Source: Mesorhizobium sp. B2-7-2
Lineage (GTDB): Bacteria; Pseudomonadota; Alphaproteobacteria; Rhizobiales; Rhizobiaceae
Direction: 5' to 3'
Assembly (NCBI RefSeq): GCF_006440775.1
Contig: NZ_VFTZ01000002.1
Location: 62,001-126,000 of the forward strand
DNA: 64,000 nucleotides
Shown here: in pieces, positions 1 to 64,000 of the stretch
Numbering within the stretch: the first letter of the stretch is position 1
Layout: the number at the start of each line of letters is the position of its first letter
Notes under the pieces: model-generated
Told to the model about the DNA's origin: nothing
Databases searched by the model: none
The model's input: the letters and a program-made list of their open reading frames with translations, nothing else
Program-made: the position numbers and the translations under genes

Positions 1-210
1 GTGGGTCGCGGCGTTGATGCGCTGGATCCACAGCGCGCGGAACGAGCGCTTGCGGTTCTTGCGGTCGCGGTAGGCGTATTGCAGCGACTTCTCCAGCGCC
101 TGCTTGGCGATGCGAATGGTGTTCTTGCGGCGGCCGTAGAAGCCCTTGGCGGCCTTCAAGACCTTCTTGTGCTTGGCGTGGGCGGTAACGCCTCTCTTTA
201 CGCGTGCCAT
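1..210 (-). CDS. rplT: 50S ribosomal protein L20 (3' end outside window)
   Basis: N-terminal 70 codons of ribosomal protein L20, which binds 23S rRNA early in 50S assembly and in many bacteria autoregulates its own operon. The start is the ATG whose complement lies at 208-210. The product begins [19 protein letters not shown] and continues with the very basic helix typical of L20 ([19 protein letters not shown]). The frame stays open to base 1, so the gene is cut by the window edge and is not a truncated gene. It lies 37 nt downstream of rpmI on the same strand, the usual rpmI-rplT pair. Seen directly: start and family sequence. Inferred: normal full length beyond the window. Confidence 0.97.
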
Positions 211-247
211 GTCATGATCTCCTTAAACGCTGTCCAGACCGAAATGC

Positions 248-451
248 TCAGAGGCCGTTCGGCAGAAAATTCTTGATGACCTTCTTGCCGTCCGGTTCAG
301 CCAGAACCATCGTGCCGCGGGCATCGCGAATGAACTTGTTGGAACGCTTGATCATGCCGTGGCGCTTGCCGGCGGCAGCCGACAGCACCTTGCCGGTGGC
401 AGTAATCTTGAACCGCTTCTTGGCGGCCGATTTGGTCTTCATCTTGGGCAT
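248..451 (-). CDS. rpmI: 50S ribosomal protein L35
   Basis: 67-aa ribosomal protein L35, a small basic component of the 50S subunit. The product starts [20 protein letters not shown], the family signature, and contains the conserved KRHGM segment. The frame is open further upstream, but this ATG matches the family start and gives the normal length of about 65 residues. It precedes rplT by 37 nt and is presumably cotranscribed with it. In many bacteria infC directly precedes rpmI; here a membrane methyltransferase gene and a long inverted repeat lie between them, so infC and rpmI are probably separate transcription units. Confidence 0.97.
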
Positions 452-644
452 TTTGCTACTCCGTATTGGTGGCGCACCATCGCGCTTCTTGTCTCGCTTC
501 GGGCCGACCAAAGCCCGAAAAGCAAATGAAACCGCCACGGCATGCCCTGCCGGGCGGTTTTCTTGGAACGGCGGTCCTATAGATCAAAGATGGCCGGCGT
601 GCAACACCTCAACTAACGCGCCGTTCCGTTTGCCGATCCGCCGG

Positions 645-788
645 TAGGGTGGCCGAGATTCAGGTCAGGCCGAGCCGAGAACGGCGAATTCCGAGAACCG
701 GAGCGGAGCGTACGTTCAAGTACGTGAGCACCGGAAGCGTAGGAAGCGCTGTTCGCAGGCCGGCCTCACCTGAATATCGGCCACCCTA
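645..788. repeat. 144-bp intergenic palindromic element with 28-bp outer arms
   Basis: This fills the 334-base gap between rpmI and the methyltransferase gene. The outer arms 645-672 and 761-788 are inverted copies matching at 26 of 28 positions (TAGGGTGGCCGA at the outer edge). The interior carries a second, imperfect dyad around GTACGTTCAAGTACGTGAG. The right edge overlaps the TAG stop of the methyltransferase gene, so that gene ends inside the element. This resembles RIME-type rhizobial intergenic palindromes, but I cannot assign it to a named family. The rest of the gap (452-644) shows nothing recognisable. Confidence 0.75.
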
Positions 789-1433
789 AGGCAGCGTGAA
801 CCACACCGGCAGCATCCCCGACTGCTGCATGCCATCGATCAACTCAAAGGCGGGCAGCGCCACCAGGAACACCAGGCCGTCGAGCAGCGTGTTCAAGAGC
901 AGGCGCGGCCTGAAGCTGCCGGTATCGCCTTCCTGGTAGAGCGCAAGGTTCGGGAAGAAGCGCGGCACCTTGGCCAGATAGCCCTGGTAGGGCGCGCCGA
1001 GCAGTTCCTTCAGGTAACGCTCCTCGCGCAGGATGACGATGTGGAAGGCGCCGGCGCACAGAAGCGAAAACAGGATTATGCCGCTGAACGAGCCGATCTG
1101 CGCGCCGACGCCGGCGGCAGCCAAGGTCGAGAACAGATAGAGCGGGTTGCGGGTGATCGAATAGGGGCCGCCGGTGACCACCTCGGCCGATTTGCGCCCG
1201 CCGATATAGAGCGTCGACCACAGCCGCCCGACAATGCCGAGCAAGATCAAGAGCACGCCGAACATCTCGATCGACTCATGCATCAAGGTCTCGGGTGGGA
1301 AGCTCGATTGGCCGAACAGCAATGCGCAGAACAGCACTACGATCAGTACCGCCAGCACGATCCGGCGCATGTGCTGATAGCCGCCAAGGCTTTCTGTTTG
1401 CCCCGCGGGCTCGGACTTCGCTTCATCGGTCAT
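786..1433 (-). CDS. Isoprenylcysteine carboxyl methyltransferase-like membrane protein
   Basis: About 215-aa integral membrane protein of the PEMT/ICMT type (phospholipid or isoprenylcysteine methyltransferase fold). It has a short hydrophilic N-terminus, hydrophobic segments at about residues 23-40, 56-72 and 108-130, and the family core GPYSITRNPLYL followed by an EERYL...Y..Y...VPRF stretch, which in this fold forms the SAM pocket. C-terminal hydrophobic segments follow. The bacterial substrate is unknown; prenylated proteins are not expected, so I call only the family. The ATG at 1433 is chosen; a TTG two codons upstream is also possible and neither has a strong ribosome site. The gene lies between infC and rpmI, and its stop falls inside the palindromic element. 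Confidence 0.75.
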   Translation of the reverse strand: MTDEAKSEPAGQTESLGGYQHMRRIVLAVLIVVLFCALLFGQSSFPPETLMHESIEMFGVLLILLGIVGRLWSTLYIGGRKSAEVVTGGPYSITRNPLYLFSTLAAAGVGAQIGSFSGIILFSLLCAGAFHIVILREERYLKELLGAPYQGYLAKVPRFFPNLALYQEGDTGSFRPRLLLNTLLDGLVFLVALPAFELIDGMQQSGMLPVWFTLP

Positions 1434-1440
1434 GACCAAA

Positions 1441-1500
1441 CCCGATCGTCGATTTGCTCGCGATCGGCTACCCGATCGTCGAGTTTGAGAGCGATCGGAT
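1441..1500. repeat. Two tandem 30-nt units, each able to form a hairpin
   Basis: Units 1441-1470 and 1471-1500 both begin CCCGATCGTCGA and end near CGATCGG. Within each, CCGATCG and CGATCGG are perfect 7-bp inverted arms (1442-1448/1461-1467 and 1472-1478/1492-1498). They lie in the presumed leader of the methyltransferase gene, just past the infC terminator. Confidence 0.6.
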
Positions 1501-1534
1501 AGAAAACAGGCGCCCCGCCGATCGTCGGGACGCC
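1501..1534 (-). terminator. Rho-independent terminator of infC
   Basis: On the minus strand a GC-rich hairpin (GGCGTCCCG...CGGGGCGCC, 1534-1509) is followed by TGTTTTCT. It sits 24 nt past the infC stop codon and supports infC being a separate transcript from rpmI-rplT. Confidence 0.7.
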
Positions 1535-1557
1535 TTGCACCCTAATTTTGGCGGGAT

Positions 1558-2094
1558 TTAGCGCGGCGCCAGAACCATCATCATCTGACGGCCTTCGAGC
1601 TTCGGCTCCGCCTCGACCTTGGCGATCGTCGCAACTTCCTCGCGCACCTTGTTCAGAAGCTGCATGCCGAGCTCCATATGCGCCATCTCGCGGCCGCGGA
1701 AGCGCAGCGTCAGCTTGACCTTGTCGCCTTCCTCGAAGAAGCGCCGCACGGCCTTCATCTTGGTCTCGTAGTCATGGCTGTCGATGTTCGGGCGCATCTT
1801 GATCTCCTTGATCTCGATGACCTTCTGGTTCTTGCGCGCTTCGGCCGCCTTCTTCTGGTTGGCGTATTTCAGCTTGCCGAGATCGAGGATCTTGACGACG
1901 GGCGGCACCGCGTTGGGCGATATCTCGACGAGATCGAGCCCGGCCTCTTCGGCCAGCAGCAACGCGTCGTTGATGGAAACATCGCCTCGGTTCTGGCCGT
2001 CGGCGTCGATAAGCTGGACCCGGGGCACCCGGATGTCTCGGTTGGAGCGCGGCCCGTCCTTGGTGGGTGCCGCTGCTTTGAAAGGTCTGCGAAT
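1558..2094 (-). CDS. infC: Translation initiation factor IF-3, AUU start codon
   Basis: 178-aa initiation factor IF-3, which binds the 30S subunit, blocks premature 50S joining and rejects non-canonical start codons. The start is ATT at 2094-2092: translation from it gives [20 protein letters not shown], the standard N-terminus. The first ATG/GTG/TTG in frame is the GTG at 2028, which would delete 22 conserved residues. A GAGGAG ribosome site lies 9 nt before ATT, and an in-frame TAA lies 12 codons upstream, so no earlier start exists. Family blocks follow: [22 protein letters not shown] and KEIKMRP. Known biology: in E. coli the AUU start of infC allows IF-3 to repress its own synthesis. That the same control operates here is inference. 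Confidence 0.96.
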
Positions 2095-2307
2095 GGTCGT
2101 GGTCTCCTCGGCCGTTTCGTTCTGGGTTCTTTAGACAAAAGTAGGTGGACGCGCCTATGTGGGGAGCGCGGGGCGTGAGTCAATAGCATAGCCGCGCCGC
2201 AAAATCACCTGCTGCCTGGTAATTGTCTGCACCAAGCAAAGAAACGCCGCGAGCACTTTTCGTTGAACCACCGCCTGTGCCAAAAGACCGGCGGGAAGGA
2301 CAAGCTC

Positions 2308-3081
2308 ATGGCCGCCAGCGCTCCGGTTTTCATCGATGTGGACGGGTCGGGCATCGCCGTCAGGCAGATGCCGGGCGCGACGCCCGGCGTGGTCTGGCTC
2401 GGCGGCTACAAGTCCGACATGCAGGGCACGAAGGCGCAGACGCTTGCCGCCTGGGCCGCGAGCGAAGGCCGCGCCTGTCTGCGCCACGACTATTCCGGCC
2501 ATGGCGAGTCGGGCGGCGAATTCGCCGACGGTACGATCTCGAAGTGGTTGGCCGAGAGCCTCGCCGTCTTTCGCCGGTTCAGCAAGGGCAAGCAGGTATT
2601 GGTCGGCTCCTCGATGGGGGCGTGGATCGCCTTGCGCATGGCGCAGGAATTGCGCAAGGCGGGCGACACGAGGATTGCCGGCCTGGTGCTGCTCGCCCCG
2701 GCGCCTGATTTCACCGTCGAGCTGATCGAGCCGGTGCTGACCGACGCGCAGCGGCAGGATCTGAAGGAAAAAGGCTTCTTCGCCGAGCCGTCCGACTATT
2801 CGGACGAGCCCTATATCTACACGCGCGCGTTGATCGAGGACGGCCGCGCCAACCGGGTGATGACCGGGCCGATCGACACCCATTGCCCGGTGCACATCCT
2901 GCAGGGCCTGGCCGACCCGGACGTGCCGTCCGGCCATGCCTTGAAGCTCGCATCCATGCTGCCGGCCGACGATGTGACGCTGTCGCTGATCCCGGACGGC
3001 GACCATCGCCTGTCCCGCCCCGAGGATCTCGACATGCTCAAGCGGGCCGTAGGCGACATGGTCAAGCGGGCGGCCGGATAA
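2308..3081 (+). CDS. Alpha/beta hydrolase (ABHD10-like)
   Basis: 257-aa serine hydrolase of the alpha/beta fold. The nucleophile elbow is GSSMG, a DYSGHGESGG oxyanion-side motif precedes it, and GDHR near the C-terminus supplies the catalytic His. GLADPDVP is the likely Asp region. Similar bacterial proteins are related to ABHD10/palmitoyl-thioesterase-like esterases; the substrate is unknown. The start at ATG 2308 is chosen over an earlier in-frame ATG because GGGAAGGA ends 7 nt before it and homologues start near MAASAPV. The stop overlaps the next start (TAATG), so it is translationally coupled to the BenE-like transporter gene. It is divergent from infC across about 210 bases with no clear element. 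Confidence 0.85.
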   Translation: MAASAPVFIDVDGSGIAVRQMPGATPGVVWLGGYKSDMQGTKAQTLAAWAASEGRACLRHDYSGHGESGGEFADGTISKWLAESLAVFRRFSKGKQVLVGSSMGAWIALRMAQELRKAGDTRIAGLVLLAPAPDFTVELIEPVLTDAQRQDLKEKGFFAEPSDYSDEPYIYTRALIEDGRANRVMTGPIDTHCPVHILQGLADPDVPSGHALKLASMLPADDVTLSLIPDGDHRLSRPEDLDMLKRAVGDMVKRAAG

Positions 3082-4223
3082 TGCGCATCTCCATCCCGAT
3101 ATCCGCCTTCGTCGCGGCGATCGTCGGCTTCGGCGGCACGCTGGCCCTGGTCATCGCCGCCGCCAAGGCGGTCGGCGCCACGCAGATCGAGACTGCGAGC
3201 GGCGTGACCGCGATCTGCCTGGCCATGGTCGTTGAATGTCTGTGGCTCTCCTGGCGCACCAAGATGCCGGTCATCACCGCCTGGTCGACGCCCGGCCTGG
3301 CGCTGATCGCGGCCTCCAGCGGGTTTACGATGCCGCAGGCCGTCGGCGCCTTCATGGTCACCGGCGTCCTTCTGGTCGCCACCGGCCTGTTCAAGCCGTT
3401 GACCAGGCTGATCGCGAAAATCCCGGCCTCGGTCGCGTCCGGCATGCTGGCCGGCATCCTTGTCAGCTTCGCCGTCAATGCGGTGAAAGCTATTCCCGCC
3501 GACCCTTGGCTGATCCTGCCGCTGATCGCCGCCTTCTTCATCATCCGCCTGTTCAATCCGGCTCTATCGGTGCTGGTGGTGCTGATCGGCGGCGGCCTCG
3601 CCGCTTTCCTCACCGGCCGCGTCGGCAACCTGCCGGCGCCGGAACTGTCGACATTGACATTAATTGCGCCGCAATTCACCGCATCGGCGATCATCGGCCT
3701 TGCCCTGCCGCTCTATCTCGTCACCATGGCCTCGCAGAACCTTTCCGGTCTCGCGGTGCTGCGCGCCGCGGGCTACCATCCGGAGCCCGGTCCGCTGATC
3801 GGCGTCACCGGTCTATTTTCGCTGCTCTCGGCGCCGTTCGGCGCCGCGACCACCAATCTCGCGGCGATCTCGGCCGCTATCTGCACCGGCCCCGATGTCC
3901 ATCCCGACCCGGCCGAACGTTGGAAGACCGGGCCGTTCTACGCGCTCGCCTATCTCATCTTCGCGATCTTCGGCGCCTCGCTGGTGGCGATCTTCGCCGT
4001 CCTGCCGCAAAGCCTGATCGTGCTGGTCGCGGGGCTCGCCTTGACGGCGCCCTTGGCCAACGCGCTGTCGATCGCGCTGAAGGACGAGGCCGAACGCATG
4101 CCGGCCACCGTCACCTTCGCCGCGACGGCTTCGGGGCTCACGCTCTTCGGCGTCGGCGCCGCATTTTGGGGGCTCGTCGCCGGAATGGCGGTGCTTTTCC
4201 TCGAGAAGCTCAAAAAGCGATAA
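3081..4223 (+). CDS. benE: BenE-family benzoate/H+ symporter-like transporter
   Basis: 380-aa polytopic inner-membrane protein with about twelve hydrophobic segments, of the BenE (benzoate:H+ symporter) family within the NAT/uracil permease-like fold. Family hallmarks include AWSTPGLALIAA near residue 70, GLALPLYLVTMASQNLSGLAVL in the middle, and AAICTGPDVHPDPAERWKTG further on. The ATG overlaps the TAA of the preceding hydrolase gene. No benzoate-degradation genes are in the window, so the true substrate is uncertain; this family is often annotated as benzoate transporters without test. The hydrolase-transporter pairing suggests uptake and hydrolysis of an ester, which is speculative. Confidence 0.85.
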   Translation: MRISIPISAFVAAIVGFGGTLALVIAAAKAVGATQIETASGVTAICLAMVVECLWLSWRTKMPVITAWSTPGLALIAASSGFTMPQAVGAFMVTGVLLVATGLFKPLTRLIAKIPASVASGMLAGILVSFAVNAVKAIPADPWLILPLIAAFFIIRLFNPALSVLVVLIGGGLAAFLTGRVGNLPAPELSTLTLIAPQFTASAIIGLALPLYLVTMASQNLSGLAVLRAAGYHPEPGPLIGVTGLFSLLSAPFGAATTNLAAISAAICTGPDVHPDPAERWKTGPFYALAYLIFAIFGASLVAIFAVLPQSLIVLVAGLALTAPLANALSIALKDEAERMPATVTFAATASGLTLFGVGAAFWGLVAGMAVLFLEKLKKR

Positions 4224-4339
4224 TCATTTCAGATGCTTCGCCGGTTTTGGCGGGGTTTGCCTTGAATCGCCGATTTCGCCTTCCCATTTCGATTCCACGC
4301 AGCCGGTTTGGCTGTCTCCAATGGAAGGATTGGGAGAAA

Positions 4340-4819
4340 ATGAACACAAGTGCATTGATCCGTCCGGCCTGGACGCCGGCCACCATCGCGCTGATGGTCA
4401 TCGGCTTCATGGTGTTCTGGCCGCTCGGCTTGGCCATGCTCGCCTACATCATCTGGGGCGATCGGTTGGAAGGCTTCAAGCGCGACGTCAACCGCACCAC
4501 AGACGGCATCTTCGCCGGTTGCCGTCGTCGCTCCGAGAAGGCGGCCCGCTGGGGCCACGGCTCGGCCCGCACCGGCAACGTCGCCTTCGACGATTGGCGC
4601 GAGAAGGAGCTGGAGCGCCTCGCCGAGGAGCGCCGCAAGCTCGACGAGATGCTCTCCGAGTTCGACGAGTACGCCCGCGAACTGCGCCGAGCCAAGGACC
4701 AGGAAGAGTTCGACCGCTTCATGGCCAACCGCAACAAGTCGACCGCGCCAACCTCGACCGGCTCGAACGAGAAGGCGGGTCCGGAGGGTGGTAAAGGTAC
4801 CAACCTGCTCGACGACTGA
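4340..4819 (+). CDS. DUF2852 domain membrane protein
   Basis: 159-aa protein of the rhizobial DUF2852 type, function unknown. A single membrane anchor lies at about residues 13-39 (WTPATIALMVIGFMVFWPLG...). It is followed by a basic stretch and a long charged, heptad-like helix (REKELERLAEERRKLDEML...) likely to be a coiled coil, then a disordered Thr/Ser/Gly-rich tail. The ATG at 4340 follows GGATTGGGAGAAA. A clear terminator follows 29 nt after the stop, so the gene is probably monocistronic. An upstream open frame in the same phase overlaps benE but lacks coding character. Confidence 0.85.
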   Translation: MNTSALIRPAWTPATIALMVIGFMVFWPLGLAMLAYIIWGDRLEGFKRDVNRTTDGIFAGCRRRSEKAARWGHGSARTGNVAFDDWREKELERLAEERRKLDEMLSEFDEYARELRRAKDQEEFDRFMANRNKSTAPTSTGSNEKAGPEGGKGTNLLDD

Positions 4820-4848
4820 GATCCGGCGACACGTCTCGGTATGATATG

Positions 4849-4882
4849 CGGCGTCGCGTTTAGCGGCGCCGTTTCTTTTTTG
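4849..4882 (+). terminator. Rho-independent terminator after DUF2852 gene
   Basis: The 9-bp stem CGGCGTCGC/GCGGCGCCG (one G-T pair) with loop GTTTA is followed by TTTCTTTTTTG. Confidence 0.85.
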
Positions 4883-4939
4883 TTCCCTATGTAGCTTCCC
4901 TCCACTGGCCGTTTTTTTCGAATCGCGTATCGTCCAGCC

Positions 4940-5698
4940 ATGACCCTCGGCTTCCTTCGCAATCTGACCAAGCCAAAGCCCACGCCTGTCGTCGAGCGCG
5001 AGCATTGCGTCGCCGGCCGCACGCTGCCGCTCAAGATCGTTGAGAGCGCCAGGGCCCGGCGGCTCACGCTGCGCATCGATTCCGGCGGCCAGGGCCTGCG
5101 CGTCACGGTGCCGCCCGGCCTGCGCCGCGGCGAGGTCGAGAAATTCCTCGACCGCCACCAGGACTGGCTGGAGCAGCGGCTGGCCAAGGTGCCGACGAGG
5201 CCGCAGGTTCGCCCCGGCATCCGGATCCCGATCCGCGGCGTGCCGCACCGCATCGTGCACGAGCCCTCGAGGCGCGGCACCGTCACCGTCGCGCGCGACG
5301 ATCGCGGCCCGCTCTTGATCGTCCATGGCGAGCGCATCCATTTGCCGCGCCGCATCGGCGATTACCTCAAGCGCGAGGCCAAGAAGGAAATCGAGAGGCT
5401 GGTGATCAAGCACACCGAGACGATCGGCAAGCGTGCCAAAGCGATAAGGTATAAGGATACCTCCAGCCGCTGGGGGTCATGCACCTCGGAGGGCAATCTC
5501 TCCTTCTCGTGGCGCATCATGATGGCGCCGCCGGCGGTGATTAACTACCTTGTGGCGCATGAGGTGGCGCATCTCAAGGAGATGAACCACGGCCCGAAAT
5601 TCTGGAAGCTGTGCGAAAAACTCTGCCCGGATACCGACCGCTGCAAGGATTGGCTGAAGCGCAACGGCGGGGCGCTGCAGGCGATTGTGTTTGAGTAG
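4940..5698 (+). CDS. YgjP-like (M48-type) zinc metallopeptidase
   Basis: 252-aa protein of the YgjP/DUF45 family, a soluble gluzincin-like metalloprotease fold. The C-terminal third contains HEVAHLKEMNHGPKFW, that is HExxH plus a downstream His, preceded by the family block SRWGSCTSEGNLSFSWR. The N-terminal half is basic and resembles the beta-rich cap of the family. The start ATG at 4940 gives the normal family length. The gene has no close partner: a terminator lies upstream and a repeat-filled gap of 316 bases downstream. The cellular substrate is unknown. Confidence 0.88.
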   Translation: MTLGFLRNLTKPKPTPVVEREHCVAGRTLPLKIVESARARRLTLRIDSGGQGLRVTVPPGLRRGEVEKFLDRHQDWLEQRLAKVPTRPQVRPGIRIPIRGVPHRIVHEPSRRGTVTVARDDRGPLLIVHGERIHLPRRIGDYLKREAKKEIERLVIKHTETIGKRAKAIRYKDTSSRWGSCTSEGNLSFSWRIMMAPPAVINYLVAHEVAHLKEMNHGPKFWKLCEKLCPDTDRCKDWLKRNGGALQAIVFE

Positions 5699-5763
5699 GG
5701 TGGCTAGCGAGCGGGGCGCCGCCGCTAGCCGAGCAACGCTGGAGATTAGCCGAGTCATCTCAG

Positions 5764-5985
5764 CGTCGTCATTCTAGGGCGGAGCAAGGAGCGAAGCGAC
5801 GCGCGCAGACCCTAGAATCCATGCCGTGACGCGTGAGCGCCGCAACGGTCCAAAAGTCGCTTTGCATTGAGGTAGGCGTCTCGGAAAGGCATTTTATTCT
5901 CGACCGCGGCACTATTCGGCCGGCGTAACGGAATGGATCCTAGGGTCTGCGCGCCGCTTCGCGTCGCTCCGCCCTAGGATGACGA
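5764..5985. repeat. Family A palindromic intergenic element, copy 1
   Basis: This lies in the 316-base gap 5699-6014. The left arm 5766-5830 begins CGTCATTCTAGGGCGGAGCA and the right arm 5921-5984 is its imperfect inverted copy ending CTAGGATGACG. The roughly 90-base centre contains CAACGGTCCAAAA, a motif also seen in the other copies. The first 64 bases of the left arm are identical to those of the copy at 50888. No open reading frame of note lies inside. Confidence 0.9.
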
Positions 5986-6014
5986 CCGCGCGGTTTCCTC
6001 GCCGGCGAAAGCCC

Positions 6015-6230
6015 TCAATCATCATTCGCCGCGTTCAGCTCTTCCGGCCGCAGCCCTTCCTCGGTATGCGGCCACGGCAGAAAATCCCGGTCGAAGGCAT
6101 CGCTTCCGAAATATTCCAGCGCGCGGTGCGCCTCGGCGCCGTTGAAGGCGGCTTTGTCCATAAGATGCACGATCACCTCGCGCGCCTGCGCGATCTTCTG
6201 CTTGAGTTCGGCGACGGTCCGGTCGGCCAT
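6015..6230 (-). CDS. Small conserved hypothetical protein (71 aa)
   Basis: 71-aa acidic protein of unknown function. It starts MADRTVAELKQKIAQAREVI with a predicted amphipathic helix and ends in an acidic tail (EELNAANDD). No transmembrane segment, signal peptide or cysteines are present. GGAGCAGGATAATC directly precedes the ATG, a credible ribosome site, which supports it as a real gene. It is divergent from trpF, separated by 110 bases, and ends within 30 nt of the family A repeat. I do not recognise the family. Confidence 0.6.
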   Translation of the reverse strand: MADRTVAELKQKIAQAREVIVHLMDKAAFNGAEAHRALEYFGSDAFDRDFLPWPHTEEGLRPEELNAANDD

Positions 6231-6340
6231 GATTATCCTGCTCCCGCCTGTGGTTTCTATATGAACGTAGTGTTTTCCGCAGAACCGGCAACAGCATGCT
6301 TTTTCTCGACTCTTTAGCCGTTTCGTGCCAAGCCCGCGCC

Positions 6341-7000
6341 ATGACGCTCGACATCAAGATCTGCGGATTGAAGACCGACGCCGCGATGGCCGCCGCGCTT
6401 GCCGGCGGCGCCAGCCATGTCGGCTTTATTTTCTTCGCCAAGAGCCCGCGCTATGTCGAGCCCGCCGAGGCCGGCCGTTTGCGCCAAGCGGCACGCGGCA
6501 AGGCCCTGGCGGCAGCCGTCAGCGTCGACGCCGATGATGCCTTTCTCGACGAGATCGTCGCGAAAATGCAGCCCGATATGCTGCAATTGCATGGTTCGGA
6601 AACGCCTGAGCGCGTTACCGAGATCAAGGCGCGTTACGGCCTGCCGGTGATGAAGGCGCTGCCCATCAGCGAGGCGGCGGATATCGATCGCATAAAACCC
6701 TTTATCGGCATCGCCGATCGCTTCCTCCTGGATTCCAAGCCGCCGAAGGGCTCGCAACTGCCTGGCGGCAACGGCGTCGCCTTCGACTGGCGCATCCTTG
6801 CCGGCCTTGACGCCGGGCTCGAATACATGCTTTCCGGAGGGCTCAACGCCGCCAATATCGGCGATGCCCTGAGACAGGCCAATCCGCCCGGAATAGACGT
6901 TTCGTCCGGCGTGGAAAGCGCTCCGGGCGTCAAGGATCCGGCGCTGATCGAGCAGTTTTTCCGGGCCGCCAGGGCCGCGCGCGACGACCGCGCCGCCTGA
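6341..7000 (+). CDS. trpF: Phosphoribosylanthranilate isomerase
   Basis: 219-aa TIM-barrel enzyme converting N-(5-phosphoribosyl)anthranilate to CdRP in tryptophan synthesis. The start region DIKICGLK carries the catalytic Cys at about residue 8, and SVDADD the general-acid Asp region. The C-terminal phosphate-binding loops [10 protein letters not shown] and DVSSGVE are present. ATG 6341 is chosen by family alignment. An earlier in-frame ATG at 6296 would add 15 residues, and neither has a strong ribosome site. It is the first gene of trpF-trpB-trpA-accD-folC. Confidence 0.95.
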
Positions 7001-7026
7001 ATGCAATTCACATCAGGAGATCGGCG

Positions 7027-8277
<1,251 letters not shown>

Positions 8278-8279
8278 CA

Positions 8280-9119
8280 ATGACCACCCGCATCGACCGG
8301 CGTATGGCCAAGCTCAAGGCCGAAGGCCGCCCGGCTTTGGTCACCTATTTCATGGGCGGCGACCCGGACTACGACACCTCGCTATCGATCATGAAGGCGC
8401 TGCCGATCGCCGGCGCCGACATTATCGAGATGGGAATGCCCTTCTCCGACCCGATGGCCGACGGCCCGGCGATCCAGGCCGCCGGTCTGCGCGCGCTGAA
8501 GGGCGGCCAGACCCTGGTCAAGACGTTGAAGCTGGCGGCCGACTTCCGCGCCGGCGACAATGAGACGCCGATCGTGCTGATGGGCTATTACAATCCGATC
8601 TATATCTACGGCGTCGACCGCTTCCTCACGGACGCCAAGGCGAGCGGCATCGACGGACTGATCGTCGTCGACCTGCCGCCGGAGATGGATGAGGAGCTCT
8701 GCGTTCCGGCGCTGAAGGCCGGCGTCAACTTCATCCGCCTGGCGACGCCGACCACCGACGACAAGCGCCTGCCCAAGGTTTTGGAAAACACCTCCGGCTT
8801 CGTCTACTACGTCTCGATGACCGGCATCACCGGCTCGGCGTTGGCCGACACGGGCAAGGTAGCCGCGGCTGTCAACCGCATTAAGGGCCACACCGACCTG
8901 CCGGTCTGCGTCGGCTTCGGCGTCAAGACCGCCGAGCAGGCGCGTGTGATCGGCGCCAATGCCGACGGCGTCGTCGTCGGCACCGCGATTGTCAATGCGG
9001 TCGCCAATGTGCTCGGGCCCAAGGGCGAGAAAACAGCCGATCCCGCCGAAGCCGTCGCCACATTGGTCAGCGGTCTTGCCCAGGGCGTCCGTTCGGCCCG
9101 CCTTGCTGCGGCCGAATAG
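8280..9119 (+). CDS. trpA: Tryptophan synthase alpha chain
   Basis: 279-aa TIM barrel cleaving indole-3-glycerol phosphate to indole and glyceraldehyde-3-phosphate. Catalytic residues are visible as E50 ([11 protein letters not shown]) and D61 (MADGP), equivalent to E. coli E49 and D60. The phosphate loop [10 protein letters not shown] and VVGTAIV are present. Length is slightly above the usual 265-270, from an Ala-rich C-terminal tail. The ATG follows trpB by 2 nt. Confidence 0.98.
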
Positions 9120-9136
9120 CCCGACTATTTGTTCTT

Positions 9137-9184
9137 GAGCAATTCCGGCCGGAAAACCGCCACAGACTATCCCTGGAATTGCTT
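9137..9184. repeat. Family B repeat (AATTCC...GGAATT), reverse orientation
   Basis: GAGCAATTCC...GGAATTGCTT, the reverse complement of the family B core seen at 10287, 33961 and 56795 (GCAATTCCAGG...GGTTTTCC...GGAATTGC). It occupies the trpA-accD spacer and ends 30 nt before the accD start. Confidence 0.75.
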
Positions 9185-9214
9185 GAAGTCCTTTCCAGGA
9201 CAGGAGCCGAAGTC

Positions 9215-10141
9215 ATGAACTGGATCACCAATTACGTCCGCCCGAAGATCAATTCGATGCTCGGCCGGCGCACCGACATGCCGGAAAACCTCTGGATCAA
9301 GGATCCCGAGACCGGCGAGATGGTCTTCCACAAGGATCTCGAATCCAACCAGTTCGTCATCCCGGCTTCCGGCCACCACATGAAGATCTCAGCCAAGGAG
9401 CGGCTGAAATATTTCTTCGACGACGGCAAATACGAGGTGCTGGAAAACCCGAAGGTCGTCCAGGACCCGCTGAAGTTCCGCGACGAGAAGCGCTACACCG
9501 ACCGCCTGAAGGAAGCCAAGGCCAAGACCAGCCTCGAGGATGCGATCCTCAACGGGGCCGGCACCATCGACGGGCTGCCGGTCATCGTCACGGTGCAGGA
9601 CTTCGCCTTCATGGGCGGCTCGCTCGGCATGGCCGCCGGCGAAGCCATCGTGCATGCTTTCGAGGTCGCGCTGCAGCGCAAGCGGCCGCTGATCCTGTTC
9701 GCTGCTTCCGGCGGCGCGCGCATGCAGGAAGGCATCCTGTCGCTGATGCAATTGCCGCGCACTACGATCGGCGTCGACCGGCTGAAGGAAGCCGGCCTGC
9801 CCTATATCGTGGTGCTGACCAACCCGACCACCGGCGGCGTCACCGCCTCCTACGCCATGCTGGGCGACGTTCACATCGCCGAGCCTGGGGCGCTGATCGG
9901 CTTTGCCGGACCCCGCGTCATCGAGCAGACCATCCGCGAAAAACTGCCCGACGGTTTCCAGCGCGCGGAGTATCTGATGGAGCACGGCATGGTCGACATG
10001 GTCGTGTCGCGCCTCGAGATGCGCAGGACCATTTCCCGTCTCTTGAAGATGCTGCTCAAGATGCCGGAGGCCGAGAAGCCGCTGGAGCCGGAGATCCTGC
10101 CGCCGGCGGTGGTCAATGCCGAGGCGCGGCCGCAAGCCTGA
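9215..10141 (+). CDS. accD: Acetyl-CoA carboxylase carboxyltransferase subunit beta
   Basis: 308-aa beta subunit of the carboxyltransferase that makes malonyl-CoA with AccA. The crotonase-fold body is clear: [57 protein letters not shown] and [11 protein letters not shown]. The start ATG 9215 follows CAGGAG by 9 nt. Oddly, the N-terminal zinc ribbon has no cysteines: the WxKCxxCG site reads WIKDPETG and the second pair reads IPASGHHM. The fold may persist without zinc. It sits between trpA and folC, a common alphaproteobacterial order. Confidence 0.97.
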
Positions 10142-10286
10142 CGCGATGTCGGCCTGAAGCGGTATATCGGCTTGGCGCGACATCGCTCGCCGCGAACCGC
10201 GAGTTGCGCCGCCTGTTGCGTGCTGTAGCCTCTGATTTGCGCACGGCTCGTTCGAACCGATTCCCGGTTTCGGGAACCGCCCGCCA

Positions 10287-10384
10287 AAGCAATTCCAGGA
10301 AATGTGAAACGGTTTTCCGTTCGGAATTGCGCCAACAAAAAAGAGAGAGCGGTTCTGCATTCCATGAGATGATGAACCGCTCTA
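10287..10384. repeat. Family B repeat, full composite copy
   Basis: Two nested dyads are present: GCAATTCC...GGAATTGC (10289-10330), then AGAGCGGTTC...GAACCGCTCT (about 10347-10383). The same two-part layout occurs at 33961-34060. It lies in the accD-folC spacer, 11 nt before the folC start. Confidence 0.85.
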
Positions 10385-10395
10385 GGATTCCAATC

Positions 10396-11721
10396 ATGAC
10401 AACGCTTTCCGCCGAACGCGAAATCGAACATCTGATGACGCTGCATCCGAAAGGCTTCGACCTTTCGCTGGATCGCGTCACGGGGCTTCTCGAGCGTCTC
10501 GGCAATCCGCAGGATCGGCTGCCGCCGGTCATCCACATTGCCGGCACCAACGGCAAGGGCTCCTGCGCCGCCTTCGCGCGCGCGCTGCTTGAGTCCGCCG
10601 GCCACCTTGTCCACGTCCACACCTCGCCGCATCTGGTGAACTGGCATGAGCGCTACCGGCTGGCGGCCGAAGGCGGCGGCAAGCTCGTCGAGGACGATAT
10701 TTTCGCCGAGGCCATCGCGCGTGTCGCCGAGGCCAACGGCGGCCAGAAGATCACTGTCTTCGAGATCCTCACCGCCGTCACTTTCATCCTGTTTTCGGAG
10801 CATCCGGCGGAGGCGGCGATTATCGAGGTCGGCCTCGGCGGCCGCTTCGACGCCACCAATATCATCAAGCGGCCGGCGGTTTCGGTGATCATGCCGATAT
10901 CGATGGACCACGAAGCCTATCTCGGCGACCGGGTCGAGCTGATCGCCGCCGAGAAGGCCGGCATCATGAAGCGCGGCTGCCCGGTGGTGATCGGCGCCCA
11001 GGAAAGCGACACCGCGCTTCAGGTGCTGATCGAGTCGGCCGAGCGGCTGGATTGCCCGACCGTGGTTTATGGCCAGGATTTCCTCGCCTTCGAGGAAAAC
11101 GGCCGCATGGTCTATCAGGACGGGGACGGGCTGATGGACCTGCCCTCGCCGCGCCTGCCGGGGCGCCATCAATACGCCAACGCCGCGGCGGCGATCGCCG
11201 CCGTCAAGGCGGCCGGCTTCGAGATCGGCCACCGCGCCGCCGAGCGGGCGATGACCCATGTCGCCTGGCCGGCACGCATGCAGAAGCTGACCCAGGGCAA
11301 GCTGGTCGAACTGGCGCCGAAGGGCGCCGAGATCTGGCTGGACGGCGGCCACAACCCCGGCGCCGGCATCGTCGTCGCCGAGGCGCTGGCCGAGCAGGAG
11401 GAAAAGAACCCGAGGCCGCTGGTCCTGATCTCCGGCATGATCAACACCAAGGACCAGACCGGCTATTTCAGTGCCTTCAAGGGGCTTGCCCGCCATGTCT
11501 ACACCGTGCCGGTGACCAGCAGCGACGCCGGCGTTCCCAACGACGAGCTGGCATTGCGTGCCGAAGAGGCCGGCCTGTCGGCCGAGCCGGTCAGCTCCGT
11601 CGCCAACGCGCTGATGCTGTTGCGCGACTCTTGGGATGGCCCGGCGCCGCGCATCCTGATCGGCGGCTCTCTCTATTTCGCCGGCGCCGTGCTGGCCCAG
11701 AACGGCACGCCGCCGACCTGA
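10396..11721 (+). CDS. folC: Bifunctional folylpolyglutamate/dihydrofolate synthase
   Basis: 441-aa Mur-ligase-family enzyme adding glutamate to dihydropteroate and to folates. The P-loop is GTNGKGS at residues 50-56; SPHLVNWHERYR, EVGLGGRFDATN and the C-terminal DGGHNPGA follow. ATG 10396 is chosen because AGGA lies 8 nt upstream and homologues start near MTTLSAEREI. The frame is open further upstream through the family B repeat and includes an in-frame Met nine codons earlier, which I judge non-coding. It is the last gene of the trpFBA-accD-folC run. Confidence 0.96.
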   Translation: MTTLSAEREIEHLMTLHPKGFDLSLDRVTGLLERLGNPQDRLPPVIHIAGTNGKGSCAAFARALLESAGHLVHVHTSPHLVNWHERYRLAAEGGGKLVEDDIFAEAIARVAEANGGQKITVFEILTAVTFILFSEHPAEAAIIEVGLGGRFDATNIIKRPAVSVIMPISMDHEAYLGDRVELIAAEKAGIMKRGCPVVIGAQESDTALQVLIESAERLDCPTVVYGQDFLAFEENGRMVYQDGDGLMDLPSPRLPGRHQYANAAAAIAAVKAAGFEIGHRAAERAMTHVAWPARMQKLTQGKLVELAPKGAEIWLDGGHNPGAGIVVAEALAEQEEKNPRPLVLISGMINTKDQTGYFSAFKGLARHVYTVPVTSSDAGVPNDELALRAEEAGLSAEPVSSVANALMLLRDSWDGPAPRILIGGSLYFAGAVLAQNGTPPT

Positions 11722-11774
11722 GCCGAAACCGGGACAGCATCGCGGATTTCGGCGGGGGCCGAAAGGAACCGGCC

Positions 11775-12194
11775 ATGATCAAGGTGAAGCAGCTCGCTCA
11801 TGTCTGCATCTTCGCGCACGACCTGGAGGCGACGCGTCGCTTCTATCGTGACGTGCTCGGCATGGACACGCGGTTCAATTTCCTGCGCGACGGCAAGATC
11901 TTCGGCTTCTATCTCGACTGCGGCGGCCGCAGCCATGTCGAGGTGTTCGAGAAACGTGAATCCAGCTACAGCGAGGCGAACCAGATCAACCACTTCTGCC
12001 TCGAGGTGGAAGATATCGATGCGGCGATCCTTCATATCCGGTCGAAGGGCGTCGCGGTCACGCCGAAAAAGCTCGCCTGCGACGACACATACTAGGCCTG
12101 GCTCGCCGACCCCAACGGCGTGAAGATCGAGCTGTTCGAATACACCGCCAAAAGCGCGCAATTCACCGGCGGCGACCATGTCGCCGACTGGTGA
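11775..12194 (+). pseudogene. VOC/glyoxalase-family protein interrupted by an in-frame TAG
   Basis: A 139-codon VOC-fold gene (glyoxalase/bleomycin-resistance family) with one stop at codon 107 (TAG, 12093-12095). Before it: MIKVKQLAHVCIFAHDLE, FYRDVLGMDTRF and NHFCLEVEDID, with metal-ligand His in the first and third. After it the same frame continues AWLADPNGVKIELFEY...GGDHVADW to TGA at 12192. The readthrough part carries the last beta strands and the ELFEY glutamate, normally the final metal ligand. The codon at this site is probably CAG (Gln) in intact relatives, so a single C-to-T change explains it. The 106-aa product would lack part of the active site. The ATG follows GAAAGGAACC. Confidence 0.85.
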
Positions 12195-12197
12195 CTA

Positions 12198-12291
12198 ATG
12201 CATGTCGACCAAAGTGAGCAGCGCTTTGGGAGAACGACACGCATCAACAAAGACTTAGAGGCGTCACCTGCATCCGATTCAACGCGGTGCG
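12198..12291. repeat. Family C intergenic repeat, copy 1
   Basis: GCATGTCG(A)CCAAAG...CTTTGGGAGAACGACACGCAT is an inverted-repeat core followed by AACAAAGACTTAGAGGCGTCACCTGCATCCG. A related core occurs at 27451-27520. It abuts the stop of the VapB-like gene. Confidence 0.65.
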
Positions 12292-12558
12292 CTATAGCTG
12301 GTTGATCAGTCCAAATTCTGCCGGCGGCGCCAACTCGCGGTCTTCTCGGATGATTTTGTCCAGATCGATGTCTGCGCCGCTCTCAGTCGCCAGGCGAGCG
12401 TAGAAACTGGACACCGGTTCGCGTCCCGCTTCCCGGATTTCATAGGATTCAAGCGCGCGTTCGACCACATCGGCTATGGAGCGATTTTCCCGACGAGCAA
12501 GTCGGTGAGCAAGATCTCGTGCTTTCGCGCTACGGACTGAGAGCCGTGGTTCGGCCAT
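12292..12558 (-). CDS. VapB-like type II antitoxin without adjacent toxin
   Basis: 88-aa protein resembling the Rv0623/VapB antitoxin family (plasmid-stability transcription-factor fold). The start MAEPRLSVRSAKARDLAHRL gives an N-terminal DNA-binding strand/helix, then RENRSIADVVERALESYE; the C-terminal half, with acidic IREDRELAPP, would be the toxin-neutralising tail. ATG 12558 is preceded by GGAG. VapB genes are normally followed by a PIN-domain vapC; here the downstream sequence is only a family C repeat and the convergent glyoxalase remnant. It is therefore an orphan, either solitary or left after toxin loss. Family assignment is by motif recognition only. Confidence 0.65.
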   Translation of the reverse strand: MAEPRLSVRSAKARDLAHRLARRENRSIADVVERALESYEIREAGREPVSSFYARLATESGADIDLDKIIREDRELAPPAEFGLINQL

Positions 12559-12654
12559 ATGAGAAACTCCGTTTTGACCAAACATAGGCCCGCCGAAGCA
12601 CGCAATCAAAATGGCAATTGATTGCTAGCCACCATCCGCCTTTCCTGGAGCGCC

Positions 12655-13431
12655 CTAAACGGCAAGATGCAGAGCGGCGGGCAGCGCCAGCGAGAGCCCT
12701 GACAGGAAGAGCAGGACAAAGACGATCTTTCGCATTGTCCCTTGCGACAATGACGGTGGCCAGCGGCGCGCCGAATAGGTCATCAGCATTACAGCCGGTA
12801 TGGCGAGGACGAGCGCGACAGGCGACATGGCCGGCAGGTTGCCGCTTGCCGCCACCAGGATAAGCCGCACCACCTGCGCGGCGCCGAAAGCGGTGACCAG
12901 CGTTTCGCGGATTTGTACATGCGGCATTGGCTGGCGAAAGAGATGATAGACGAGCGGCGGGCCGCCGGTCGCAAACAGCCCACTCATCAGGCCCGAAACG
13001 ACACCGAAGCCGACGAAACTCGCGTCCGGTGACCGTTTTGCCAAGCCGGCAGGCCTGATGGCCAGTTGCAGGCTGGACATCATGATGACCAGGCCGAGTC
13101 CGATTTTCAGCAGGTCGGCCCGCGTATCCGCCAGCCATTCCAACAGAGCATACCCCAGGAGCAGCGAAGGCAGGCTTGCGACCAGGATAAGCCGCAGCTC
13201 CCGGCGCGCAATCTCGCGCCAGCCGCCCTGGATCAGCATCTGCGTGGCGTTGACCAGGGTCAGCATGCCGACCATCGCGGCTGCGTCGGGCAGCGGCAGC
13301 AAGCCGACAAGCGCAATCGCGCCCATCATCACCAGGCCGAAAGCGAAGCCTGTCAGGGTCTGGACATAAGCGGCCACGGCCGCAAAACCGGCAAAGGCGA
13401 GGAGATGCGCTACAGTCACGACATCCCGCAC
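12655..13431 (-). CDS. TauE/SafE (TSUP) family membrane transporter
   Basis: 258-aa inner-membrane protein with about eight hydrophobic segments, of the sulfite exporter TauE/SafE family, which moves sulfur-containing or organic anions. Two internally similar halves are visible: VQTLTGFAFGLVMMGAI early and GVVSGLMSGLFATGGPPLVYHLF in the middle, both typical pore-lining motifs. The substrate is unknown. It runs in the same direction as, and 42 nt downstream of, the small cupin gene, so they may be cotranscribed. Confidence 0.85.
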   Translation of the reverse strand: MRDVVTVAHLLAFAGFAAVAAYVQTLTGFAFGLVMMGAIALVGLLPLPDAAAMVGMLTLVNATQMLIQGGWREIARRELRLILVASLPSLLLGYALLEWLADTRADLLKIGLGLVIMMSSLQLAIRPAGLAKRSPDASFVGFGVVSGLMSGLFATGGPPLVYHLFRQPMPHVQIRETLVTAFGAAQVVRLILVAASGNLPAMSPVALVLAIPAVMLMTYSARRWPPSLSQGTMRKIVFVLLFLSGLSLALPAALHLAV

Positions 13432-13473
13432 GAGGCCGGAAAGGAAACGTGCAAGCCGGCAATCACGGCCGGC

Positions 13474-13755
13474 CTATTTCAGCTCGATCTCAATGAAGGC
13501 GTATTCGCCGTCATTGGCGTTGATGACGTCGTGCTCGACGCCCTCCCGGCGGAAATAGGGCGCGCCTTGCTTCATCTCGGCGAAGGATTCGCCGTCCTTG
13601 GTCACCAGCTTCACCTTGCCGTCCATCAGCGGCACGACGACATAGTCGTGGCCATGGCGATGCCAGCCGGTATTGGCGCCCGGCGCGAAGCGATATTCGG
13701 TGACGATGACGCGCTCATTGTCGACGTGAACTGTGGCCTTGGCGGTTCCGGTCAT
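13474..13755 (-). CDS. Small cupin-domain protein
   Basis: 93-aa single-domain cupin. The beta-barrel metal motif is visible as GANTGWHRHGHDYVVVPL (first motif, His-rich) and GVEHDVINANDGEYAFIEIEL (second motif). GGGAGAGCTCC precedes the ATG at 13755. A longer reading in this frame overlaps trxA but has no family support. The function is unknown; such cupins are often sensors or small dioxygenase-like enzymes. It probably forms a unit with the downstream TauE/SafE gene. Confidence 0.82.
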   Translation of the reverse strand: MTGTAKATVHVDNERVIVTEYRFAPGANTGWHRHGHDYVVVPLMDGKVKLVTKDGESFAEMKQGAPYFRREGVEHDVINANDGEYAFIEIELK

Positions 13756-13830
13756 GGAGCTCTCCCTTTCCTGCGAACAGAGAACACGGAGTGCCCGCAG
13801 GCGAGAGCCAGAGCGCAACGAGCCATGACG

Positions 13831-13862
13831 CCAAAGAAAAGCCCGGCGCGATGGCCGGGCTT
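13831..13862 (-). terminator. Rho-independent terminator of trxA (and addBA operon)
   Basis: On the minus strand AAGCCCGGCC ATCG CGCCGGGCTT is followed by TTCTTTGG. It lies 25 nt past the trxA stop and closes the histidine kinase-tsaE-murU-addB-addA-trxA direction. Confidence 0.85.
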
Positions 13863-13886
13863 GGATCTTGAAAACTTCAGATTGGC

Positions 13887-14210
13887 TCAGGCGAGGCTGC
13901 CGTTGATCCAGTGCGACAGCGCGGTCTTCGGCGCGGCGCCCACCTTCATGTCGGCGACTTCGCCGCCCTTGAAGATCATCAGCGTCGGGATCGAGCGCAC
14001 GCCGTACTGCGCGGCAAGCTCCGGGTTCTCGTCGATGTTGAGCTTTGCGACCTTGATCTTCGCGCCAAGCTCGTTGGCGATGTCTTCCAGCGCCGGCGCG
14101 ATCATCTTGCACGGGCCGCACCATTCCGCCCAGAAATCCACCACGACCGGCTCCTTGGCGTTGAGCACATCGGCCTGGAAATTGCCCTTGTCGACCTTGA
14201 CGGTGGCCAT
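13887..14210 (-). CDS. trxA: Thioredoxin
   Basis: 107-aa thioredoxin, the general cytosolic disulfide reductase. The active site is WCGPC (C31, C34), followed by [11 protein letters not shown] and the cis-Pro strand [16 protein letters not shown] 14210 gives the canonical length; the longer frame upstream has no support. It is 74 nt downstream of addA and ends in a strong terminator, a conserved addA-trxA neighbourhood in Rhizobiales. A separate promoter in the spacer is likely for so abundant a protein, but I cannot identify one. Confidence 0.97.
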
Positions 14211-14284
14211 GCTGAAATCCTTTCGAAAACTCGGGTTGCACCAAATGTGGTGGTAGTGGCGGCGATCTTCAAGCAGTTCTTGTG

Positions 14285-17200
14285 TCACGCTGCCGTGAGT
14301 CGGGCAAGGGCGTCATCCATGGCGGGGGCGGGCAGCTCGATCAGGCGCGGCGCCTCAGTGAACAGCAGCGCGGCAGTCACCTCGCGGCCCGGATAGAGCG
14401 GCTGAAGCAGCGCGCGGTAGAGCGCAAGCTGCAGCACATAGGCAGGCGGCACCTCGGCCAGGTTCCCGGGAGCCGGTCGGTTGGTCTTGTAGTCGACGAT
14501 CGACACCTTTTCGGGCGTGACCGCCAGCCGGTCGATCTTGCCGGAGATCGAGCGCAGCTTGCCCTTCACCTCGAGGCTGCCCATGACGGCCACCTCAGCT
14601 CGCGAGGATGGCGAGAACAGCGCGCCGAAGCGGTTGTCGGACAGGATGGCGAGCACCGCATCCAGCGCCTTGTCGCGCTCGCCGTCCGGCCAGCCGGCGC
14701 CAGCGCGCGCCAGGTAACGCTCGGCCGCGCCTTGCCTTTCCTCCTCCGCGATGCCGGGCAGCATCTGCAGCAATTTGTGCAGGGCAAGACCGCGTATGAT
14801 GGCAAAGCCGGGTTCGGCGGCGGCGTCGAGCACCGGCGAGCGAGTGTCGGGGACGGCTTCCTTCGCCTCGTCGATCAGCGCCGAGGCGCCGGAAGGCGAA
14901 AGCGGCCGCGGCAGCTCCTCATAGGGCGGCAGCGGCCGGAACAGGTCTTCAGGCAGCGGCGCTGTGTGCTCGAACGGCCCTGCCTCGTCGATGCCGGTCA
15001 ATGCCACCGGCGGCAGCCTGGTCATGTGGAAGCGATGTACCGCCACCTCGGCGGTCGCCGGATGCCGGCGCTCGGAACTCTCGGGCGCGCCGAGCAACGC
15101 GCGGCTGACGATCGAATGCCACGTGCCGGGGTTGGGTTGCCGCTTGCCGTGATAGCCGCAGACGACCAGCCGGTCCTCGGCACGGGTCATGCCGACATAG
15201 AGCAGCCGCCGGTATTCGTCGTCTGCCAATTCGCGCGCCCGGACCGAAGCCGCCTTCGAGACGCCATTGGCGACATCGCTGGCCGAGCGCCACAGATAGC
15301 CTTTGCCCCTCCACTGCGTTCCCGAGCTCTCGAAGGGCATCAGCCGCGGCAGATGCTGGTCGCTGAACGGCGCCGAGCCGCCATCGACCAGGAAAACCAC
15401 CGGCGCCTCCAGACCCTTGGCGGCGTGCACGGTCATAACGCGGACCTCGTCACGCGTCTGGTCCATCTCGCGCTTGATCTCGGGACCGGCATTTTCCAGC
15501 GTCGACAGGAAGGATTCCAGCCCCGGCAGGCCGGTGCGTTCCTCGGCCAGGCAAAAGCTCAGGAACTCGTCGAGGATGTCGCCGGCTTCGGGTCCCAGCC
15601 GCGCCGTCATCTTGCGGCGCAACCCGTCGCGCGCCAGCGCCGCGGCATAGAATTCGAACACCGGCTTGAAGGCCACTTCGGTTGCCCAGCCGTCGAGCCG
15701 GCTAACGACGGCGGCGAGTGCCACATCCTCGGCCGCATGTTGCCTGAGCGAGGCGATCAGCGACTGGCCCTTCGGCCTCCCGCCGGCCAGCGCCAGCAAG
15801 CTTTCCTCCGAAACCTCGAAGATCGGGCTGCGCAGCACGGCGGCCAGGGAAAGATCGTCCTCCGGCTGGATCAGGAAATGCCCAAGTGCGATCAGGTCCT
15901 GCACGGCGATATGGCCGGGCAGGCTCAGCCGGTCGGCGCCGGCGACCGGGATCTGCCGGTTCTTGAGGCTGCGCGACAGCGCATGGACGAAACGATCGCG
16001 CTTGCGCACGAGGACCAGGATGTCGCCGGCGGTCAGCTTCCTGCCCTTGCCTTCGATGACCTCGCCGCTGCGCAGCCAGGTCTGGATGGTCGTGGCGACA
16101 TGCTCGGCCACCCGCACCGCGGGCGCGCTGGCATGGTTGACCGGCAGCGTCCAATCGTCCGGCTCCTCGACCATCTCGGCGCCGACCGAGGGCCACACCT
16201 CGACATAGCCCGGCGCGTCATTGCGGATCGCCTTGTGGGTCAAAGGGTCTGGATCGTGGCTGATGCCGCGCCTGACGCCCGGTTCAGCGAAGACGCGGTC
16301 GACCGCGGCCAGCACGTCGTCGCTCGACCGGAACGACCAGGTGAGCTTGAGATTGGCGAAGTCGGCCTCGGCGTCGCGCACGCGGCTGGCAAACAATAGC
16401 CGGCTTTCGGCAAAGGAATCCGGCGCCGCGCCCTGGAAGGAATAGATCGACTGCTTCTCGTCGCCGACCGCAAAGACAGTTCGGCGCACCGCCTCGCGCT
16501 GGCCAAGCCCGGCAAAGAACTCTTCCGTCAGCTTCTTCACCACTTCCCACTGGTCCGGGCTGGTGTCCTGTGCCTCGTCGAGCAGGATGTGGTCGATGCC
16601 CTGGTCGAGCTTGAACTGCACCCAGGGGCCGGCATCGGGCCGCGACAGCAGGCTCACCGTGCGGGTGATGAGATCGTTGAAGTCGAGGAAACCCCGCCCG
16701 CGCTTCAACTGCTCATAGCGCGCGATCAGCCAGCCAGCGACGGTGAGCGCTGCCGCTGTCCCTTCCAGCATGCGGAACAGCGCCAGCCGATCGGTTGCGT
16801 CGAGGATTGCCTTCGCCACCACCAAATAGCGGTCCGGCAGGTCGGGCAGGCGGTCGACCAGCGCCTTCCTGAAGATTTTGGGCGGATCGTAGGGGTCGCC
16901 GTCCGCTCGCAGGAATGCTTTGGCGAGCAGGCGCAGCCGCCGGATCGGATCGGCCTCGGCAAAGGCGCTCTGCGCATAGGGCAGCACATTGTTCAACACC
17001 TGCTTGGCGTCGGCTGCCTCGGCGGCGCGGGCAAATTCGGCGAACTGGCCAGGCGAAAAGCCAGGCAGCGGCCACAGCGAAGCAGCGATGTCCTCGGCCG
17101 TCTGTTCAGGCCTGAAGCCGAATTCTGCGAACAGCGGCCGGAAGTCCCGATCCTTGCCGAACTTGGCGATGAAACCGCGCAATTCGTCGCGCTTGCCGAC

Positions 17201-17797
17201 GATCTCGGCAAGCAGCGTATCGAGCCCGAACTCGCCGCCGCGTTCCAGCACGGTGGCAAAGGCTTCCGCCAGCCCTTCGACGCCGGCGCCTGCGCCCGAG
17301 ATCATGTCGCGGCGGGCGTCCGCGAACAGCGAGGCCTCCATCTGCGGATCGAGCATCTCGAAATGCGCCGGGATGTTGGCTTCGAGCGGGAACTGGTGCA
17401 GCACGGATTCGCAAAAGGCGTGGATGGTCTGGATCTTCAGCCCGCCCGGCGTCTCGAGCGCCTCGGCAAACAGCCGGCGTGCGCGCCGCATCATGTCGCG
17501 GTCGGCGCCGCGGCCGTCCAGCGCCGCGATCCTGATCGCCAGTTCCGTATCGGGCAGCGCCGTCCATTCCGACAGAGTCGAGAACACGCGGTTCGACATG
17601 TTGGCGGCCGCCGCCCGCGTATAGGTGAGGCAGAGGATCTTCGACGGATCGGTGCCGTTGAGCAGGAGCCGGATGACGCGCTGCGCCAAGACATGCGTCT
17701 TGCCCGAACCGGCATTGGCCGACACCCAGGCGGAGTAGGCGGGATCGGAGGCGCGCGCCTGGCTGGCGGCGGTATCGGAGGGGATCGGATATTTCAT
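14285..17797 (-). CDS. addA: AddA helicase-nuclease, double-strand break repair
   Basis: 1170-aa UvrD/RecB-like superfamily I helicase with a C-terminal RecB-type nuclease. With AddB it resects double-strand breaks for RecA. Walker A is SANAGSGKT (residues 26-34), Walker B is [13 protein letters not shown], and helicase motifs include [13 protein letters not shown] and [15 protein letters not shown] (written [15 protein letters not shown] here). Nuclease motifs are SGKIDRLAV...[13 protein letters not shown] and [15 protein letters not shown] 17797 overlaps the addB stop (ATGA); a longer upstream open frame is antisense-like and not coding. Length is normal for the alphaproteobacterial type. 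Confidence 0.97.
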
Positions 17798-20700
17798 CCT
17801 TCCGCCTCGTCCTCGCTGGCGCCGCCGGCCGACCATTCCAGCACCCGCGCCAGATGATCGTAGTCGCCGTCCGCCTCGCCCTCGCGGAAGGGCAGGGCGC
17901 GTGACAGATAGCCGCTGGTCGGGTCGGCATAGTGGAAGAGCAGCCGTTCCAGCCGCGCCCAGGCCTCCTCGGATAGGTCGTTGGCGGTGCGCGGCTTGCG
18001 GTTGTATTCGAGGATCGATTCCTCGAACACCTCGCCATTCGGCTTCAGCCGCACGAAGGCGAGCTGCGAGGGCTCGCGGATGCCGAGCTCCTTGAAGGCG
18101 CCGCGCCTGAGCAACGCGCCCTCCAACGCAAGCTGCGGCGACAGCAGCGTGTGCGCCTGCGCTTTCGAGGGCGAGGAGCCGGTCTTGTAGTCGAGGATGT
18201 CGGCCATGCCGCCGGCAAGCAGGTCGACGCGGTCGGCATAGCCGGACAGCGTCACCCCGGTGCGGCCGACCACGGTCTTTTCGGCGCGCTCCTCGGCGTA
18301 GCGCCTGGCAACAGCATCGGCGCGGCCATGCTCCCATTCGATGATGTTTTCGGCGAGCTTCTCGAAACGCGGCCACCAGATGGCCTCGATATCAGGCGGA
18401 AGCTCTGCCTCGGCAAAGCAGGCACGGCCAGCGTCGATGAGGCTGACCAGCGCGTTCGGAGCCCTCGGATCCTCGACCCGACGCGAGAACAAATGCAGAA
18501 TTTCGTGGAACAGCGTGCCGCGTTCGGCGGCGCCCGGATCGCGGATCAAAGGCTCCAGCGGCATCAGGCCGAGGATGCGCCGTGCATAGACCGCATAGGG
18601 GTCGCGGCGCAGCGTCTCGATCTCGGTGACCGAGAAATGCTGCGGGCGCAGGCTGAGCGGCGGCTTCGGCTGCGGGCGCGAGGCAAAATCCTTCTTCTCG
18701 CCGGCATCGAGCGCGCGCGCCCAAGCAAGCAGCGCGTCGCCGCGGCCGCGCAGTACCGCCGCCGGCTCCTTGCCGAGGAAGGTCAGGATGCGCTGCAGCC
18801 AGCGCGACGGCACCGCCGGCGCGTCGCCGGAGCGGGCCGAGCGCGTCAGCACCACTTCGCCGGCGCCCATCGCCATTTGGAAATCATGCGCGGCAAGGCC
18901 GATGCGCCGCTCCGGCGGCTCGAGATCGATGCCGGTCTTCATCAGCCGCGACATGAATCGGTCGCTCTCGGGTTTGCGCGGCCACACGCCCTCGTTCAGC
19001 CCGCCGATGACCAGCGTGTCGACATTCTGCAGCCGGGCTTCCAGCGCGCCCCAGATGGCGATGTTGCGATCGGTGCCTTGCGCCGGCTTCACCGTCTCCG
19101 GCGCGATCAGCGCCTCCATTACGTCGGGCCACTCCGAAGCGGCGAAAGTGAAGGGCGAGGACGCGGCCACTAACCCACGCAGCAGCTCGGCAAGTTTCTC
19201 GCCCGCATCGCCGGCGTAGAGCTCCGCCAGGCCGCCGTCGGCGGCGCGGCCCAGATCCTCCAGCGCGACAACGCTCGCGCGTGTCAGCGTCGCGATGTCG
19301 GCGTCTTTCTCGTCGCGGATCGCGGTGAGCGGCAAGAGCGAATTGGTAAGACGGCTAAGCATTCCGCGCGCCTGCTCGATGCCGCGCACGGTCAGGCGCG
19401 AAAACCAGAAAGGCTGCCTTGTGTCGCCGCTCAGCTCCGCCAGCCGCGTCTCGAAAAGCGCGCCGAGCGACGCGACGTCTGGCCGGCCGGTGCCGCCGTG
19501 CAGCGCCACCAGCTCGATAAGCTCGGCCGCCTTGCGCACGGTCTGGCGTTCGAGGCCGAGCCCGAGCAGCGGATGCTTGAGCAAGGCAAGCAGGCCGACG
19601 GGATCGCCCGGCCGGAAGGCGGCGCTCAGCGCGAGCCTGAGCAGGCTGGCGGCCGGTGTGTTGACTAAAGGCGCGCCGCCGGAATCGTCGGCGACGACGC
19701 CGAAACGCAGAAGCTCGGCCGAAACCCGCCGCGCCAGCGCGCGGTCGCCGGTGACGAGCGCCGCGCGCTTGCCCGGAGCCTCCACGGCGCGCTTCAGCGC
19801 GATTGCGATTGCCGCTGCCTCGTCGCGTTCGTTCGCCGCTTCCACCAGCGTCACGCCGCCAAGCGCCTGTTCGACGTCGAGTGCCGTGAAGCGCGGCCGT
19901 GTCTCGGTCCAGTATTCGGTGGTTTCGGCCGGCCGCAGCGCCTCGCCGACCAGGGTGGCGCGCAACGCAAGCGGCGGTGGCGCGGCGACGATGTCCTCGA
20001 CGTCCCGGCGCGGAATGCCGATGCCGCCGATCAGCTTGGCGAGGCCGTATTGCGGGTGGCCGAGCGTTGCCGGGCGCGCGCCGGGCGCCGTGATCGCCGC
20101 GAAGGATGCGTCGTCCAGGTCGCGGTCGAGCCCGGGCAGCACGACGGCGCCGTTGGGCAGGCCGGCGATCACGCCAAGCAGTTCCGCCGTGGCGGGGATG
20201 GAGCCGGTGGAACCGGCGGCAATCACCGGTCCGGCCGGCGGAGTGCGCTTCAGCCGCGCCGCCTCCAGCCGGATCAGCGCGCTGCGATGCGCGGCTGGAT
20301 TGGAGCGGTCCCGCTCCTTGAGCAGTTCCGGCCAGTTGTCGGTGACGATGCCGAGGAAATCCAGCGTCACCTGCCACCATCCGGCAAGGTTGCCGGTGAC
20401 CAGCGTCGCGAGCTTCGCCCAATCCGTGCCTTCGGTCTCGATCTCGTCCATCAGCCGGGCAAGGTCGCGCGCCAGCCAGATGGCGTCGGCGGCCGAGGTC
20501 GGCACGACGAATTCCTCGTTGAACCGCTCTCTTATGTGCGCCGGCAGGCTTTCCTTCCAGGCGCGCACCAGCGGTGCCAGCAACAGCAGCCGCTCCTGCG
20601 CGGCGATCGGCGGCGCGAGGTCCATTGCCGGCGCCGCTTCCGCGTCGAAGGCGGCCTCGTCCTCGTCGAACTCGCCGAGCGGCCGCACCGTCGGCAGGAT

Positions 20701-20913
20701 GGCGGAGCGTTTTCCTACAACGTCGACGAAGGCGCCGCGCAGCGCCCGCGCCGCGCGGCGCGTCGGCACATAGATGGTGACGTCGGCGAGCGCCAGCGGG
20801 TCGCCGTCGAAGCGGAAGCCGGGGATCAGGCGCCCGTCGAGCAACGCCCCCGCCAGCGTCGGCAGGAACGGCGCTCCGGGCGGAATGGAAAAGACGCGGC
20901 GCGTGCCGCTCAT
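17794..20913 (-). CDS. addB: AddB, double-strand break repair nuclease subunit
   Basis: 1039-aa AddB of the alphaproteobacterial type, partner of AddA. The N-terminal domain is an inactive helicase-like fold (FSIPPGAPFLPTLAGALL..., TIYVPTRRAARALRGAF). The C-terminal nuclease has GTLFHEILHLF, YADRVDLLAGGMADILDYKTGSSP and SPQLALEGALL. In other AddB proteins an Fe-S cluster is held by Cys; I see no obvious four-Cys cluster here. The start ATG overlaps the murU stop (ATGA) and the stop overlaps addA, so all are translationally coupled. Confidence 0.95.
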   Translation of the reverse strand: MSGTRRVFSIPPGAPFLPTLAGALLDGRLIPGFRFDGDPLALADVTIYVPTRRAARALRGAFVDVVGKRSAILPTVRPLGEFDEDEAAFDAEAAPAMDLAPPIAAQERLLLLAPLVRAWKESLPAHIRERFNEEFVVPTSAADAIWLARDLARLMDEIETEGTDWAKLATLVTGNLAGWWQVTLDFLGIVTDNWPELLKERDRSNPAAHRSALIRLEAARLKRTPPAGPVIAAGSTGSIPATAELLGVIAGLPNGAVVLPGLDRDLDDASFAAITAPGARPATLGHPQYGLAKLIGGIGIPRRDVEDIVAAPPPLALRATLVGEALRPAETTEYWTETRPRFTALDVEQALGGVTLVEAANERDEAAAIAIALKRAVEAPGKRAALVTGDRALARRVSAELLRFGVVADDSGGAPLVNTPAASLLRLALSAAFRPGDPVGLLALLKHPLLGLGLERQTVRKAAELIELVALHGGTGRPDVASLGALFETRLAELSGDTRQPFWFSRLTVRGIEQARGMLSRLTNSLLPLTAIRDEKDADIATLTRASVVALEDLGRAADGGLAELYAGDAGEKLAELLRGLVAASSPFTFAASEWPDVMEALIAPETVKPAQGTDRNIAIWGALEARLQNVDTLVIGGLNEGVWPRKPESDRFMSRLMKTGIDLEPPERRIGLAAHDFQMAMGAGEVVLTRSARSGDAPAVPSRWLQRILTFLGKEPAAVLRGRGDALLAWARALDAGEKKDFASRPQPKPPLSLRPQHFSVTEIETLRRDPYAVYARRILGLMPLEPLIRDPGAAERGTLFHEILHLFSRRVEDPRAPNALVSLIDAGRACFAEAELPPDIEAIWWPRFEKLAENIIEWEHGRADAVARRYAEERAEKTVVGRTGVTLSGYADRVDLLAGGMADILDYKTGSSPSKAQAHTLLSPQLALEGALLRRGAFKELGIREPSQLAFVRLKPNGEVFEESILEYNRKPRTANDLSEEAWARLERLLFHYADPTSGYLSRALPFREGEADGDYDHLARVLEWSAGGASEDEAEG

Positions 20914-21632
20914 ACCGCCTTCGCTAGGGCGCCGGCCACGGCTGCCTCGGCCGCCGGAATGGCGTCCGGAGTGCCGACGGTGATCCAGCGTCCGTTCATC
21001 TTCATGCCGAACAGGCGCCCTGTGGCGATCGCCTTGTCGAAATAGACATTGAGCGAATGCGAGCCCATGGGCGCATCCTTGAAGATGCGCGGGTGGATGA
21101 TGGCGGCGCCGGCATAGATCAGGCCCGCCGGATCGCCCTTCGAGCGCCGTAGAGCTCCACCAGGGGCAACAAGGAAATCGGTGCCGACGCAATGCCCGGT
21201 CGCTGAGTCGAGATCGGTAAGCATCAGCAGAATATCCATTCTCGCGGCGTCCCATGCAAGGGCAAGACGCTCGAGGCTGGGCTGACCGCTGTCGATCCAG
21301 AAGGTGTCGGCATTGATGATGTAGAAGGGCTCGCCACCCAGAAGCGGCAGCGCCTTGACGATGCCGCCAGCCGATTCCAGCAGCGCCTCGCGCTCGTCGG
21401 AGATGACGATCTTCGGTGCGCGCCTATGGGCGACATGCGCGACGATCTGCTCGGGCAGATAGTGCACATTGACGACGGCCTTGGCGACGCCGGCGGCTTT
21501 CAGGCTGTCCAGCCCCCAGTCGAGCAGGGTCTTGCCGGCGATCTTCACCAGCGGCTTGGGCATCGTGTCGGTGATCGGCCGCATGCGCTTGCCAAGCCCG
21601 GCAGCCAGCACCATCGCGGTCGTCGGCTTCAT
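20910..21632 (-). CDS. murU: MurU-like nucleotidyltransferase
   Basis: 240-aa sugar-phosphate nucleotidyltransferase. The N-terminal signature LAAGLGKRMRPITDTMPKPL is diagnostic of the fold, and the PFYIINADTFW region carries the metal-binding Asp. In Pseudomonas, MurU makes UDP-MurNAc from MurNAc-1-phosphate in peptidoglycan recycling, with AmgK as the kinase. Here the gene overlaps by 4 nt the downstream end of a TsaE-AmgK-like fusion, which strongly suggests the AmgK-MurU pair. It could also be a general mannose-1-phosphate guanylyltransferase-like enzyme. The AmgK-MurU reading rests on context and has not been tested. Confidence 0.8.
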   Translation of the reverse strand: MKPTTAMVLAAGLGKRMRPITDTMPKPLVKIAGKTLLDWGLDSLKAAGVAKAVVNVHYLPEQIVAHVAHRRAPKIVISDEREALLESAGGIVKALPLLGGEPFYIINADTFWIDSGQPSLERLALAWDAARMDILLMLTDLDSATGHCVGTDFLVAPGGALRRSKGDPAGLIYAGAAIIHPRIFKDAPMGSHSLNVYFDKAIATGRLFGMKMNGRWITVGTPDAIPAAEAAVAGALAKAV

Positions 21633-23140
21633 GGGACCCGTTCCTCGAGCAGGCCGTGGGCCATGTAGAAATCCTTCAGGCCGGCAAGCGCCGGATGCGC
21701 CAGCGCCCGCCTCAGATAATCGCGGATGCGCGGCAGGTGTTTCAGATAGTAAGGCTTGCCGTCGCGTTTTTCGAGCCGCACGAAGATGCCGAGGATCTTC
21801 GAATTGCGCTGCGCGGCCATGATCGCATAGGCCTCGGCGAAGCCGGCCTCGTCGAAAGCGCCGGCGGAGCGCCGCGCCGCGACATAAGCCGCGACCGTCC
21901 GCCGCTCGATCTCGGGCGAGACGGTGACGCGCGCATCCATCGCCAAGGAAGCGACGTCATAGGCGGCAGGCCCGATCAGCGCGTCCTGCACGTCGACGAT
22001 GCCCAGCCGGTCGAGGCCGACGCGCTCGGCCCGCCAGATGATGTTGGGCGAATGGAAGTCGCGCAGCATCAGCGTGTATTCGCTGCCTGCCAGGCGATCG
22101 AGGAGCGCGTTCCATACCTCGTGGTAGCCTGCCCGCAACGCGTCGTTTGCCGGTTCGCCTGTGATCCATGGCACATACCAGTCGACCAAAAGGTCGGCCT
22201 CGATCAACATGGCTTCCCGGTCGAAAGGCGGCACGTCGTGAAACACGCCGGGCGCCGCTTCCAAGCGCGTAGGCCAAGTCTTGCCATGCATCATGGCCAG
22301 CAATTCGGCCGCCGCCTCGTAGCGTTTGGCGATGGGCTGGCCGTCGCGACCGAGGAAACCTTCCGAGCCGAGATGCTCGATGAGCAGAAAACCCTGGTCG
22401 AGATCCTGGGCATGAATCGCCGGCACGCTGACGCCGGCCCCAAGCAACGCCCGGTCGATGGCGACGAAGGCGGTGACGGATTGCGCCGTGTGGGCGATCA
22501 TCGCATAGGGCTTGCCGTCGCGAACCGGCGGCCCGAGCACGAGCCGCGGCGAGTTCATCAGCACGCGCGGCGCTTGGCCGGGCAGCGCGACGATCTCGTA
22601 GGAGCGGGCGGAGGCGTCGCCGACGAAATGGCGGCGATTGGCGTCGCCCCATCCGGCCGAGGCCAGGAAATCGCGCATCGCCAGCGATCGCGCGGCGCGG
22701 TCATAGATTGGTCCCTGCCCGGAAAGCCGCGCCACGCGGCCTTCGCCCTGCTCGGCAAGATCGACCCACAGCGCCGTTTCCGGCAAGCGGTCTGCGGCCC
22801 GTTCCGGCCATTCGATGAGCGCCGCGCCTTGGCTTAGCGCGTCATCGAGGCCGAGCTCGTCGAGCTCGTCCGGAGCGGACAGCCGATAGAGATCGAAATG
22901 ATGCACCGGAACGCGCGTCTCGTAGCTCTGCACCAGGGTGAAGGTCGGGCTCGGCACTTCGAGATTGGCGTCGTCGGCAAGCGCCCGGATCAGCGCACGG
23001 GCCAACGTCGACTTGCCGGCGCCGAGATCGCCTTTCAGCGCGATCGCGTCGCCCGCGCGCAAGGCCATGGCGAGGTCCTCGCCAAGCCTTGCCGTTGCCG
23101 CCTCGTCGGCGAGAAAACGCTCCAGCACCGTTCCTGCCAT
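21629..23140 (-). CDS. tsaE: TsaE-AmgK-like fusion: tRNA t6A ATPase plus sugar kinase
   Basis: 503-aa two-domain protein. Residues 1-150 are TsaE (YjeE), the ATPase of the tRNA threonylcarbamoyladenosine complex: Walker A GDLGAGKST (38-46), PSPTFTLVQSYE and HFDLYRL. Residues of about 165-503 form an aminoglycoside-phosphotransferase fold like AmgK, the MurNAc/GlcNAc 1-kinase: HFVGDASARSYEIV, LIEHLG, the catalytic loop LRDFHSPNI and the metal site GIVDVQDAL. The fusion is a known arrangement in Rhizobiales. The stop overlaps murU; the start is 10 nt after the histidine kinase gene ends. It links tRNA modification, wall recycling and AddAB in one transcript. Confidence 0.93.
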   Translation of the reverse strand: MAGTVLERFLADEAATARLGEDLAMALRAGDAIALKGDLGAGKSTLARALIRALADDANLEVPSPTFTLVQSYETRVPVHHFDLYRLSAPDELDELGLDDALSQGAALIEWPERAADRLPETALWVDLAEQGEGRVARLSGQGPIYDRAARSLAMRDFLASAGWGDANRRHFVGDASARSYEIVALPGQAPRVLMNSPRLVLGPPVRDGKPYAMIAHTAQSVTAFVAIDRALLGAGVSVPAIHAQDLDQGFLLIEHLGSEGFLGRDGQPIAKRYEAAAELLAMMHGKTWPTRLEAAPGVFHDVPPFDREAMLIEADLLVDWYVPWITGEPANDALRAGYHEVWNALLDRLAGSEYTLMLRDFHSPNIIWRAERVGLDRLGIVDVQDALIGPAAYDVASLAMDARVTVSPEIERRTVAAYVAARRSAGAFDEAGFAEAYAIMAAQRNSKILGIFVRLEKRDGKPYYLKHLPRIRDYLRRALAHPALAGLKDFYMAHGLLEERVP

Positions 23141-23150
23141 ATGGGTCGCG

Positions 23151-25730
23151 CTACTCGGCCGCGTCGCGGATGCCCGCCGGCGTATCGGGGATTCCAGATG
23201 GCCTGTCCGGGAAGGTGCAGATCACCGTGGTGCCCCTGTCCTGGCCGGTCTCGATGCGCACGGTTCCGCCATGCAGTTCGACGAAGCTCTTGACGATCGA
23301 GAGCCCCAGCCCGGCGCCGCGCCGCCGCCCGCCATTGGCGCGCGGCTCGAAGCGGCGGAAGACCGATTCCAGCACGTCCGGCGGCATGCCTGGGCCATCG
23401 TCATGCACCGAGAACTCGACGCCGTCGGCCAGCCGGCGGCAGGTAAGCCGGATCGTGCTCGCCTCCGGCGCGTAATTGGCCGCGTTGCTGAGCAGGTTGT
23501 AGAGGATCTGGCGGATGCGGGTCTCGTCGCCATGGAAGCTCGCCGGCGCCTCCGCCGCATCGATCTCGAGCTTGATCCGGTGCTCGTCCAGCCGGTCGGC
23601 GACCAGCTCGGCGGCCGCGGCGATCGTCCGGTCGATGTTCATTTCGGAGATGTCGAGCTGCATGATGCCGGCATCGACGGTCGCCAGGTCAAGGATATCG
23701 TTGACGATGGTGAGCAGCACCGACGACGACGAGCCGACATGCTCGACATATTCGCGCTGCTTCGGCGTCAGCGGTCCGGTCGCGGGCAGCGACAGAAGCT
23801 CGGTGAAGCCGATGATGTTGGTCAGCGGCGAGCGCAGCTCATAGGAAACGTGCTGCACGAATTCGTTCTTCAGCTGGTCGGATTTCTCCAGCGCCTCGTT
23901 CCTGTCCTTCAGCGCCCGCTCGACATTGACGGTGTCGGTGACGTCGACGAAGGTGATCATCACCTGGCCGTTGGGCAGGTGGATCACCGCGTAGCTCAGC
24001 ACCGTCCCGTCGACGAGCTCGATCTGGCCGCGGCGGTCGCGGCGCTCGTCGTCGAAGCCGGTGACCGCGGCGACGAAGCCGCCCCAGGGGCTGTTCGCCG
24101 CACGCTGGTCGCACAGGTCGCGGATCGCCGAAACATGGACGTTCGGCTTGACCGCTTCCACCGTCAGCCCCCACAGCGCGACGAAAGCCGGATTGGACAG
24201 CCTCAGCCGCCCGTCCGGACCGAACACCACCACGCCTTCGGCGAGATTATCCAGCGTCTCGCCCTGCACTCGCACAGCGGTCTGGTAGCGGCTTTCGAGG
24301 TCCATCTTCTCGGTCAGGTTCTCGAACACCCAGGTGACGCCGCCCTTCGGCTGCGGGTTCGCCACGACGCGGATCGTCTTGCCGTCCGGCAGGTGCCACC
24401 AGTGTTCCTGCGATTCGACGGCGCGATAGGCGCTGAGCAGGTTTTCCTTCCAGCGCCGCCATTCCGGCTGCTCGGCGATCCTGCCTTCGCTGCGCAGCCT
24501 GTCGAGCAGCAGCGTGTTGGAGGGAGCGCTGAGCAGGAAGCCCGAGTCGAGGCCCCAGAGCTTCTGGAAGGCCTGGTTGAAGAAGCGCAGCTTTTCCTCG
24601 GTGTCGAAGATCGCCACGGCGGTGTTCAACTGGTCGAGCGTGTCGGCATGGCTGCGCACGGTCCGCTCATATTCGGCGCGGATCGTCTCGGCAGCGCTGG
24701 TGTCGCAGGCGAGCCCCGCCGAACCGTCGGCGCCGGCGAAGTCGGTGACCGCGAACATGCGGCGATCGCCTTCGATCACGGTGGAAAGCGTCTGTTCGAA
24801 GACCGGGCGCGACTTGTGCTGCTCGGCGATCTGATCGCGCGCCTGGCCGCCAAGGAATTCCGTCGCGTCGCGCACGGCCGCGGCGGCGCTTCCTGCTTCC
24901 ACGGCCTCGGCATAGGCGCGGTTGACCCATTGCAATCGCCCGTCCGCGCCACGCAGCCATGCCGGCATCTTCAACGCGTCGAGCAGGCCTATCATGGTGT
25001 CGTAGTCGGCGCTGAGCCGCTGGTTCTCGATCTTCAGCCTGGCCTGGTTGCGCAGCGTCTCCGACAGCGAGACGAAGCGCACCAGCACATGCGCCGCGCT
25101 CTTGCGGCCATGGACCTCCAGCGGCACGCCGGCCTGCGTTTCGATGACCAGATCGAAGGTCTTCGCCTGCTCGCGCAAGGCGGCAACCGCGTGCTCCAAC
25201 GCCGCCGCCGAGCGCGGCATCAGCCAACGGCCGTAGGCGAGGAAGGCGGACCTGTCGTCAGGCGCGCCGCTTTCCAGCGGCAGGCTGCCGATGAGTTCGG
25301 GTTTCTTGTTGTCCGTCGTCCACACGATCAGGCGCTGATCGCGCAGATTGAGCAGCGCCTCGGAACGCTGCAGCGCAGCGTTGACGTCCGCGATGCGGGC
25401 CCTGAGCTGCAGGTTCTGCGAGGCGGTGCGGGCGCGCTCGCGGATAAGGAAGATGGCCGAAACCAGTGCCGCGCCCATGACGCCCACGAACATGGCGAGC
25501 TGCATGACCTCGAGCGTGCTGACCGGCGCCGCGGCCTTTGCCGGAATGCCCGTCTCGGCGTGGGCGGCAAAGGCGAGCAGCGGGCCGGCAAGCGTCGAGG
25601 TCGCAAGCAGCAAGGCCAGCCGCGAGCCGGCACGAAAACCGCCGCGGCTCACGCCGGGGCCGGCATCGTTCGAATCCTCATGGCCGCCGGAAACGGCCTT
25701 TCCCGCGCGTGGCGGGTAATCCCCCGGCAT
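23151..25730 (-). CDS. PAS-domain membrane sensor histidine kinase
   Basis: 859-aa sensor kinase. An N-terminal basic stretch and hydrophobic segment (RLALLLATSTLAGPLLAF) and a second membrane helix (VMQLAMFVGVMGAALVSAIF) anchor it. Several PAS-like domains follow (DTLDQLNTAVAIFDTEEKLRFFNQAF and DNLAEGVVVFGPDGRLRLSNPAF are the clearest). The dimerisation/phosphoacceptor box reads HVSYELRSPLTNIIGF; Tyr instead of the usual His after Ser is not unusual in this group. ATPase boxes are NLLSNAANYAP, DDGPGM and GAGLGLSIVKSF. No response regulator is adjacent, so it is an orphan. ATG 25730 is chosen from GAGGACCAAGAC upstream. It is the first gene of the tsaE-murU-addBA-trxA direction. Confidence 0.88.
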   Translation of the reverse strand: MPGDYPPRAGKAVSGGHEDSNDAGPGVSRGGFRAGSRLALLLATSTLAGPLLAFAAHAETGIPAKAAAPVSTLEVMQLAMFVGVMGAALVSAIFLIRERARTASQNLQLRARIADVNAALQRSEALLNLRDQRLIVWTTDNKKPELIGSLPLESGAPDDRSAFLAYGRWLMPRSAAALEHAVAALREQAKTFDLVIETQAGVPLEVHGRKSAAHVLVRFVSLSETLRNQARLKIENQRLSADYDTMIGLLDALKMPAWLRGADGRLQWVNRAYAEAVEAGSAAAAVRDATEFLGGQARDQIAEQHKSRPVFEQTLSTVIEGDRRMFAVTDFAGADGSAGLACDTSAAETIRAEYERTVRSHADTLDQLNTAVAIFDTEEKLRFFNQAFQKLWGLDSGFLLSAPSNTLLLDRLRSEGRIAEQPEWRRWKENLLSAYRAVESQEHWWHLPDGKTIRVVANPQPKGGVTWVFENLTEKMDLESRYQTAVRVQGETLDNLAEGVVVFGPDGRLRLSNPAFVALWGLTVEAVKPNVHVSAIRDLCDQRAANSPWGGFVAAVTGFDDERRDRRGQIELVDGTVLSYAVIHLPNGQVMITFVDVTDTVNVERALKDRNEALEKSDQLKNEFVQHVSYELRSPLTNIIGFTELLSLPATGPLTPKQREYVEHVGSSSSVLLTIVNDILDLATVDAGIMQLDISEMNIDRTIAAAAELVADRLDEHRIKLEIDAAEAPASFHGDETRIRQILYNLLSNAANYAPEASTIRLTCRRLADGVEFSVHDDGPGMPPDVLESVFRRFEPRANGGRRRGAGLGLSIVKSFVELHGGTVRIETGQDRGTTVICTFPDRPSGIPDTPAGIRDAAE

Positions 25731-25849
25731 GTCTTGGTCCTCTTCGCCGCTTGAATGCAAGACCGCCCTGATGCGTCCCCGGCCCAACATGTCCCCGGAC
25801 CGCGAATCACAACAATAACGCTTGCTGGAATCGGCGTGAAGAATCATTG

Positions 25850-25893
25850 GCGCAAAAAAATAAAGCCGGATGGAAAGTCAACCACCCGGCTTC
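25850..25893 (-). terminator. Rho-independent terminator of ahcY
   Basis: On the minus strand the stem AAGCCGGGTGG/CCATCCGGCTT is followed by TATTTTTTTGCG, 28 nt past the ahcY stop. Confidence 0.9.
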
Positions 25894-25920
25894 AATATAT
25901 GGTAGATAATTTCGCTTTGG

Positions 25921-27321
25921 TTAATAGCGGTAGTGTTCGGGCTTGTACGGGCCCTGCGGCGTCACGCCGATATAGGCGGCCTGTTCGCCGGACAGCTCGG
26001 TCAGCTTGGCGCCGAGCTTGTCGAGATGCAGCCGCGCCACCTTCTCGTCGAGGTGCTTGGGCAGCACATAGACCTGGTTCTCGTATTGGCCGTGCTTGCT
26101 GAAGAGCTCGATCTGCGCCAGCACCTGGTTCGTGAACGAGGCCGACATGACAAAGCTCGGATGGCCGGTGGCGTTGCCGAGATTGAGCAGGCGGCCCTCG
26201 GAAAGGAGGATCATCCGCTTGCCGTCCGGGAAGGTGATCAAATCCACCTGCGGCTTGACGTTGGTCCATTTCAGATTGCGCAGCGACGCCACTTGGATCT
26301 CGTTGTCGAAGTGGCCGATATTGCCGACGATCACCATGTCCTTCATCGACCGCATATGGTCGAGCGTGACGACGTCCTTGTTGCCGGTGGTGGTGATGAC
26401 GATGTCGGCGGTGGGCGCAGCGTCTTCCAGCGTCACCACCTCATAGCCGTCCATCGCCGCCTGCAGCGCGCAGATCGGGTCGACCTCGGTGACCTTGACG
26501 CGGGCGCCGGCGCCGCGCAGCGAGGCCGACGAGCCCTTGCCGACATCCCCATAGCCGCAGACCACCGCGACCTTGCCCGCCATCATGGTATCGGTGCCGC
26601 GGCGGATGCCGTCGACCAGCGATTCCTTGCAGCCATATTTGTTGTCGAATTTCGACTTGGTGACGGAATCGTTGACGTTGATCGCCGGGAAAGGCAGCAG
26701 GCCCTTCTTCTGCAGCTGATAGAGGCGGTTGACACCGGTGGTGGTCTCCTCGGTGACGCCGCGGATCGCTTCCCGCTGCTTGGTGAAGAAGCCGGGCGAA
26801 GCCTTCAGGCGCTTCTTGATCTGGGCGAACAGGATCTCTTCCTCCTCGCTGCCGGGATTGGACAGCACGTCCTCGCCGGCCTCGGCGCGCGCGCCGAGCA
26901 GGATGTACATGGTGGCGTCGCCGCCATCGTCCAGGATCATGTTGGAGGTACCGCCATCGGTCCACTGGAAGATGCGGTCGGTGTAGTCCCAATAGTCTTC
27001 CAGCGACTCGCCCTTGATGGCGAAGACCGGAATGCCGGCCTCGGCGATGGCCGCGGCCGCGTGGTCCTGGGTCGAGAAGATGTTGCAGGAGGCCCAGCGG
27101 ACGTCGGCGCCCAGCGCCTTCAGCGTCTCGATCAGCACCGCCGTCTGGATGGTCATGTGCAGCGAGCCGGTGATGCGCGCGCCTTTCAGCGGCTTCTTGG
27201 CGCCGAACTCCTCGCGGCAGGCCATCAGGCCCGGCATTTCGGTTTCGGCGATCTCGATCTCCTTGCGGCCCCAGCCGGCAAGCGAGATGTCGGCGACCAC
27301 ATAGTCCTTGCTACCCGTCAT
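25921..27321 (-). CDS. ahcY: Adenosylhomocysteinase (SAH hydrolase)
   Basis: 466-aa NAD-dependent enzyme splitting S-adenosylhomocysteine into homocysteine and adenosine, clearing the inhibitor of methyltransferases. Visible blocks are [16 protein letters not shown], the substrate-binding NKYGCKESL, the NAD loop [26 protein letters not shown] and the C-terminal PEHYRY. The length matches rhizobial AhcY, and ATG 27321 begins the conserved start [12 protein letters not shown]. It is bounded by a terminator downstream and, about 110 nt upstream, by an 18-bp palindrome that is a good operator candidate. Confidence 0.98.
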
Positions 27322-27430
27322 GGCAGTGCTCCGGTGTGATTTTTTCTCAAGGCGCGCCGACGCCGGGAGGCGCATGGGAGGGCGCGGTTGCCGGCTTGAC
27401 TACCAGATCGGTCGCCGCACGACAATGGGA

Positions 27431-27448
27431 CATAAAGAAATCTTTATG
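27431..27448 (-). promoter_or_regulatory. Palindromic operator candidate upstream of ahcY
   Basis: CATAAAGAAATCTTTATG has perfect 8-bp arms with a 2-base centre, 110 nt before the ahcY ATG. The spacing and shape suit an ArsR-type homodimer such as SahR-like methionine-cycle regulators. I recall motifs of this type for that family, but the assignment is inference. Confidence 0.55.
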
Positions 27449-27450
27449 CG

Positions 27451-27520
27451 CGCATGTCTTGCGTGTCGTCCAAAAGCGCGGAACGGTTTTGGGAAGACGA
27501 CATGCATCCAACAAAAAGCG
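27451..27520. repeat. Family C intergenic repeat, copy 2
   Basis: GTGTCGTCCAAAAGCG...CGGTTTTGGGAAGACGACATGCAT is an inverted-repeat core with a second ATGTCTTG half outside it. It lies between the HPr gene and the ahcY operator candidate. Confidence 0.7.
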
Positions 27521-27523
27521 TGA

Positions 27524-27820
27524 CTAGATTTCCTCGCCGAAACGCGAGGCGATCAGCTGCTCCAACGCATCCATGGCCGGCACGGCTTCCGGGCCGCTGG
27601 CGATGACGCGGATCGAATAGCCTGGGCTCGCCGCCAGCATCATCAGGCCCATGATCGAGGTGCCGCCGACCTTCACGCCGTCCTTCTCGACATGGATGGT
27701 GGCGTCGAAGCCGCTGGCGACCTGGACGAACTTGGCCGAAGCACGCGCATGCAGGCCGCGCTGATTGATGATCGGGAACTCCCGCACCACCTCATCCGTC
27801 CGCGGCGCCGATGCGTTCAT
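27524..27820 (-). CDS. HPr-family phosphocarrier protein
   Basis: 98-aa HPr, the phosphocarrier of the PTS-like regulatory chain. The phosphorylated His is H24 in QRGLHARAS and the regulatory Ser is S55 in GGTSIMGLM, the substrate of HPr kinase. Alphaproteobacteria like this generally lack sugar-specific EIIBC permeases, so the chain (EI-Ntr, HPr/NPr, EIIA) is regulatory. The ATG overlaps the EIIA stop (ATGA), and hprK follows upstream in the same direction. Family copies are called ptsH or ptsO/npr; I leave the symbol open. Confidence 0.93.
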   Translation of the reverse strand: MNASAPRTDEVVREFPIINQRGLHARASAKFVQVASGFDATIHVEKDGVKVGGTSIMGLMMLAASPGYSIRVIASGPEAVPAMDALEQLIASRFGEEI

Positions 27821-28218
27821 TTGCTGCTCAGGAGCTGGCTGGCGACGTTGATGTATTTACGGCCGGCCGCTTGCGCTTCGTCGAGCGCGGCTGCCATGTT
27901 GTCGCCCTTGCGGATCGAGGAGAGCTTGATCAGCATCGGTAGGTTCATGCCGGCGATGACCTCGGTGCGGCCGGATTCCATCACCGAGATGGCGAGGTTG
28001 GAAGGCGTGCCGCCGAACATGTCGGTGAGCACGATGACGCCTGCGCCGGTGTCGACGCGCGCGACCGCGTCGACGATGTCGGCCCGGCGCTGCTCCATGT
28101 CGTCGTCGGCGCCGATCGCCACGGTTTCAAAACTGTCTTGCGGCCCGACGACATGCTCTACGGCATGTCGGAACTCGGTAGCGAGTTGACCGTGCGTCAC
28201 GAGCACGAGTCCGATCAT
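27817..28218 (-). CDS. PTS EIIA, mannose (ManX) family
   Basis: 133-aa EIIA of the mannose family. The start MIGLVLVTHGQLA places the phosphorylated His at position 9, and ADDDMEQRRADIVDAV, LTDMFGGTPSNLA and EVIAGMNLPMLIKL are the family core. No EIIB or EIIC partner is in the window, so it is a stand-alone regulatory acceptor from HPr. It overlaps the HPr gene by 4 nt. This HPrK-EIIA-HPr set beside chvIG is conserved in Rhizobiales. Confidence 0.94.
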   Translation of the reverse strand: MIGLVLVTHGQLATEFRHAVEHVVGPQDSFETVAIGADDDMEQRRADIVDAVARVDTGAGVIVLTDMFGGTPSNLAISVMESGRTEVIAGMNLPMLIKLSSIRKGDNMAAALDEAQAAGRKYINVASQLLSSK

Positions 28219-28382
28219 TCTCTGGTGGCTCCCGTCATCGCCGCTTCACAGGCGTATCTTATGTTCGCCAGCCATTCCAGGCGGCGGGAGCGCTATCTTG
28301 TCGACGCACGGCCGGTTGACAAGCCCAAAATTGCGGCGGCCCGGGCCATTTTGACGCATCGCAGCAAAAAAACCGGAGCGGA

Positions 28383-28844
28383 TCATGAAAAAGGCTGGAT
28401 CGACAGCCGCGCCATCAGCATGGGCAGCGCGGCGGTGACATTTCGCTGGGCGATGTCGACGCGGGGCAGCCGGCATCCGCCGATCGTCTCCGTGGTCTCG
28501 TCCTGCAGACGCGTCATGTCGGCCGGTTCGACAAGCCGCGCCACAAGGTCGATCACGGCGGCCGGTTCGAAAGCCAGCGGCCGCGGTCCGATGCCGTGCA
28601 CCTCGGCGAGGCCGGCGATGCTCGCCGGCGTGCGGCACACCAGCCGGCCGCCATGCGCGGCCGCAAGCAACTGGTCGTCGCCGACCAGCCGGGCAAAAAG
28701 GCCCTGCGCGCGGCAATGATCGACAAGCGCCAGCGCCAGCGTCGTCTTGCCGGCGCCCGACGGCCCGGTGATCAGCACGCCGCGCTCGCCGACCAGTATG
28801 GCCGTCCCATGGATGTTGCGGGGCTTTGCGGCGGCGCCTGGCAT
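28383..28844 (-). CDS. hprK: HPr kinase/phosphorylase, short alphaproteobacterial form
   Basis: 153-aa HPr kinase/phosphorylase reduced to the catalytic domain, lacking the N-terminal domain of Gram-positive HprK. Walker A is GPSGAGKTT (27-35); LVGDDQLLAA carries the catalytic Asp region, and GIGPRPLAFEPAAVIDLV and the C-terminal ETIGGCRLPRVDI match the family. It would phosphorylate Ser of HPr. It follows chvG by 13 nt on the same strand. A 164-base spacer to EIIA holds no recognisable gene. Confidence 0.92.
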   Translation of the reverse strand: MPGAAAKPRNIHGTAILVGERGVLITGPSGAGKTTLALALVDHCRAQGLFARLVGDDQLLAAAHGGRLVCRTPASIAGLAEVHGIGPRPLAFEPAAVIDLVARLVEPADMTRLQDETTETIGGCRLPRVDIAQRNVTAALPMLMARLSIQPFS

Positions 28845-28857
28845 GTCGGTTCGGCGA

Positions 28858-30642
28858 TCAGCCTTCCGCCGGCAGCGTCACCACGAAACGCGCGCCCTTG
28901 ATCTCGCCGGGCTTGGTGCCGGGGATGTTCTCGGCCGTCAGCGTGCCGCCATGTGCCTCGACGATCTGGCGGCTGATCGACAGCCCGAGGCCGGAGTTCT
29001 GGCCGAACGCCTCGCCGGCCGGCCGGTCGGTATAGAAGCGCTCGAAGATGCGATCGATCTTTTCGGCGCGGATACCCGGGCCGTTGTCGTCGACGGTGAT
29101 GATATTGAACTTGCCCGCGCGCGCCAAAGAGATCGCTATGTGGCCATGCTCGTCCGGCACGAAGGAACGCGCGTTCTCGATCAGGTTGGTGATGACCTGG
29201 CCGATCCTGAGGTCATGGCCGACAACGAAATAGCCTTTGGCGCCGGCCGGCAGCTTGGCGACCTTGAGGTCGATCTCGACGGCCTTCTTGTTGCGCGTCG
29301 TCTCGCGCGAGACGGCGATGAGGTCGGTGATGAACTTCTTCAGGTCGACGGTCGCCGCATCGTCGCGCGCCAGCTCCGCATCGAGGCGGGACGCATCCGA
29401 GATATCGGTGATCAAGCGGTCGAGCCGCCTCACATCGTGCTGGATGATCTCCATCAGGCGCGCGCGAGAAGCATCGTTTTTCGCCAAAGGCAGCGTTTCC
29501 ACGGCGCTGCGCAGCGACGTCAGCGGGTTCTTCAACTCATGCGACACGTCGGCGGCAAAACTTTCGATCGCTTCGATTCTCGCGTAAAGCGCATTCGTCA
29601 TATCGCGCACGGCAATGGACAAATTGCCGATCTCGTCCTGACGATCGGAAAAGTCGGGGATTTCCTCGCGGCTCTTGACGCCGCGCCGCACCCTGACGGC
29701 GGCGGCGGAAAGCCGGCGCAGCGGATTGGCGATGGTGGAGGCGAGCAGCATCGACAGGATCGCGGTGACGAGCGCCGCCACCCCGAACACGCGCAGAATC
29801 GCCTTGCGCTCGGCCGCGACGATCTTGTCGATGTCGCCGCCTTCGGTGGACAACATCAAGACGCCGAGCACGGCGCGGAAGCGCTGGATCGGCACCGCGA
29901 CGGAGACGATCTGTTCGCCCTGCTCGCTCACCCGCACGATGGTCGAAGGGCTGCCGGTCAGCGCCTTGACCACTTCGGGAAAGGCCGCGCCGTTGCCGCC
30001 GGGCTGCTCGTGGTAGACCGGCAGGTCCTTGTTGCGGAAGAAGTCGAAGATGAACTTCTCCACTCGCTCCACGACGCCCGGCTGTTCGTCGTCGACGGGC
30101 GGCAGGTCGTAGCGCAGGATCTGGCCGCGCGAATAAAGATGCCGCGAATCGAGCAGCAGGTTGGCGTCGCGGTCATAGATGCGGGCGCGGGTGCGCGTCG
30201 GCGAGATCAAGCGTCGCAGCACCGGCGCGACGCGCTCGGGATTGATCGGGAAATCGAGGTTGTCGAGCTGGTCCGACCCAGGCCCCAGGCTTTCGCCCGC
30301 CTGCAGCTCCAGCAGCTTTTCCGGGTCGATGCTGATCGAATCGGTCTCGACGGTCGCCGAAGCCGCGATCGCGCCGGCGATGATCTCGCCCTGCGTCATC
30401 AGGCTTTCGACGCGCGCGTCGATCAGCCCGTCGCGAAAGGTGTTGAGGTAAAGGATGCCGGTGACCAGCACGGCGAGGCCGGCCAGGTTGAGGAACAGGA
30501 TGCGCCGCGTCAGGCTGGAGAAGATGTGATGGCCGAGAAACCGGCGCATCGGCACCGTGATTTTCGAAACGAAGGCGGGCACGATCCGCGGCGGACGCCT
30601 TGCCGCGCCCGCCCGTCTGCCTCGCTCTACTTCCACTGCCAT
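28858..30642 (-). CDS. chvG: ChvG/ExoS two-component sensor kinase
   Basis: 594-aa inner-membrane histidine kinase orthologous to Agrobacterium ChvG / Sinorhizobium ExoS, which senses acid and envelope conditions and is held off by periplasmic ExoR. There are two membrane helices (ILFLNLAGLAVLVTGILYL and VFGVAALVTAILSMLLAST) with a large periplasmic domain between, then a HAMP-like linker. The phosphoacceptor box is FAADVSHELKNPLTSLRSA, followed by NLIENARSF, DDNGPGI and NSGLGLSISRQIVEAHGG. Length matches ExoS (595). chvI precedes it; the spacer carries inverted heptamer arrays. Confidence 0.97.
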   Translation of the reverse strand: MAVEVERGRRAGAARRPPRIVPAFVSKITVPMRRFLGHHIFSSLTRRILFLNLAGLAVLVTGILYLNTFRDGLIDARVESLMTQGEIIAGAIAASATVETDSISIDPEKLLELQAGESLGPGSDQLDNLDFPINPERVAPVLRRLISPTRTRARIYDRDANLLLDSRHLYSRGQILRYDLPPVDDEQPGVVERVEKFIFDFFRNKDLPVYHEQPGGNGAAFPEVVKALTGSPSTIVRVSEQGEQIVSVAVPIQRFRAVLGVLMLSTEGGDIDKIVAAERKAILRVFGVAALVTAILSMLLASTIANPLRRLSAAAVRVRRGVKSREEIPDFSDRQDEIGNLSIAVRDMTNALYARIEAIESFAADVSHELKNPLTSLRSAVETLPLAKNDASRARLMEIIQHDVRRLDRLITDISDASRLDAELARDDAATVDLKKFITDLIAVSRETTRNKKAVEIDLKVAKLPAGAKGYFVVGHDLRIGQVITNLIENARSFVPDEHGHIAISLARAGKFNIITVDDNGPGIRAEKIDRIFERFYTDRPAGEAFGQNSGLGLSISRQIVEAHGGTLTAENIPGTKPGEIKGARFVVTLPAEG

Positions 30643-30664
30643 CGAATAGCAGGCCCTGCTTGGT

Positions 30665-30785
30665 TAGTGAGTAGTGAGTAGTGAGTAGGCAGTAGGAATA
30701 ATGTTGGCTGACCGCGGCTATGCATGAGTGGCCGCTCGCATCATTCAAAACTGACTACTGACTATTCCCTACTGCCTACTGCCTA
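30665..30785. repeat. Inverted arrays of 7-bp repeats between chvI and chvG
   Basis: The left array 30665-30699 is TAGTGAG x3, TAGGCAG, TAGGAAT. The right array 30751-30785 is CTGACTA x2, TTCCCTA, CTGCCTA x2, which is the same heptamer class in inverse orientation. The right array ends 2 nt before the chvI stop codon. The two arrays can pair into a long imperfect stem in the chvI-chvG transcript. Confidence 0.85.
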
Positions 30786-30787
30786 TC

Positions 30788-31489
30788 TCATGCCTCGCGG
30801 AACCGGTACCCGACTCCGTAAAGGGTTTCGATCATCTCGAAGTCGTCGTCGACGGCCTTGAACTTCTTGCGCAGCCGCTTGATGTGGCTGTCGATGGTGC
30901 GGTCGTCGACATAGACCTGTTCATCATAGGCTGAATCCATCAGCGCATCACGGCTTTTTACCACACCCGGGCGCTGCGCCAGCGAATGCAGGATGAGGAA
31001 TTCGGTCACCGTCAGCGTCACCGGCTCGCCCTTCCAGGTGCAGGTGTGCCGCTCCTGGTCCATCACCAACTGGCCGCGTTCGAGCGAGCGGGCCTGCTGG
31101 CTGGGCGCCTTGGCCGCCGCCTCGCGGGCGCTGGTGCGGCGCAGCACGGCGCGCACGCGCTCGACAAGCAGGCGCTGCGAGAACGGTTTGCGGATGAAGT
31201 CGTCGGCGCCCATCTTGAGGCCGAACAATTCGTCGATCTCGTCGTCCTTCGACGTCAGGAAGATGACCGGGAGGTCCGATTTCTGGCGCATGCGGCGCAA
31301 CAGCTCCATGCCGTCCATGCGCGGCATCTTGATGTCGAGGATGGCGAGGTTCGGCGGTCGCGCCGCCAGGCCTTCCAGCGCCGACGCGCCATCGGTGTAG
31401 GTTTCGACCCGATAGCCCTCGGATTCGAGCGCGATCGACACCGAGGTCAAAATGTTGCGGTCGTCGTCGACAAGCGCGATTGTTGCCAT
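30788..31489 (-). CDS. chvI: ChvI response regulator
   Basis: 233-aa OmpR-type response regulator paired with ChvG. The receiver domain has the acidic pocket VDDDRN and phosphorylated D52 in [13 protein letters not shown], with FLTSKDDE carrying the conserved Thr/Ser and Lys. The C-terminal winged helix includes [16 protein letters not shown] and the recognition region [18 protein letters not shown] 31489 ([10 protein letters not shown]) is preferred to an ATG six codons earlier because it matches known ChvI starts. It is divergent from pckA. Confidence 0.97.
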
Positions 31490-31830
31490 TTCAAGCGGCT
31501 CCCTCATGAGCTGTCCCTTCTGTCGTCGAGAAGGGGCTTTTGCAGGACAAATTGGGTACAAAATGTGGCACGGGCCTTGTCCGAAGTCACGGGCGGCCTG
31601 CCGTCACACGCCATCGCACCCACAGTGGGATTGGACGAACCGAGCCTGCCAATCCTTTGGGCAACCTCTACGGTTTTTTGCATATATAAACGATTTAAAC
31701 AACTTTCAAATTTTTTAAATCGATTAATGATTTGATATCATTCGGCTTTTCTGGTTCTGAACCTGACGGCCCCAGCGCGGGCTCCGGGAAGTAACCCGTC
31801 AGATGCGGCCAAATCCAGAGAGGAAATTTG
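31490..31830. promoter_or_regulatory. Divergent chvI/pckA promoter region
   Basis: 341 bases without a gene. An AT-rich block at 31680-31745 stands out in this GC-rich genome. It holds the inverted repeat CGATTTAAA...TTTAAATCG (31691-31699/31714-31722, 14-base spacer) and AATGAT-TTGAT-ATCATT (31726-31742). Both are operator candidates, for example for a LacI-type PckR or for ChvI; neither is matched to a proven consensus here. The rest shows no clear element. Confidence 0.5.
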
Positions 31831-33441
31831 ATGTCGGAAGCCGGCAAACGCAACCCCGACTGCGCCATCGACGCGATCGGCCTGAAGACAATGGGCATCG
31901 TGCGCTATAATTTTGGCGCGGCCGAACTCTACGAGGAAGCGATCCGGCGCGGCGAGGCGAGGTTGACCGCGCAGGGCGCGCTGGTCGCCGAGACCGGCCA
32001 GCACACCGGGCGTTCGCCGAAGGATAAATTCGTCGTGCGCGACGAGGCGACCGGCGGCCAGGTCTGGTGGGACAACAACAAGGCGATCTCGCCGGGTGAG
32101 TTCGAAGCGCTGCTGGCGGATTTCGAGGCACATGCAACCGGCAAGGACCTCTACGTGCAGGACCTCGTCGGCGGCGCCGACGCCAATCTGAAGCTGCCGA
32201 CCCGGGTCGTCACCGAATTCGCCTGGCACTCGCTGTTCATCCGCAATCTTTTGATCCGTCCCGAAGCCGCGGAGATCGAGCATTTCGTGCCACAGCTTAC
32301 GATCATCGACCTGCCCTCCTTCCGCGCCGATCCGGCGCGTCACGGCACCCGCACCGAAACGGTGATCGCGGTCGACCTCACCCGCAAGATCGTTCTGATC
32401 GGCGGCACCTCCTATGCCGGCGAGATGAAGAAGTCGGTTTTCACCATGCTGAACTATCTGCTGCCGTCAAAGGGCGTGATGCCGATGCACTGTTCCGCCA
32501 ATGAAGGTGCGGACGGCGACGCGGCCGTCTTCTTCGGCCTGTCCGGCACCGGCAAGACGACGCTGTCGGCCGACCCGTCGCGCACGCTGATCGGCGACGA
32601 CGAGCATGGCTGGGGCCCGCACGGCATCTTCAATTTCGAGGGCGGCTGCTACGCCAAGACGATCAGGCTGTCGGCGGAGGCCGAACCGGAGATCTTCGCC
32701 ACCACGCAGCGCTTCGGCACGGTGCTGGAGAACGTGGTGCTCGACGCCGGCCGCGTTCCGGATTTCAACGATGGCAGCCTGACCGAGAACACGCGCTGCG
32801 CCTATCCGCTGGATTTCATCCCCAATGCCTCGAAGACCGGCCGCGCCGGGCATCCGAAGAACATCATCATGCTGACCGCGGACGCCTTCGGCGTCATGCC
32901 GCCGATCGCCAGGCTGACGCCGGCGCAGGCGATGTACCATTTCCTGTCGGGCTATACCGCCAAGGTTGCCGGCACGGAAAAAGGCGTCACCGAGCCGGAG
33001 GCGACGTTCTCGACCTGCTTCGGCGCCCCGTTCATGCCGCGCCATCCGTCCGAATACGGCAATCTGCTGCGCGAGCTGATCGCCGGCCACGGCGTCGACT
33101 GCTGGCTGGTCAACACCGGCTGGACCGGCGGCGCCTACGGCACCGGGCGCCGCATGCCGATCAAGGTGACGCGCGCCTTGCTGGGCGCAGCGCTCGACGG
33201 TTCGTTGAAGTCGGCCGAGTTCCGCACCGACGCCAATTTCGGCTTCGAGGTGCCGGTGGCGGTCCCCGGTGTCGACGGCGCCATTCTCGACCCGCGCTCG
33301 ACCTGGGCGGACAAGGCCGGTTACGACCGCCAGGCCGCGAAGCTGGTCAACATGTTCGCCGTCAATTTCGAGAAGTTCGAACGCCATGTCGACGCGACCA
33401 TCCTCGGCGCGGCGCCGCGGATGCAGGAAGCGGCTGAATAG
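31831..33441 (+). CDS. pckA: Phosphoenolpyruvate carboxykinase (ATP)
   Basis: 536-aa gluconeogenic enzyme turning oxaloacetate and ATP into phosphoenolpyruvate, needed when rhizobia grow on C4-dicarboxylates. Visible motifs are [19 protein letters not shown], the kinase-1a loop [19 protein letters not shown] and the lid/metal region [13 protein letters not shown] 31831 follows GAGAGGAAATTTG. The gene ends in a strong terminator. Its divergence from chvIG is a conserved rhizobial arrangement. Confidence 0.98.
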
Positions 33442-33465
33442 CAGTCACTGCCAATGTCTTCCTCC

Positions 33466-33498
33466 AGGGCCTGGCTCGCGCCGGGCCTTTTCTTTTTG
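33466..33498 (+). terminator. Rho-independent terminator of pckA
   Basis: The stem GGCCTGGC/GCCGGGCC (one T-G pair) with loop TCGC is followed by TTTTCTTTTTG. Confidence 0.9.
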
Positions 33499-33523
33499 CC
33501 GCCGTCGCGTCATGAGTGCGTGC

Positions 33524-33960
<437 letters not shown>

Positions 33961-33961
<1 letters not shown>

Positions 33962-34060
33962 AGCAATTCCACGAAAAGTGAGAGCGGTTTTCCGTCCGGA
34001 ATTGCGTCAAAACAAGAGACAGAGCGGTTCGCCGTTTCCGTGAAACGGTGAAGCGCTCTA
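33961..34060. repeat. Family B repeat, full composite copy
   Basis: GAGCAATTCC...GGAATTGCGTC (33961-34008) followed by AGAGCGGTTC...GAAGCGCTCTA (34021-34060) is the same two-part structure as 10287-10384. It starts at the last base of arfB and precedes the truncated LysM gene. Confidence 0.85.
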
Positions 34061-34076
34061 AGCACGGTTGGATTAG

Positions 34077-34517
34077 CTGCTTCCAATTCAGGGTTGCAGA
34101 TGGCAGGCTCCGATTGCTGCAACAACGAAGAAGGAACTCGACTCGCACAAGCTGGGCACGGACGGCGTCCAGGTGACCGTCCAGGGCGACACTGCGGTGT
34201 TGAAGGGTACGGTCAACGATCAGTCGGTCTTCGAAAAGGCGGTGATCGCCGTCGGCAACACGCTGGGCGTTTCCAAGGTGCAAGCCGACGAGCTGAAGGT
34301 CGCGCCCGAGGCCGGCACGGCGGCGCCGGCCAAGGAACCGACGCTCTATACCGTCCAGAAGGGAGACAACCTCTGGAAGATCGCCGAGAAATCCTACGGC
34401 AAGGGGAAGGGCGCGAAGAACAACATCATCTTCGAGGCCAACAAGCCGATGCTGGCGCATCCCGACAAGATCTATCCCGGCCAGGTGCTGCGCATACCGG
34501 ATATCGACCAGGCTTGA
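34077..34517 (+). pseudogene. BON-LysM (YgaU/Kbp-like) gene lacking its 5' end
   Basis: The reading frame from 34077 to the TGA at 34517 encodes most of a YgaU/Kbp-type protein: KKELDSHKLGTDGVQVTV...AVGNTLGV (BON domain), then YTVQKGDNLWKIAEKSYG...NIIFEANKPML...YPGQVLRIP (LysM domain). Family members start with about 25 further residues (MGLF-type) that are not found in any frame upstream; a TAG closes the frame at 34074. The only usual start in frame is GTG 34173, which would remove the first BON strand. A family B repeat lies 16 nt upstream, so the 5' end may have been lost with its insertion. A GTG-started 114-aa product remains possible. Confidence 0.6.
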
Positions 34518-34540
34518 CCGGCCATATCACGGGAATCTGG

Positions 34541-34572
34541 AAACGGCGGCTTTCGGGTCGCCGTTTTCTTTT
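34541..34572 (+). terminator. Rho-independent terminator after the LysM gene
   Basis: AAACGGCGGC-TTTCGG-GTCGCCGTTT is followed by TCTTTTG. An intact terminator after a damaged gene supports recent loss. Confidence 0.8.
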
Positions 34573-34621
34573 GCCGGTGGCATGCTCGGCCAGTCAGCCG
34601 CATCGGTAACCGGATCGATCC

Positions 34622-35239
34622 ATGCTCGTTCTGCCCAAAGGCGTCCGCCATATGCCGGGCTACCTCGCGCGCCCTGCTCAGGAAGCGCTGGTCGAGGAGA
34701 TCAGGCGCGTCGTGCAGGCCGCACCCCTTTACGTGCCGGCCATGCCGCGCACCGGCAAGGAGATGAGCGTGCGCATGACCAATTGCGGCGCGCTTGGCTG
34801 GGTGACCGACAAGGAGCGCGGCTATCGCTATCAGCCGACGCATCCGGTGACCGGCGAGCCCTGGCCGCCGATCCCGGAAACCCTGCTGGAATTATGGCGC
34901 GAGGTCTCGGCCTATCCGCATCCGCCCGAGGCATGCCTGGTCAACTTCTATTCGGCGGATGCCAAAATGGGCCTGCATCAGGACCGCGACGAACAGGATT
35001 TCGCCGCGCCCGTGGTATCGGTTTCGCTGGGCGACGACTGCCTGTTCCGGGTCGGCCAGGACAGGCGCGAAGGCGGCACCAAGTCGTTCAGGCTGAAGAG
35101 CGGCGACGTCGTCGTGCTTGGCGGCGAAGGACGCCTCGCCTTCCACGGCGTCGACCGCATCTATCCGGCGACATCGGCGCTGCTGAAGAATGGCGGCCGC
35201 ATCAATCTGACGTTGCGGCGGGTGACGGTGCCAGGCTGA
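34622..35239 (+). CDS. alkB: AlkB DNA-repair dioxygenase
   Basis: 205-aa Fe(II)/2-oxoglutarate dioxygenase that removes methyl groups from 1-methyladenine and 3-methylcytosine. The iron ligands are H119 and D121 (LHQDRDE) and H175 (AFHGVDR), and the oxoglutarate-binding arginines are R193 and R199 (RINLTLRR). The substrate loop MTNCGALGWVTD is present. Length is close to E. coli AlkB. The start has only a modest ribosome site. No ada or other adaptive-response gene is adjacent. Confidence 0.95.
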   Translation: MLVLPKGVRHMPGYLARPAQEALVEEIRRVVQAAPLYVPAMPRTGKEMSVRMTNCGALGWVTDKERGYRYQPTHPVTGEPWPPIPETLLELWREVSAYPHPPEACLVNFYSADAKMGLHQDRDEQDFAAPVVSVSLGDDCLFRVGQDRREGGTKSFRLKSGDVVVLGGEGRLAFHGVDRIYPATSALLKNGGRINLTLRRVTVPG

Positions 35240-35313
35240 GCATGCCTGGCGTCGGGGCAACGCGATCTTAAGCATACCCGGGCTACAACCGCGGTTGCGA
35301 AACCGAGATCGCG

Positions 35314-36528
35314 ATGCAACCTGATTGGATCAGAACCAGAAGCCTTTTGGACGTGGCCATCGTCACGGTCGTGTCGATCATCGCCGCATGGATGACTTGG
35401 TTCTACCTGAGCTTTCTGTGGACCTTGGACAGCAGAGGCTTTTCCACGCTGTCGCACAGGCTCCCCTACTGGGACTTCACCAACCTCTGGGCAGGCTCGC
35501 GCATGGCCATCGAGGGCCACGTTGCCGTTCTCTTCGACGTGGAGGCCTACCGCGCGGCGCTGCGCGCGATGTTCTCACCCGACCTTCCAAATCAGGAATG
35601 GAGCTATCCGCCGAACATCCTCCTGCTCGGCGTTCCGCTTGCCACCTTGCCGATTCTGCCCGCCTATCTGATCTGGACGTTCGGGACCGTGCTGTGCCTG
35701 TGGCTGGCGATCCGGCCGCTGAAGCTCGGAGCGGCCCTGGAACTGGCGATTGTCTTGAGCCCCGCCGTCATCTGGAACTCGGTGTTCGGCCAGAACGGCG
35801 CGCTGACCACCGCGCTGTTGATCGGAGGCCTTGCCGTGGCGCCCAGGCGTCCGCTGCTGGCCGGAATCCTGTTCGGCCTGCTGACGATCAAACCGCATCT
35901 CGGCATTCTCGTGCCCTTCTGCCTGCTAGCCAGCGGCAACTGGCGCGCCATTCTCGCGGCCATCGGCACCAGCGTCGTGATCGCCCTCGCCACCGGCCTG
36001 TTCTTTGGCTTCGATGTCTGGCGCCTATTCCTGACCGAAACCCGCCCCTTGATGACGGCGATCATGGAGGCGCCTTATCCGCAGCCCTATCAGTACAACG
36101 CAATAACGGTGTTCTTCACGGCGAGAGCTTTCGGCGCCGGGGTGACCTCCGCCTATGGCGTGCAGGCGGTCGCAACCATCGCTTCCATCGCCGCGGCGAT
36201 CTGGCTCTGGCGGCCGGGCCGCGTGGTCTCCCATCAGGAACGCGTGGTGCTTACCGCTGTCCTCGCAATCCTGGCCACGCCCTATGGCTACACCTACGAC
36301 ACGATCAGTGTGGCCGTAGCGGTGGCGATGCTCGCCGCGATGGTTTCCAGGCCGCCTCGGCTGATCCTGGCGATTTGCTGGCTCGGGCCTTTCGTCGCGC
36401 ATTTTTTCACTTGGGGCGGATATTGCGTCGCTGTCCTGATCCCGCTTTTTCTTGCCGCGTGGATGCTGCATTCGATCCGGACGAGAGGCCGGAAGACTCA
36501 ACTCTCGGGAGAACCGTCCCTAGCCTGA
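35314..36528 (+). CDS. GT87-like (DUF2029) polyprenyl-linked sugar transferase
   Basis: 404-aa polytopic membrane protein with about ten hydrophobic helices, of the DUF2029/GT87 class, related to actinobacterial lipid-linked mannosyltransferases. The first external loop contains WDFTNLWAGSRMA, where the acidic residue after W is the likely catalytic base, and EWSYPPNILLL; GLLTIKPHLGIL is the conserved KPH block. Sugar and acceptor are unknown. It is convergent with two tandem GT-C-like genes, suggesting a small surface-glycan locus. Confidence 0.78.
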   Translation: MQPDWIRTRSLLDVAIVTVVSIIAAWMTWFYLSFLWTLDSRGFSTLSHRLPYWDFTNLWAGSRMAIEGHVAVLFDVEAYRAALRAMFSPDLPNQEWSYPPNILLLGVPLATLPILPAYLIWTFGTVLCLWLAIRPLKLGAALELAIVLSPAVIWNSVFGQNGALTTALLIGGLAVAPRRPLLAGILFGLLTIKPHLGILVPFCLLASGNWRAILAAIGTSVVIALATGLFFGFDVWRLFLTETRPLMTAIMEAPYPQPYQYNAITVFFTARAFGAGVTSAYGVQAVATIASIAAAIWLWRPGRVVSHQERVVLTAVLAILATPYGYTYDTISVAVAVAMLAAMVSRPPRLILAICWLGPFVAHFFTWGGYCVAVLIPLFLAAWMLHSIRTRGRKTQLSGEPSLA

Positions 36529-36778
36529 AGCAATTCCAGGATCCGTGCGCAGCGATAGGCTCGGCGGCTTCGCCGCAGCCCTCCGTTCGCCGCAGGAAAT
36601 ATGAAGAATGGCGGCCATATGATTTGAGGCGGTCGCGGGTCCTCGTGCCTGACTAATTCCGGCGTTGCGATGCAGCACCCGTACCTCGCCCCGCGCGCAC
36701 CACGCCATCTATGACATCAGCGGCAGGAAAAGCGCGACGCCGACAAGCGCCAATTGATCTCGATTAACCAGTGCCGCC
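36529..36778. other. Intergenic region with a half family B repeat
   Basis: 250 bases between convergent genes. It begins with a half copy of family B (AGCAATTCCAGG, 36529-36540) with no second arm, followed by CGGCGGCTTCGCCG, a short hairpin. On the minus strand a short open tail reading LALVGVALFLPLMS-stop could be the end of a lost membrane-protein gene, but it is too short to call. Confidence 0.4.
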
Positions 36779-38377
36779 CTAATTGTTTTCGGCGATATCG
36801 CTGCGGATGAACAGGGTTACCGAGGCGTTCTGATAGAGCAGACGATAGTCCCGCAAAGCCTTTGCGATCAAGGGGCTGTCACGCAACGGCGCCGTTGCGT
36901 GCGGCTGCGTCAGATGGAGCTTTATAGGTACGTCCGGTCCTGCGGTTCCGTCATCGGCAACGATATCGGGCCGTTTCGTGGTCAACTCACTGGCGATCGC
37001 CTGCGTGTATTCCGCCCGCAAGGCTTCGAGCCGAAGCCGGGTCGCGGCATCCGGCCCGGACTCGATTAGGACTAGGGCATCATTGACCATCCAGCCGGAC
37101 GGGTGGCGCCCAACCATGCGAGCGCCGGTCATTCGGACGAGCGGATTGCCGATCTGCAGCCCCGAGCCGATCGATATAAAGGTCGGGTGATCGGCGATCC
37201 GGTTGATGGCGGCCGTCGCCGCGTCGAGATCGCCACGCGGTTCGACGAATGCCAGGCCTTGCCGTGGCGCGACGGTCGTTACGAACAAAAGCAGACCCAG
37301 CCCTACACCCGCCTTTGCCATCGCAGGCAGGTCGCGCTGTGGCCGCAACCGGATGAACTGGAGCACAAACGCCAACATGCCGAGCGTCAGGAACGGCATC
37401 GCCTGATAGGTCCAGCCTTTGCCCAAGACGACAAACCCAGGGACATAGCCAACACCTGCCAGCAGCAGAATCTTCGCATCGCGATGGGGCCGGTCAGGGT
37501 AGGCCATAGCCAACGTTGCCGCAGCCATGGCCACGAAAATCTTCACCGGCAAGAGCATCAACACGTCGACGACCGGCAAGCGCATCGGCAAATAGACCTC
37601 ACGCAGCAAAGGCAGGACATCGCTGAAGAAGGGCTGCATGAAAATCACAAGCACGACCAGATAGGCGACGGTCAAAACAGCGCCGAAGACATTCTCGGTC
37701 GTCAGCAGAGGCCGCGCCGAGCGTCGCTGCGCGGCAAGGATCAGCACCGGGCAAGCCAGCGCCAGCACGCTGAAGGGCGGTTTGATCATGACGAAAATCG
37801 CGGCGCCAAGCCCTGCGGCAAGCCGCTCGGCCGTGCTGCCGGCGCGGAAATCCGCTGTCCGGTCGCGTGCCGCAAGCAGCGCCAGCCAAGGCAAAAGGCA
37901 GATGACTGCGATTTGTTCGCGCTGGCCGAAATCCGCCGGCGACAGCGCAAGCAGAAGAAACACCAAAACCGGAACTGCCCAGACGAATCGCGTCAGCGTT
38001 TGGTCGGCACGTACAAGGATTCGAGCTGAAAGCCAGACCGAACCGATTGCCAGCACTACCATGCCGAGCCCCACCCAGAGCTCCGCCGAAAGCCCGGTCA
38101 ACCGCTCAAGAATCAGGAATGGCAGATAGAGCCAGGTGGAAAAGGGCGGATTGGCCTCGGCGACGTCGACATATAGGCGTTCGCCGCTCAGCACGCGGTC
38201 GCCGACGGTCAGCAGCCACGACACGTCGACATTGCCCGGCAAGACGCGCGAGACGACAATCGCATAGAGCGCGATCAACAATGTTGCGGCGGCCGGCAGG
38301 CCAAGACGAAATGCAGTTCCGGCCTGACGGGGCCGCAGATCGGCCTGCTCGCCTGAAGCAACCAATGGCGCATCCAT
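36779..38377 (-). CDS. GT-C-like polytopic membrane glycosyltransferase, paralogue 1
   Basis: 532-aa membrane protein with about ten to twelve hydrophobic helices. The first loop reads DVSWLLTVGDRVLSGERLYVD followed by EANPPF, the acidic DxxW...G..Y.D...NPP pattern typical of GT-C enzymes that use polyprenyl-phosphate sugars. The C-terminal part is soluble-like (AATAAINRIADHPTFISIGS...) and probably extracytoplasmic. The neighbouring gene at 38508 has the same pattern, so the pair arose by duplication. Donor and acceptor are unknown. Confidence 0.72.
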   Translation of the reverse strand: MDAPLVASGEQADLRPRQAGTAFRLGLPAAATLLIALYAIVVSRVLPGNVDVSWLLTVGDRVLSGERLYVDVAEANPPFSTWLYLPFLILERLTGLSAELWVGLGMVVLAIGSVWLSARILVRADQTLTRFVWAVPVLVFLLLALSPADFGQREQIAVICLLPWLALLAARDRTADFRAGSTAERLAAGLGAAIFVMIKPPFSVLALACPVLILAAQRRSARPLLTTENVFGAVLTVAYLVVLVIFMQPFFSDVLPLLREVYLPMRLPVVDVLMLLPVKIFVAMAAATLAMAYPDRPHRDAKILLLAGVGYVPGFVVLGKGWTYQAMPFLTLGMLAFVLQFIRLRPQRDLPAMAKAGVGLGLLLFVTTVAPRQGLAFVEPRGDLDAATAAINRIADHPTFISIGSGLQIGNPLVRMTGARMVGRHPSGWMVNDALVLIESGPDAATRLRLEALRAEYTQAIASELTTKRPDIVADDGTAGPDVPIKLHLTQPHATAPLRDSPLIAKALRDYRLLYQNASVTLFIRSDIAENN

Positions 38378-38507
38378 GCCGGGAGCCTCAATAGCAGTAC
38401 AGCGTTTGTGGCTTAGTTTCTAACGGACCGGCAGTTAAGCGCGCTTTAACCGGCAGACACCGCTCAAAATTTTCCTCGCGACCTCTCCCGAAAAGGACGG
38501 CTGCGGA

Positions 38508-40058
38508 TCACTCTGCCTGGGCAGTTCCTGCATTGCGCAGCAGCACTTGAAGTTCGTCATTCTCGGCAATCTGCCGGTAGCCTCGCAGGAAATTGACGTA
38601 GTCCTGCCACCGGGCAAGCTCCGCATTCCAGTCCCTGTCGATTTTCTCGACGATTATCATGGCAGGCTTCTGGTTCTCGAGTTCGGCGATCTTGCTCTCG
38701 ATGTAGCGATCGGCGATCTGCCGGTAGTGGGATGCCGCCTCCTGGTCGCCGTCCCGGCTTGCGATGCCCGAAAGATAAAGCGCCTGTTCACCCAGCCAGT
38801 CGTTGCAATGGCGTGAAATCCATGTCCCGCCGAGCATCCGGGTAAGCGGATGGCCCCCCGAGATGTCGGCGCCGACTAGCGCGACGGTCGGCTGAGGAGC
38901 CGCGGCCTTAAGCTTGGCGACAAACTCTGCACTGAGCTTCTGTGTCTGCATGAACGGGATGGCGGCGGCGGCAATGATGGCAGCCAGCAGCGTCTTGTGC
39001 CTCAGGTCCGTTGCCGTGCCCGACGACTCGTATGTCGATGGGCCAGCTTGCGCCATCCTCAACAGGAGCGCCGCCAGAATCAGGCTGAAGGCCGGAAACG
39101 CGTGATAGGCCCAGCCCTTGGCCTGGTAGATCAGCGGCACGGTTGCAGCCAGCGAAGCAAGCGTGAACACGATGATCAGCGGCGACAACGGCAATCCTGG
39201 GCGAAGAAAGCGCAGCGCCAGCAGCGCGATCAGGTAGATCGGCCCATAGGTCGTCAGCAACGCCTCCATATTCTGGATCCGCATGTAGGTGTCGGCCAGC
39301 ACCGGGTAGATGACGCTTAGGAATTCCGGATGGAAATACTGCACGGCGACGATATAGGCGACGCAAATCAGGCCGATCGTCCAGTACTCGACGGCGAAAA
39401 GCGTTCGGATCGACCGGCGGTTCCAGGCCGCGTAGAGCGCCGGAACGAGCACGACCAGGGCATAATAGGGCTTCACCAGCACCAGGATGCTGCCGCTCAA
39501 TCCGGCAAGGAGGGCCACCGGCAGGCTGGGCATTCGATCGTCGATTGGCGCCGCGCGCCAGGCCGTCAGCATGAGCAACGGCAAAAACAGCGCGATCCCG
39601 AGATGCTCCCGCTCGCTGAAGGCATTGCCGGGGAAGATGACCAGCAGCGCCAGAAAAAGAGGCAGCAGTGAAAACAGGGTGCGGTTCTCGACAAAACCCG
39701 CCCGCCTGGCGATCCATGCGGCAAGGCCCAATCCCGCCAGGCAGATCGCATAGCTGTAGGCATGAACCGCGATTTCAGGCGAGATGCCGATCTTATGCGC
39801 GAGCGCCACGGCCGGCATGAACATCCAAAGCGTGAAAGGCGGATTGACTTCGAAAATATCGACATAGAGCCGTGATCCGGCAAGCATCCGTTCGCACACG
39901 GTGATCACCCAGCTCGTGTCGGATATGACGCCCCATCGCATCTGCCAGGGAACGGCGGCCGCCAGCACCAGAAGGCAAAAAACCACGGTCCATGTCCGCG
40001 TGTTGCGCGCGTCGCTGATCGGCGCGTCTGCCGTCGGGCTGTCGAGGACGGCGGTCAT
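38508..40058 (-). CDS. GT-C-like polytopic membrane glycosyltransferase, paralogue 2
   Basis: 516-aa paralogue of the preceding protein: the first loop DTSWVITVCERMLAGSRLYVD plus EVNPPF aligns with it, and a C-terminal extracytoplasmic domain (HPLTRMLGGTWISRHCNDW) follows about ten helices. ATG 40058 is chosen because GGACGGAGCCG precedes it and because it overlaps by 4 nt the stop of a short upstream frame. Frames further upstream in the same phase lack membrane character. It lies 130 bases upstream of paralogue 1 with no visible terminator, so the two are probably cotranscribed. Confidence 0.74.
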   Translation of the reverse strand: MTAVLDSPTADAPISDARNTRTWTVVFCLLVLAAAVPWQMRWGVISDTSWVITVCERMLAGSRLYVDIFEVNPPFTLWMFMPAVALAHKIGISPEIAVHAYSYAICLAGLGLAAWIARRAGFVENRTLFSLLPLFLALLVIFPGNAFSEREHLGIALFLPLLMLTAWRAAPIDDRMPSLPVALLAGLSGSILVLVKPYYALVVLVPALYAAWNRRSIRTLFAVEYWTIGLICVAYIVAVQYFHPEFLSVIYPVLADTYMRIQNMEALLTTYGPIYLIALLALRFLRPGLPLSPLIIVFTLASLAATVPLIYQAKGWAYHAFPAFSLILAALLLRMAQAGPSTYESSGTATDLRHKTLLAAIIAAAAIPFMQTQKLSAEFVAKLKAAAPQPTVALVGADISGGHPLTRMLGGTWISRHCNDWLGEQALYLSGIASRDGDQEAASHYRQIADRYIESKIAELENQKPAMIIVEKIDRDWNAELARWQDYVNFLRGYRQIAENDELQVLLRNAGTAQAE

Positions 40059-40231
40059 CGGCTCCGTCCTTCGGGGCAGAGGGGGCCGTTGGCGTTGATG
40101 GGAACGCCTCCCACGAGGACAGGCTTGCACAACGCCACGAGCAGGGGCGGCAAGGCCTCTTCATTGAAGTCCGGAATGACCAGTGAATAGACCGGGACCT
40201 CGCGTCCCGCGGCATTGCCCGCATCGATCAC
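40055..40231 (-). pseudogene. Remnant of a GT2 glycosyltransferase N-terminus (58 codons)
   Basis: A GTG-started 58-codon frame with a strong ribosome site (GGGAGGGAACCG before GTG 40231). The product contains VPVYSLVIPDFNEEALPPLL, the typical first strand and helix of GT2 (DPM1-like) glycosyltransferases, then runs straight into an unrelated-looking LCKPVLVGGVPINANGPLCP tail and stops. A GT2 enzyme needs about 240 residues, so this is an internal-deletion remnant, or an N-terminus joined to a foreign or C-terminal tail. Its TGA overlaps the ATG of paralogue 2 (ATGA), so it may survive as a translational-coupling leader. Confidence 0.6.
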
Positions 40232-40304
40232 CGGTTCCCTCCCGACACCCGCTGGAGTTTGGCTGGCGACGCTAGTCGGGATTGCCTAAGGCGCCGTTAA
40301 GGGG

Positions 40305-41264
40305 TCACAATTTCCTTAACGCCACTTCCTCGACCAGGTGGTTGGTGCCCTTGCGCAGGATGAGGTCGGCCCGCGCCCTGGTCGGCAGGATGTTCTCGCG
40401 CAGGTTCTTCAGGTTGATGTTGGCCCACAGCCCCTCGGCGATGGCCCGCGCGGCATCCTCGGAGAGCTGCGAATAGCGGTGGAAGAAGGAGTCCGGGTTG
40501 CGGAAGGCGGTTTCGCGCAGCCGCATGAAACGCTGGATGTACCATTGATGGATCAGCTTCTCGTCGGCATCGATATAGATGGCGAAATCGAAGAAGTCGG
40601 ACAGGAACGGCACGATCTTGCCGTCCTTCGGCAGCTTGCCCGGCTGCAGGACGTTGATGCCTTCGAAGATCAGTATGTCCGGCCGGTCGATGGTGACGAA
40701 CTCGCCGGGAATCACGTCGTAGGTCAGGTGCGAATAGACCGGCGCGCTGACGCTGCTTTGCGCCGACTTGATGCCGGACAGGAATCTGAGCAGCGCGCCG
40801 ACGTCGTAGCTCTCGGGGAACCCCTTGCGCTCCATGAGGTTTTCGCGGCGCAGGATCTCGTTGGGCAACAGGAAGCCGTCGGTGGTGATGAGGTCGACCT
40901 TCGGGCTCGACGGCCAGCGCGCCAGAAGTTCCTTCAGCACGCGCGCCGTGGTCGACTTGCCGACCGCGACCGAGCCGGCAATGCCGATGATGAAGGGTGT
41001 CTTGACGACGTCCTGCGCGTTGAAAAAGGCCTGGCGCTGCCGGAACAGCAACTGACTTGCCTCGACATGGGCCGAAAGCAGCCGGGACAGCGAGAGGTAG
41101 ATGCGCTTGACCTCTTCGAGGTCGACCGGGTCGTTGAGCGAGCGCAGCCGGTCGATCTCGTCCCCGGTCAACGTCAGCGGCGTGTCGGCGCGGAATTGCG
41201 ACCATTGCTCGGCGGAGAAGAATCGATAAGGGGAATACTTCTCGGTCGGAGCCAGCTGGTCCAT
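40305..41264 (-). CDS. coaA: Pantothenate kinase, type I
   Basis: 319-aa kinase making 4'-phosphopantothenate, the first step of CoA synthesis. The P-loop is GSVAVGKST (97-105). DGFLLPN carries the catalytic Asp region; FPESYD, SHLTYD and FEGINVLQ match the family, as does the C-terminal [11 protein letters not shown]. The ATG follows GGCAGGAAACCTG. It sits 72 nt after hisE, at the end of the his operon direction, an order shared by Rhizobiales. Confidence 0.97.
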
Positions 41265-41282
41265 CAGGTTTCCTGCCCTCCT

Positions 41283-41330
41283 AGAGCGTGCCGCCGAAAA
41301 GTGCGAAGCCGGGTGACATCATGCTCTCTC
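41283..41330. repeat. Degenerate palindromic repeat between hisE and coaA
   Basis: AGAGCGTGCCGCCGAAAAGTGCGAAGC...CATGCTCTC has outer arms AGAGCGTG/CATGCTCT. It resembles a shortened family C/B-type element. Confidence 0.45.
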
Positions 41331-41336
41331 TTTCGA

Positions 41337-41660
41337 TCAGCCCTGGGGCCGGGATGCCTTTTCGGCGGTACCCGAGCGGCCGGTTCGGCCCTCAAGCTCC
41401 TTCAGCACCTCGTCAAGCCGAATGCCCGCGATGCCAAGGACGACCAGCCAATGATATATAAGATCCGCGCTTTCCGAAACGACGGCTTTCTTGTCTCCCT
41501 TGACGGCGGCAATCACCGTCTCGACGGCTTCCTCGCCGAGCTTCTGCGCCGCCTTGTCGATGCCTTTGGCGAACAGCTTCGCCGTCCATGAGTCGGCGTC
41601 GCCGGAATGGGCGCGCTGATGGATGATCGTTTCCAGCTCGGCGAGTGAAAATTGAGCCAT
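41337..41660 (-). CDS. hisE: Phosphoribosyl-ATP diphosphatase
   Basis: 107-aa MazG-fold enzyme converting PR-ATP to PR-AMP, the second histidine step. The helices carry [24 protein letters not shown] with the metal-binding GEEAVE, and [12 protein letters not shown]. Stand-alone hisE (not fused to hisI) is normal in alphaproteobacteria. It follows hisF by 9 nt. The last residues ([17 protein letters not shown]) are a disordered tail. Confidence 0.96.
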
Positions 41661-41669
41661 AGCAGCGGT

Positions 41670-42461
41670 TTAAGTCCGATGGGCGGCCGAGTCCAGCCGC
41701 ATCGGCAGGCCGGCTTTGGCCATATGCGTCTTGGCTTCGGCGATGGTGTAGGTGCCGAAATGGAAGATCGAGGCGGCGAGCACCGCGCCCGCATGGCCGT
41801 CGCGGATACCCTCGACCAGGTGATCGAGCGTTCCGACGCCGCCGGAAGCGATCACCGGCACACGCACCGCGTCGGCAATCGCCCGGGTGAGCGCGATGTC
41901 GTAGCCGGCCTTGGTGCCGTCGCGGTCCATCGAGGTCAAAAGGATCTCGCCGGCGCCGCGCTCGACCATGCGCTGCGCGAATTCGACCGCGTCGATGCCG
42001 GTCTTCTCGCGTCCGCCATGGGTGAAGATCTCCCAGCGGCCGGTGTCGCCTTGCGCCGATACCTTCTTGGCGTCGATCGCCACGACGATGCACTGATTGC
42101 CGAATTTATCGGCGGCTTCCGCGACGAAATCCGGGTTCTTCACCGCCGCCGTGTTGATCGACACCTTGTCGGCGCCGGCTAGGAGCAGCTTGCGGATGTC
42201 GGCCACCTGGCGCACGCCACCGCCGACGGTGAGCGGCATGAAGCACTGCTCGGCCGTTCGGGCAACCACGTCGAAGATCGTCTCGCGATTGTCGGACGAT
42301 GCGGTGATGTCGAGGAAGCAGAGCTCGTCGGCGCCAGCGGCGTCATAAGCCTTGGCGGCCTCGACCGGGTCGCCGGCATCGACGAGGTCGACGAAATTGA
42401 CGCCCTTGACCACGCGGCCGTTTTTTACGTCGAGGCAGGGGATGACGCGGGCCTTGAGCAT
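41670..42461 (-). CDS. hisF: Imidazole glycerol phosphate synthase, cyclase subunit
   Basis: 263-aa TIM barrel that with HisH makes imidazole-glycerol phosphate and AICAR. The catalytic Asp is D11 (IPCLDVKNG); a second Asp lies in the VVAIDAKKV strand, and phosphate loops LTVGGGVRQ and [12 protein letters not shown] are clear. ATG 42461 overlaps the arginase-family stop (TGATG). The usual hisA-hisF adjacency is broken by that arginase gene. Confidence 0.97.
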
Positions 42462-43300
42462 CACTTGCGCTCCAGCGTCGAGAGCAGGTCGACCACCAGC
42501 GCGCCGACCAGCGGCGGCACGTCGCCCTTGGGATCGAAGGCCGGGTCGTAGGCGGAAATGGTGAGCCCGGCGATGGCGAGCGGCCCGGCGAGACCGCACA
42601 TGGCGGTGCGCAGCTGCTCGGGCGCCGGACCGCCGGGCGTGGTGTAGCGATTGGCCTGCAGCTTCTCGGGGTCATGCACGTCGAGGTCGACATGCATGTG
42701 AACCTGGCGTGCGCCGTCGGCCTTCAGTCTTTGCGCGGCGCTCTTCCAGTCCGGGCATTCGGTCCGGATGATCGGCAGCTTTTCCAGCAGTTCCTCTTCC
42801 GCGCTGTCGAGGTCGCGCGCATTGACCAGAACGCAGCGCGACGGATCGACCGGCTTGAAGCCCGGGATCTGCGCCGCTATCGATCGCCAGCACAGGCCCA
42901 GCACGGTGGCCAGCGCCATGCCGTCGAGAAAGCCCGTTGTGGTGGTTTCCGGCGTGTTGAGGTCGCCATGCTGGTCGGCCCAGATGATGGCGTCGGCACC
43001 GGCACCGGCCACGGCGCCGGCGGCGGTCAGGCAGTTGCCGGCCAGCACGATCGGAAACCGCTTCCTGTCCAGCGCCATGCGGACTTCGCCTGAAACGGCG
43101 TTGCAGACGGCAAATCCGGTACCGATCTCGCGCTCGGCTTCGTCCTCGACCACCTTGCCGATGTCGCTCACCTCGACATCGTGGCCGGCGAGCTTCAGCG
43201 CCTCGGCCAGCCCGCCCGAAATCAGCGCGTCCGGGCCCTGGCCGCAGCCGCCGTGGAAATGGCCGCTGTCATAGGACGCCAGGATGATCGAAATGTTCAC
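42461..43300 (-). CDS. Arginase/ureohydrolase-family protein inside the his operon
   Basis: 279-aa ureohydrolase-fold protein. The dimetal site is visible as ADQHGDLNT (the family DAHxD position, with Gln replacing Ala) and DLDVHDP (DxDxxDP). The N-terminal ligand His is probably in AGNCLTAAG, where the usual GGdHs is degenerate, so the substrate is unlikely to be plain arginine. It overlaps hisA by 4 nt upstream and hisF by 1 nt downstream, so it is fully embedded in the his operon. It may act on a guanidino or amidino compound, or be repurposed; I cannot tell. Confidence 0.85.
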
Positions 43301-44043
43301 GCTCTTGCCTCCGCCCGCTCGCCGCGCAGGATCGCCAGCGCCTCGGCCGGGTCAATACGGCCGTCATATAGGGCGCGGCCGGAGATCGCGCCTTCGAGTT
43401 TTTGCGCGTCGGGCATGGTCATGCGCACGATGTCGGCGATCGAGGCGAGGCCGCCGGAGGCGATCACCGGAATGGACACGGCCTCGGCGAGGTCGATGGT
43501 CGAATCCCAGTTGATGCCGGTCAGCACACCGTCGCGGTCGATGTCGGTGTAGATGATGGCGGCCACGCCCGCGCCCTCGAATTTCTTCGCCAGCTCGATG
43601 ACGCCGAGCTCGGAGGCCTCGGCCCAGCCTTCGACCGCGACCTTGCCGCCCTTGGCATCGATGCCGACCGCTATTTTCCCGGGAAAAGCCTTGCAGGCCT
43701 CCTTGACCAGGTCGGGTTCGCGCACCGCCACGGTGCCGAGGATAACGCGCGTCAGGCCGCGATCCAGCCAATCCTCGATCTGCGGCAAGGTGCGGATGCC
43801 GCCGCCGAGCTGCACCGGGTTCTTCGTCGCCTTCAGAATGGCGCCGACCGCCGCCGAATTGACGCTCTGGCCCTTGAAGGCGCCGTTGAGGTCGACGACA
43901 TGCAGCCACTCGAAGCCCTGCTCCTCGAAGGCTTTCGCCTGCGCCGCTGGATCGTCGTTATAAATGGTGGCCGTGGCCATGTCGCCGTGCTTCAGGCGCA
44001 CGCATTGGCCGTCCTTCAGATCTATTGCCGGAAACAGGATCAT
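43297..44043 (-). CDS. hisA: ProFAR isomerase
   Basis: 248-aa TIM barrel isomerising ProFAR to PRFAR in histidine synthesis. The catalytic Asp D8 is in FPAIDLKDG, and the second Asp is in [10 protein letters not shown]. The phosphate loops QLGGGIRTL and [10 protein letters not shown] are as in the family. The stop overlaps the arginase-family start and the gene begins 3 nt after the DUF1330 gene. Confidence 0.97.
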
Positions 44044-44046
44044 CGG

Positions 44047-44337
44047 TCAGGCGCCCTCGACAATGACGAAATGGCCGGTCGAAGAGGCGAGCCGGAACTT
44101 CGAGGCATGCTGATATTCAGGTGAATGATAGCATTCGATCGCCTTGTCGTAGGACTCGAACTCGACCAGCACGTGACGGTTGCCGGTCGCTCCTTCCGGG
44201 CTCTCGTAGCGTCCCGCGCGGACCGGGAACTTTGCGCCGTATTTCGCGAAGGCGACAGCGTTCGCTTCGATATATCGCCTGTAGACGTCCGGATCGCGGA
44301 CATCGATCATCGCCATCCAATAGCCCTTCTTGCTCAT
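44047..44337 (-). CDS. DUF1330 family protein
   Basis: 96-aa ferredoxin-like alpha/beta-barrel protein of the DUF1330 family, function unknown. MSKKGYWMAMIDVRDPDVYRRY and the family block HVLVEFESYDKAIECYHSPEYQ are clear. It sits between hisH and hisA with spacers of 2 and 3 nt, so it is expressed with histidine synthesis. ATG 44337 is chosen; the frame stays open upstream within hisH without support. Confidence 0.88.
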   Translation of the reverse strand: MSKKGYWMAMIDVRDPDVYRRYIEANAVAFAKYGAKFPVRAGRYESPEGATGNRHVLVEFESYDKAIECYHSPEYQHASKFRLASSTGHFVIVEGA

Positions 44338-44339
44338 TG

Positions 44340-44990
44340 TCAGGGCCTCCACTTCAGGAAATTCGTGATCAAGGCCAGGCCGAGCGCCTGGCTCTTCTCG
44401 GGATGGAACTGCGTGCCGGCGAGGTTGTCGCGGGCGACGGCCGCCGTCACCGCGCCGCCATAACCAGTCGTCGCCACGATCTCGACCGGGTTCTTCGCGT
44501 CCAGATGATAGGAATGGACGAAATAGGCGTGCAGCCCCTTCGGGCCGGTCTCGATACCGGAAAACAGCGGGTGCTTGCGTTGGAGTTCGATCGTGTTCCA
44601 GCCGATCTGCGGGATTTTCAGCGCCGGATCGGACGGCGTGATCTCCTTGACGTCGCCAGCGATCCAGCCAAAGCCTTTGGTGACGGTCTTCTCCAGCCCG
44701 CGCTCCGACATCAGCTGCATGCCGACGCAGATACCGAGAAACGGCCGCCCCTTGACGATCGCGACCTCTTCCACCGCCTCCCACATGCCCGACACCGCAT
44801 GCAGGCCGGCGGCGCAGTCGGCATAGGCGCCGACGCCCGGCAGCACGATGCGGTCGGCGGAACGCACGCGCTCGGCGTCGGCCGTCAGCTCGATCGTCGC
44901 GGCAAGGCCCGCCTCATGCGCGGCGCGCTCGAAGGCCTTGGTGGCCGAGCGCAGATTGCCCGAGCCGTAATCGATGATTGCCACCCGCAT
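44340..44990 (-). CDS. hisH: Imidazole glycerol phosphate synthase, glutaminase subunit
   Basis: 216-aa class I glutamine amidotransferase feeding ammonia to HisF. The catalytic Cys is C88 in FLGICVGMQLM, and the His and Glu are in GTQFHPEKSQ. The oxyanion-strand motif PGVGAYADC is present. It is the subunit partner of hisF, about 1.9 kb downstream in the same operon. Confidence 0.97.
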   Translation of the reverse strand: MRVAIIDYGSGNLRSATKAFERAAHEAGLAATIELTADAERVRSADRIVLPGVGAYADCAAGLHAVSGMWEAVEEVAIVKGRPFLGICVGMQLMSERGLEKTVTKGFGWIAGDVKEITPSDPALKIPQIGWNTIELQRKHPLFSGIETGPKGLHAYFVHSYHLDAKNPVEIVATTGYGGAVTAAVARDNLAGTQFHPEKSQALGLALITNFLKWRP

Positions 44991-44991
44991 G

Positions 44992-45465
44992 TCAGGGCCT
45001 TCCAGGTGTATGGGTCAGGCCGAGCGCCATGCCTGTCTGCGGCGGACGTGCCTGCGATGCGTCCGGCACGATGCGCGGCAGGGCTGACTGCTCCTCGCTC
45101 TCCGCGCCGGTTTCCAGCGCATGGCGCATCTCGGCATCGGCGAGATTGCCGGCCTCGATCACGCCCCATTCGCGCCAGCCGCGCCGCCGCAGCGAGGCGA
45201 TGCGCAGGCCCTGGCCTTCAAAGCCGACATAGAGCGAGACCAGCAGCGACAGCAGCGATCCGGCTCCTTTGAGCCCGAGCCTTTCGCCAGCCCCCGACAG
45301 GATCGCCATGACGATGAAGGTCAGGGTCGCCTCGATCCACATCCGGTGCCAGGCAAGCCAGAGCGGCGCGACCAGGAAACCCAGCCAGGTGAAGCTGTCG
45401 CGCACGAAAATTGCGTCCTCGGCTTTGTTGCCGGCCGGCGGCGCCATCACGACATAGATCGCCAT
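44992..45465 (-). CDS. DUF2628 membrane protein
   Basis: 157-aa protein of the DUF2628 type. After a short start (MAIYVVMAPP) there are three hydrophobic helices at about residues 25-40, 46-60 and 66-82. A cytoplasmic tail follows containing RRRGWREWGVIEAGNLADAEMR, then a disordered Pro-rich end. The function is unknown. It is conserved between hisB and hisH in Rhizobiales; the spacers here are 1 and 4 nt, so it is cotranslated. Confidence 0.85.
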   Translation of the reverse strand: MAIYVVMAPPAGNKAEDAIFVRDSFTWLGFLVAPLWLAWHRMWIEATLTFIVMAILSGAGERLGLKGAGSLLSLLVSLYVGFEGQGLRIASLRRRGWREWGVIEAGNLADAEMRHALETGAESEEQSALPRIVPDASQARPPQTGMALGLTHTPGRP

Positions 45466-45469
45466 AGGG

Positions 45470-46066
45470 CTATCCTTTCAGGGACCCCTTGGTGGAGGGA
45501 ACCGCGTCGGGCTGGCGCGGATCGGGCTCAAGCGCTGCGCGCAACGCCCGCGCCACCGCCTTGAAGCAGGTTTCGGCGATGTGATGGTTGTTGGCGCCGT
45601 AATGGTTGGTCACATGCAGCGTGATGCCGGCATTCTGCGCCAGCGCCTGGAAGAATTCCCGCACCAGCTCGGTGTCGAACGTGCCGATCTTCGGCGACGA
45701 AAAGCCCACATTCCAGACCAGGAAGGGTCGGCCGGACACGTCGATCGCCGCCCTGGTCAGCGTCTCGTCCATGGCAATGTCGATCGAGGCATAGCGCATG
45801 ATGCCGCGCCGTTCGCCCAGCGCCTCGCTCAGCGCCTGGCCGATCGCAATGCCGGTGTCCTCGACCGTGTGGTGATCGTCGATATGCAGGTCGCCCTTGG
45901 CCTTGACCGTCATGTCGATCAGCGAATGCCGCGACAGCTGGTCGAGCATATGGTCGAAGAAGCCGACGCCGGTCGAAATGTCGGATTCTCCCTTGCCGTC
46001 GACGTCGACGGAGACCGAAATCTCGGTTTCCTTGGTCTTGCGGCTGACTTCGGCCGAACGCGTCAT
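45470..46066 (-). CDS. hisB: Imidazoleglycerol-phosphate dehydratase
   Basis: 198-aa monofunctional HisB (no phosphatase domain). The duplicated metal motifs are visible: [28 protein letters not shown] and the second-half [23 protein letters not shown] 46066 ([14 protein letters not shown]) is chosen by family start; the upstream frame extension is not supported. It is the first gene of the his operon here and divergent from hslV. Confidence 0.97.
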
Positions 46067-46103
46067 CGCTTTGTCCTTGTTGCCCTGCTTGGAGGCGCCA
46101 GGG

Positions 46104-46127
46104 CTTGAAAACGAAAGCCTTCTATCA
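46104..46127 (+). promoter_or_regulatory. Possible RpoH-type heat-shock promoter for hslV
   Basis: CTTGAA (46104) and CTATCA (46122) are separated by 12 bases, about 155 nt before the hslV start. The -35 fits the alphaproteobacterial RpoH consensus; the -10 is only partial. Confidence 0.35.
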
Positions 46128-46281
46128 GCATGATCCGGCGATTGCCAGTTGCCATTCCAGCCGCTATCGGCTGGGCCTGAGGTGGTTTGCAATCGTTGGC
46201 CCTATGCATACATATGACCGATCAAACTCACTCGTACCGCGCCAATCGCCTTTTCAAGGGATAGCGCGCATCGGAGCTCAA

Positions 46282-46833
46282 ATGTCGAATGAACTCACCA
46301 TGCACGCCACGACCATCATCAGCGTGCGCAAGGGCAACAAGGTCGTGATCGCCGGCGACGGCCAGGTCAGCCTCGGCCAGACGATCATGAAGGGCAACGC
46401 CCGAAAGGTCCGCCGGATCGGCAAGGACGGCAGCGTCATTGCCGGCTTCGCCGGCGCTACCGCCGACGCCTTCACCCTGCTCGAGCGGCTCGAAGCCAAG
46501 CTCGAACAATATCCGGACCAGCTGACGCGCGCCTGCGTCGAACTCGCCAAGGACTGGCGCACCGACCGCTATCTACGTCGGCTGGAAGCCATGATGCTGG
46601 TCGCCGACAAGTCGGTCTCGCTGGCGCTGACCGGCAATGGCGACGTGCTGGAGCCCGAACATGGCGTCATGGCCATCGGCTCGGGCGGCAATTACGCGCT
46701 GGCCGCGGCCCGTGCGCTGATCGACACCGACAAGGATGCCGAGCAGATCGCCCGCAAGGCCATGCAGATCGCGTCCGACATCTGCGTCTACACCAACAAC
46801 AATTTCGTCGTCGAAACGCTTGATGCCGCCTGA
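46282..46833 (+). CDS. hslV: HslV protease subunit
   Basis: 183-aa proteasome-related peptidase that forms dodecamers with HslU. The catalytic Thr follows a short leader: MSNELTMHA then TTIISVRKG, so the mature protein would begin at T10. Conserved [27 protein letters not shown] and [14 protein letters not shown] are present. A nine-residue leader before the catalytic Thr is longer than in E. coli, where only Met is removed. hslU is not adjacent but 1.2 kb downstream. Confidence 0.97.
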
Positions 46834-46839
46834 ACGACC

Positions 46840-47424
46840 ATGACCCCGAACCGAAGGACCGCGAAAGCGAAAGGTGGCCGCCGGTTTTCGGACAAGATCA
46901 TGGTCGAACCAGCAGATACATATGATTTTCGGCCGGTCACGGAAAAGGACCTGCCGATGATCGCCGGTTGGCTGCGCGAGCCGCATGTCGCCCAATGGTG
47001 GGACGCTCCGGACAAGGAGATCGCCGAGATCCGCGAGCATATCGATTCGGTTTCGGTGGAACCGCTGGTCGTCGAGCTCGACGGCAGGCCGATCGCCTAT
47101 CTGCAGAGCTATGATCCGCATATGGAGGACGACCATCCCTATGCCGACCAGCCCTTCGGCACGGTGGGTATCGATCTCACGATCGGCCCGCCGGAACTGG
47201 TCGGGGTCGGCCATGGCTCGGCCATCGTGCGCCAGTTCGTCGAGGAGCTTTTGGAGGAAGGCGCGCCGCGCGTCATCATCGATCCGCATCCCGACAATGG
47301 CCGCGCCATCCGCGCCTATGAGAAGGCCGGCTTCAGGGCGATCGGGCGCAGGCATTCGCAATATGGGGATGTCGTGCTGATGGCCGTCGATGCGGCCGAC
47401 GACGATGAACATCTGGGGGACTGA
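46840..47424 (+). CDS. GNAT acetyltransferase (AAC(6')/RimJ-like)
   Basis: 194-aa GNAT-fold acetyltransferase. FRPVTEKDLPMIAGWLREPHVAQWWD at about residue 29 is the RimJ/AAC(6')-type start. The acetyl-CoA region is GVGHGSAIVRQFVEELL, and PDNGRAIRAYEKAGF is the family end. ATG 46840 is 6 nt after hslV; ATG 46900, which drops a basic 20-residue extension, may be the real start. It could act on an aminoglycoside-like or peptidyl substrate; this is not determinable here. Confidence 0.85.
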   Translation: MTPNRRTAKAKGGRRFSDKIMVEPADTYDFRPVTEKDLPMIAGWLREPHVAQWWDAPDKEIAEIREHIDSVSVEPLVVELDGRPIAYLQSYDPHMEDDHPYADQPFGTVGIDLTIGPPELVGVGHGSAIVRQFVEELLEEGAPRVIIDPHPDNGRAIRAYEKAGFRAIGRRHSQYGDVVLMAVDAADDDEHLGD

Positions 47425-47428
47425 TTGA

Positions 47429-48028
47429 ATGACCGCATCCGGAGGGGACAAGACGCTTTCGGCCTATGAAGACAGCTGGCGCATGGGGCTGCTGCTCGTG
47501 CTGGCTTTGATCATCTTCCAGGCAGGCGCCTTGTACGCCATGGGCCACCCGCCGATCTGCACCTGCGGCTACGTCAAGCTCTGGCACGGCGTGGTCAACA
47601 GTTCGGAGAATTCTCAGCACATCGCCGACTGGTACACCTTCTCGCACATCATCCACGGCTTCCTGTTCTATGCGCTGGCCTGGGCGCTGTTCCCGCGCTC
47701 GCCGGTGGGCTTAAGGCTCGCCTTCGTCGTACTCATCGAAGGCGGCTGGGAGATCCTCGAAAACAGCCCCTTCATCATTGACCGCTATCGCGCCGGCACC
47801 ATCTCGCTCAACTATTACGGCGACTCGATCATCAACTCGGTGTCCGACACGCTGTTCATGGCGCTGGGATTTGTGATGGCGCGAAAGCTACCTATATGGG
47901 TGATCGTGGCCCTGGCGCTCATCTTCGAGCTCGGCACGGGCTACATCATCCGGGACAATCTGACGCTCAACGTGATCATGCTGCTGCATCCGTTCGAGTC
48001 CATCAAACAGTGGCAAAGTGGAATTTGA
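47429..48028 (+). CDS. UPF0314/DUF2585 membrane protein
   Basis: 199-aa inner-membrane protein with about five hydrophobic segments, of the UPF0314 (DUF2585) family known from Rhizobiales. Visible signature stretches are [26 protein letters not shown] and [18 protein letters not shown]. The function is unknown. It begins 4 nt after the acetyltransferase gene and ends 4 nt before hslU, so all four genes form one operon. Confidence 0.9.
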
Positions 48029-48032
48029 GTAA

Positions 48033-49343
<1,311 letters not shown>

Positions 49344-49883
49344 GTTCCTAGTTCCCCGACACAGGGAGTGAACATCAGCGCAAACGCCGGGGATTGGTTG
49401 AAGCCGCCCCAACGTCGTCATTCTATGGCGGAGCAAGGAGCGAAGCGACGCGGCGCAGACCCTGGAATCAATGCCGCGACTTGGAAGCGTCGCCACGGTG
49501 CAGAATTCTGCTCCGTTGCACGCCTTGGCGAAGGTAACGGCATGGATTCCAGGGTCTTCGCGACGGAGCTTCGCTCCTGCTCCGCCCTGGAATGACGATC
49601 GCGATGGGCGTTTCGGCCAATCTCCAACGCGTGCCACCTGCCAATGCAACAGAGCCGACCGGTCAAATCCCTGTGTTGTGCCACTAGTTCGGGCCGGCTC
49701 TCGTAGCCGACCCGAAACGGCCCTCCGGTGCCCCGGCTTCCGGCCCGCCTGAAAACGCCCTTCCAATCCAAAGTGTGGCCAAATGGAAGCATCTGGCCAC
49801 CATTTTCGCTGACAGCTCGAAGCCTTCTCTCGACTCTGCCATGCGCTTTACCTAGTTTGCCGCGCATTCGAAGGCGGCGGCGT
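49344..49883. repeat. 540-base gap with family A copy 2 and extended flanks
   Basis: The family A palindrome spans 49414-49600 (left arm CGTCATTCTATGGCGGAGCA, centre GGTGCAGAATTCTGCTCC, right arm ending CCTGGAATGACG). Flanks 49376-49413 and 49601-49676 reappear inverted at 55358-55505. Nearer the next gene, GTGGCCA (49775-49781) and TGGCCAC (49794-49800) form a small hairpin. Otherwise I see no gene. Confidence 0.85.
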
Positions 49884-50843
49884 ATGAAGAAACTTATCCT
49901 GCTTTTTCTCGGCATGGCCCTGGCGGCGGCGGTGGCAACCGCCGATGCCGCGACCATCGTGCCCCCAGGCAACCGCAACAGCGCGCAGCCGGATATTCCA
50001 GGCGCCTCCAGCCGGCGCACCCAGGCCACCAACACCACCTTCCAGGCCAAGTACCGCAAGGTCTACGCGCTCTTGCAGAACGATGCCGAGCTGCGCGGCA
50101 AGATCAGGAAGGCGGCAGCGGCCTACGGCATCGATCCCATGCATATCGTCGGCGCTATCGTCGGCGAGCATACCTACAATGTCGACGCTTACGACCGCCT
50201 GCAGACCTACTACGTCAAGGCGATCTCCTATTTGTCGAGCAAGCTCTCCTTCGCCTATCACGGCGAGGACGTCTCGGATTTCATCCAGCGGCCGGAATTC
50301 GAGAAATGCGCCGGCATGGACGACAGCTACGACCTTTGGGAATGCCGCGAGCAGGTGTGGAACCGCGCCTTCCGCGGCAAGAGCGTCGGCGGCGAGGACT
50401 TCCCCAACGACCGTTTCGGCGCCACCTTCTTCCAGCCCTATTATGCCGGCCAGACCTTCGGCCTCGGCCAGCTGAACCCGCTGACCGCGCTGCAGATGAG
50501 CGACCTCGTGCACAAGGTCTCGGGCCTGCCCAGGCTCGACGTCGGCGATCCCAACGCGGTCTACAAGACCATCATGGACCCGGACCTGACGCTGCCTTAC
50601 GTCGCCGCGACCATCAGGAAGTCCATCGACGCCTACCGCGGCATCGCCGGCTTCGACATCTCGAAAAATCCGGGCCTCACCGCCACGCTCTACAATGTCG
50701 GCAACCCCGAAGAGCGCGCTTATGCGCTGAAGGCCGAGAACGAAAAGCGCCGCGCCGCCGGCGAGCCGGAAAAGCTGCCCGAAGAAAATTATTACGGCTG
50801 GTTGGTCAACGACAAGCTGGATGAGCTGAAGGCACTGTTTTAG
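49884..50843 (+). CDS. DUF1402 exported protein
   Basis: 319-aa exported protein of the rhizobial DUF1402 type. It has a Sec signal (about residues 1-22, KKLILLFLGMALAAAVATADA). The body has a lysozyme/lytic-transglycosylase-like look: a Glu in VGAIVGEHTYN at the start of the fold and GQLNPLTALQMSDLV later, the place where soluble transglycosylases have GLMQ. This suggests a wall-active enzyme, but the activity is inference. ATG 49884 follows AAGGCGGCGG. It stands alone between two repeat regions. Confidence 0.85.
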   Translation: MKKLILLFLGMALAAAVATADAATIVPPGNRNSAQPDIPGASSRRTQATNTTFQAKYRKVYALLQNDAELRGKIRKAAAAYGIDPMHIVGAIVGEHTYNVDAYDRLQTYYVKAISYLSSKLSFAYHGEDVSDFIQRPEFEKCAGMDDSYDLWECREQVWNRAFRGKSVGGEDFPNDRFGATFFQPYYAGQTFGLGQLNPLTALQMSDLVHKVSGLPRLDVGDPNAVYKTIMDPDLTLPYVAATIRKSIDAYRGIAGFDISKNPGLTATLYNVGNPEERAYALKAENEKRRAAGEPEKLPEENYYGWLVNDKLDELKALF

Positions 50844-50883
50844 GCGTCACGTTCGCGCTGCCCCTCAAGGCCCGCGACCCATC

Positions 50884-51399
50884 CCTTCGTCATTCTAGGG
50901 CGGAGCAAGGAGCGAAGCGACGCGCGCAGACCCTAGAATCCATGCCGTGACATCGGTCGTAGAATGCCAATGGTCCAGAATAGCCGCTAATGGCTGCGCC
51001 AGCTAAGATCGCTCCATGACCGGCTATGTCTACATGACCGCAAGCCAGAAAGGCGGCACGATCTATATCGGTGTCACCAACGACCTTGCTCGCCGGATGC
51101 CGGAGCACAAGACTGGCCAAGGCTCCAGCTTCACCAGCCGCTACGGTGTGCAGCGTCTGGTCTGGTACGAGGAGTATTTCGATATCGCCGATGCCATTCA
51201 GCGTGAGACGTCATTGAAGCGCTGGCCACGACGATGGAAGGTCGAGCTGATCGAGAAGAGCAATCCTGAATGGTTCGAGCTCTTTCGTGGAATTGGCTGG
51301 TGGGCGTTCTAAACCGTGGCGGCTCTCAACCGTCACGGCATGGATTCTAGGGTCTGCGCGCGTCGCTTCGCTCCTTGCTCCGCCCTAGAATGACGAAGG
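50884..51399. mobile_element. Candidate cassette: GIY-YIG gene inside family A inverted repeats (copy 3)
   Basis: Arms 50888-50951 and 51332-51395 are a perfect 64-bp inverted repeat, extended by four more matching bases outside. The left arm is identical to that of copy 1 at 5766. After the left arm the normal family A centre starts (AATGGTCCAGAAT) and is then replaced by a complete GIY-YIG gene. I see no target-site duplication that I can be sure of. Confidence 0.6.
51016..51312 (+). CDS. GIY-YIG nuclease family protein (COG2827-like)
   Basis: 98-aa single-domain GIY-YIG protein. The two namesake strands are GYVYMTAS and TIYIGVTNDLARR, the latter with the catalytic Arg. A helix carries EEYFDIADAIQRETSLKRW with the metal-binding Glu, and the end KVELIEKSNPEWFEL matches the small stand-alone family. 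All motif residues are intact, so it may be active. It lies between perfect inverted copies of a dispersed intergenic repeat, which suggests the nuclease and the repeat move or are maintained together. Other stand-alone members have no known role. Confidence 0.9.
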   Translation: MTGYVYMTASQKGGTIYIGVTNDLARRMPEHKTGQGSSFTSRYGVQRLVWYEEYFDIADAIQRETSLKRWPRRWKVELIEKSNPEWFELFRGIGWWAF

Positions 51400-51454
51400 A
51401 TACGCCGGCAGGCAGATGAGGGGCAGCGCCGCGATCAGCAATTGGCGCGACAGC

Positions 51455-52684
51455 TCAAGCTGCCAGCAGCGACTTCAGCTTGACCGCTTGCGAGCCGAGC
51501 GCTTCCGGCGCCGGGCTCGCCCGCTTGGCGATCAGCATTTCCGCCAGCCGGATGTCGCGCGCCACCGCATTGCCGGGGCCGATGCCGCTGGCGGCGACCA
51601 GCCTTCCGTCCTCGGCCAGGTGGAACAGGATGAAGGCGCCGTCGTCGAGATCGCGCCGCACGATCGAACGGCCCTCGTCCGACAGCCCGGCGATCTGCAG
51701 GGTCAGCCCGTACTGATCCGACCAGAACCACGGCACGGCGGCATGCACCTCTTCGCCGCCCAGTATGTTCTTCGCGGCTAAGGCGCCCTGTTCCTGCGCG
51801 TTGCGCCAGGCTTCGAGGCGCACGCGCCGGCCGCCATAGACGGCGAGCGGGAACGAGCAGCAATCGCCCGCGGCGAAGATATCCGGGTCGGCGGTGCGCA
51901 ATTGCTCGTCGACCGCGATGCCGTTGTCGATGGCCAGCCCCGCCTCGGCGGCAAGCGCGGTCACCGGCACGGCGCCGATGCCGATCACCGCGAGATCGGC
52001 GACGACCCTCTGCCCGTCGGCCAGCGTGATGCCGACCTCCTTGCCGTCGTCGTCAATCGCCGCAATCCCCTGGCCGGTGCGGATCGCAACGCCCTCGGCC
52101 TCATGCGCCTTGTGGATGATCTCGGCGATTTCGGCCGGCACGCCGCGCATCAGGATGCGCGGCTGCGCCTCGATGACGGTGACGGCGGCGCCTAGCTTGC
52201 GCGCCGCAGCGGCAAGCTCGAGGCCAATGAAGCCGCCGCCGATAATGGCGACGCGGTTGCCGGCGCTGAGATGAGCGCGAATGGCCAAAGCGTCGTTGAA
52301 CGTCCTGAGATAGACGCAACGGCCGCCGAGACCCGGCATCGGCAGCTTGCGCGGCACGGATCCGGTCGCCAGCAAAAGCTTTTCATATGGCAGGGAGGAT
52401 CCGTCCGACAGTTGCACGACATGCGCGGCACGATCGATCGCGACGGCCCGGACGGAATGGATGTGGCGGATCGCGCGCTCGGCGAACAGCGCGTCGGTGG
52501 CGATCGCCTTGATGGCCGGCGCCTCGCCGGTCATCGCTTCCTTCGACAGCGGCGGCCGCTCATAGGGCAGATGCGGCTCGTCGCCGACCAGCGTGACCGG
52601 CCCTTCGAAGCCGAGATCGCGCAAGGCGAGCGCGGCGCGCCCGCCGCATTCGCCGGCTCCGATGACCACCATTCCTCCCGTCAT
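51455..52684 (-). CDS. mocF: MocF-like ferredoxin reductase (FAD)
   Basis: 409-aa FAD/NAD(P)H reductase of the ferredoxin/putidaredoxin-reductase type. The FAD site is MVVIGAGECGGRAALAL, the NAD site is VAIIGGGFIGLELAAAARKLG, and DPDIFAAGDCCSFP is the second FAD motif. The C-terminal reductase domain (WFWSDQYGLTLQIAG) is standard. It would pass electrons to the adjacent Rieske ferredoxin for the MocD oxygenase. ATG 52684 begins MTGGMVVIGAG, 5 nt after the mocE stop. The moc assignment rests on the D-E-F gene set and order, not on this protein alone. Confidence 0.85.
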   Translation of the reverse strand: MTGGMVVIGAGECGGRAALALRDLGFEGPVTLVGDEPHLPYERPPLSKEAMTGEAPAIKAIATDALFAERAIRHIHSVRAVAIDRAAHVVQLSDGSSLPYEKLLLATGSVPRKLPMPGLGGRCVYLRTFNDALAIRAHLSAGNRVAIIGGGFIGLELAAAARKLGAAVTVIEAQPRILMRGVPAEIAEIIHKAHEAEGVAIRTGQGIAAIDDDGKEVGITLADGQRVVADLAVIGIGAVPVTALAAEAGLAIDNGIAVDEQLRTADPDIFAAGDCCSFPLAVYGGRRVRLEAWRNAQEQGALAAKNILGGEEVHAAVPWFWSDQYGLTLQIAGLSDEGRSIVRRDLDDGAFILFHLAEDGRLVAASGIGPGNAVARDIRLAEMLIAKRASPAPEALGSQAVKLKSLLAA

Positions 52685-52689
52685 CAGCG

Positions 52690-53004
52690 TCACCCGACCT
52701 GAACAAGAACTTTGCCGGCGTTGACCTTGACCGGATAGGTCCTGAGGCTGACGCAGACCGGCGCGCCTCTTGCATCGCCGGTCTTGTAGTTGAAGCGGCC
52801 ATTGTGCTTCGGGCATTCGATGATGTCGTCCATCACCAGCCCGTCGGCCAAATGCACCTTTTCATGCGTGCACAGCCCGTCGGTCGCGAAATATTCGTCG
52901 TCCGGGCTGCGGTAGATGGCGAAGGTGCGGCCTGCATGGTCGAACCGCATCACGTCCTCCTCATCGATGTCTCCGGCCGCGCAGGCCTCGACCCAGTCGC
53001 TCAT
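52690..53004 (-). CDS. mocE: MocE-like Rieske 2Fe-2S ferredoxin
   Basis: 104-aa Rieske ferredoxin. Cluster ligands are C45/H47 (CTHEKVHLADG) and C64/H67 (CPKHNGRF), the two-Cys two-His set. The MocE family links a ferredoxin reductase to a hydroxylase in rhizopine degradation. GGAGGACGAG precedes the ATG. It lies 42 nt after mocD and 5 nt before mocF, so it is the middle gene of a three-gene electron-transfer operon. Confidence 0.9.
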   Translation of the reverse strand: MSDWVEACAAGDIDEEDVMRFDHAGRTFAIYRSPDDEYFATDGLCTHEKVHLADGLVMDDIIECPKHNGRFNYKTGDARGAPVCVSLRTYPVKVNAGKVLVQVG

Positions 53005-53046
53005 CTCGTCCTCCGCGAAAATCGGTTGGTTAAGCTCTTCGGCAGA

Positions 53047-54147
53047 TCATTCGGCCGCGGCCGCCACCGGATTGTCGTTGTGCAGCTCTTCCCGGTAGGG
53101 CCTCGCCGTCGGCGGCAGCGCGCGCTTGAGGAAATAATCCTCGTTGCGCAGCTGGCGCAGGAAGGCCGGGATCATCTCGCGATAGCCGGCCAGGATCGAC
53201 GGCGTCGGCGCCGGCAGGTCATGTTTGATCATCTCATGCAGCTTCGGCAGCGCGTGATAAGGCACCATCGGGAACATGTGATGCTCCACATGGTAGTTCA
53301 TGTTCCAGTAGATGAAGCGGCTGACCGGGTTCATGTAGACGGTGCGGCTGTTCAGCCGGTGATCGATGACGTTCTCGGCCAGCCCGCCATGCTGCAGCAG
53401 TCCGGTCATGACGTGATGCCAGGCGCCGTAGAGGCGGGGCAGGCCGATCAGCATCAGCGGCAGCCAGGAATGCAGATAGAGCGCCAAGGCGATCGTCGCG
53501 ATGTAGATGGCGAGCCATATGCGGGCGACGCGGATGGCCTTCGGCTGTTCCTGTTCGGGGATGAAGGTCTTTTCCGCCGCGCTGATGAGGCCGACAGCAT
53601 TGCGCACCATGTCGGTCATCGCATGCCAGGCATCGAGAATGCCGAAAAAGTTCAACACGACGCGCAGCAGGTCCGGCGGCCGCATGACGGCGATCTCGGG
53701 ATCGCGCCCGACGATGATGGTGTCGGTGTGGTGGCGTGTATGGCTCCAGCGCCATGTCACCGGATTGCGCATGATCATGAAGCAGGCGAGCTGGTAGACG
53801 GCGTCGTTCATCCATTGGGTGCGGAAGGCCGTGCCATGGCCGCATTCGTGCCAACGGGAATCGGTCGAGGAGCCATAGAGCGTGCCATAGACGAAGAAGA
53901 ACGGCACGCACCACCAGCTACCCCAGAACCAGGCGCCGCCCGCACCGCTGAGGATCAGCGCGCCGAGCCAGATGATGGTGTCGCGGATCGCCGGCTGGTC
54001 GGAGCGCTGCATCAGCTCCTTCATCTGCTTGCGCGGGATCTCGGTATGGTACCACTCGGCCGCCGCCAGCCCGTTCTCGACCGCGAGCTGGGCGTCGCGG
54101 CCGGTCAGGCTGTAGTCGCGTGGCGACGCCGACGTCATGGCCGTCAT
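53047..54147 (-). CDS. mocD: MocD-like membrane di-iron oxygenase (desaturase fold)
   Basis: 366-aa integral membrane di-iron enzyme of the fatty-acid-desaturase/hydroxylase superfamily. The three His boxes are RWHECGH (H100-H104), WSHTRHH (H136-H140) and YHVEHH (H286-H290), with about four hydrophobic helices between. In S. meliloti, MocD with MocE and MocF is needed to use 3-O-methyl-scyllo-inosamine (rhizopine), presumably by oxidative demethylation. The same gene order here supports that role; a true lipid desaturase is the alternative. The start follows TTGGAGGAACCTCA. It is divergent from the LacI gene. Confidence 0.88.
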   Translation of the reverse strand: MTAMTSASPRDYSLTGRDAQLAVENGLAAAEWYHTEIPRKQMKELMQRSDQPAIRDTIIWLGALILSGAGGAWFWGSWWCVPFFFVYGTLYGSSTDSRWHECGHGTAFRTQWMNDAVYQLACFMIMRNPVTWRWSHTRHHTDTIIVGRDPEIAVMRPPDLLRVVLNFFGILDAWHAMTDMVRNAVGLISAAEKTFIPEQEQPKAIRVARIWLAIYIATIALALYLHSWLPLMLIGLPRLYGAWHHVMTGLLQHGGLAENVIDHRLNSRTVYMNPVSRFIYWNMNYHVEHHMFPMVPYHALPKLHEMIKHDLPAPTPSILAGYREMIPAFLRQLRNEDYFLKRALPPTARPYREELHNDNPVAAAAE

Positions 54148-54253
54148 TGAGGTTCCTCCAACAGCGCCTGGCGAACGGATTTAGCAGGTCTGGGCCCGTT
54201 CATGGCCGGCTTCCACTTCACCATACCGCCGGCCCATGATAGCCTCAACGTCA

Positions 54254-54276
54254 GGAAGATAGTTTCTATCATTTCC
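54254..54276. promoter_or_regulatory. Operator candidate between mocD and the LacI gene
   Basis: GATAG-TTT-CTATC (54258-54270) is a perfect dyad within a longer GGAA...TTCC frame, 51 nt before the LacI start and 107 nt before mocD. It is a suitable place for autoregulation and divergent control. Confidence 0.45.
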
Positions 54277-54320
54277 TATCAGGATGAGATATGCTGAGTC
54301 GGACAAGCAATGGAGCATTC

Positions 54321-55352
54321 ATGGCAAAGCGGCCGACCATTAGCGATCTCGCGCGCGTCTCGGGCGTCAGTGTCGCCACCGTCGACAGGGTGCTGAACAG
54401 CCGCCTGCCGGTACGCGAGGAGACGGCGCGCCGGGTGTATGAGGCCGCCACCGAGATCGGCTACCACGCGGCGGGGCTGATCAAGCAGCGCATGCGCCAG
54501 GAATTGCCGGAATACCGGCTCGGCTTCCTGCTGCTGAGGGGCAATGACGTCTTCTATGGCGATTTTGCCAGGGAGCTCGAGCTGGCGGTTTCGCAATCGC
54601 AACGTTTCCGCGGCACTGCCGCGATCGACTTCGCCACGTCGCTGGCGCCCGATGAGATTGCAGGCCAGATGCGCAGGCTGGCGGCCAAGTCGAGAGCCAT
54701 CGCCGTTGTCGGCCCGGATCACCCGACGCTGACGGCGGTGGTGGAGGCGCTGAAGGCGAGGGGGCAGCCGGTCTTCTCGCTGCTGTCCGATTTCGCCGCC
54801 GGCATCCGCGAGGGCTATGTCGGTCTCGACAACCGCAAGGTCGGACGCAGCGCCGCATGGATGATCGCCAAGGCCGCCAGGAAGCCGGGCAAGGTGGCGC
54901 TCTTCGTCGGCAGCCACCGCTTCCATGGCCACGAGCTGCGCGAGATCGGCTTCCGCTCCTATTTCCGCGAGCACGCGCCGGATTTCACAGTGATGGAGAC
55001 GCTGGTCAACCTCGAGGCCAATGACGTGACGCATGACGCCATGCTCGATCTTCTGGCGCGCCATCCCGATCTTGCCGGTTGCTATGTCGCCGGCGGCGGC
55101 ATGGAAGGCGCCGTCTCGGCGCTGAGGACGGCGAACCCGGCGGATATGCCGGTCGTCATCTGCAACGAGATCAACGCCGTCTCGCGCGCAGCACTTGCCG
55201 ACAACATCCTCACCATGGTGATCTCGACGCCGCTCTCCGCGCTCTGCCGGGAGCTCCTGGGGCTGATGGCCCATGCCATCGAAAGCGGCGCCGCCAATGC
55301 GCCGGGGCAGACCTTCCTGCCCTTTGACATCTATCTGCCGGAAAACATCTAG
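54321..55352 (+). CDS. LacI-family transcriptional regulator of the moc region
   Basis: 343-aa LacI/GalR regulator. The N-terminal helix-turn-helix is TISDLARVSGVSVATVDRVLNS, followed by the hinge EIGYHAAGL, and a periplasmic-binding-protein-like effector domain (VVGPDHPTLTAVVEAL, GYVGLDNRKVGRSAAWMI, VICNEINAVSRAALADN). The effector is probably an inositol-like sugar. ATG 54321 has GGAG 6 nt upstream. Known moc loci use the GntR-type MocR, so a LacI regulator here is a difference. It stands between the divergent mocDEF and the transport/dehydrogenase genes. Confidence 0.92.
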   Translation: MAKRPTISDLARVSGVSVATVDRVLNSRLPVREETARRVYEAATEIGYHAAGLIKQRMRQELPEYRLGFLLLRGNDVFYGDFARELELAVSQSQRFRGTAAIDFATSLAPDEIAGQMRRLAAKSRAIAVVGPDHPTLTAVVEALKARGQPVFSLLSDFAAGIREGYVGLDNRKVGRSAAWMIAKAARKPGKVALFVGSHRFHGHELREIGFRSYFREHAPDFTVMETLVNLEANDVTHDAMLDLLARHPDLAGCYVAGGGMEGAVSALRTANPADMPVVICNEINAVSRAALADNILTMVISTPLSALCRELLGLMAHAIESGAANAPGQTFLPFDIYLPENI

Positions 55353-55842
55353 AAGCTCCAGCGCAGGGATTTTGATCGGTCGCCCGTTTAACGTTGGCAG
55401 GTGGCACGCGTGGAGATTGGCCGAAACGCCCATCGCGTCGCTCCGCCATAGAATGACGAGGTTGGGAGCGGCTTCAGCCAATTCCCGGCGTTTGCGATGG
55501 AGCCGATGTGAAAGAATCCATCAGGCTGATGGATTCTTTCATGGCGATTTGCTCCGATTCGGACTCAGCTTTCGACGATCGTGGCCTTCGTCACGGCGAT
55601 CTGGACCGAAAAACCGGCCAATCTCGTCGGAATCGCCCTTGACGTTTCCAAAACGAAATGGAATAAATATTTCACCAACTAGGCTTTTTGGTTCTTTCGT
55701 TCCGGGAGCGTCTGCACGAACGGAGGAAGAGGCGTTCCAGTCGGATTGGCGACGCCGCATGGCCGCAGGGAGAGATTCCCCGGGCAAACCGGGGATTCCG
55801 GTTCAAATGGGTGCAGCCGGACACCAAGTGGAGGAGAATAAA
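55353..55842. promoter_or_regulatory. 490-base leader/control region before the mocB-like gene
   Basis: No gene. 55358-55505 is a shortened, inverted copy of the repeat at 49376-49676. 55509-55541 is a perfect palindrome with 16-bp arms (TGAAAGAATCCATCAG, one central base). Further on, GAAAT...ATTTC (55655-55673) lies in an AT-rich patch, and CCCCGG-GCAAA-CCGGGG (55778-55794) is a hairpin 49 nt before the start codon. A promoter for the transporter genes must lie here, but I cannot fix it. Confidence 0.6.
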
Positions 55843-56784
55843 ATGAAGAAACTGCTTTTGGGCGTCGCGCTTTCGGCGCTGATGTGCTCATCCGCCTTCG
55901 CCGCCAAGATCGGCGTTTCGATGGCCAAGTTCGACGACAACTTCCTGACCGTGCTGCGCAACGGCATGATCGCGCAGGCCAAGGGCATGAGCGGTGTCGA
56001 ATTGCAGGTCGAGGATGCGCAGAACGACGTGGCCAAGCAGCTCGACCAGATCAAGAACTTCGCCGCCTCGGGCGTCGACGCCATCATCGTCAATCCGGTC
56101 GACACCTCGGCCACCCAGGCAATGTCGGACGCGGCCGCCGCGGCCAAGATCCCGCTGGTCTATGTCAATCGCCAGCCGGTCAATGTCGACTCACTGCCGG
56201 ACAACCAGGCTTTCGTCGCGTCGAACGAGGCGGAATCCGGCACGCTCGAGACTAAGGAAGCCTGCCGCCTGTTCAAGGAAGCCGGCAAGAAGGAAGCCAA
56301 TGTCTACGTGATCATGGGCGAGCTCTCGAACCAGGCCGCGGTGCAGCGCACCAAGGACATCGAGGAAGTCATCGCCACGCCGGACTGCAGCTTCATCAAG
56401 ATCATCGACAAGCAGACCTCGAACTGGGATCGTGACCAGGCGCAGAACCTGATGACCAACTGGCTGTCGTCGGGCAAGGCGTTCGACGGCGTCATCGCCA
56501 ACAACGACGAAAGCGCCATCGGCGCCATCCAGGCGATGAAGGCCGCCAACATCGACATGAAGGCGGTGGTCGTCGGCGGCGTCGACGCCACGCAGGACGC
56601 GTTGGCCGCGATGCAGGCAGGCGATCTCGACGTGACTGTCTTCCAGGACGCTGCCGGCCAGGGCGCCGGCGCGCTCGACGCGGCGCTGAAGCTCGCCAAG
56701 GGCGAAAAGGTGGAACACAAGGTCTATATCCCGTTCCAGCTCGTCACTCCGGCGAACATCGACAAGTTCTTGAAGAAGAACTGA
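55843..56784 (+). CDS. mocB: MocB-like periplasmic sugar/rhizopine-binding protein
   Basis: 313-aa periplasmic binding protein of the ribose/inositol type. It has a signal peptide at about 1-20 (KKLLLGVALSALMCSSAFA). The mature domain starts KIGVSMAKFDDNFLTVLRNG and has VNPVDTSATQAMSDAA, NRQPVNVDSLP and the hinge-side VIANNDESAIGAIQAMKA. It closely resembles proteins annotated as rhizopine-binding (MocB) or myo-inositol-binding. GGAGGAGAATAAA before ATG 55843 is a very strong ribosome site. It is followed by a hairpin and then the permease gene, so it would be made in excess. Confidence 0.88.
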   Translation: MKKLLLGVALSALMCSSAFAAKIGVSMAKFDDNFLTVLRNGMIAQAKGMSGVELQVEDAQNDVAKQLDQIKNFAASGVDAIIVNPVDTSATQAMSDAAAAAKIPLVYVNRQPVNVDSLPDNQAFVASNEAESGTLETKEACRLFKEAGKKEANVYVIMGELSNQAAVQRTKDIEEVIATPDCSFIKIIDKQTSNWDRDQAQNLMTNWLSSGKAFDGVIANNDESAIGAIQAMKAANIDMKAVVVGGVDATQDALAAMQAGDLDVTVFQDAAGQGAGALDAALKLAKGEKVEHKVYIPFQLVTPANIDKFLKKN

Positions 56785-56794
56785 GGCGCGCCGG

Positions 56795-56840
56795 CGCAAT
56801 TCCAGGAACGGTTTTCGGTACGGAATTGCGTGAAGACAAA
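56795..56840. repeat. Family B repeat, short copy
   Basis: GCGCAATTCCAGG...GGTTTTCGG...GGAATTGCG lies in the mocB-permease spacer, 10 nt after the stop. The second dyad of the full-length copies is absent. Confidence 0.75.
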
Positions 56841-56911
56841 CCGCGGGGTGGTGCCGCGACGCATCGGACTGGCTGAAGTCGGGTGCTGGCGAAGCGGCGC
56901 CGCTCTGTTCC

Positions 56912-56935
56912 TCTCCCGCCCGACAGGGCGGGAGA
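56912..56935 (+). promoter_or_regulatory. Stable intercistronic hairpin after the binding-protein gene
   Basis: TCTCCCGCCC-GACA-GGGCGGGAGA has 10-bp perfect arms and no T-run. It lies 30 nt before the permease start. Hairpins here commonly protect the upstream binding-protein mRNA. Confidence 0.65.
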
Positions 56936-56965
56936 ACGGGGCGCGGTCATTCGGAGGAAGAAGAC

Positions 56966-58042
56966 GTGTCACAGACATCGCATGGCATTGGCGGATTGAG
57001 CTATGACGCCAAGAAGCGCCCATGGCCGGCCGAGTTCAACGTGTTCCTGGCGCTGGTCATCCTCGTCGTCGCCTTCGAGCTGATAGGCCGCGTCTTCCTC
57101 GGCGACAGCTTCCTGTTCAACACGCGCGAGAATGTGTCGGGCCTCTTCAACGAGCAGCGCCTGCAGATCATCATCCTGCAGGTCTCGATCGTCGGCATCA
57201 TCGCCATCGGCGTCACCCAGGTCATCATCTGCGGCGGCATTGATCTGTCCTCGGGCTCGATCGTCGGCGCCACCGCCATGATCGCCATGAGCTTCGCGCA
57301 GGTTGCGACCGTCAACGGCAATCCCAATCCCAAGGCGATGTTCATCGATTATGGCTGGACCGACCTGCCGGTTATCGTGCCGGTGCTGGTCGCGATCGGC
57401 TGCGGACTGATCGCCGGCCTGATCAACGGCCTGTTGATCGCCTATACCCGCATTCCGCCTTTCATCGCCACGCTCGGCATGATGGTCACCGCGCGCGGCA
57501 TTGCCAAATGGTGGTCGAAGGGGCAGCCGATCTCGTTCCCGACCGACAGTTTCGCGGCCATCGGCAAGGGCCTGATGCCTGTCGTCATCTTCATCTCGCT
57601 GGCGCTCCTGTTCCAGCTTATCCTGAGCTATACGAAATACGGCAAGCATTGCTACGCCATCGGCTCCAACGAGGATGCCGCGCGCATGTCGGGCATCAAG
57701 ATCGCCAACCACAAGGTGCTGGTCTACGCCATCGCCGGCATCCTCGCCTCGCTCGCCGCCGTGGTGCTCTGCTCCAAGAACCTTACCGCCCAGGCCGGCA
57801 TGGGCGTCATGTACGAGCTCGACGCCATCGCCATGGCGGTCATCGGCGGCGTTTCGCTGTCGGGCGGCCGCGGCTCCATCATCGGCACCGTCATCGGCTC
57901 GCTGATCTTCGGCGTCATCATTTCCGGCTTCACCTTCCTGCGCCTCGACGCCTACTATCAGGAGATGGTCAAGGGCGTGATCATTGTCGGCGCGGTCGTT
58001 CTCGATCAATGGCGCCAGCGCCGCCGCGCGATAGGAGCTTGA
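56966..58042 (+). CDS. ABC transporter permease (inositol/rhizopine type)
   Basis: 358-aa permease of the BPD_transp_2 class, about eight to ten helices, the usual partner of ribose/inositol binding proteins. Visible family segments are LQIIILQVSIVGIIAIGVTQVIICGGIDLS, FIATLGMMVTARGIAKWWS and GGVSLSGGRGSIIGTVIG. The start is GTG 56966, preceded by CGGAGGAAGAAGAC. The N-terminus (MSQTSHGIGGLSYDAKKRPW) is cytoplasmic. The ATPase follows by 2 nt. A single permease type implies a homodimer. Confidence 0.92.
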   Translation: MSQTSHGIGGLSYDAKKRPWPAEFNVFLALVILVVAFELIGRVFLGDSFLFNTRENVSGLFNEQRLQIIILQVSIVGIIAIGVTQVIICGGIDLSSGSIVGATAMIAMSFAQVATVNGNPNPKAMFIDYGWTDLPVIVPVLVAIGCGLIAGLINGLLIAYTRIPPFIATLGMMVTARGIAKWWSKGQPISFPTDSFAAIGKGLMPVVIFISLALLFQLILSYTKYGKHCYAIGSNEDAARMSGIKIANHKVLVYAIAGILASLAAVVLCSKNLTAQAGMGVMYELDAIAMAVIGGVSLSGGRGSIIGTVIGSLIFGVIISGFTFLRLDAYYQEMVKGVIIVGAVVLDQWRQRRRAIGA

Positions 58043-58044
58043 CC

Positions 58045-58815
58045 ATGTCCGACATCGTTTTGAAGACCGAAAACCTCACCAAGCATTATGGCGGCGTGCA
58101 CGCCTTGCAGGAGGCGAATTTCGAACTGCGCAAGGGCGAGCATGTCGCCATCATGGGCGACAACGGCGCCGGCAAGTCGACCTTCGTGCGCCAGATCACC
58201 GGCGTCGAGCAGCGCACCGACGGCAAGATCTGGTTCGACGGCAAGGAAGTGAACTTCGCCGGCCCGATCGAGGCACGCGAGGCGGGCATCGAGACCGTGT
58301 TCCAGAACCTTGCGCTGGCCGACGATCTCGACGTGCCGTCGAACCTGTTCCTTGGGCGTGAGAAGGTGCTCTTCAACCTCGGGCCGTTCTCGATCCTCGA
58401 CCGCAAGGCGATGCGCAAGGCGACCGAGGCGGCGCTGATCCGCACGGCGGTGAAGATCCCCAATCTCTCCAGCACCATCCGCCATATGTCCGGCGGCCAG
58501 CGCCAATGCGTCGCGATCGCCCGGACCGCGACCTTCGCCTCCAAGCTGATCATCATGGACGAGCCGACGGCAGCCCTCGGCGTGCAGGAAACCGCGCAGG
58601 TCGAAAACATCATCCGTACGCTGAAGGAAAACGGCGAGCCGCTGATCCTGGTCAGCCACAACATGCGCCAGGTGTTCGATCTGGTCGACCGCATCGTCGT
58701 CTTCCGCCGCGGCAAGATCGTCGCCAACCTGCGCAAGCAGGACACCGACGGCAACGACATCGTCGCCTACATCACCGGCGCCAAGACCGGACAGGCGGAA
58801 CTGCAGGCCGCCTGA
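58045..58815 (+). CDS. ABC transporter ATP-binding protein
   Basis: 256-aa ATPase with one nucleotide-binding domain. Walker A is GDNGAGKST (38-46), the signature is MSGGQRQ, Walker B is LIIMDEPTAALG, and the switch His is in LVSHNMRQV. Ribose-type ATPases usually have two fused domains of about 500 residues; this single-domain form acts as a dimer, like fructose- and inositol-type systems of rhizobia. It is tightly coupled to the permease gene. Confidence 0.94.
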   Translation: MSDIVLKTENLTKHYGGVHALQEANFELRKGEHVAIMGDNGAGKSTFVRQITGVEQRTDGKIWFDGKEVNFAGPIEAREAGIETVFQNLALADDLDVPSNLFLGREKVLFNLGPFSILDRKAMRKATEAALIRTAVKIPNLSSTIRHMSGGQRQCVAIARTATFASKLIIMDEPTAALGVQETAQVENIIRTLKENGEPLILVSHNMRQVFDLVDRIVVFRRGKIVANLRKQDTDGNDIVAYITGAKTGQAELQAA

Positions 58816-58906
58816 CGGACGCCGCAACGGGCGCTGCGACGGGATCAATCAATCATCCGCGCCGGCCGGCGCGGACAGCTTTCTGAATCACCTCAAAGGA
58901 TCTTCC

Positions 58907-59899
58907 ATGACTCTCCGCTTCGCTCTTCTCGGCGCCGGTCGTATCGGCAAGGTGCATGCCCGCGCCGTCGGCTCAAATCCGCAGGCAAAACTGGTTGCCG
59001 TGGCGGATGCCTTCGAGAAAGCGGCGACTGAGCTCGCCTCCGCCTACGGCGCCGAAGTGCGCACGATCGATGCCATCGAGCAGGCCAAGGACATCGACGC
59101 CGTCATCATCTGCACGCCGACCGACACCCATGCCGATCTGATCGAGCGCTTCGCCAAGGCCGGCAAGGCGATCTTCTGCGAGAAGCCGATCGATCTCTCC
59201 GTTAAGCGGGTCGAAAAATGCCTGGCCGTTGTCGAGAAGACCAAGGCCACGCTGATGGTCGGCTTCAACCGCCGCTTCGACCCGCATTTCGCTGCCGTCC
59301 GCAAGGCGATCGACGACGGCGCCATCGGCACGGTCGAGATGGTCACCATCACCTCGCGCGATCCAGGCGCCCCGCCGCTCGACTACATCGCCCGCTCCGG
59401 CGGCATTTTTCGCGACATGACCATCCATGATTTCGACATGGCGCGCTTCCTGCTCGGCGAGGAGCCGGTGGCCGTCAGCGCCCATGCCTCGGTGCTGGTC
59501 GACAAGAAAATCGGCGAAGCCGGCGATTTCGACTCGGTCAGCGTCATCCTCGAAACCGCCTCCGGCAAGCAGGCCGTCATCTCCAATTCGCGCCGCGCCA
59601 CCTATGGCTATGACCAGCGCATCGAGGTGCATGGCTCCAAGGGCATGGTCGCTGCCGAGAACCAGCGCCCGGTGTCGATCGAGCTCGCCAACGACAAGGG
59701 CTACACCCGCCCGCCGCTGCACGACTTCTTCATGACCCGCTATCTCGACGCTTATGCCAACGAGATCGCGGCTTTCATCACGGCGGCGACGTCGGGCAAG
59801 AAAGCAGCGCCGAGCGGCAAGGATGGGCTGATCGCGCTGAAACTGGCCGACGCGGCCTTGCAGTCGGCCAAGACAGGCAAGACCATCCGCGTCGATTAA
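58907..59899 (+). CDS. MocA/IolG-like inositol dehydrogenase
   Basis: 330-aa NAD-dependent dehydrogenase of the Gfo/Idh/MocA family. The Rossmann site is LLGAGRIGKVHARAV, the catalytic Lys is in CEKPIDLS, and the His and Asp are in FRDMTIHDFDMARFL. These are the IolG/inositol 2-dehydrogenase residues. It would oxidise scyllo- or myo-inositol, or the amine-bearing ring of rhizopine after demethylation. It follows the ATPase by 91 nt in the same direction, so transport and first oxidation are probably one operon. Confidence 0.9.
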   Translation: MTLRFALLGAGRIGKVHARAVGSNPQAKLVAVADAFEKAATELASAYGAEVRTIDAIEQAKDIDAVIICTPTDTHADLIERFAKAGKAIFCEKPIDLSVKRVEKCLAVVEKTKATLMVGFNRRFDPHFAAVRKAIDDGAIGTVEMVTITSRDPGAPPLDYIARSGGIFRDMTIHDFDMARFLLGEEPVAVSAHASVLVDKKIGEAGDFDSVSVILETASGKQAVISNSRRATYGYDQRIEVHGSKGMVAAENQRPVSIELANDKGYTRPPLHDFFMTRYLDAYANEIAAFITAATSGKKAAPSGKDGLIALKLADAALQSAKTGKTIRVD

Positions 59900-60248
59900 A
59901 TCACGGGCGAGCGTTTGAGGACGGTCAGGTTGTCGGACTGCGGGGTCTAGTGATTAGCCGGAGCATCCCTCACGTCGTCATTCTATGGCGAAGCAAGGAG
60001 CGAAGCGACGCGGCGCAGACCATAGGATCCATGCCGTTACATCTGAGCGATGCTAACGGTGCAAAATTCTGCTCCGCTGCGTTCTTCGACTGGCGTCACG
60101 GAATGGATCCTAGGGTCTTCGCGACGGAGCTTCGCTCCTGCTTCGCCCTAGGATGACGACGTAGAGGATGGGGCGAGGCACCGAGAAACGATCGGAACCT
60201 CAATGAACCTCGAAGTCCATTGGTAGTCAAAAACACAGGAGCACAGCG
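59900..60248. repeat. 349-base gap with family A copy 4
   Basis: The palindrome spans 59973-60161: left arm CGTCATTCTATGGCGAAGCA, centre GGTGCAAAATTCTGCTCC, right arm ending CCTAGGATGACG. The left flank GATTAGCCG resembles the flank of copy 1. No gene is seen; the SDR ribosome site CAGGAGCACAGCG ends the gap. Confidence 0.88.
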
Positions 60249-61043
60249 ATGAACGGTTTGGCCGGTCGCAATTCACAAACGCGCGCCATCGTCACCGGCG
60301 GCGCGCAGGGCATCGGCTTCGCGGTTGCGGAAGCCTTGGCCGACGAGGGCTGCCGCGCACTGGCGCTGATCGGCCGCTCGCAGGAAAAGGGCGACAGGGC
60401 GGTCGCGGCGCTTAAGAAGAACGGCGTCGACGCCATCTTCATCAGCGCCGACGTCGCCAAGGTCGCCGACTGCAAGCACGCTGTCGAGACCGCGATCAAG
60501 CACTTCGGAACGCTGAACGCGCTGGTCAACGCCGCCGCCACGTCCGCGCGGGGGTCGTTGGTGGAGACCTCGGAAGAACTCTTCGACCAGATCTTCGACA
60601 CCAACGTGCGCGGACCCTTCTTCCTGATGCAGGGTCTTGTCGCGCATCTCCTGGAGCGCAAGGCTCCGGGCTCGATCGTCAACGTGCTGTCGATGTCGGC
60701 CCATGCCGGCCAGTCCTTCCTCACGCCGTATTCGACCAGCAAGGGCGCGCTGATGACGCTGACCAAGAACGTCGCCAGCTCCTATCGGAAGAACCGCATC
60801 CGCTGCAACGCCGTGCTGCCCGGCTGGATGGACACCGAGGGCGAGGCGATCGTGCAGAAGAAATGGCATGGCGCGCCGGACGACTGGCTGGAGAAGGCCG
60901 AGGCCGCGCAGCCCATGGGCCAGCTGGTCAAGCCGGCTCAGCTTGCCCGGCTGATCACCTACATGCTGAGCCCGCAGGCCGGCGTCATGACCGGCTCACT
61001 GGTCGACTATGATCAGAACATCGCCGGGGTGGTCGGCGAGTAG
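60249..61043 (+). CDS. Short-chain dehydrogenase/reductase of the moc region
   Basis: 264-aa classical SDR. The cofactor site is VTGGAQGIGFAVAEAL, NAAA is the structural Asn motif, the catalytic Ser is in NVLSMSAHAG, and the catalytic Tyr and Lys are in TPYSTSKGAL. The substrate is unknown; by position it could oxidise or reduce an inositol- or inosose-like intermediate. It is separated from the MocA-like gene by a family A repeat, so it may have its own promoter. Confidence 0.86.
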   Translation: MNGLAGRNSQTRAIVTGGAQGIGFAVAEALADEGCRALALIGRSQEKGDRAVAALKKNGVDAIFISADVAKVADCKHAVETAIKHFGTLNALVNAAATSARGSLVETSEELFDQIFDTNVRGPFFLMQGLVAHLLERKAPGSIVNVLSMSAHAGQSFLTPYSTSKGALMTLTKNVASSYRKNRIRCNAVLPGWMDTEGEAIVQKKWHGAPDDWLEKAEAAQPMGQLVKPAQLARLITYMLSPQAGVMTGSLVDYDQNIAGVVGE

Positions 61044-61077
61044 TCACAGGGGAGTCTGGCGGCGACGCAAGTTACTT

Positions 61078-61259
61078 CGTCATCCACGGGCGGAGCAAGG
61101 AGCGAAGCGACGCGGCGTAGACTCGAGGATCCATGCCGCGACTGCAGAGCGTTGCTGCGGTCCAGAATTATGCATCGCCGCGCTCTTCGGCCAAGGTAAC
61201 GGCATGGATTCCAGGGTCTTCGCGACGGAGCTTCGCTCCTGCTTCGCCCTGGAATGACG
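61078..61259. repeat. Family A palindromic element, copy 5
   Basis: The left arm begins CGTCATCCACGGGCGGAGCA (diverged), the centre contains GGTCCAGAATTATGC, and the right arm ends CCTGGAATGACG. It lies between the SDR gene and the DAHP-synthase leader. Confidence 0.85.
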
Positions 61260-61335
61260 AAATCGCGAAGGTTCGGCCCCACCCCGAAATCGCCAGCCTC
61301 AACAGGCACGTGACAAACCCCAACGCTTCGACTAT

Positions 61336-61422
61336 ATGAGCCGTATGATCTACCTGACCGCCTCGTTTTGGTACTTTAGCTACGGTAGCTCGCTGGCGGC
61401 GGGAGGATTGCGCTCGATCTGA
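61336..61422 (+). CDS. Aromatic leader peptide (28 aa) for DAHP synthase
   Basis: A small frame, ATG 61336 (or 61345) to TGA 61420, encodes a 28-aa peptide whose centre is SFWYFSYG: two Phe, one Trp and two Tyr within six residues. It lies directly upstream of a terminator hairpin before the DAHP synthase gene. The cluster of aromatic codons is the hallmark of ribosome-mediated attenuation: shortage of Phe, Trp or Tyr stalls the ribosome and frees the antiterminator. The peptide itself needs no function. Confidence 0.85.
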   Translation: MSRMIYLTASFWYFSYGSSLAAGGLRSI

Positions 61423-61473
61423 AAACTCCAGATCAAAAATCCGACAAGCCGCCAGACCTGGCGGCTTTTTTGT
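61393..61473 (+). promoter_or_regulatory. Attenuator: antiterminator and terminator before DAHP synthase
   Basis: The terminator stem is AAGCCGCCAG (61446-61455) with CTGGCGGCTT (61458-61467), then T-run. An identical CTGGCGGC at 61393-61400, inside the leader frame just after the aromatic codons, can pair instead with GCCGCCAG at 61448-61455. The two pairings are mutually exclusive. Confidence 0.85.
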
Positions 61474-61511
61474 TTCAGCCGGCAGGTCTCCTAAACCAGG
61501 AGCAGAAAGCC

Positions 61512-62603
61512 GTGTTGACCACCACAGACGACCTTCGGGTCACCGAAATCAGGGCCCTGAGCGCGCCGGACGAGGTGATGCGCGAGATACCGCGCTCGCT
61601 CACCGCGACGCGTACCGTCGCCGCCTCGCGCAACGCCATCCATTCCATCCTTTCGGGGGCCGACGATCGACTGCTTGTCATCGTCGGCCCATGTTCCATC
61701 CACGATCCGGTCGCGGCCGTTGACTATGCCAGCCGTCTGGCGGCGCTGCGCGAGGCCCTGGCCGACCGGCTCGAGATCGTCATGCGCGTCTATTTTGAAA
61801 AGCCGCGCACCACGGTCGGCTGGAAGGGCCTGATCAACGACCCGGACCTCGACGGCAGCTTCAACATCGAAAAGGGGTTGCGCATGGCGCGCAACGTTCT
61901 GTCGGCCGTCAACAATCTCGGCCTGCCGGCGGCGACCGAGTTCCTCGACATGACCATCCCGCAATACATCGCCGACCTCGTCGCCTGGGGCGCGATCGGC
62001 GCGCGTACAGCCGAAAGCCAGATCCATCGCGAGCTGGCCTCGGGCCTGTCCTGTCCGGTCGGCTTCAAGAACGGCACCGACGGCAATCTCAGGATCGCCG
62101 GCGAAGCGGTGAAGTCCGCCGCCCAGCCGCATCATTTCATGGCGGTGACCAAGGGCGGCCGCAGCGCCATTGCGGCAACCACCGGCAACGAGGATTGCCA
62201 TGTCATCCTGCGCGGTGGCATCGCGCCGAACTATGATGCCGCAAGCGTCGAGGCCGCCGCGGCCGAGCTCGTCCGCATCGGCGTCGCGCCGCGGCTGATG
62301 ATCGACGTCAGCCACGCCAACAGCGCCAAGAAGCCGGAGAACCAGCCGAAGGTCGCGCATGACGTGGCGGGCCAGGTTGCCGCGGGCGACGAGCGCATCA
62401 TCGGCGTCATGATCGAGAGCAATCTCGTCGCCGGCCGGCAGGACGTCGTGCCCGGCAAGCCGCTGGTCTACGGCCAGAGCATCACCGACGGCTGCATTGA
62501 CTGGGCGACCACGGAAACGGTGCTGCACGGCCTCGCTGGCGCGGTCGAATGGCGCCGATCGGTGAAGCGCGAAATGCTCGCCAACCGGCAGGGTGCGGCT
62601 TGA
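61512..62603 (+). CDS. DAHP synthase, class I (first shikimate enzyme)
   Basis: 363-aa class I 3-deoxy-D-arabino-heptulosonate-7-phosphate synthase, joining phosphoenolpyruvate and erythrose-4-phosphate at the entry to aromatic synthesis. Typical blocks are VGPCSIHDP, MRVYFEKPRTTVGWKG, PAATEFLDMTIPQYI, GARTAESQIHRELASG and GFKNGTDG. It is of the aroF/aroG/aroH type; which feedback class cannot be told from sequence alone. GTG 61512 is chosen with AGGAG 10 nt upstream. The attenuator ahead means expression is matched to charged aromatic tRNAs. Confidence 0.95.
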   Translation: MLTTTDDLRVTEIRALSAPDEVMREIPRSLTATRTVAASRNAIHSILSGADDRLLVIVGPCSIHDPVAAVDYASRLAALREALADRLEIVMRVYFEKPRTTVGWKGLINDPDLDGSFNIEKGLRMARNVLSAVNNLGLPAATEFLDMTIPQYIADLVAWGAIGARTAESQIHRELASGLSCPVGFKNGTDGNLRIAGEAVKSAAQPHHFMAVTKGGRSAIAATTGNEDCHVILRGGIAPNYDAASVEAAAAELVRIGVAPRLMIDVSHANSAKKPENQPKVAHDVAGQVAAGDERIIGVMIESNLVAGRQDVVPGKPLVYGQSITDGCIDWATTETVLHGLAGAVEWRRSVKREMLANRQGAA

Positions 62604-62613
62604 GCGAAATGGA

Positions 62614-62637
62614 GAGGGCGGCGATCACGCCGCCCTC
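62614..62637. terminator. Hairpin between convergent DAHP synthase and LysE genes
   Basis: GAGGGCGGCG-ATCA-CGCCGCCCTC has 10-bp perfect arms and overlaps the last codons of the LysE gene. There is no T-run on either side, so it is a weak or bidirectional terminator. Confidence 0.55.
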
Positions 62638-63260
62638 AACCCTTCCCAGGCGGTGAATATCGAAACGGCAAACAGCAGCAGCCCCGCTGCGCGGCCTGCA
62701 AATGTGGTTGCCTTCGGATTGTCGACCAGCAGGCTCCGGCTGCGCCCAGCTGTAACGGCGAGCCCGCCATAGATCGCGGCCTGCGTGGCGACCGTCAGCA
62801 ATCCCATGATTGTCGCCTGCATCCAGATCGGGCCGTAAGCCGGCTTCAGGAATTGCGGATAGACGGCAAGGATGAAGAGATAGGCCTTCGGATTGATCAG
62901 GCAGGTGACCAGGCCCTGGCGAAACGCCTTCCAGGCCGAGCGGCTCCCCGATGGTGCGTTGTCGCCGACGGTGATCGAGCTGCGCATCAGCGAAATGCCG
63001 ATATAGGCCATGTAGGCGGCGCCGGCGATCAGCAGCGGCGTGAACAGGATCGGCACGAAATGCATGAGCAGCCCGACGCCGATCGCGCCGTTCAGCGTGT
63101 GCACAGCGCCGCCCAGCATGATGCCGGCGGTCGCGGCCAGACCTCTGTTGCTGCCGCCGGACAGCGCATTGGCCAGCACGAACAGCATGTCCATGCCCGG
63201 AACGGCGATGATGCCGAACAGAAGCACGAAGAACAGCCAGAGATTTTCGCCATAGCTCAT
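62625..63260 (-). CDS. LysE/RhtB-family amino-acid exporter
   Basis: 211-aa exporter of the LysE/RhtB family with about five to six helices. Visible are VPGMDMLFVLANALSGG (the family PGP-type start loop), GIMLGGAVHTL and the central QGLVTCLINPKAYLFILAVYPQF, where NPK is diagnostic. The substrate (Lys, Thr, homoserine or another) is unknown. ATG 63260 fits homologues; ATG 63278, six codons earlier, has the better ribosome site (AGGCGG). It is divergent from the WYL regulator, 126 nt away, which may control it. Confidence 0.88.
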   Translation of the reverse strand: MSYGENLWLFFVLLFGIIAVPGMDMLFVLANALSGGSNRGLAATAGIMLGGAVHTLNGAIGVGLLMHFVPILFTPLLIAGAAYMAYIGISLMRSSITVGDNAPSGSRSAWKAFRQGLVTCLINPKAYLFILAVYPQFLKPAYGPIWMQATIMGLLTVATQAAIYGGLAVTAGRSRSLLVDNPKATTFAGRAAGLLLFAVSIFTAWEGLRAA

Positions 63261-63386
63261 GTCAGTTGCCTGTCGCATTATCCGCCTGCACGCAAAGGAA
63301 TCTGTTGCTTTTCAAGCGGGTAGGCGGCCCTATAGGGCATTCCAACTGACGGGGGTGTGTCAGTTGCATTCCAGCCGGGTGAGAAA

Positions 63387-64000
63387 ATGCGCAAGGCCTC
63401 GCGCCTGTTCGAGATCATCCAGATCCTGCGGCTGGCCAGGAAGCCGGTGACGGCGGCGACGATTGCCGAGCGGCTGGAAGTGACCGTACGCTCGGTCTAT
63501 CGCGACATCGCGGCCTTGCAGGCGATGCGCGTGCCGATCGAGGGCGGGCGCGGCATCGGCTACATCTTGCGACCAGGCTTCGACCTGCCGCCACTGATGT
63601 TTTCCATCGAGGAGATGGAAGCGATCGTCCTGTCGCTGGCGTTGCTGGAGCGCACCGGCGATGACGAGCTCAAGCAGGCGGCGAAACGCGTCGGCGCTAA
63701 GATCGCCGGCGCCGTACCGCCGCCTTTGCGGCAGACCCTCGACGCCAACGCCCTCCATGCCTGGGGCTTTGCAGCACCCTCCGCTTCCGCCGTCGACCTC
63801 GCTTTGGTCCGCCGCGCCATCCGCGACGAGGAGAAACTAAGCCTTTCCTATCGCGACGAGGCGGGACGTCCGACCGGCCGCATCATCCGTCCGGTCGCGC
63901 TGATCTATTATGCCGAGACGGCCAACATCGTCGCCTGGTGCGAGTTGCGGCAGGCCATCCGCAATTTCCGCAGCGACCGCATCGAGGATTGCCGGGCGGC
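63387..64000 (+). CDS. HTH-WYL (YafY-type) regulator, cut by window end
   Basis: The first 204 codons of a transcriptional regulator. The N-terminal DeoR-like helix-turn-helix is RKASRLFEIIQILRLARKPVT followed by ERLEVTVRSVYRDIAALQ; a WYL sensor domain then begins with SYRDEAGRPTGRIIRPVAL...YYAETANIVAWCE. Such proteins (COG2378) bind ligands or nucleotides through WYL. It remains open at base 64000, so it is partial because of the window edge. ATG 63387 is preceded by GGGTGAGAAA. It is divergent from the LysE gene. Confidence 0.9.
   Translation, partial: MRKASRLFEIIQILRLARKPVTAATIAERLEVTVRSVYRDIAALQAMRVPIEGGRGIGYILRPGFDLPPLMFSIEEMEAIVLSLALLERTGDDELKQAAKRVGAKIAGAVPPPLRQTLDANALHAWGFAAPSASAVDLALVRRAIRDEEKLSLSYRDEAGRPTGRIIRPVALIYYAETANIVAWCELRQAIRNFRSDRIEDCRA

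Follow-up and report, generated by a model that had tools for sequence, protein, structure and literature searches.

A stand-alone GIY-YIG nuclease gene and two inverted CGTC-tagged REP arms form, in our reading, one dispersed unit in Mesorhizobium sp. B2-7-2, likely spreading CGTC REPs by predicted nicking of hairpins and copying by the host (probability of about two in three). The unit lies at 50884-51399 of the window, the 64-kb stretch of DNA analysed here, from a genome of 6.37 Mb in 61 contigs. It is likely REPtron-like, CGTC REPs being mobilised by a GIY-YIG nuclease and not by an HUH transposase.

The unit consists of a perfect 68-bp inverted repeat around an intact 98-aa gene (Table 1). 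In the initial annotation, the arms had been described as exact inverted copies of 64 bp; the exactness stands, while the length falls short, the 64 bp being the part from CGTC to GTGAC. The same annotation placed a further exact copy of the arm at 5766, and a search with a 65-bp arm core agrees: the window holds three matches with up to three mismatches permitted, all of them exact (5766, 50887, and 51332), against none in 100 shuffles. Copies from the same genome stop aligning at CTTCGTC and GACGAAG. Folded as an ssDNA hairpin, the left arm does no better than its shuffles (energy z -0.31), and the hairpin is thus not exceptional. The window copy is itself enclosed by inverted pieces of another repeat, at 50850-50880 and 51405-51435 (GCGCTGCCCCTCA ... 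TGAGGGGCAGCGC).

Table 1. Features of the unit and of a related gene-less dimer, in window positions except where contig positions are indicated.
Feature	Position	Strand	Basis
Whole unit, CTTCGTC ... GACGAAG: GIY-YIG gene enclosed by a pair of inverted CGTC-tagged REP arms	50885-51398	+	alignment of copies, unrelated flanks
Left arm: tag 50888-50891, stem 50892-50900, 30-nt loop 50901-50930, stem 50931-50939, CCA tail 50940-50942	50884-50951	+	68-bp inverted repeat; ssDNA hairpin
Left subterminal segment AGAATGCCAATGGTCCAGAATAG, resembling the centre of short gene-less copies	50952-51015	+	read by eye
GIY-YIG (UPF0213-like) nuclease gene, stand-alone, 98 aa	51016-51312	+	ORF, PF01541, conserved residues, structure matches
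Right subterminal segment ACCGTGGC..., resembling the centre of short copies; the preceding TTCTAA holds the stop codon	51313-51331	+	read by eye
Right arm, identical to the left arm in inverted orientation; minus-strand CGTC tag at 51392-51395	51332-51399	-	inverted repeat, core search
Gene-less REP dimer of the same family	5766-5985	+	left arm equals 50887-50951 over 65 bp; right arm 5925-5985 diverged
The same dimer in contig coordinates	arms 67766-67830 and 67925-67985		

From the outside inward, each arm reads TT-CGTC, a stem ATTCTAGGG, a 30-nt loop, the returning stem CCCTAGAAT, and a CCA tail. Judged by this sequence, the arms are CGTC-tagged REPs. Two REP superfamilies are distinguished in the available part of Di Nocera et al. 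2013 (PMC3733652): GTAG REPs, paired with RAYT transposases, and CGTC REPs, which carry a CGTC tag, a stem starting with AT, and mostly a CCA tail, form dimers, and are commonest in Alphaproteobacteria. The arms share with the latter an unpaired CGTC (or TGTC) tag at one end of the stem-loop, an 8-9-bp stem starting with AT, the CCA tail, and a high copy number with dimers in opposite orientation (242 pattern matches, many of the listed arms being paired). The tag is 98-100% conserved in the alignment of elements, though the detector itself demanded GTC. They depart from it by their loop, which in Mesorhizobium measures 30 nt instead of the usual 4-5 nt; other lengths are allowed for Bradyrhizobium CGTC-1 and two others in the same part of that article. 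In the B2-7-2 genome, these long-loop arms form mixed dimers with short-loop CGTC REPs, and in many other genera the REPs flanking the gene are short-looped. Recognising the arms as CGTC-tagged REPs, a step absent from the initial annotation, ties the case to a published open question: according to the available part of PMC3733652, CGTC REPs "apparently lack a dedicated transposase", other transposases sought beside them yielded only a few fortuitous associations, and the term GIY-YIG does not occur there.

The encoded protein matches PF01541 with an E-value of 3.5e-16 (59.7 bits, cut-off 22.6), and the gene is intact, as first described. Residues Y6, Y17, R27, H31, E64, and N83, which we take to be the catalytic positions of the GIY-YIG domain, are each retained in at least 71 of 72 intact copies. 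This set and the domain score place it in the GIY-YIG superfamily, as a UPF0213-like member. Its sequence matches UPF0213 structures and its predicted fold is close to UPF0213 and Slx1 (PDB 1zg2, 6sei); Slx1, among the nearest folds, is a branched-DNA nuclease, and I-TevI is also found among the fold neighbours. At the 80 named loci of the genus (see below), 72 genes are open across 94 codons. Of 2,556 pairs, 1,994 passed filtering, and their median dN/dS of 0.065 shows strong purifying selection on the protein. Within 51295-51312, the window copy carries TGG in place of the TGA found in sister copies, which adds three C-terminal residues.

The four PF01541 matches of the B2-7-2 genome comprise three small genes and a domain in a 753-aa frame, which is probably UvrC. 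All three small genes lie between inverted arms. The three full elements are mutually 89-93% identical, and their flanks of ~300 bp are dissimilar (best local scores 7-10). At a fourth locus (C5:161132-161507), both arms are intact around an eroded gene, a deletion intermediate that supports the earlier suggestion of empty copies deriving from a master element. The arm pattern CGTCAT-N(18-46)-ATCCATNCCG has 242 matches in the genome and its reversed control none; these are pattern matches, of which a few in other genomes look coding. A separate arm search of the same genome gave at least 62 matches, with 40 of 186 candidates scored. Where gene-less dimers can be resolved, their centres span 48-101 bp, slightly wider than the 60-95 bases first given. 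By eye, both ends of these centres resemble the subterminal segments of the gene-bearing unit, and the gene copy keeps remnants of the centre on its left (AGAATGC..GGTCCAGAA) and right (TTCT..ACCGTNGC); the initial annotation had seen only the first bases retained. In several short copies, left and right remnants join in a small palindrome, and several have a continuous palindromic centre around AGAATTCT. Several gene-less dimers of this genome (within L013-L034) are nested in a second palindrome (GGAGATTGGCC ... GGCCAATCTCC).

The genus sample comprises 119 genomes, of which 73 have the protein; a single genome yields as many as 11 matches when fragments are counted. The best 80 of 136 loci (the named loci: mostly Mesorhizobium, some Aminobacter, and one Oryzicola) were inspected for arms. 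An inverted repeat scoring at least 30 within 350 bp on each side is present at 72 of them, 71 control windows reaching 15 at most; among the 72, the scores of L119 and L120 are inflated by N runs, and L146, L152, and L154 have REPs in another orientation or a compound repeat. The eight loci devoid of it are L097 and L158, truncated by contig ends, and L124, L150, L160, L166, L173, and L174. Under the strict REP test, both sides carry REPs with clean flanks at 67 of 83 loci. At L103, L105, L111, L161, and L162, the inverted repeat runs on into the outer flanks, as if the unit were centred in another palindrome. The count of GIY-YIG genes between arms called for in the initial annotation thus comes out in favour of the pairing, both in the B2-7-2 genome (3/3) and at the named loci (72/80). 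That annotation had named genes standing free of arms, with no enrichment near them, as the adverse outcome; the association found instead extends outside the genus, and also outside its order and class, where the CGTC palindromes are different ones.

A stem 9-mer is common to both arms in 54 of 63 units (24.3 expected), mean arm identity is 96% within units and 92% between them, and arm similarity correlates with gene similarity (Mantel rho 0.34, p 0.001). A unit's own right arm is the closest (top 5%) to its left arm in only 8/63 cases. Over the 119 genomes, REP count and gene count correlate (Spearman 0.52, p 1.7e-9, a statistic that ignores phylogeny), and the median number of REPs is 48 in the 73 genomes with the gene against 20 in the 46 without it.

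Beyond the genus, the protein occurs in 179 of the 297 genomes of an order sample. Loci from other genera of the order number 104, of which 24 were returned by the search and 80 picked from the best listed places, so that the sample favours stronger matches. An inverted repeat scoring at least 18 is found at 58/104 of these loci, compared with 0/199 windows placed distally at the same loci; for a strict CGTC REP pair with outward tags, the counts are 45/104 and 2/199. At least one side carries a strict REP in 78/104 and neither side in 26/104, the pair test being failed by 59/104. The REPs beside the gene differ from genus to genus. Around cold-shock (csp) genes of the same order, taken as a control, REPs occur on both sides in 0/49 and on one side in 2/49 (of 50 fetched, one was dropped for insufficient length, and 20 came from genomes that also belong to the gene sample). 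In other orders of the class, loci picked from the best listed places show an outward REP pair in 6/19 and an inverted repeat of at least 18 in 14/19; for other classes of the phylum, picked in the same way, the figures are 9/25 and 8/25. The arm-gene association is seen across the phylum, at roughly four in ten of the proteobacterial loci examined outside the genus. Eight distant GIY-YIG paralogues (31-41% identity) have no strict REP, and one of them has an inverted repeat (score 32). In 12 genomes of the order, one short-loop REP pattern gives 0-49 matches each (0 in G159 and 1 in one other) and its reversed version none.

Several arrangements are observed at individual loci. REPs stand on both sides of the gene in Rhizobium CIAT894, Neorhizobium, Shinella HZN7, Azospirillum lipoferum 4B, and Aeromonas caviae. 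In Sinorhizobium meliloti Ak57 and Shinella PSBB067, an inverted pair is present, but one of its members does not pass the strict test; the inverted pair of Sphingobium and Novosphingobium has a different tail. Photobacterium has REPs on one side, and in Sinorhizobium C101 an inverted pair of CCTC-tagged hairpins is arranged differently. The Rhizobium tumorigenes and Planktothrix gene copies have REPs on neither side. Regular, BIME-like tandem arrays of CGTC REP dimers adjoin the gene in Rhizobium CIAT894 (L207, period ~271 bp) and Photobacterium GJ3 (L214). In Neisseria gonorrhoeae (L202, NZ_CP119140.1), dRS3-like CGTC repeats flank a GIY-YIG gene 133 bp before and 238 bp after it, on the same strand. 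That record and two others from PLSDB (NZ_AP026896.1 and CP090106.1) are labelled as plasmids, yet their length or genes look chromosomal.

In the proposed mechanism, the arm hairpins would be nicked by the nuclease, with the CGTC tag as the probable cut site, after which the replication and repair machinery of the host would place a copy of the arm-bounded DNA elsewhere. GIY-YIG enzymes hydrolyse DNA and, to our knowledge, have no strand-joining activity, which would leave this step to the host. REP dimers without the gene would be derivatives mobilised in trans, in the way RAYTs are believed to move REPINs. REPtrons (RAYT or TnpA_REP, with GTAG REPs and REPINs) are alike in several respects: inverted hairpin repeats, marked by a constant tetranucleotide tag, enclose a single small nuclease gene; dimers lacking the gene are numerous in the genome; and no target duplication is seen. 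They differ by their GTAG tag, CGTC in the unit, and by their HUH tyrosine transposase, where the unit has the GIY-YIG fold of a predicted hydrolytic nuclease. Inverted REPs around the gene and gene-less dimers elsewhere are thus found as in a REPtron; the defining Y1 transposase is absent, the gene being of PF01541 and PF01797 having no match in the B2-7-2 genome, and the unit would therefore work like a REPtron without being a member. Points counted against this explanation are the order loci failing the pair test, the REP-free gene copies of Rhizobium tumorigenes and Planktothrix, REP-rich genomes with no gene detected, the neglect of phylogeny in the REP-gene correlation, the 8/63 arm pairing, the paralogue with an inverted repeat, the loop length, the unexceptional folding energy, and the lack of a target-site duplication or exact empty site, described next.

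The insertion history was read at several loci. At the window locus, the flanking genes are 1 to 1,295 bp apart in 29 relatives (the loci returned, of 118), and none of these 29 carries the gene or a strict CGTC REP. In Azospirillum lipoferum 4B, the unit sits between sufB and sufC; in A. ramasamyi, A. oryzae, B510, and A. thermophilum, all four read, these genes are separated by 55-129 bp with no unit and no strict REP. REPs and gene are missing together at two loci, which speaks for arrival as a whole unit. Beside glmS in Mesorhizobium (30 loci read; 118 genomes matching), the state of the unit varies with the genome: it may be present, decayed, or inverted, may be reduced to a single hairpin, or may be missing. 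No target-site duplication emerged when words of 2-9 bp were compared at offsets 0-11 across 68 elements (the largest excess, for a 2-bp word, was 13 where 6.1 were expected), nor was a base-exact empty site found among the loci compared.

Some of these loci have features of their own. The gene lies between sufB and sufC in both Shinella PSBB067 (L216) and Azospirillum lipoferum 4B (L206), which belong to different orders; this coincidence reflects either repeated insertion at one spot or a shared history. Single hairpins with a CGTC-type tag at both ends occur beside glmS in G062 (L435, by script) and G011 (L428, by eye), and at the gltA-lpxB locus of Sinorhizobium K101 (L220, by eye). They look like a left tag joined to a right hairpin, and could be an excision scar, a pre-insertion target, or the product of slippage between stem halves, which are direct repeats. 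Double-tagged single hairpins occur near csp genes too. Two other loci beside glmS (L429 in G091, L430 in G026) have the gene turned around with respect to the right flank, an outcome that recombination between two inverted arms would be expected to give.

GIY-YIG homing endonucleases are well known, and the nuclease could be one that cuts pre-existing CGTC REP dimers, its gene being copied into the break; the REPs would then be the target and not the cargo. The catalytic domain is the same, presence among sites is patchy, I-TevI is a fold neighbour, the continuous palindromic centre of short copies could have received the gene, and K101 has its single hairpin where S. meliloti carries the unit at gltA-lpxB. 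We consider this explanation unlikely. Relatives at the window and sufB-sufC loci are devoid of REPs as well as of the gene, the eroded gene at C5:161132-161507 lies between intact arms, and the matching stems of both arms fit spread as a unit. Unlike homing genes of the I-TevI type, the unit encodes a stand-alone domain of 95-98 aa, with no intron seen, and is bounded by inverted palindromes that at two loci are missing with it in relatives.

It is somewhat less probable still that another transposase or replication slippage spreads the REPs, which would merely attract or carry the gene. REPs are known insertion sites of some IS elements (available part of PMC1525189), Di Nocera et al. suggest that several transposases could move CGTC REPs (available part of PMC3733652), and genomes may be REP-rich with no gene detected (107 pattern matches in G040, 89 in G025, and 85 in G062). 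Such a passenger would hardly form a single gene family that accompanies a variety of CGTC palindromes in different genera, orders, and classes, nor be under strong purifying selection; the fortuitous character of the transposase associations quoted above from PMC3733652 also argues against it, as does the lack of PF01797 matches in the B2-7-2 genome (the Y1 family alone was searched, and the same search is positive in 5 of 14 control genomes). That the protein is a Slx1-like structure-specific host repair enzyme, processing REP cruciforms and kept for genome maintenance, is very improbable, despite its Slx1 and UPF0213 fold neighbours and conserved catalytic residues, since its patchy presence, its up to 11 matches in one genome, its broken copies, and its shifting positions set it apart from a housekeeping gene, and its distant paralogues have no strict REPs.

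The unit of gene and arms also differs from other known systems. UPF0213 (YhbQ-YazA) and Slx1 nucleases share its domain and predicted fold, and we know of no description of them as repeat-bounded. Insertion sequences with MITEs resemble it by their terminal inverted repeats and internally deleted derivatives; in contrast, GIY-YIG is the sole gene seen in the unit, and no target-site duplication was found in the 68 elements.

No link between GIY-YIG genes and REPs was found among the papers listed from the open-access PMC literature (preprints and subscription papers being outside this scope); the initial annotation, too, knew of no described GIY-YIG/palindrome pair. The main text of a 2025 REP survey (PMC12306157), in its available part, mentions neither GIY nor transposase, and a clade-gene table in the available part of PMC9465073 has RAYT and a GIY-YIG gene as separate, unlinked entries.

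Repetitive palindromes are common repeats of bacterial genomes, and CGTC, one of their two large superfamilies, had no candidate enzyme in 2013, according to the available part of PMC3733652. On balance, the stand-alone GIY-YIG nuclease seems a good candidate for the missing dedicated mobiliser of this superfamily, and it would define a class of minimal elements without a transposase, present in several classes of Proteobacteria and converging on the RAYT/GTAG-REP system. With a specific protein of 95-98 aa now tied to CGTC REPs, the question can be put to the test with a single purified protein and short oligonucleotides. Should the proposal hold, a nuclease fold known from homing and repair would be the independent origin of a REP-type mobile element that does without the chemistry of a transposase.
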